Translations under genes and position numbers: made by a program | Origin: Prevotella sp. | Lineage (GTDB): Bacteria > Bacteroidota > Bacteroidia > Bacteroidales > Bacteroidaceae | Reading direction: 5' to 3' | DNA: 5,055 nucleotides | Assembly (NCBI GenBank): GCA_017632825.1 | Contig: JAGBQP010000106.1 | Coordinates: 1 to 5,055, forward strand | Shown here: one piece after another, positions 1 to 5,055 of the stretch | How positions within the stretch are numbered: position 1 is the first letter of the stretch | Layout: each line of letters starts with the position of its first letter | Notes under the pieces: model-generated | The model's input: the letters and a program-made list of their open reading frames with translations, nothing else | Databases searched by the model: none | Told to the model about the DNA's origin: nothing

Positions 1-195
1 AATCCGTTCTCACTCGACTCTAAGGAGCCCAACTGGGAGAACTTCCACGACTTCCTGCTCGGTGAGGTTCGTTACCTCTCTGTCAAGAAGGCTTATCCCA
101 ACGAGGCCGAAGAGCTCTTCGCCGAGGCACAGCGCATGGCTCAGCTCCGTTACAAGAGCTACATCCGCAAGTCTCAGGAGAACTGGGAGGATTAA
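1..195 (+). CDS. nifJ: Pyruvate:ferredoxin oxidoreductase, C-terminal end (partial)
   Basis: Reading frame 1 is open from the first base to a TAA at 193-195 and gives 64 residues, the very C-terminus of a protein of about 1,180 residues in this family. It begins NPFSLDSKEPNWENF and continues with GEVRY and LRYKSYIRKS, which match the conserved tail of homodimeric pyruvate:ferredoxin (flavodoxin) oxidoreductase. The enzyme is cytoplasmic, uses thiamine diphosphate and [4Fe-4S] clusters, and oxidatively decarboxylates pyruvate to acetyl-CoA and CO2 with reduction of ferredoxin; it is central to anaerobic metabolism and oxygen-sensitive. The catalytic and cluster-binding domains lie outside the window, so identity rests on the tail alone. 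The last codons (NWED, stop) lie in a 16-bp sequence that recurs downstream at 257-272. Some annotations call this gene por or pfor. Confidence 0.88.
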   Translation, partial: NPFSLDSKEPNWENFHDFLLGEVRYLSVKKAYPNEAEELFAEAQRMAQLRYKSYIRKSQENWED

Positions 196-272
196 TGAGC
201 GTAATGCCAAGTTTACTTGAGCATTACCGAATGTTCGACCAGTCATGAATATTCATAACTGGGAGGATTAAT
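181..272. repeat. 16-bp direct repeat flanking a 60-bp insert at the 3' end of nifJ
   Basis: The 16-mer AACTGGGAGGATTAAT occurs at 181-196, covering the last four codons and stop of the oxidoreductase gene, and again without mismatch at 257-272. The 60 bases between (197-256) hold a stem-loop (201-227) and the 12-bp perfect palindrome ATGAATATTCAT (245-256), which directly abuts the second copy. Sequence left of the two copies differs, so this is not a plain 76-bp tandem duplication. The arrangement looks like an insertion with duplicated target, or a recombination scar. The stop codon is unchanged in either state. Confidence 0.75.
201..227. other. Stem-loop inside the 60-bp insert
   Basis: GTAATGCCAAG (201-211) pairs with CTTG (216-219) and GCATTAC (221-227), giving eleven base pairs with a TTTA loop and a single bulged A at 220. 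No T-run follows on either strand, so it does not look like an intrinsic terminator. It could protect the 3' end of the nifJ transcript or be part of a small mobile sequence; neither is shown. Confidence 0.55.
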
Positions 273-290
273 TCTCTGATTATCAATAGT

Positions 291-327
291 AAAAGAGCAC
301 TCGAATCATCGGGTGCTCTTTTTGTTT
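291..327 (+). terminator. Intrinsic terminator after nifJ
   Basis: AAAAGAGCAC (291-300) pairs perfectly with GTGCTCTTTT (313-322), and the stem can extend inward by two or three pairs over a short AT-rich loop. It is followed by TTTTTGTTT, as expected of a Rho-independent terminator on the plus strand. The run of A before the stem means it could also act on the minus strand. It lies about 95 bases after the nifJ stop and separates that transcript from sodB. Confidence 0.85.
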
Positions 328-381
328 GTAATCATTACTTTCTGTATTTAGACTCAACAAATTAACTTAATATTCGTATTG

Positions 382-434
382 TCATGATATGTTTTTTCTC
401 ATTATTTCAGGCAAAGACGAAAAAATAATCATGA
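382..434. promoter_or_regulatory. Imperfect inverted repeat upstream of the sodB promoter
   Basis: TCATGAT (382-388) is the reverse complement of ATCATGA (428-434), and TTTTTTC (392-398) of GAAAAAA (419-425). The two arms are joined by about 20 unpaired bases. It ends about 30 bases before the sodB -7 element, where an upstream regulator could bind. Apart from this, the AT-rich spacer 328-462 shows nothing recognisable. AT-rich sequence readily gives such pairings by chance, so the regulatory reading is weak. Confidence 0.25.
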
Positions 435-462
435 AAGATGTATATGTTCTTCCAAAATTTCT

Positions 463-470
463 TATATTTG
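463..470 (+). promoter_or_regulatory. sodB promoter, Bacteroidota -7 element
   Basis: TATATTTG fits the Bacteroidota housekeeping consensus TAnnTTTG exactly and is followed by GCACCC, a common context. A transcript would begin near 476, giving a leader of about 24 bases before the sodB ATG. The matching -33 region (about 441-446, TATATG) has no clear TTG, which may mean moderate strength or dependence on an activator. Confidence 0.65.
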
Positions 471-499
471 CACCCGTATAAACTAATACCTAAAGCTAT

Positions 500-1084
500 A
501 TGACGAGATTTGAACTGATTCAATTGCCTTATGCTCCTAATGCATTGGAGCCTGTGATTAGTGCCGAGACGATAGGCTTCCACTACGGGAAGCATCTGCA
601 GGCATACGTGAACAACCTCAACGGATTGCTGCCAGGCAGTGGTTTCGAAGATTCAACGCTCGAAGAGATTGTGTGCAAAAGTGATGGAGGCATCTTTAAT
701 AATGCAGGACAAATTCTGAACCATAATCTGTATTTCACCCAGTTCCACGCCCCTCAGCCGGATAATGCGCCAACGGGAAAGATTGGAGAGGCCTTCAACC
801 AGCAGTTTGGCTCGTTTGAGGCATTCAAGGAAGAGTTCGTGAAGAAGGGCGCTACGCTCTTCGGCTCTGGTTGGGTGTGGCTGTCGGCAGACCGTGACGG
901 CAAACTCGTTATCACTCAGGAGCAGAACGCTGGCAATCCACTGACGAAAGGCCTCACGCCACTGCTTACGTTTGACGTGTGGGAGCACGCCTACTATCTG
1001 GACTACCAGAACCGTCGTCCTGACCATCTGGCTGCACTCTGGCAGCTCATAGACTGGGACGAAGTCAATCGCCGATTAGGTTAG
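500..1084 (+). CDS. sodB: Superoxide dismutase, Fe-type or cambialistic Fe/Mn
   Basis: This encodes 194 residues, the normal length for the iron/manganese superoxide dismutase family, a cytoplasmic dimer that converts superoxide to oxygen and hydrogen peroxide. The four metal ligands are visible: H28 in FHYGKH, H75 in LNHNLYF, and D159 and H163 in FDVWEHAYY. Y36 and the GSGWVWL segment (122-128) are also conserved. Q71 in NNAGQ and A144 in NAGNPLT follow the iron-enzyme pattern, in which the active-site glutamine comes from the N-terminal half. Bacteroidales enzymes of this kind often accept either metal, so the metal used in the cell is not settled here. There is no signal peptide. The ATG at 500 follows an A-rich leader without a Shine-Dalgarno site, usual in Bacteroidota. 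The gene appears monocistronic, with its own promoter and terminator, downstream of the oxygen-sensitive PFOR gene. Confidence 0.97.
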   Translation: MTRFELIQLPYAPNALEPVISAETIGFHYGKHLQAYVNNLNGLLPGSGFEDSTLEEIVCKSDGGIFNNAGQILNHNLYFTQFHAPQPDNAPTGKIGEAFNQQFGSFEAFKEEFVKKGATLFGSGWVWLSADRDGKLVITQEQNAGNPLTKGLTPLLTFDVWEHAYYLDYQNRRPDHLAALWQLIDWDEVNRRLG

Positions 1085-1095
1085 AAGTCTGTTAC

Positions 1096-1147
1096 ATCAT
1101 TTTTCGCCGCTTGATTGGGAAAGCCTATCAAGCGGCGAAATGATTTT
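1096..1147 (+). terminator. Hairpin terminator after sodB
   Basis: CGCCGCTTGAT (1105-1115) pairs perfectly with ATCAAGCGGCG (1127-1137). Three A-T pairs extend the stem, and after a 2-base bulge ATCA (1096-1099) pairs with TGAT (1141-1144). The 11-base loop is at 1116-1126, and TTTT follows (1144-1147). It begins 12 bases after the sodB stop. The T-rich left flank would let it work on the minus strand too. It ends only a few bases before the inverted-repeat element at 1150. Confidence 0.8.
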
Positions 1148-1149
1148 GC

Positions 1150-1196
1150 AAAAACACCTAACCACCTAACCCAACAGGGCTGAAACACCGATGTAC
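1150..1196 (+). repeat. Left terminal inverted repeat (47 bp)
   Basis: This is the left arm of the 308-bp element, exactly complementary to 1411-1457. It contains two CCTAAC motifs, then CCAACAGGGCTGAAAC and the 8-mer ACCGATGT. The match stops at both edges: the next outer bases are C on both sides, which cannot pair. Confidence 0.9.
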
Positions 1197-1210
1197 AGGG
1201 CGTTTGAAAG

Positions 1211-1238
1211 GGGTTAGGTGTTTTGAAACACCTAACCC
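1211..1238. other. Internal 13-bp hairpin of the element
   Basis: GGGTTAGGTGTTT (1211-1223) and AAACACCTAACCC (1226-1238) are perfect reverse complements with only TG between them. The arms repeat the same GTTAGGTGTTT string found at the element's ends, so this part of the centre seems derived from the terminal sequence. In RNA or single-stranded DNA it could pair with itself or compete with either arm. Confidence 0.7.
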
Positions 1239-1410
1239 AGAGGTACCCCTTTTTGCTAATGACCTAACCCTTTGAGAACATCGGTTTCTTCATCATCGGA
1301 CAGTCATGAAAGAATCACCGACTTTGATGATGCTTATAGAGGGTGGGGTAGATGATGGGTTAGGTGTTAGGTAGGTGTTTGGCAAAGAGGTAACCCACCT
1401 GAAAGCCTTT

Positions 1411-1457
1411 GTACATCGGTGTTTCAGCCCTGTTGGGTTAGGTGGTTAGGTGTTTTT
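1411..1457 (-). repeat. Right terminal inverted repeat (47 bp)
   Basis: This is the right arm of the 308-bp element, the exact reverse complement of 1150-1196, running from GTACATCGGTG to GGTTAGGTGTTTTT. Perfect identity over 47 bases implies either recent insertion or constraint on the paired structure. The sequence just outside (1458-1500) shows no feature I recognise. Confidence 0.9.
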
Positions 1458-1500
1458 CGAGATTTGTCTGCGTAGCGCGAGCTCCCAAAATACGAAACAT

Positions 1501-1530
1501 CAAAAAGAAGAAGTGCCACGAGGGTGACAC
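1501..1530 (-). terminator. Second, distal terminator for proS
   Basis: Read on the minus strand, GTGTCAC, a CCTC loop and GTGGCAC form a 7-bp stem with one G-U pair (plus-strand 1513-1530), followed by TTCTTCTTTTTG (1501-1512). It is weaker than the hairpin at 1541-1580 and lies just beyond it on the proS transcript, so it may catch readthrough. Confidence 0.45.
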
Positions 1531-1532
1531 GG

Positions 1533-1580
1533 GAAATAAAAAATACTCCATGACTTTTGTTCGAAAGTCATGGAGTATTT
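1533..1580 (-). terminator. Main intrinsic terminator for proS
   Basis: Positions 1541-1557 and 1564-1580 are perfect 17-base reverse complements around a 6-base loop. On the minus strand the hairpin is followed by a T-rich run (TTTTTTATTT including the base of the stem), so it terminates proS, whose stop codon lies about 70 bases upstream of it. On the plus strand only ATTTCTC follows, so it would be less effective there. Confidence 0.85.
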
Positions 1581-1624
1581 CTCAAAACTCATGGAGTTTT
1601 ATTCAAAACTCGTGGAGATCTATT
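1562..1624. repeat. Three 21-bp tandem repeats in the proS 3' region
   Basis: Three consecutive 21-base units begin at 1562, 1583 and 1604. They share the core (A)CTC/GTC-ATGGAG followed by T-rich bases; units 2 and 3 both start with CAAAACTC. Unit 2 makes its own hairpin, AAAACTC / ATG / GAGTTTT (1584-1600). Unit 1 is the right arm of the proS terminator, so the array probably grew by duplication of one terminator arm. All of it lies in the proS 3' untranslated region. Confidence 0.7.
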
Positions 1625-1650
1625 TTATAAATAAGGTGTGGCTCGGTAGC

Positions 1651-3132
1651 TTAGTAGCTGCGGGCAATGATGACGCGGGCCTTTGAGGGCTTGCCGCTCA
1701 CCATATCGACACCAGGCGTCTGCTCTACGCCGAAGGGCACACAGCGGATGGTAGCCTGCGTCTCTTCCTTAATCTTGGCCTCGGTCTCGGCAGTACCGTC
1801 CCAGTGGCAGAGGAAGAAACCGCCGTCCTTGACGCGCTCCTTGAACTCCTCGTAGTTGTCGCACTCGTAGATGCGGGCATCGCGGTAGGCGCGAGCCTTC
1901 TCGAAGATGTTCTTCTGGATATCCTCCAGCAGCTGCTCAACATATTCGGCAATTCCCTCGATGCTGCGTGTCTCCTTCTCCAGAGTATCGCGGCGCATCA
2001 CCTCGATGGTGCCGTTCTCCAAGTCGCGTGCACCCAGCACAAGACGTACGGGAACACCCTTCAGCTCGTAGTCAGCAAACTTAAAGCCGGGACGCTTGTT
2101 GTCGGCATCGTCAAACTTCACGGTGATGCCCTTAGCACGCAGGGCCTCGATGATGGGCGTCACCTCCTTGTTGACCAGCTCCATCTGCTCGGGCTTGGTA
2201 GCAATGGGGATGATAACCACCTGGATGGGAGCCAGCTTCGGCGGCAGCACCAGACCGTTGTCGTCGCTATGAGTCATGATGAGTGCACCGATGAGTCGGG
2301 TTGATACGCCCCATGATGTGGCCCATACATACTCGGGCTTGTTCTCCTTATTAAGATAGGTAACCTCGAAAGCCTTGGCGAAGTTCTGTCCAAGGAAGTG
2401 CGATGTACCTGACTGCAGCGCCTTACCGTCCTGCATCATGGCCTCGATGGTGTAAGTGTCCAGCGCACCGGCAAAGCGCTCGGTCTCGCTCTTCACACCC
2501 TGCACAACAGGCACAGCCATCCACTCCTCAGCAAACTTGGCATAGACCTTCAGCATCTTCTGTGCTTCGGCTTCGGCCTCCTCGCGGGTTGCATGGGCTG
2601 TATGACCTTCCTGCCACAGAAACTCCGATGTGCGCAGGAACGGACGAGTACGCATCTCCCAACGCATGACGTTACACCACTGATTGCACATCAGAGGCAG
2701 GTCGCGCCAAGAGTGAATCCAGTTCTTATAGGTATTCCAGATGATAGTCTCTGAAGTAGGACGGACAATCAGCTCTTCCTCGAGCTTGGCAGAGGGGTCC
2801 ACCTCAACGCCGCTCTTGTCCTCCTTGGCACGCAGACGGTAGTGGGTCACCACAGCACACTCCTTGGCAAAGCCCTCCACGTGCTCTGCCTCACGGCTGA
2901 GGAACGATTTCGGGATGAGCAGGGGGAAATAGGCGTTCTGTGCCCCCGTCTCCTTGAACATCTTATCGAGCTGCTGCTGCATCTTCTCCCAGATGGCATA
3001 ACCATAGGGCTTGATGACCATACATCCACGGACAGCCGACTGCTCAGCGAGGTCGGCTTTCACCACAAGGTCGTTGAACCACTGTGAGTAGTTTTCGGCC
3101 CTTTTTGTTAATTCTTTTAATTCTTTTGCCAT
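1651..3132 (-). CDS. proS: Prolyl-tRNA synthetase, archaeal/eukaryotic-type
   Basis: This encodes 493 residues, the normal length for the short class II enzyme that charges tRNA-Pro with proline in the cytoplasm. Class II motif 1 lies near 34-74 ([15 protein letters not shown] onward). RPTSE (124-128) holds the proline-binding TxE loop. Motif 2 spans about 157-182 ([20 protein letters not shown]), followed by [12 protein letters not shown] (241-252). Motif 3 is [10 protein letters not shown] (275-284). The anticodon-binding domain begins near 302 (PIQVVIIPI), and the C-terminal domain ends in ARSY, with the terminal tyrosine typical of this subtype. There is no editing insertion between motifs 2 and 3, unlike the roughly 570-residue bacterial type. 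The C-terminal domain keeps only three obvious cysteines (C424, C442, C464), so the four-cysteine zinc site of some relatives is incomplete. The gene stands alone, converges with sodB and diverges from the OmpA lipoprotein gene. Confidence 0.97.
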
Positions 3133-3162
3133 ATTTTTTCTTTATTTTCTTAAATTTTGCTG

Positions 3163-3192
3163 CAAAGGTACGAAATAATTCATAATTCGCAA
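3163..3192 (-). promoter_or_regulatory. proS promoter
   Basis: On the minus strand TACCTTTG (3170-3163) fits the Bacteroidota -7 consensus TAnnTTTG exactly, and TTG (3192-3190) lies 19 bases upstream, the expected -33 spacing. Transcription would start near 3157, about 25 bases before the proS ATG at 3132. The leader is AT-rich, with an AAGAAAATAAAGAAAAAAT stretch just before the ATG instead of a Shine-Dalgarno site. Confidence 0.8.
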
Positions 3193-3209
3193 TTCATAAT
3201 TCATAATTA
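3175..3209. repeat. Five tandem heptamers between the divergent promoters
   Basis: Five consecutive 7-base units run ATAATTC, ATAATTC, GCAATTC, ATAATTC, ATAATTA. They occupy most of the space between the two opposed -7 elements. The one variant unit (3189-3195) supplies, on the minus strand, the TTG used as the proS -33 element. Variation in unit number would change spacing only for signals on opposite sides of the change. Confidence 0.75.
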
Positions 3210-3222
3210 TTTTCTATCTTTG
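3193..3222 (+). promoter_or_regulatory. Promoter of the OmpA-family lipoprotein gene
   Basis: TATCTTTG (3215-3222) fits TAnnTTTG exactly and is followed by CACGC. Nineteen bases upstream lies TTC (3193-3195), one mismatch from the TTG -33 consensus. The start site would fall near 3228, giving a leader of about 37 bases before the ATG at 3265. A start there leaves any ATG before 3228 untranslated, which supports the start chosen for the gene. Confidence 0.75.
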
Positions 3223-3264
3223 CACGCAGAATCACATCGTTTAACAATTTTAATAACTAAGATT

Positions 3265-3933
3265 ATGAAAAGTATCAAAGTATTGGCTGTCGCTCTGTGC
3301 GCCGGCATCGTGATGACAGGTTGTAATAACTTGGCAAAGGGTACTGCTATCGGTGCTGCCGGTGGTGCTGCTCTGGGTGCTATCATTGGTAAGATTGCTG
3401 GTAACACGGCTGTTGGTGCTGCCGTTGGTACGGCTGTAGGTGCAGGAACAGGTGCTATCATTGGTAAGCATATGGACAAGGTAAAGGCTCAGGCTCAGGC
3501 TGTTGAGAATGCTAAGGTACAGGAGATTGAGGATGCTAACGGCTTCAAGGGCGTTAAGGTGACCTTCGATAGCGGTATTCTCTTCGCTACCAACTCTTCA
3601 TCGCTGTCTGCTGCTTCTGCCAACTGCATTTCTCAGATTGCCAACGTGTTGAACCAGAATAAGGATGTTGACGTAGCCATCTTCGGTCATACTGACAGCA
3701 CTGGTTCTGACGCCATCAACGATCCTCTGTCGCTGAAGCGTGCTCAGGCTGTTGAGAAGAGCCTGAAGTCAAAGGGCGTTTCTACCATCAAGCGTGTTGA
3801 GGGCCAGGGCTCACACAACCCCGTTGCCGACAACTCTACAGCTGAGGGTAAGAAGCAGAACCGCCGTGTGGAGGTTTACATGTATGCCAGCGAGGCTATG
3901 ATTAAGGCTGCCGACGCCGGTACACTGAACTAA
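3265..3933 (+). CDS. OmpA-family lipoprotein with glycine-zipper domain
   Basis: This encodes 222 residues. A lipoprotein signal peptide (residues 1-19) ends in the lipobox MTGC with C20 as the lipidated cysteine. A glycine-zipper segment follows (about 26-70) with many small GxxxG-type steps and two halves, each ending in GAIIGK (38-43 and 63-68). A short linker leads to an OmpA C-terminal domain (about 97-207). That domain shows VTFDSGILF, GHTDSTGSD (141-149), LSLKRAQAV (155-163) and NRRVEVYM (199-206). D144 and one of R200/R201 are the expected contacts to diaminopimelate in peptidoglycan. The likely role is tethering the outer membrane to the cell wall, as in the Pal/YiaD group. An ATG at 3157 in the same frame lies upstream of the predicted transcript start and would bury the signal peptide, so 3265 is preferred. 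The mtgA gene follows after 63 bases. Confidence 0.92.
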   Translation: MKSIKVLAVALCAGIVMTGCNNLAKGTAIGAAGGAALGAIIGKIAGNTAVGAAVGTAVGAGTGAIIGKHMDKVKAQAQAVENAKVQEIEDANGFKGVKVTFDSGILFATNSSSLSAASANCISQIANVLNQNKDVDVAIFGHTDSTGSDAINDPLSLKRAQAVEKSLKSKGVSTIKRVEGQGSHNPVADNSTAEGKKQNRRVEVYMYASEAMIKAADAGTLN

Positions 3934-3996
3934 TGCTGAATGGCTGCTGACTGTTGACAGTTAACGGCTTATACATTATTAGCTGGTAATAAGAAT

Positions 3997-4695
3997 TTGA
4001 AACTCTTCAAGAAAATATTAAAATGGATCGTGGTGGCATTTTTTGCCTCCACGATTCTTTCTGTTATTCTCTACCGCTTTGTTCCTGTTGTGCTGACGCC
4101 AATGATGGTTCTGCGCTGCGTACAACAGCTGAAGGAGGGTAGAGAGCTGAAGCTGAGCCACCATTGGGTGCCGCTCGAACGCATATCGGTTGATATGCCT
4201 GCGGCAGTGATGGCAGGCGAGGATGCCCGTTTCCTGGACCATCATGGTTTCGACTTCAACGCCATTGTCAATGCTGCAGAGCGAAACCACAAGCACCCCG
4301 AGAAGCGCAAGCTGGGTGCTTCGACCATCTCGCAGCAGACCGCCAAGAACGTGTTCCTTTGGCCCGGCCGCTCATGGTTGCGCAAGGGTTTTGAAGTCTA
4401 TTTCACAGGACTCATCGAACTGTTCTGGTCAAAGCAGCGCATCATGGAGGTCTATCTGAACTCTATCGAGATGGGCGATGGTATCTACGGTGCCGATGCC
4501 GTAGCCCAGGAGCATTTCGGCGTGACCGCCAGTCAGCTGACGCGCAGTCAGTGTGCGCTTGTGGCAGCTACGCTACCCAATCCGCGCCGTTTCAGTTCCA
4601 AGCATCCCAGCGCCTATATGAGGAAGCGTCAGAACAAGATTCTGCACGAGATGCGTTTCGTTAAGAAGTTCCCGAAACGCGGTGAGGATAAGTAG
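3997..4695 (+). CDS. mtgA: Monofunctional biosynthetic peptidoglycan transglycosylase (GT51)
   Basis: This encodes 232 residues, the usual size for MtgA. One N-terminal membrane segment (about 10-33) follows a basic start (KLFKKILKW), giving a periplasmic catalytic domain. Family 51 glycosyltransferase motifs are in order: [14 protein letters not shown] (73-86) with catalytic E75, [12 protein letters not shown] (107-118), RKGFEVYFT (129-137) with second acidic residue E133, and [15 protein letters not shown] (146-160). There is no transpeptidase domain, so it polymerises lipid II into glycan strands without cross-linking. The start is TTG at 3997: the frame is closed upstream by TGA at 3955 with no ATG after it, and the next internal Met (36) would remove the membrane anchor. 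It lies 63 bases after the OmpA lipoprotein gene with no clear terminator or strong promoter between, so cotranscription is likely. Its end faces the next gene 28 bases away. Confidence 0.95.
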
Positions 4696-4723
4696 TCTTT
4701 AGCGGGTGTAACGAATGGTTTAT

Positions 4724-5055
4724 TCAGTCACGGTAAATCCATGACAATAAACTGTTTATCCACCTAATAGAGAAGCGGAACCAGCGGAAAGTGCTGACGG
4801 GTTTGCCGCCAAAACGCAGGATGAATTCACGATAGGGATTGCGACGGAACGGCAAGCCCACGTCCAGGAAGAAAATGTGGTCGAAACCGCGCCGGTGACA
4901 CTCCTTGATGGTGTGCCAGATGGTGAGTACGTCGGGATGCAGATAGGCATAGGACTTGCGGCGGTAGGCTGCATACCACAGATAGGCATTGCGCTCGCTG
5001 TAGGCTATCGCCGAGCAGCCAATCACGTGTTTTTTGTAGCACGTAATGTAGAGTC
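4724..5055 (-). CDS. Probable GNAT/FemAB-like acyltransferase, C-terminal part (partial)
   Basis: The minus-strand frame is open from the window edge to a TGA at 4726-4724 and shows 109 residues; the true start lies beyond 5055. A GTG at 5026 is possible as a start, but the open frame continues past it (LYITCYKKHVIG), so this reads as the C-terminal half of a longer protein. Visible are a beta-strand-rich start, YLHPDVLTIWHTIKECHRRG (helix then turn), FDHIFFLDVGLPFRRNPY, and FILRFGGKPVSTFRWFRF near the end. A substrate helix, then a strand with FLDVG, then a lysine/FGG element resembles the second GNAT half of FemAB-type or BioF2-like acyltransferases of Bacteroidales. Family assignment is by resemblance only, and the substrate is unknown. 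The end is basic and aromatic (WINSLLSWIYRD). The gene converges on mtgA, with no hairpin in the 28-base gap. Confidence 0.65.
   Translation of the reverse strand, partial: LYITCYKKHVIGCSAIAYSERNAYLWYAAYRRKSYAYLHPDVLTIWHTIKECHRRGFDHIFFLDVGLPFRRNPYREFILRFGGKPVSTFRWFRFSIRWINSLLSWIYRD

Follow-up and report, generated by a model that had tools for sequence, protein, structure and literature searches.

The region between sodB and proS in contig JAGBQP010000106.1 of a Prevotella sp. carries a 308-bp gene-less element (positions 1150-1457 of the 5,055-nucleotide stretch analysed here, hereafter the window), which is a member of a family whose many copies are dispersed over Prevotella-group genomes. 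Full-length copies, approximately 1.5-1.9 kb long, have ends of this kind too, and the one gene that they enclose encodes a VapE-like SF3 helicase. We consider it likely that the window element is an internal-deletion derivative within this family, non-autonomous and dependent in trans on an iteron-binding initiator helicase.

The arms of the element are exact inverted copies over 48 bp (left arm 1150-1197, + strand; right arm 1410-1457, − strand), one base more than the perfect 47-bp ends described in an earlier note on this DNA, and their ungapped pairing extends to 74 nt with 63/74 matched. Exact inverted repeats in 200 dinucleotide-shuffled versions of the window reached a maximum of 14, which bears out the note's statement that such identity is beyond chance. 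The left arm consists of an A-run, a pair of words (1156-1171, +; ACCTAACC starting at 1156 and 1164), and the start of a core, CAACAGGGCTGAAACACCGATGTACAGGGCGTTTGAA (1172-1208, +), which by eye is similar to the core found in copies that have other words. An inner hairpin is predicted at 1211-1238, formed by an inverted word, a 4-nt loop, and a word (starts at 1212 and 1230), and is followed by single word copies at 1262-1269 (+) and 1358-1365 (−) and by the right-end word pair at 1436-1451 (−; starts at 1436 and 1444). The element is a palindrome of palindromes, running from end words through core, inverted word, loop, and words into their mirror image. The word (complement GGTTAGGT) occurs in eight exact copies within the element and nowhere else in the window, and the element contains two inverted arrays of this one word together with the shared core. 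Both strands fold much better than shuffles (z −13.6 and −14.9). One ORF of 62 aa starts in the right arm, and the search for a VapE remnant in the element found none (best E 0.19), in keeping with the earlier view that it encloses no credible reading frame. No match to window positions 1085-1660 was found in plasmid and phage records, and viral contigs did not contain the 25-mer taken from the arm. The motif GTTAGGT fits the GTTRRRY box of integron attC sites.

The element lies between two convergent genes, sodB (+, end at 1084) and proS (−, 1651-3132), as the note had described. The note had proposed aligning this locus among relatives; proS adjoins sodB in 0/80 sodB relatives. Among these 80, one locus (L007) carried a clear relative of the element, in another place and approximately 355 bp long. 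Matches to the element were found in 7 of the 17 genomes reached via the loci of sodB relatives (E<=0.01) and in 18 of 249 sampled genus-group genomes (E<=1e-6). Copies are present at other loci and in related genomes, rather than at one fixed locus with none elsewhere, the pattern that the note had associated with a local, non-mobile structure.

The ends in these copies keep a core around CAGGGCTGAAACxCCGATGTACAAAGGG, but the iterated word, 8-10 bp long and repeated several times at either end, is particular to each lineage (ACCTAACC, ATATAACC, CCTCCCGT, ACCTCACT, CCCTACAC, AGGTCCCT, and others). A perfect inner stem of >=7 was present in 71/130 arms, with 57 different sequences, as against 39/650 shuffled arms. 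Since the stems stay paired while their sequence changes, selection on a hairpin, which the note had offered as an alternative to insertion, is supported at the DNA level. The hairpin ends are probably recognised by the partner protein. At two places of one genome (L111:1070-1570 and L124:1060-1570), two elements with different words, one around GTACC and the other around GGTAACC, adjoin each other.

In L125, the same ends lie approximately 1.8 kb apart and enclose one complete 402-codon gene, the product of which contains VapE-like PF05272 and DUF3874 domains in a Pfam scan; L135, L139, and L129 show the same layout in other genomes. Where the note had suggested looking for a transposase with matching ends, the gene between matching ends thus proved to be that of a VapE-like SF3 helicase. 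The partner protein is approximately 400 aa long, carries DUF3874 at its C-terminus, and is related to the initiator PriRep1. Its sole sequence match in PDB was 7pds, PriRep1 with DNA, which was also the best fold match of the partner model (TM approximately 0.41; the ATPase core was poorly predicted). PriRep1 is a staphylococcal island initiator. An SF3 initiator related to PriRep1, as in a SaPI-type rep-ori, is encoded by the partner gene and not by the window, and the window element, a gene-less form with no remnant, does not have the VapE gene that stands between the arrays of the full-length form. The Pfam scan recognised no nuclease domain, HUH included, in the partner protein.

Matches to the VapE protein (E<=1e-40) were present in 230/398 sampled genus-group genomes overall, versus all 18 of the 18 repeat-bearing genomes. 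After exclusion of 11 duplicate loci and of ORFs outside 395-480 aa, an inverted-repeat score >=40 between the 5′ and 3′ flanks was obtained at 74/83 VapE loci, or at 71/80 without L129, L135, and L139, which had been found through the repeat; in a control set of ORFs (350-500 aa, near sodB) scored with almost the same flanks, 5/241 reached 40. A later locus set gave inverted ends at 53/58, two of the five misses having cut flanks and one further locus lacking an ORF. Inverted ends were undetected at 9/83 loci; VapE loci of this kind include L168, L193, L205, L207, and L211, the last with a cut flank. When close and distant relatives within the family were taken together, 14/19 loci had such ends, and the distant ones, at 48-54% identity, mostly had them.

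Longer proteins with a BT4734_N domain in addition to VapE were flanked by such ends at 11/23 loci (30 loci were fetched, and 7 were dropped for want of a recognised ORF). One of these 11, L128:1-2630, carries a gene for a 736-aa BT4734_N (primase-like) and VapE protein, and its flanking ends are identical at 104/105 bases. Directly next to the right end in L128 is the stop codon of a DNA methyltransferase-like gene. The close VapE form was found at E<=1e-80 in 16/201 family genomes and at E<=1e-100 in 1/296 genomes of a phylum sample, namely the search centre itself; outside the group it was not found in this 296-genome sample. More broadly, proteins of the partner type are very common: at least 6,949 homologues were counted at E<=1e-10 among 8,000 scored candidates. 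IMG/VR held only seven distant relatives, and PADLOC gave nothing convincing for the 400-aa form (weak matches, E 0.0019 or above).

Gene-less copies were compared with gene-bearing copies of the same genome. Genome G220 carries one 1866-bp VapE copy and four gene-less copies (472, 480, 511, and 604 bp) with a common word, ACTCCTACC, and a sixth place carries one arm. The arms of the G220 copies matched the query at 83-100%, and the 29 remaining genomes gave at best 86%, with a different word. The interiors of the gene-less G220 copies are similar to the VapE copy's leader region, and inspection by eye indicated that homology among the five copies stops at the terminal AAA-word, with unrelated flanks. 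The gene-less L238 retains the last 19 codons of VapE, as expected of a deletion derivative. In G279, the gene-less L242 and L244 are identical at 428/445 bases and have different loci and flanks. In both G220 and G279, the ends of the gene-less copies recur in a gene-bearing copy from that genome. Because of this shared word and the VapE tail of L238, the gene-less copies are probably internal-deletion derivatives of VapE elements. The window element fits this gene-less class, though it has no VapE remnant, and a VapE element with its word, ACCTAACC, is known from another genome, G015 (L129), which also carries the gene-less L095.

Words vary together with the C-terminal part of the partner protein. 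Genome G279 contains seven VapE loci with different words, 6/7 of which reached an inverted-repeat score of 40. The proteins of L147 and L171, which occur in one genome, share 98% identity over residues 1-324 and 36% over residues 325-402, and their words differ. Among 74 elements, word similarity tracked the VapE C-terminus with the rest of the protein held constant (partial Mantel r 0.25, 0/1000 permutations), and the correlation was highest at residues 371-400. From this covariation, the C-terminal domain is a putative repeat-binding domain. A column scan ranked residue 390 first. In the structure model this residue is located between the last helix and the last strand of the C-terminal domain, i.e. 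in the wing, with the numbering matched by hand in a model whose ATPase core is poor.

A rule, N390 with TA[AC]C words and H390 with TC[AC]C words, was fixed before testing. Residue 390 predicted the word class in 39/44 held-out elements, many of which are related to one another. Set A (L270-L288), the arms of which had been seen earlier and the residues not, gave 9/9 right, and set B, 40 loci fetched afterwards, gave 30 right, 4 wrong, and 1 tie; nine held-out elements with other residues at 390 yield no prediction. Overall agreement was 106/115, whereas of 36 two-state control columns the best reached 69%, and a cleaner word score devised after the fact agreed no better (101/111). On the tree, 10 supported independent pairs split on average into 6.8 that follow the prediction, 0.6 that go against it, and 2.6 without change, with a median p of 0.07, short of significance. 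Six of 11 close pairs differing at 390 switch word class as predicted, none in the opposite direction, and five are unchanged; close pairs with the same residue change word class in 3/35. With relatedness removed, the link between residue 390 and the word is only suggestive.

The flanks were searched for traces of insertion. The note had reported no visible target duplication at the assumed ends, which is to be qualified, as the 5-base sequence GATTT is found 3 bases outside each end of the window element (1142-1146 and 1461-1465). Direct matches in the own flanks of 102 VapE elements were slightly longer than those in mispaired flanks (4.69 versus 4.48; 4/200 mispairings reached the mean), so that a target duplication is possible, but at no fixed offset was a 4-5-base flank shared in more than 5/102 elements. 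When the joined flanks of L247 and L238 were searched against 398 genomes, none of the matches listed spanned the junction beyond a few bases, and gene order around these matches was not conserved. In some lineages, homology does not stop at the ends and takes in a DUF6078 gene or other flanking sequence; a DUF6078 gene is nearby in 20/50 VapE loci (L140-L189). At many VapE loci it comes after the right-hand array, for example at L184:1051-1512 (−) and L181:2950-3393 (+), and it can be part of the homology block.

The best-surviving alternative, though an improbable one, is that nothing moves: the arrays would be operators, origins, or terminators of a resident VapE gene, and the gene-less copies would be duplicated VapE loci decayed in place. 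The position of VapE between arrays resembles that of an initiator beside iterons, as described in PMC7581432; L238 reads as such a remnant with its VapE tail, and many loci share flanks past the arrays. Against decay in place, L242 and L244 have the same gene-less interior at different loci, homology in the five G220 copies ends at the terminal word, and most gene-less copies have both ends. This reading retains some weight because of the ambiguous flank matches, the homology beyond the ends in some lineages, and the lack of an empty site among the matches listed.

Slightly less probable is a conventional MITE, mobilised by a DDE transposase that has matching ends, the sort of insertion that the note had considered. 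The inverted ends, the interior without a gene, the intergenic site, and the copies elsewhere are all as expected of one, as are GATTT outside each end of the window element and the slightly longer direct matches between own flanks. However, full-length copies of many words enclose VapE, with no transposase seen between the ends, and the flanks show no common fixed-offset duplication. The description as MITE-like holds in part: there are related copies at other loci, whose ends in G220 and G279 are common to gene-bearing copies, but the partner gene is a helicase gene and the ends are hairpin word arrays, not plain terminal repeats. That the insertion is recent, as the note had suggested, may be read from the perfect arms.

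Selection on an RNA hairpin, as a regulatory RNA or a two-way terminator of the convergent genes, is very unlikely: the RNA folds are strong on both strands and the neighbouring genes are convergent, but the palindromy is symmetric on both strands, no Rfam 15 family reached its gathering score for the window element, and words covary with the protein at other loci. Repeats of the REP/REPIN type, mobilised by a RAYT (Y1 transposase), invite comparison through the intergenic palindromic doublets and the gene-less and gene-linked copies, as known for REPs and REPtrons (PMC3733652). They can hardly be the explanation when the linked gene is VapE and PF01797 is absent from 7/12 element-bearing genomes, including the multi-copy G220 and G279; a Y1 transposase was accordingly rejected as the general mover.

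For the preferred reading, a deleted element served by an initiator helicase, we propose the following mechanism. In a full-length member, one SF3 initiator helicase gene would be bracketed by two inverted arrays of a lineage-specific word, each able to form a hairpin. The C-terminal DUF3874 domain, winged-helix-like in the model, would read the word; SF3 helicase rings loaded at the words would open the hairpin ends; and host enzymes would copy and re-insert the element. Gene-less copies, keeping both ends, would be served in trans by a VapE protein with the matching word. The suggested division of labour, in which DUF3874 reads and the SF3 ring opens, follows SaPI Rep and SCCmec Cch2, the C-terminal domain of which recognises iterons beside their own gene, as described in PMC7581432. 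The cutting step would be the weakest link, because the partner protein has no nuclease domain in the Pfam scan. A bolder reading, which we hold tentatively and put at somewhat less than even, is that these are a class of transposable elements without a transposase, in which an SF3 helicase alone would spread itself and its gene-less derivatives via host enzymes, and lineages would avoid cross-talk by joint change of the word and a handful of residues in the C-terminal wing. It would include a partly readable protein-DNA code, N390 going with T-A-[A/C]-C and H390 with T-C-[A/C]-C words.

Parts of this arrangement have known counterparts, namely an initiator with its iterons and an element with its gene-less derivative. 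SaPI Rep/PriRep1 and Cch2 likewise pair an SF3-type helicase with element-specific short repeats next to its gene, whereas here inverted hairpin arrays lie on both sides of a lone gene, with many dispersed copies and gene-less derivatives (for SaPI Rep and Cch2, PMC7581432). The VapE copies inspected contain no island, integrase, or packaging genes. As with MITEs and autonomous IS, there is a larger element with a gene and there are short gene-less copies that have preserved its two ends, but the partner is a helicase, not a transposase, and no fixed target duplication was found. In parvoviruses such as AAV, an SF3 Rep helicase gene lies between inverted ends that form hairpins and carry iterated motifs; the VapE elements, in contrast, are chromosomal, and the Pfam scan found no HUH nuclease domain in their protein. 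REP/REPIN-RAYT systems also have intergenic palindromic doublets tied to one gene family (PMC3733652), but no GTAG tag was noted here and VapE takes the place of Y1. Within the open-licence PMC literature searched, DUF3874 was not mentioned, and the VapE-DUF3874 word-array family is apparently undescribed as a combination. If the preferred reading is true, one element family would account for many of the repeats found in rumen and gut Prevotella and for many of their 'helicase' or 'P-loop ATPase' genes. This family would test whether an initiator helicase can drive the spread of an element without a nuclease of its own and would offer natural protein-DNA word pairs for decoding winged-helix specificity.

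The surroundings of the element contain further repeats. A separate terminator-like hairpin with a 17-bp stem is predicted 3′ of sodB (1102-1140), outside the element, and stops 9 nt short of it. As the terminator scan of the window did not call this hairpin, the note's description of the element as touching the sodB terminator is only partly supported. A second intergenic hairpin, with perfect 17-bp arms (1541-1557/1564-1580), is located at 1528-1614, where a 21-nt unit with a CATGGAGT motif occurs three times; this word is unrelated to that of the element. Finally, an exact 16-base direct repeat (181-196 and 257-272) is located at and just past the end of the upstream gene.
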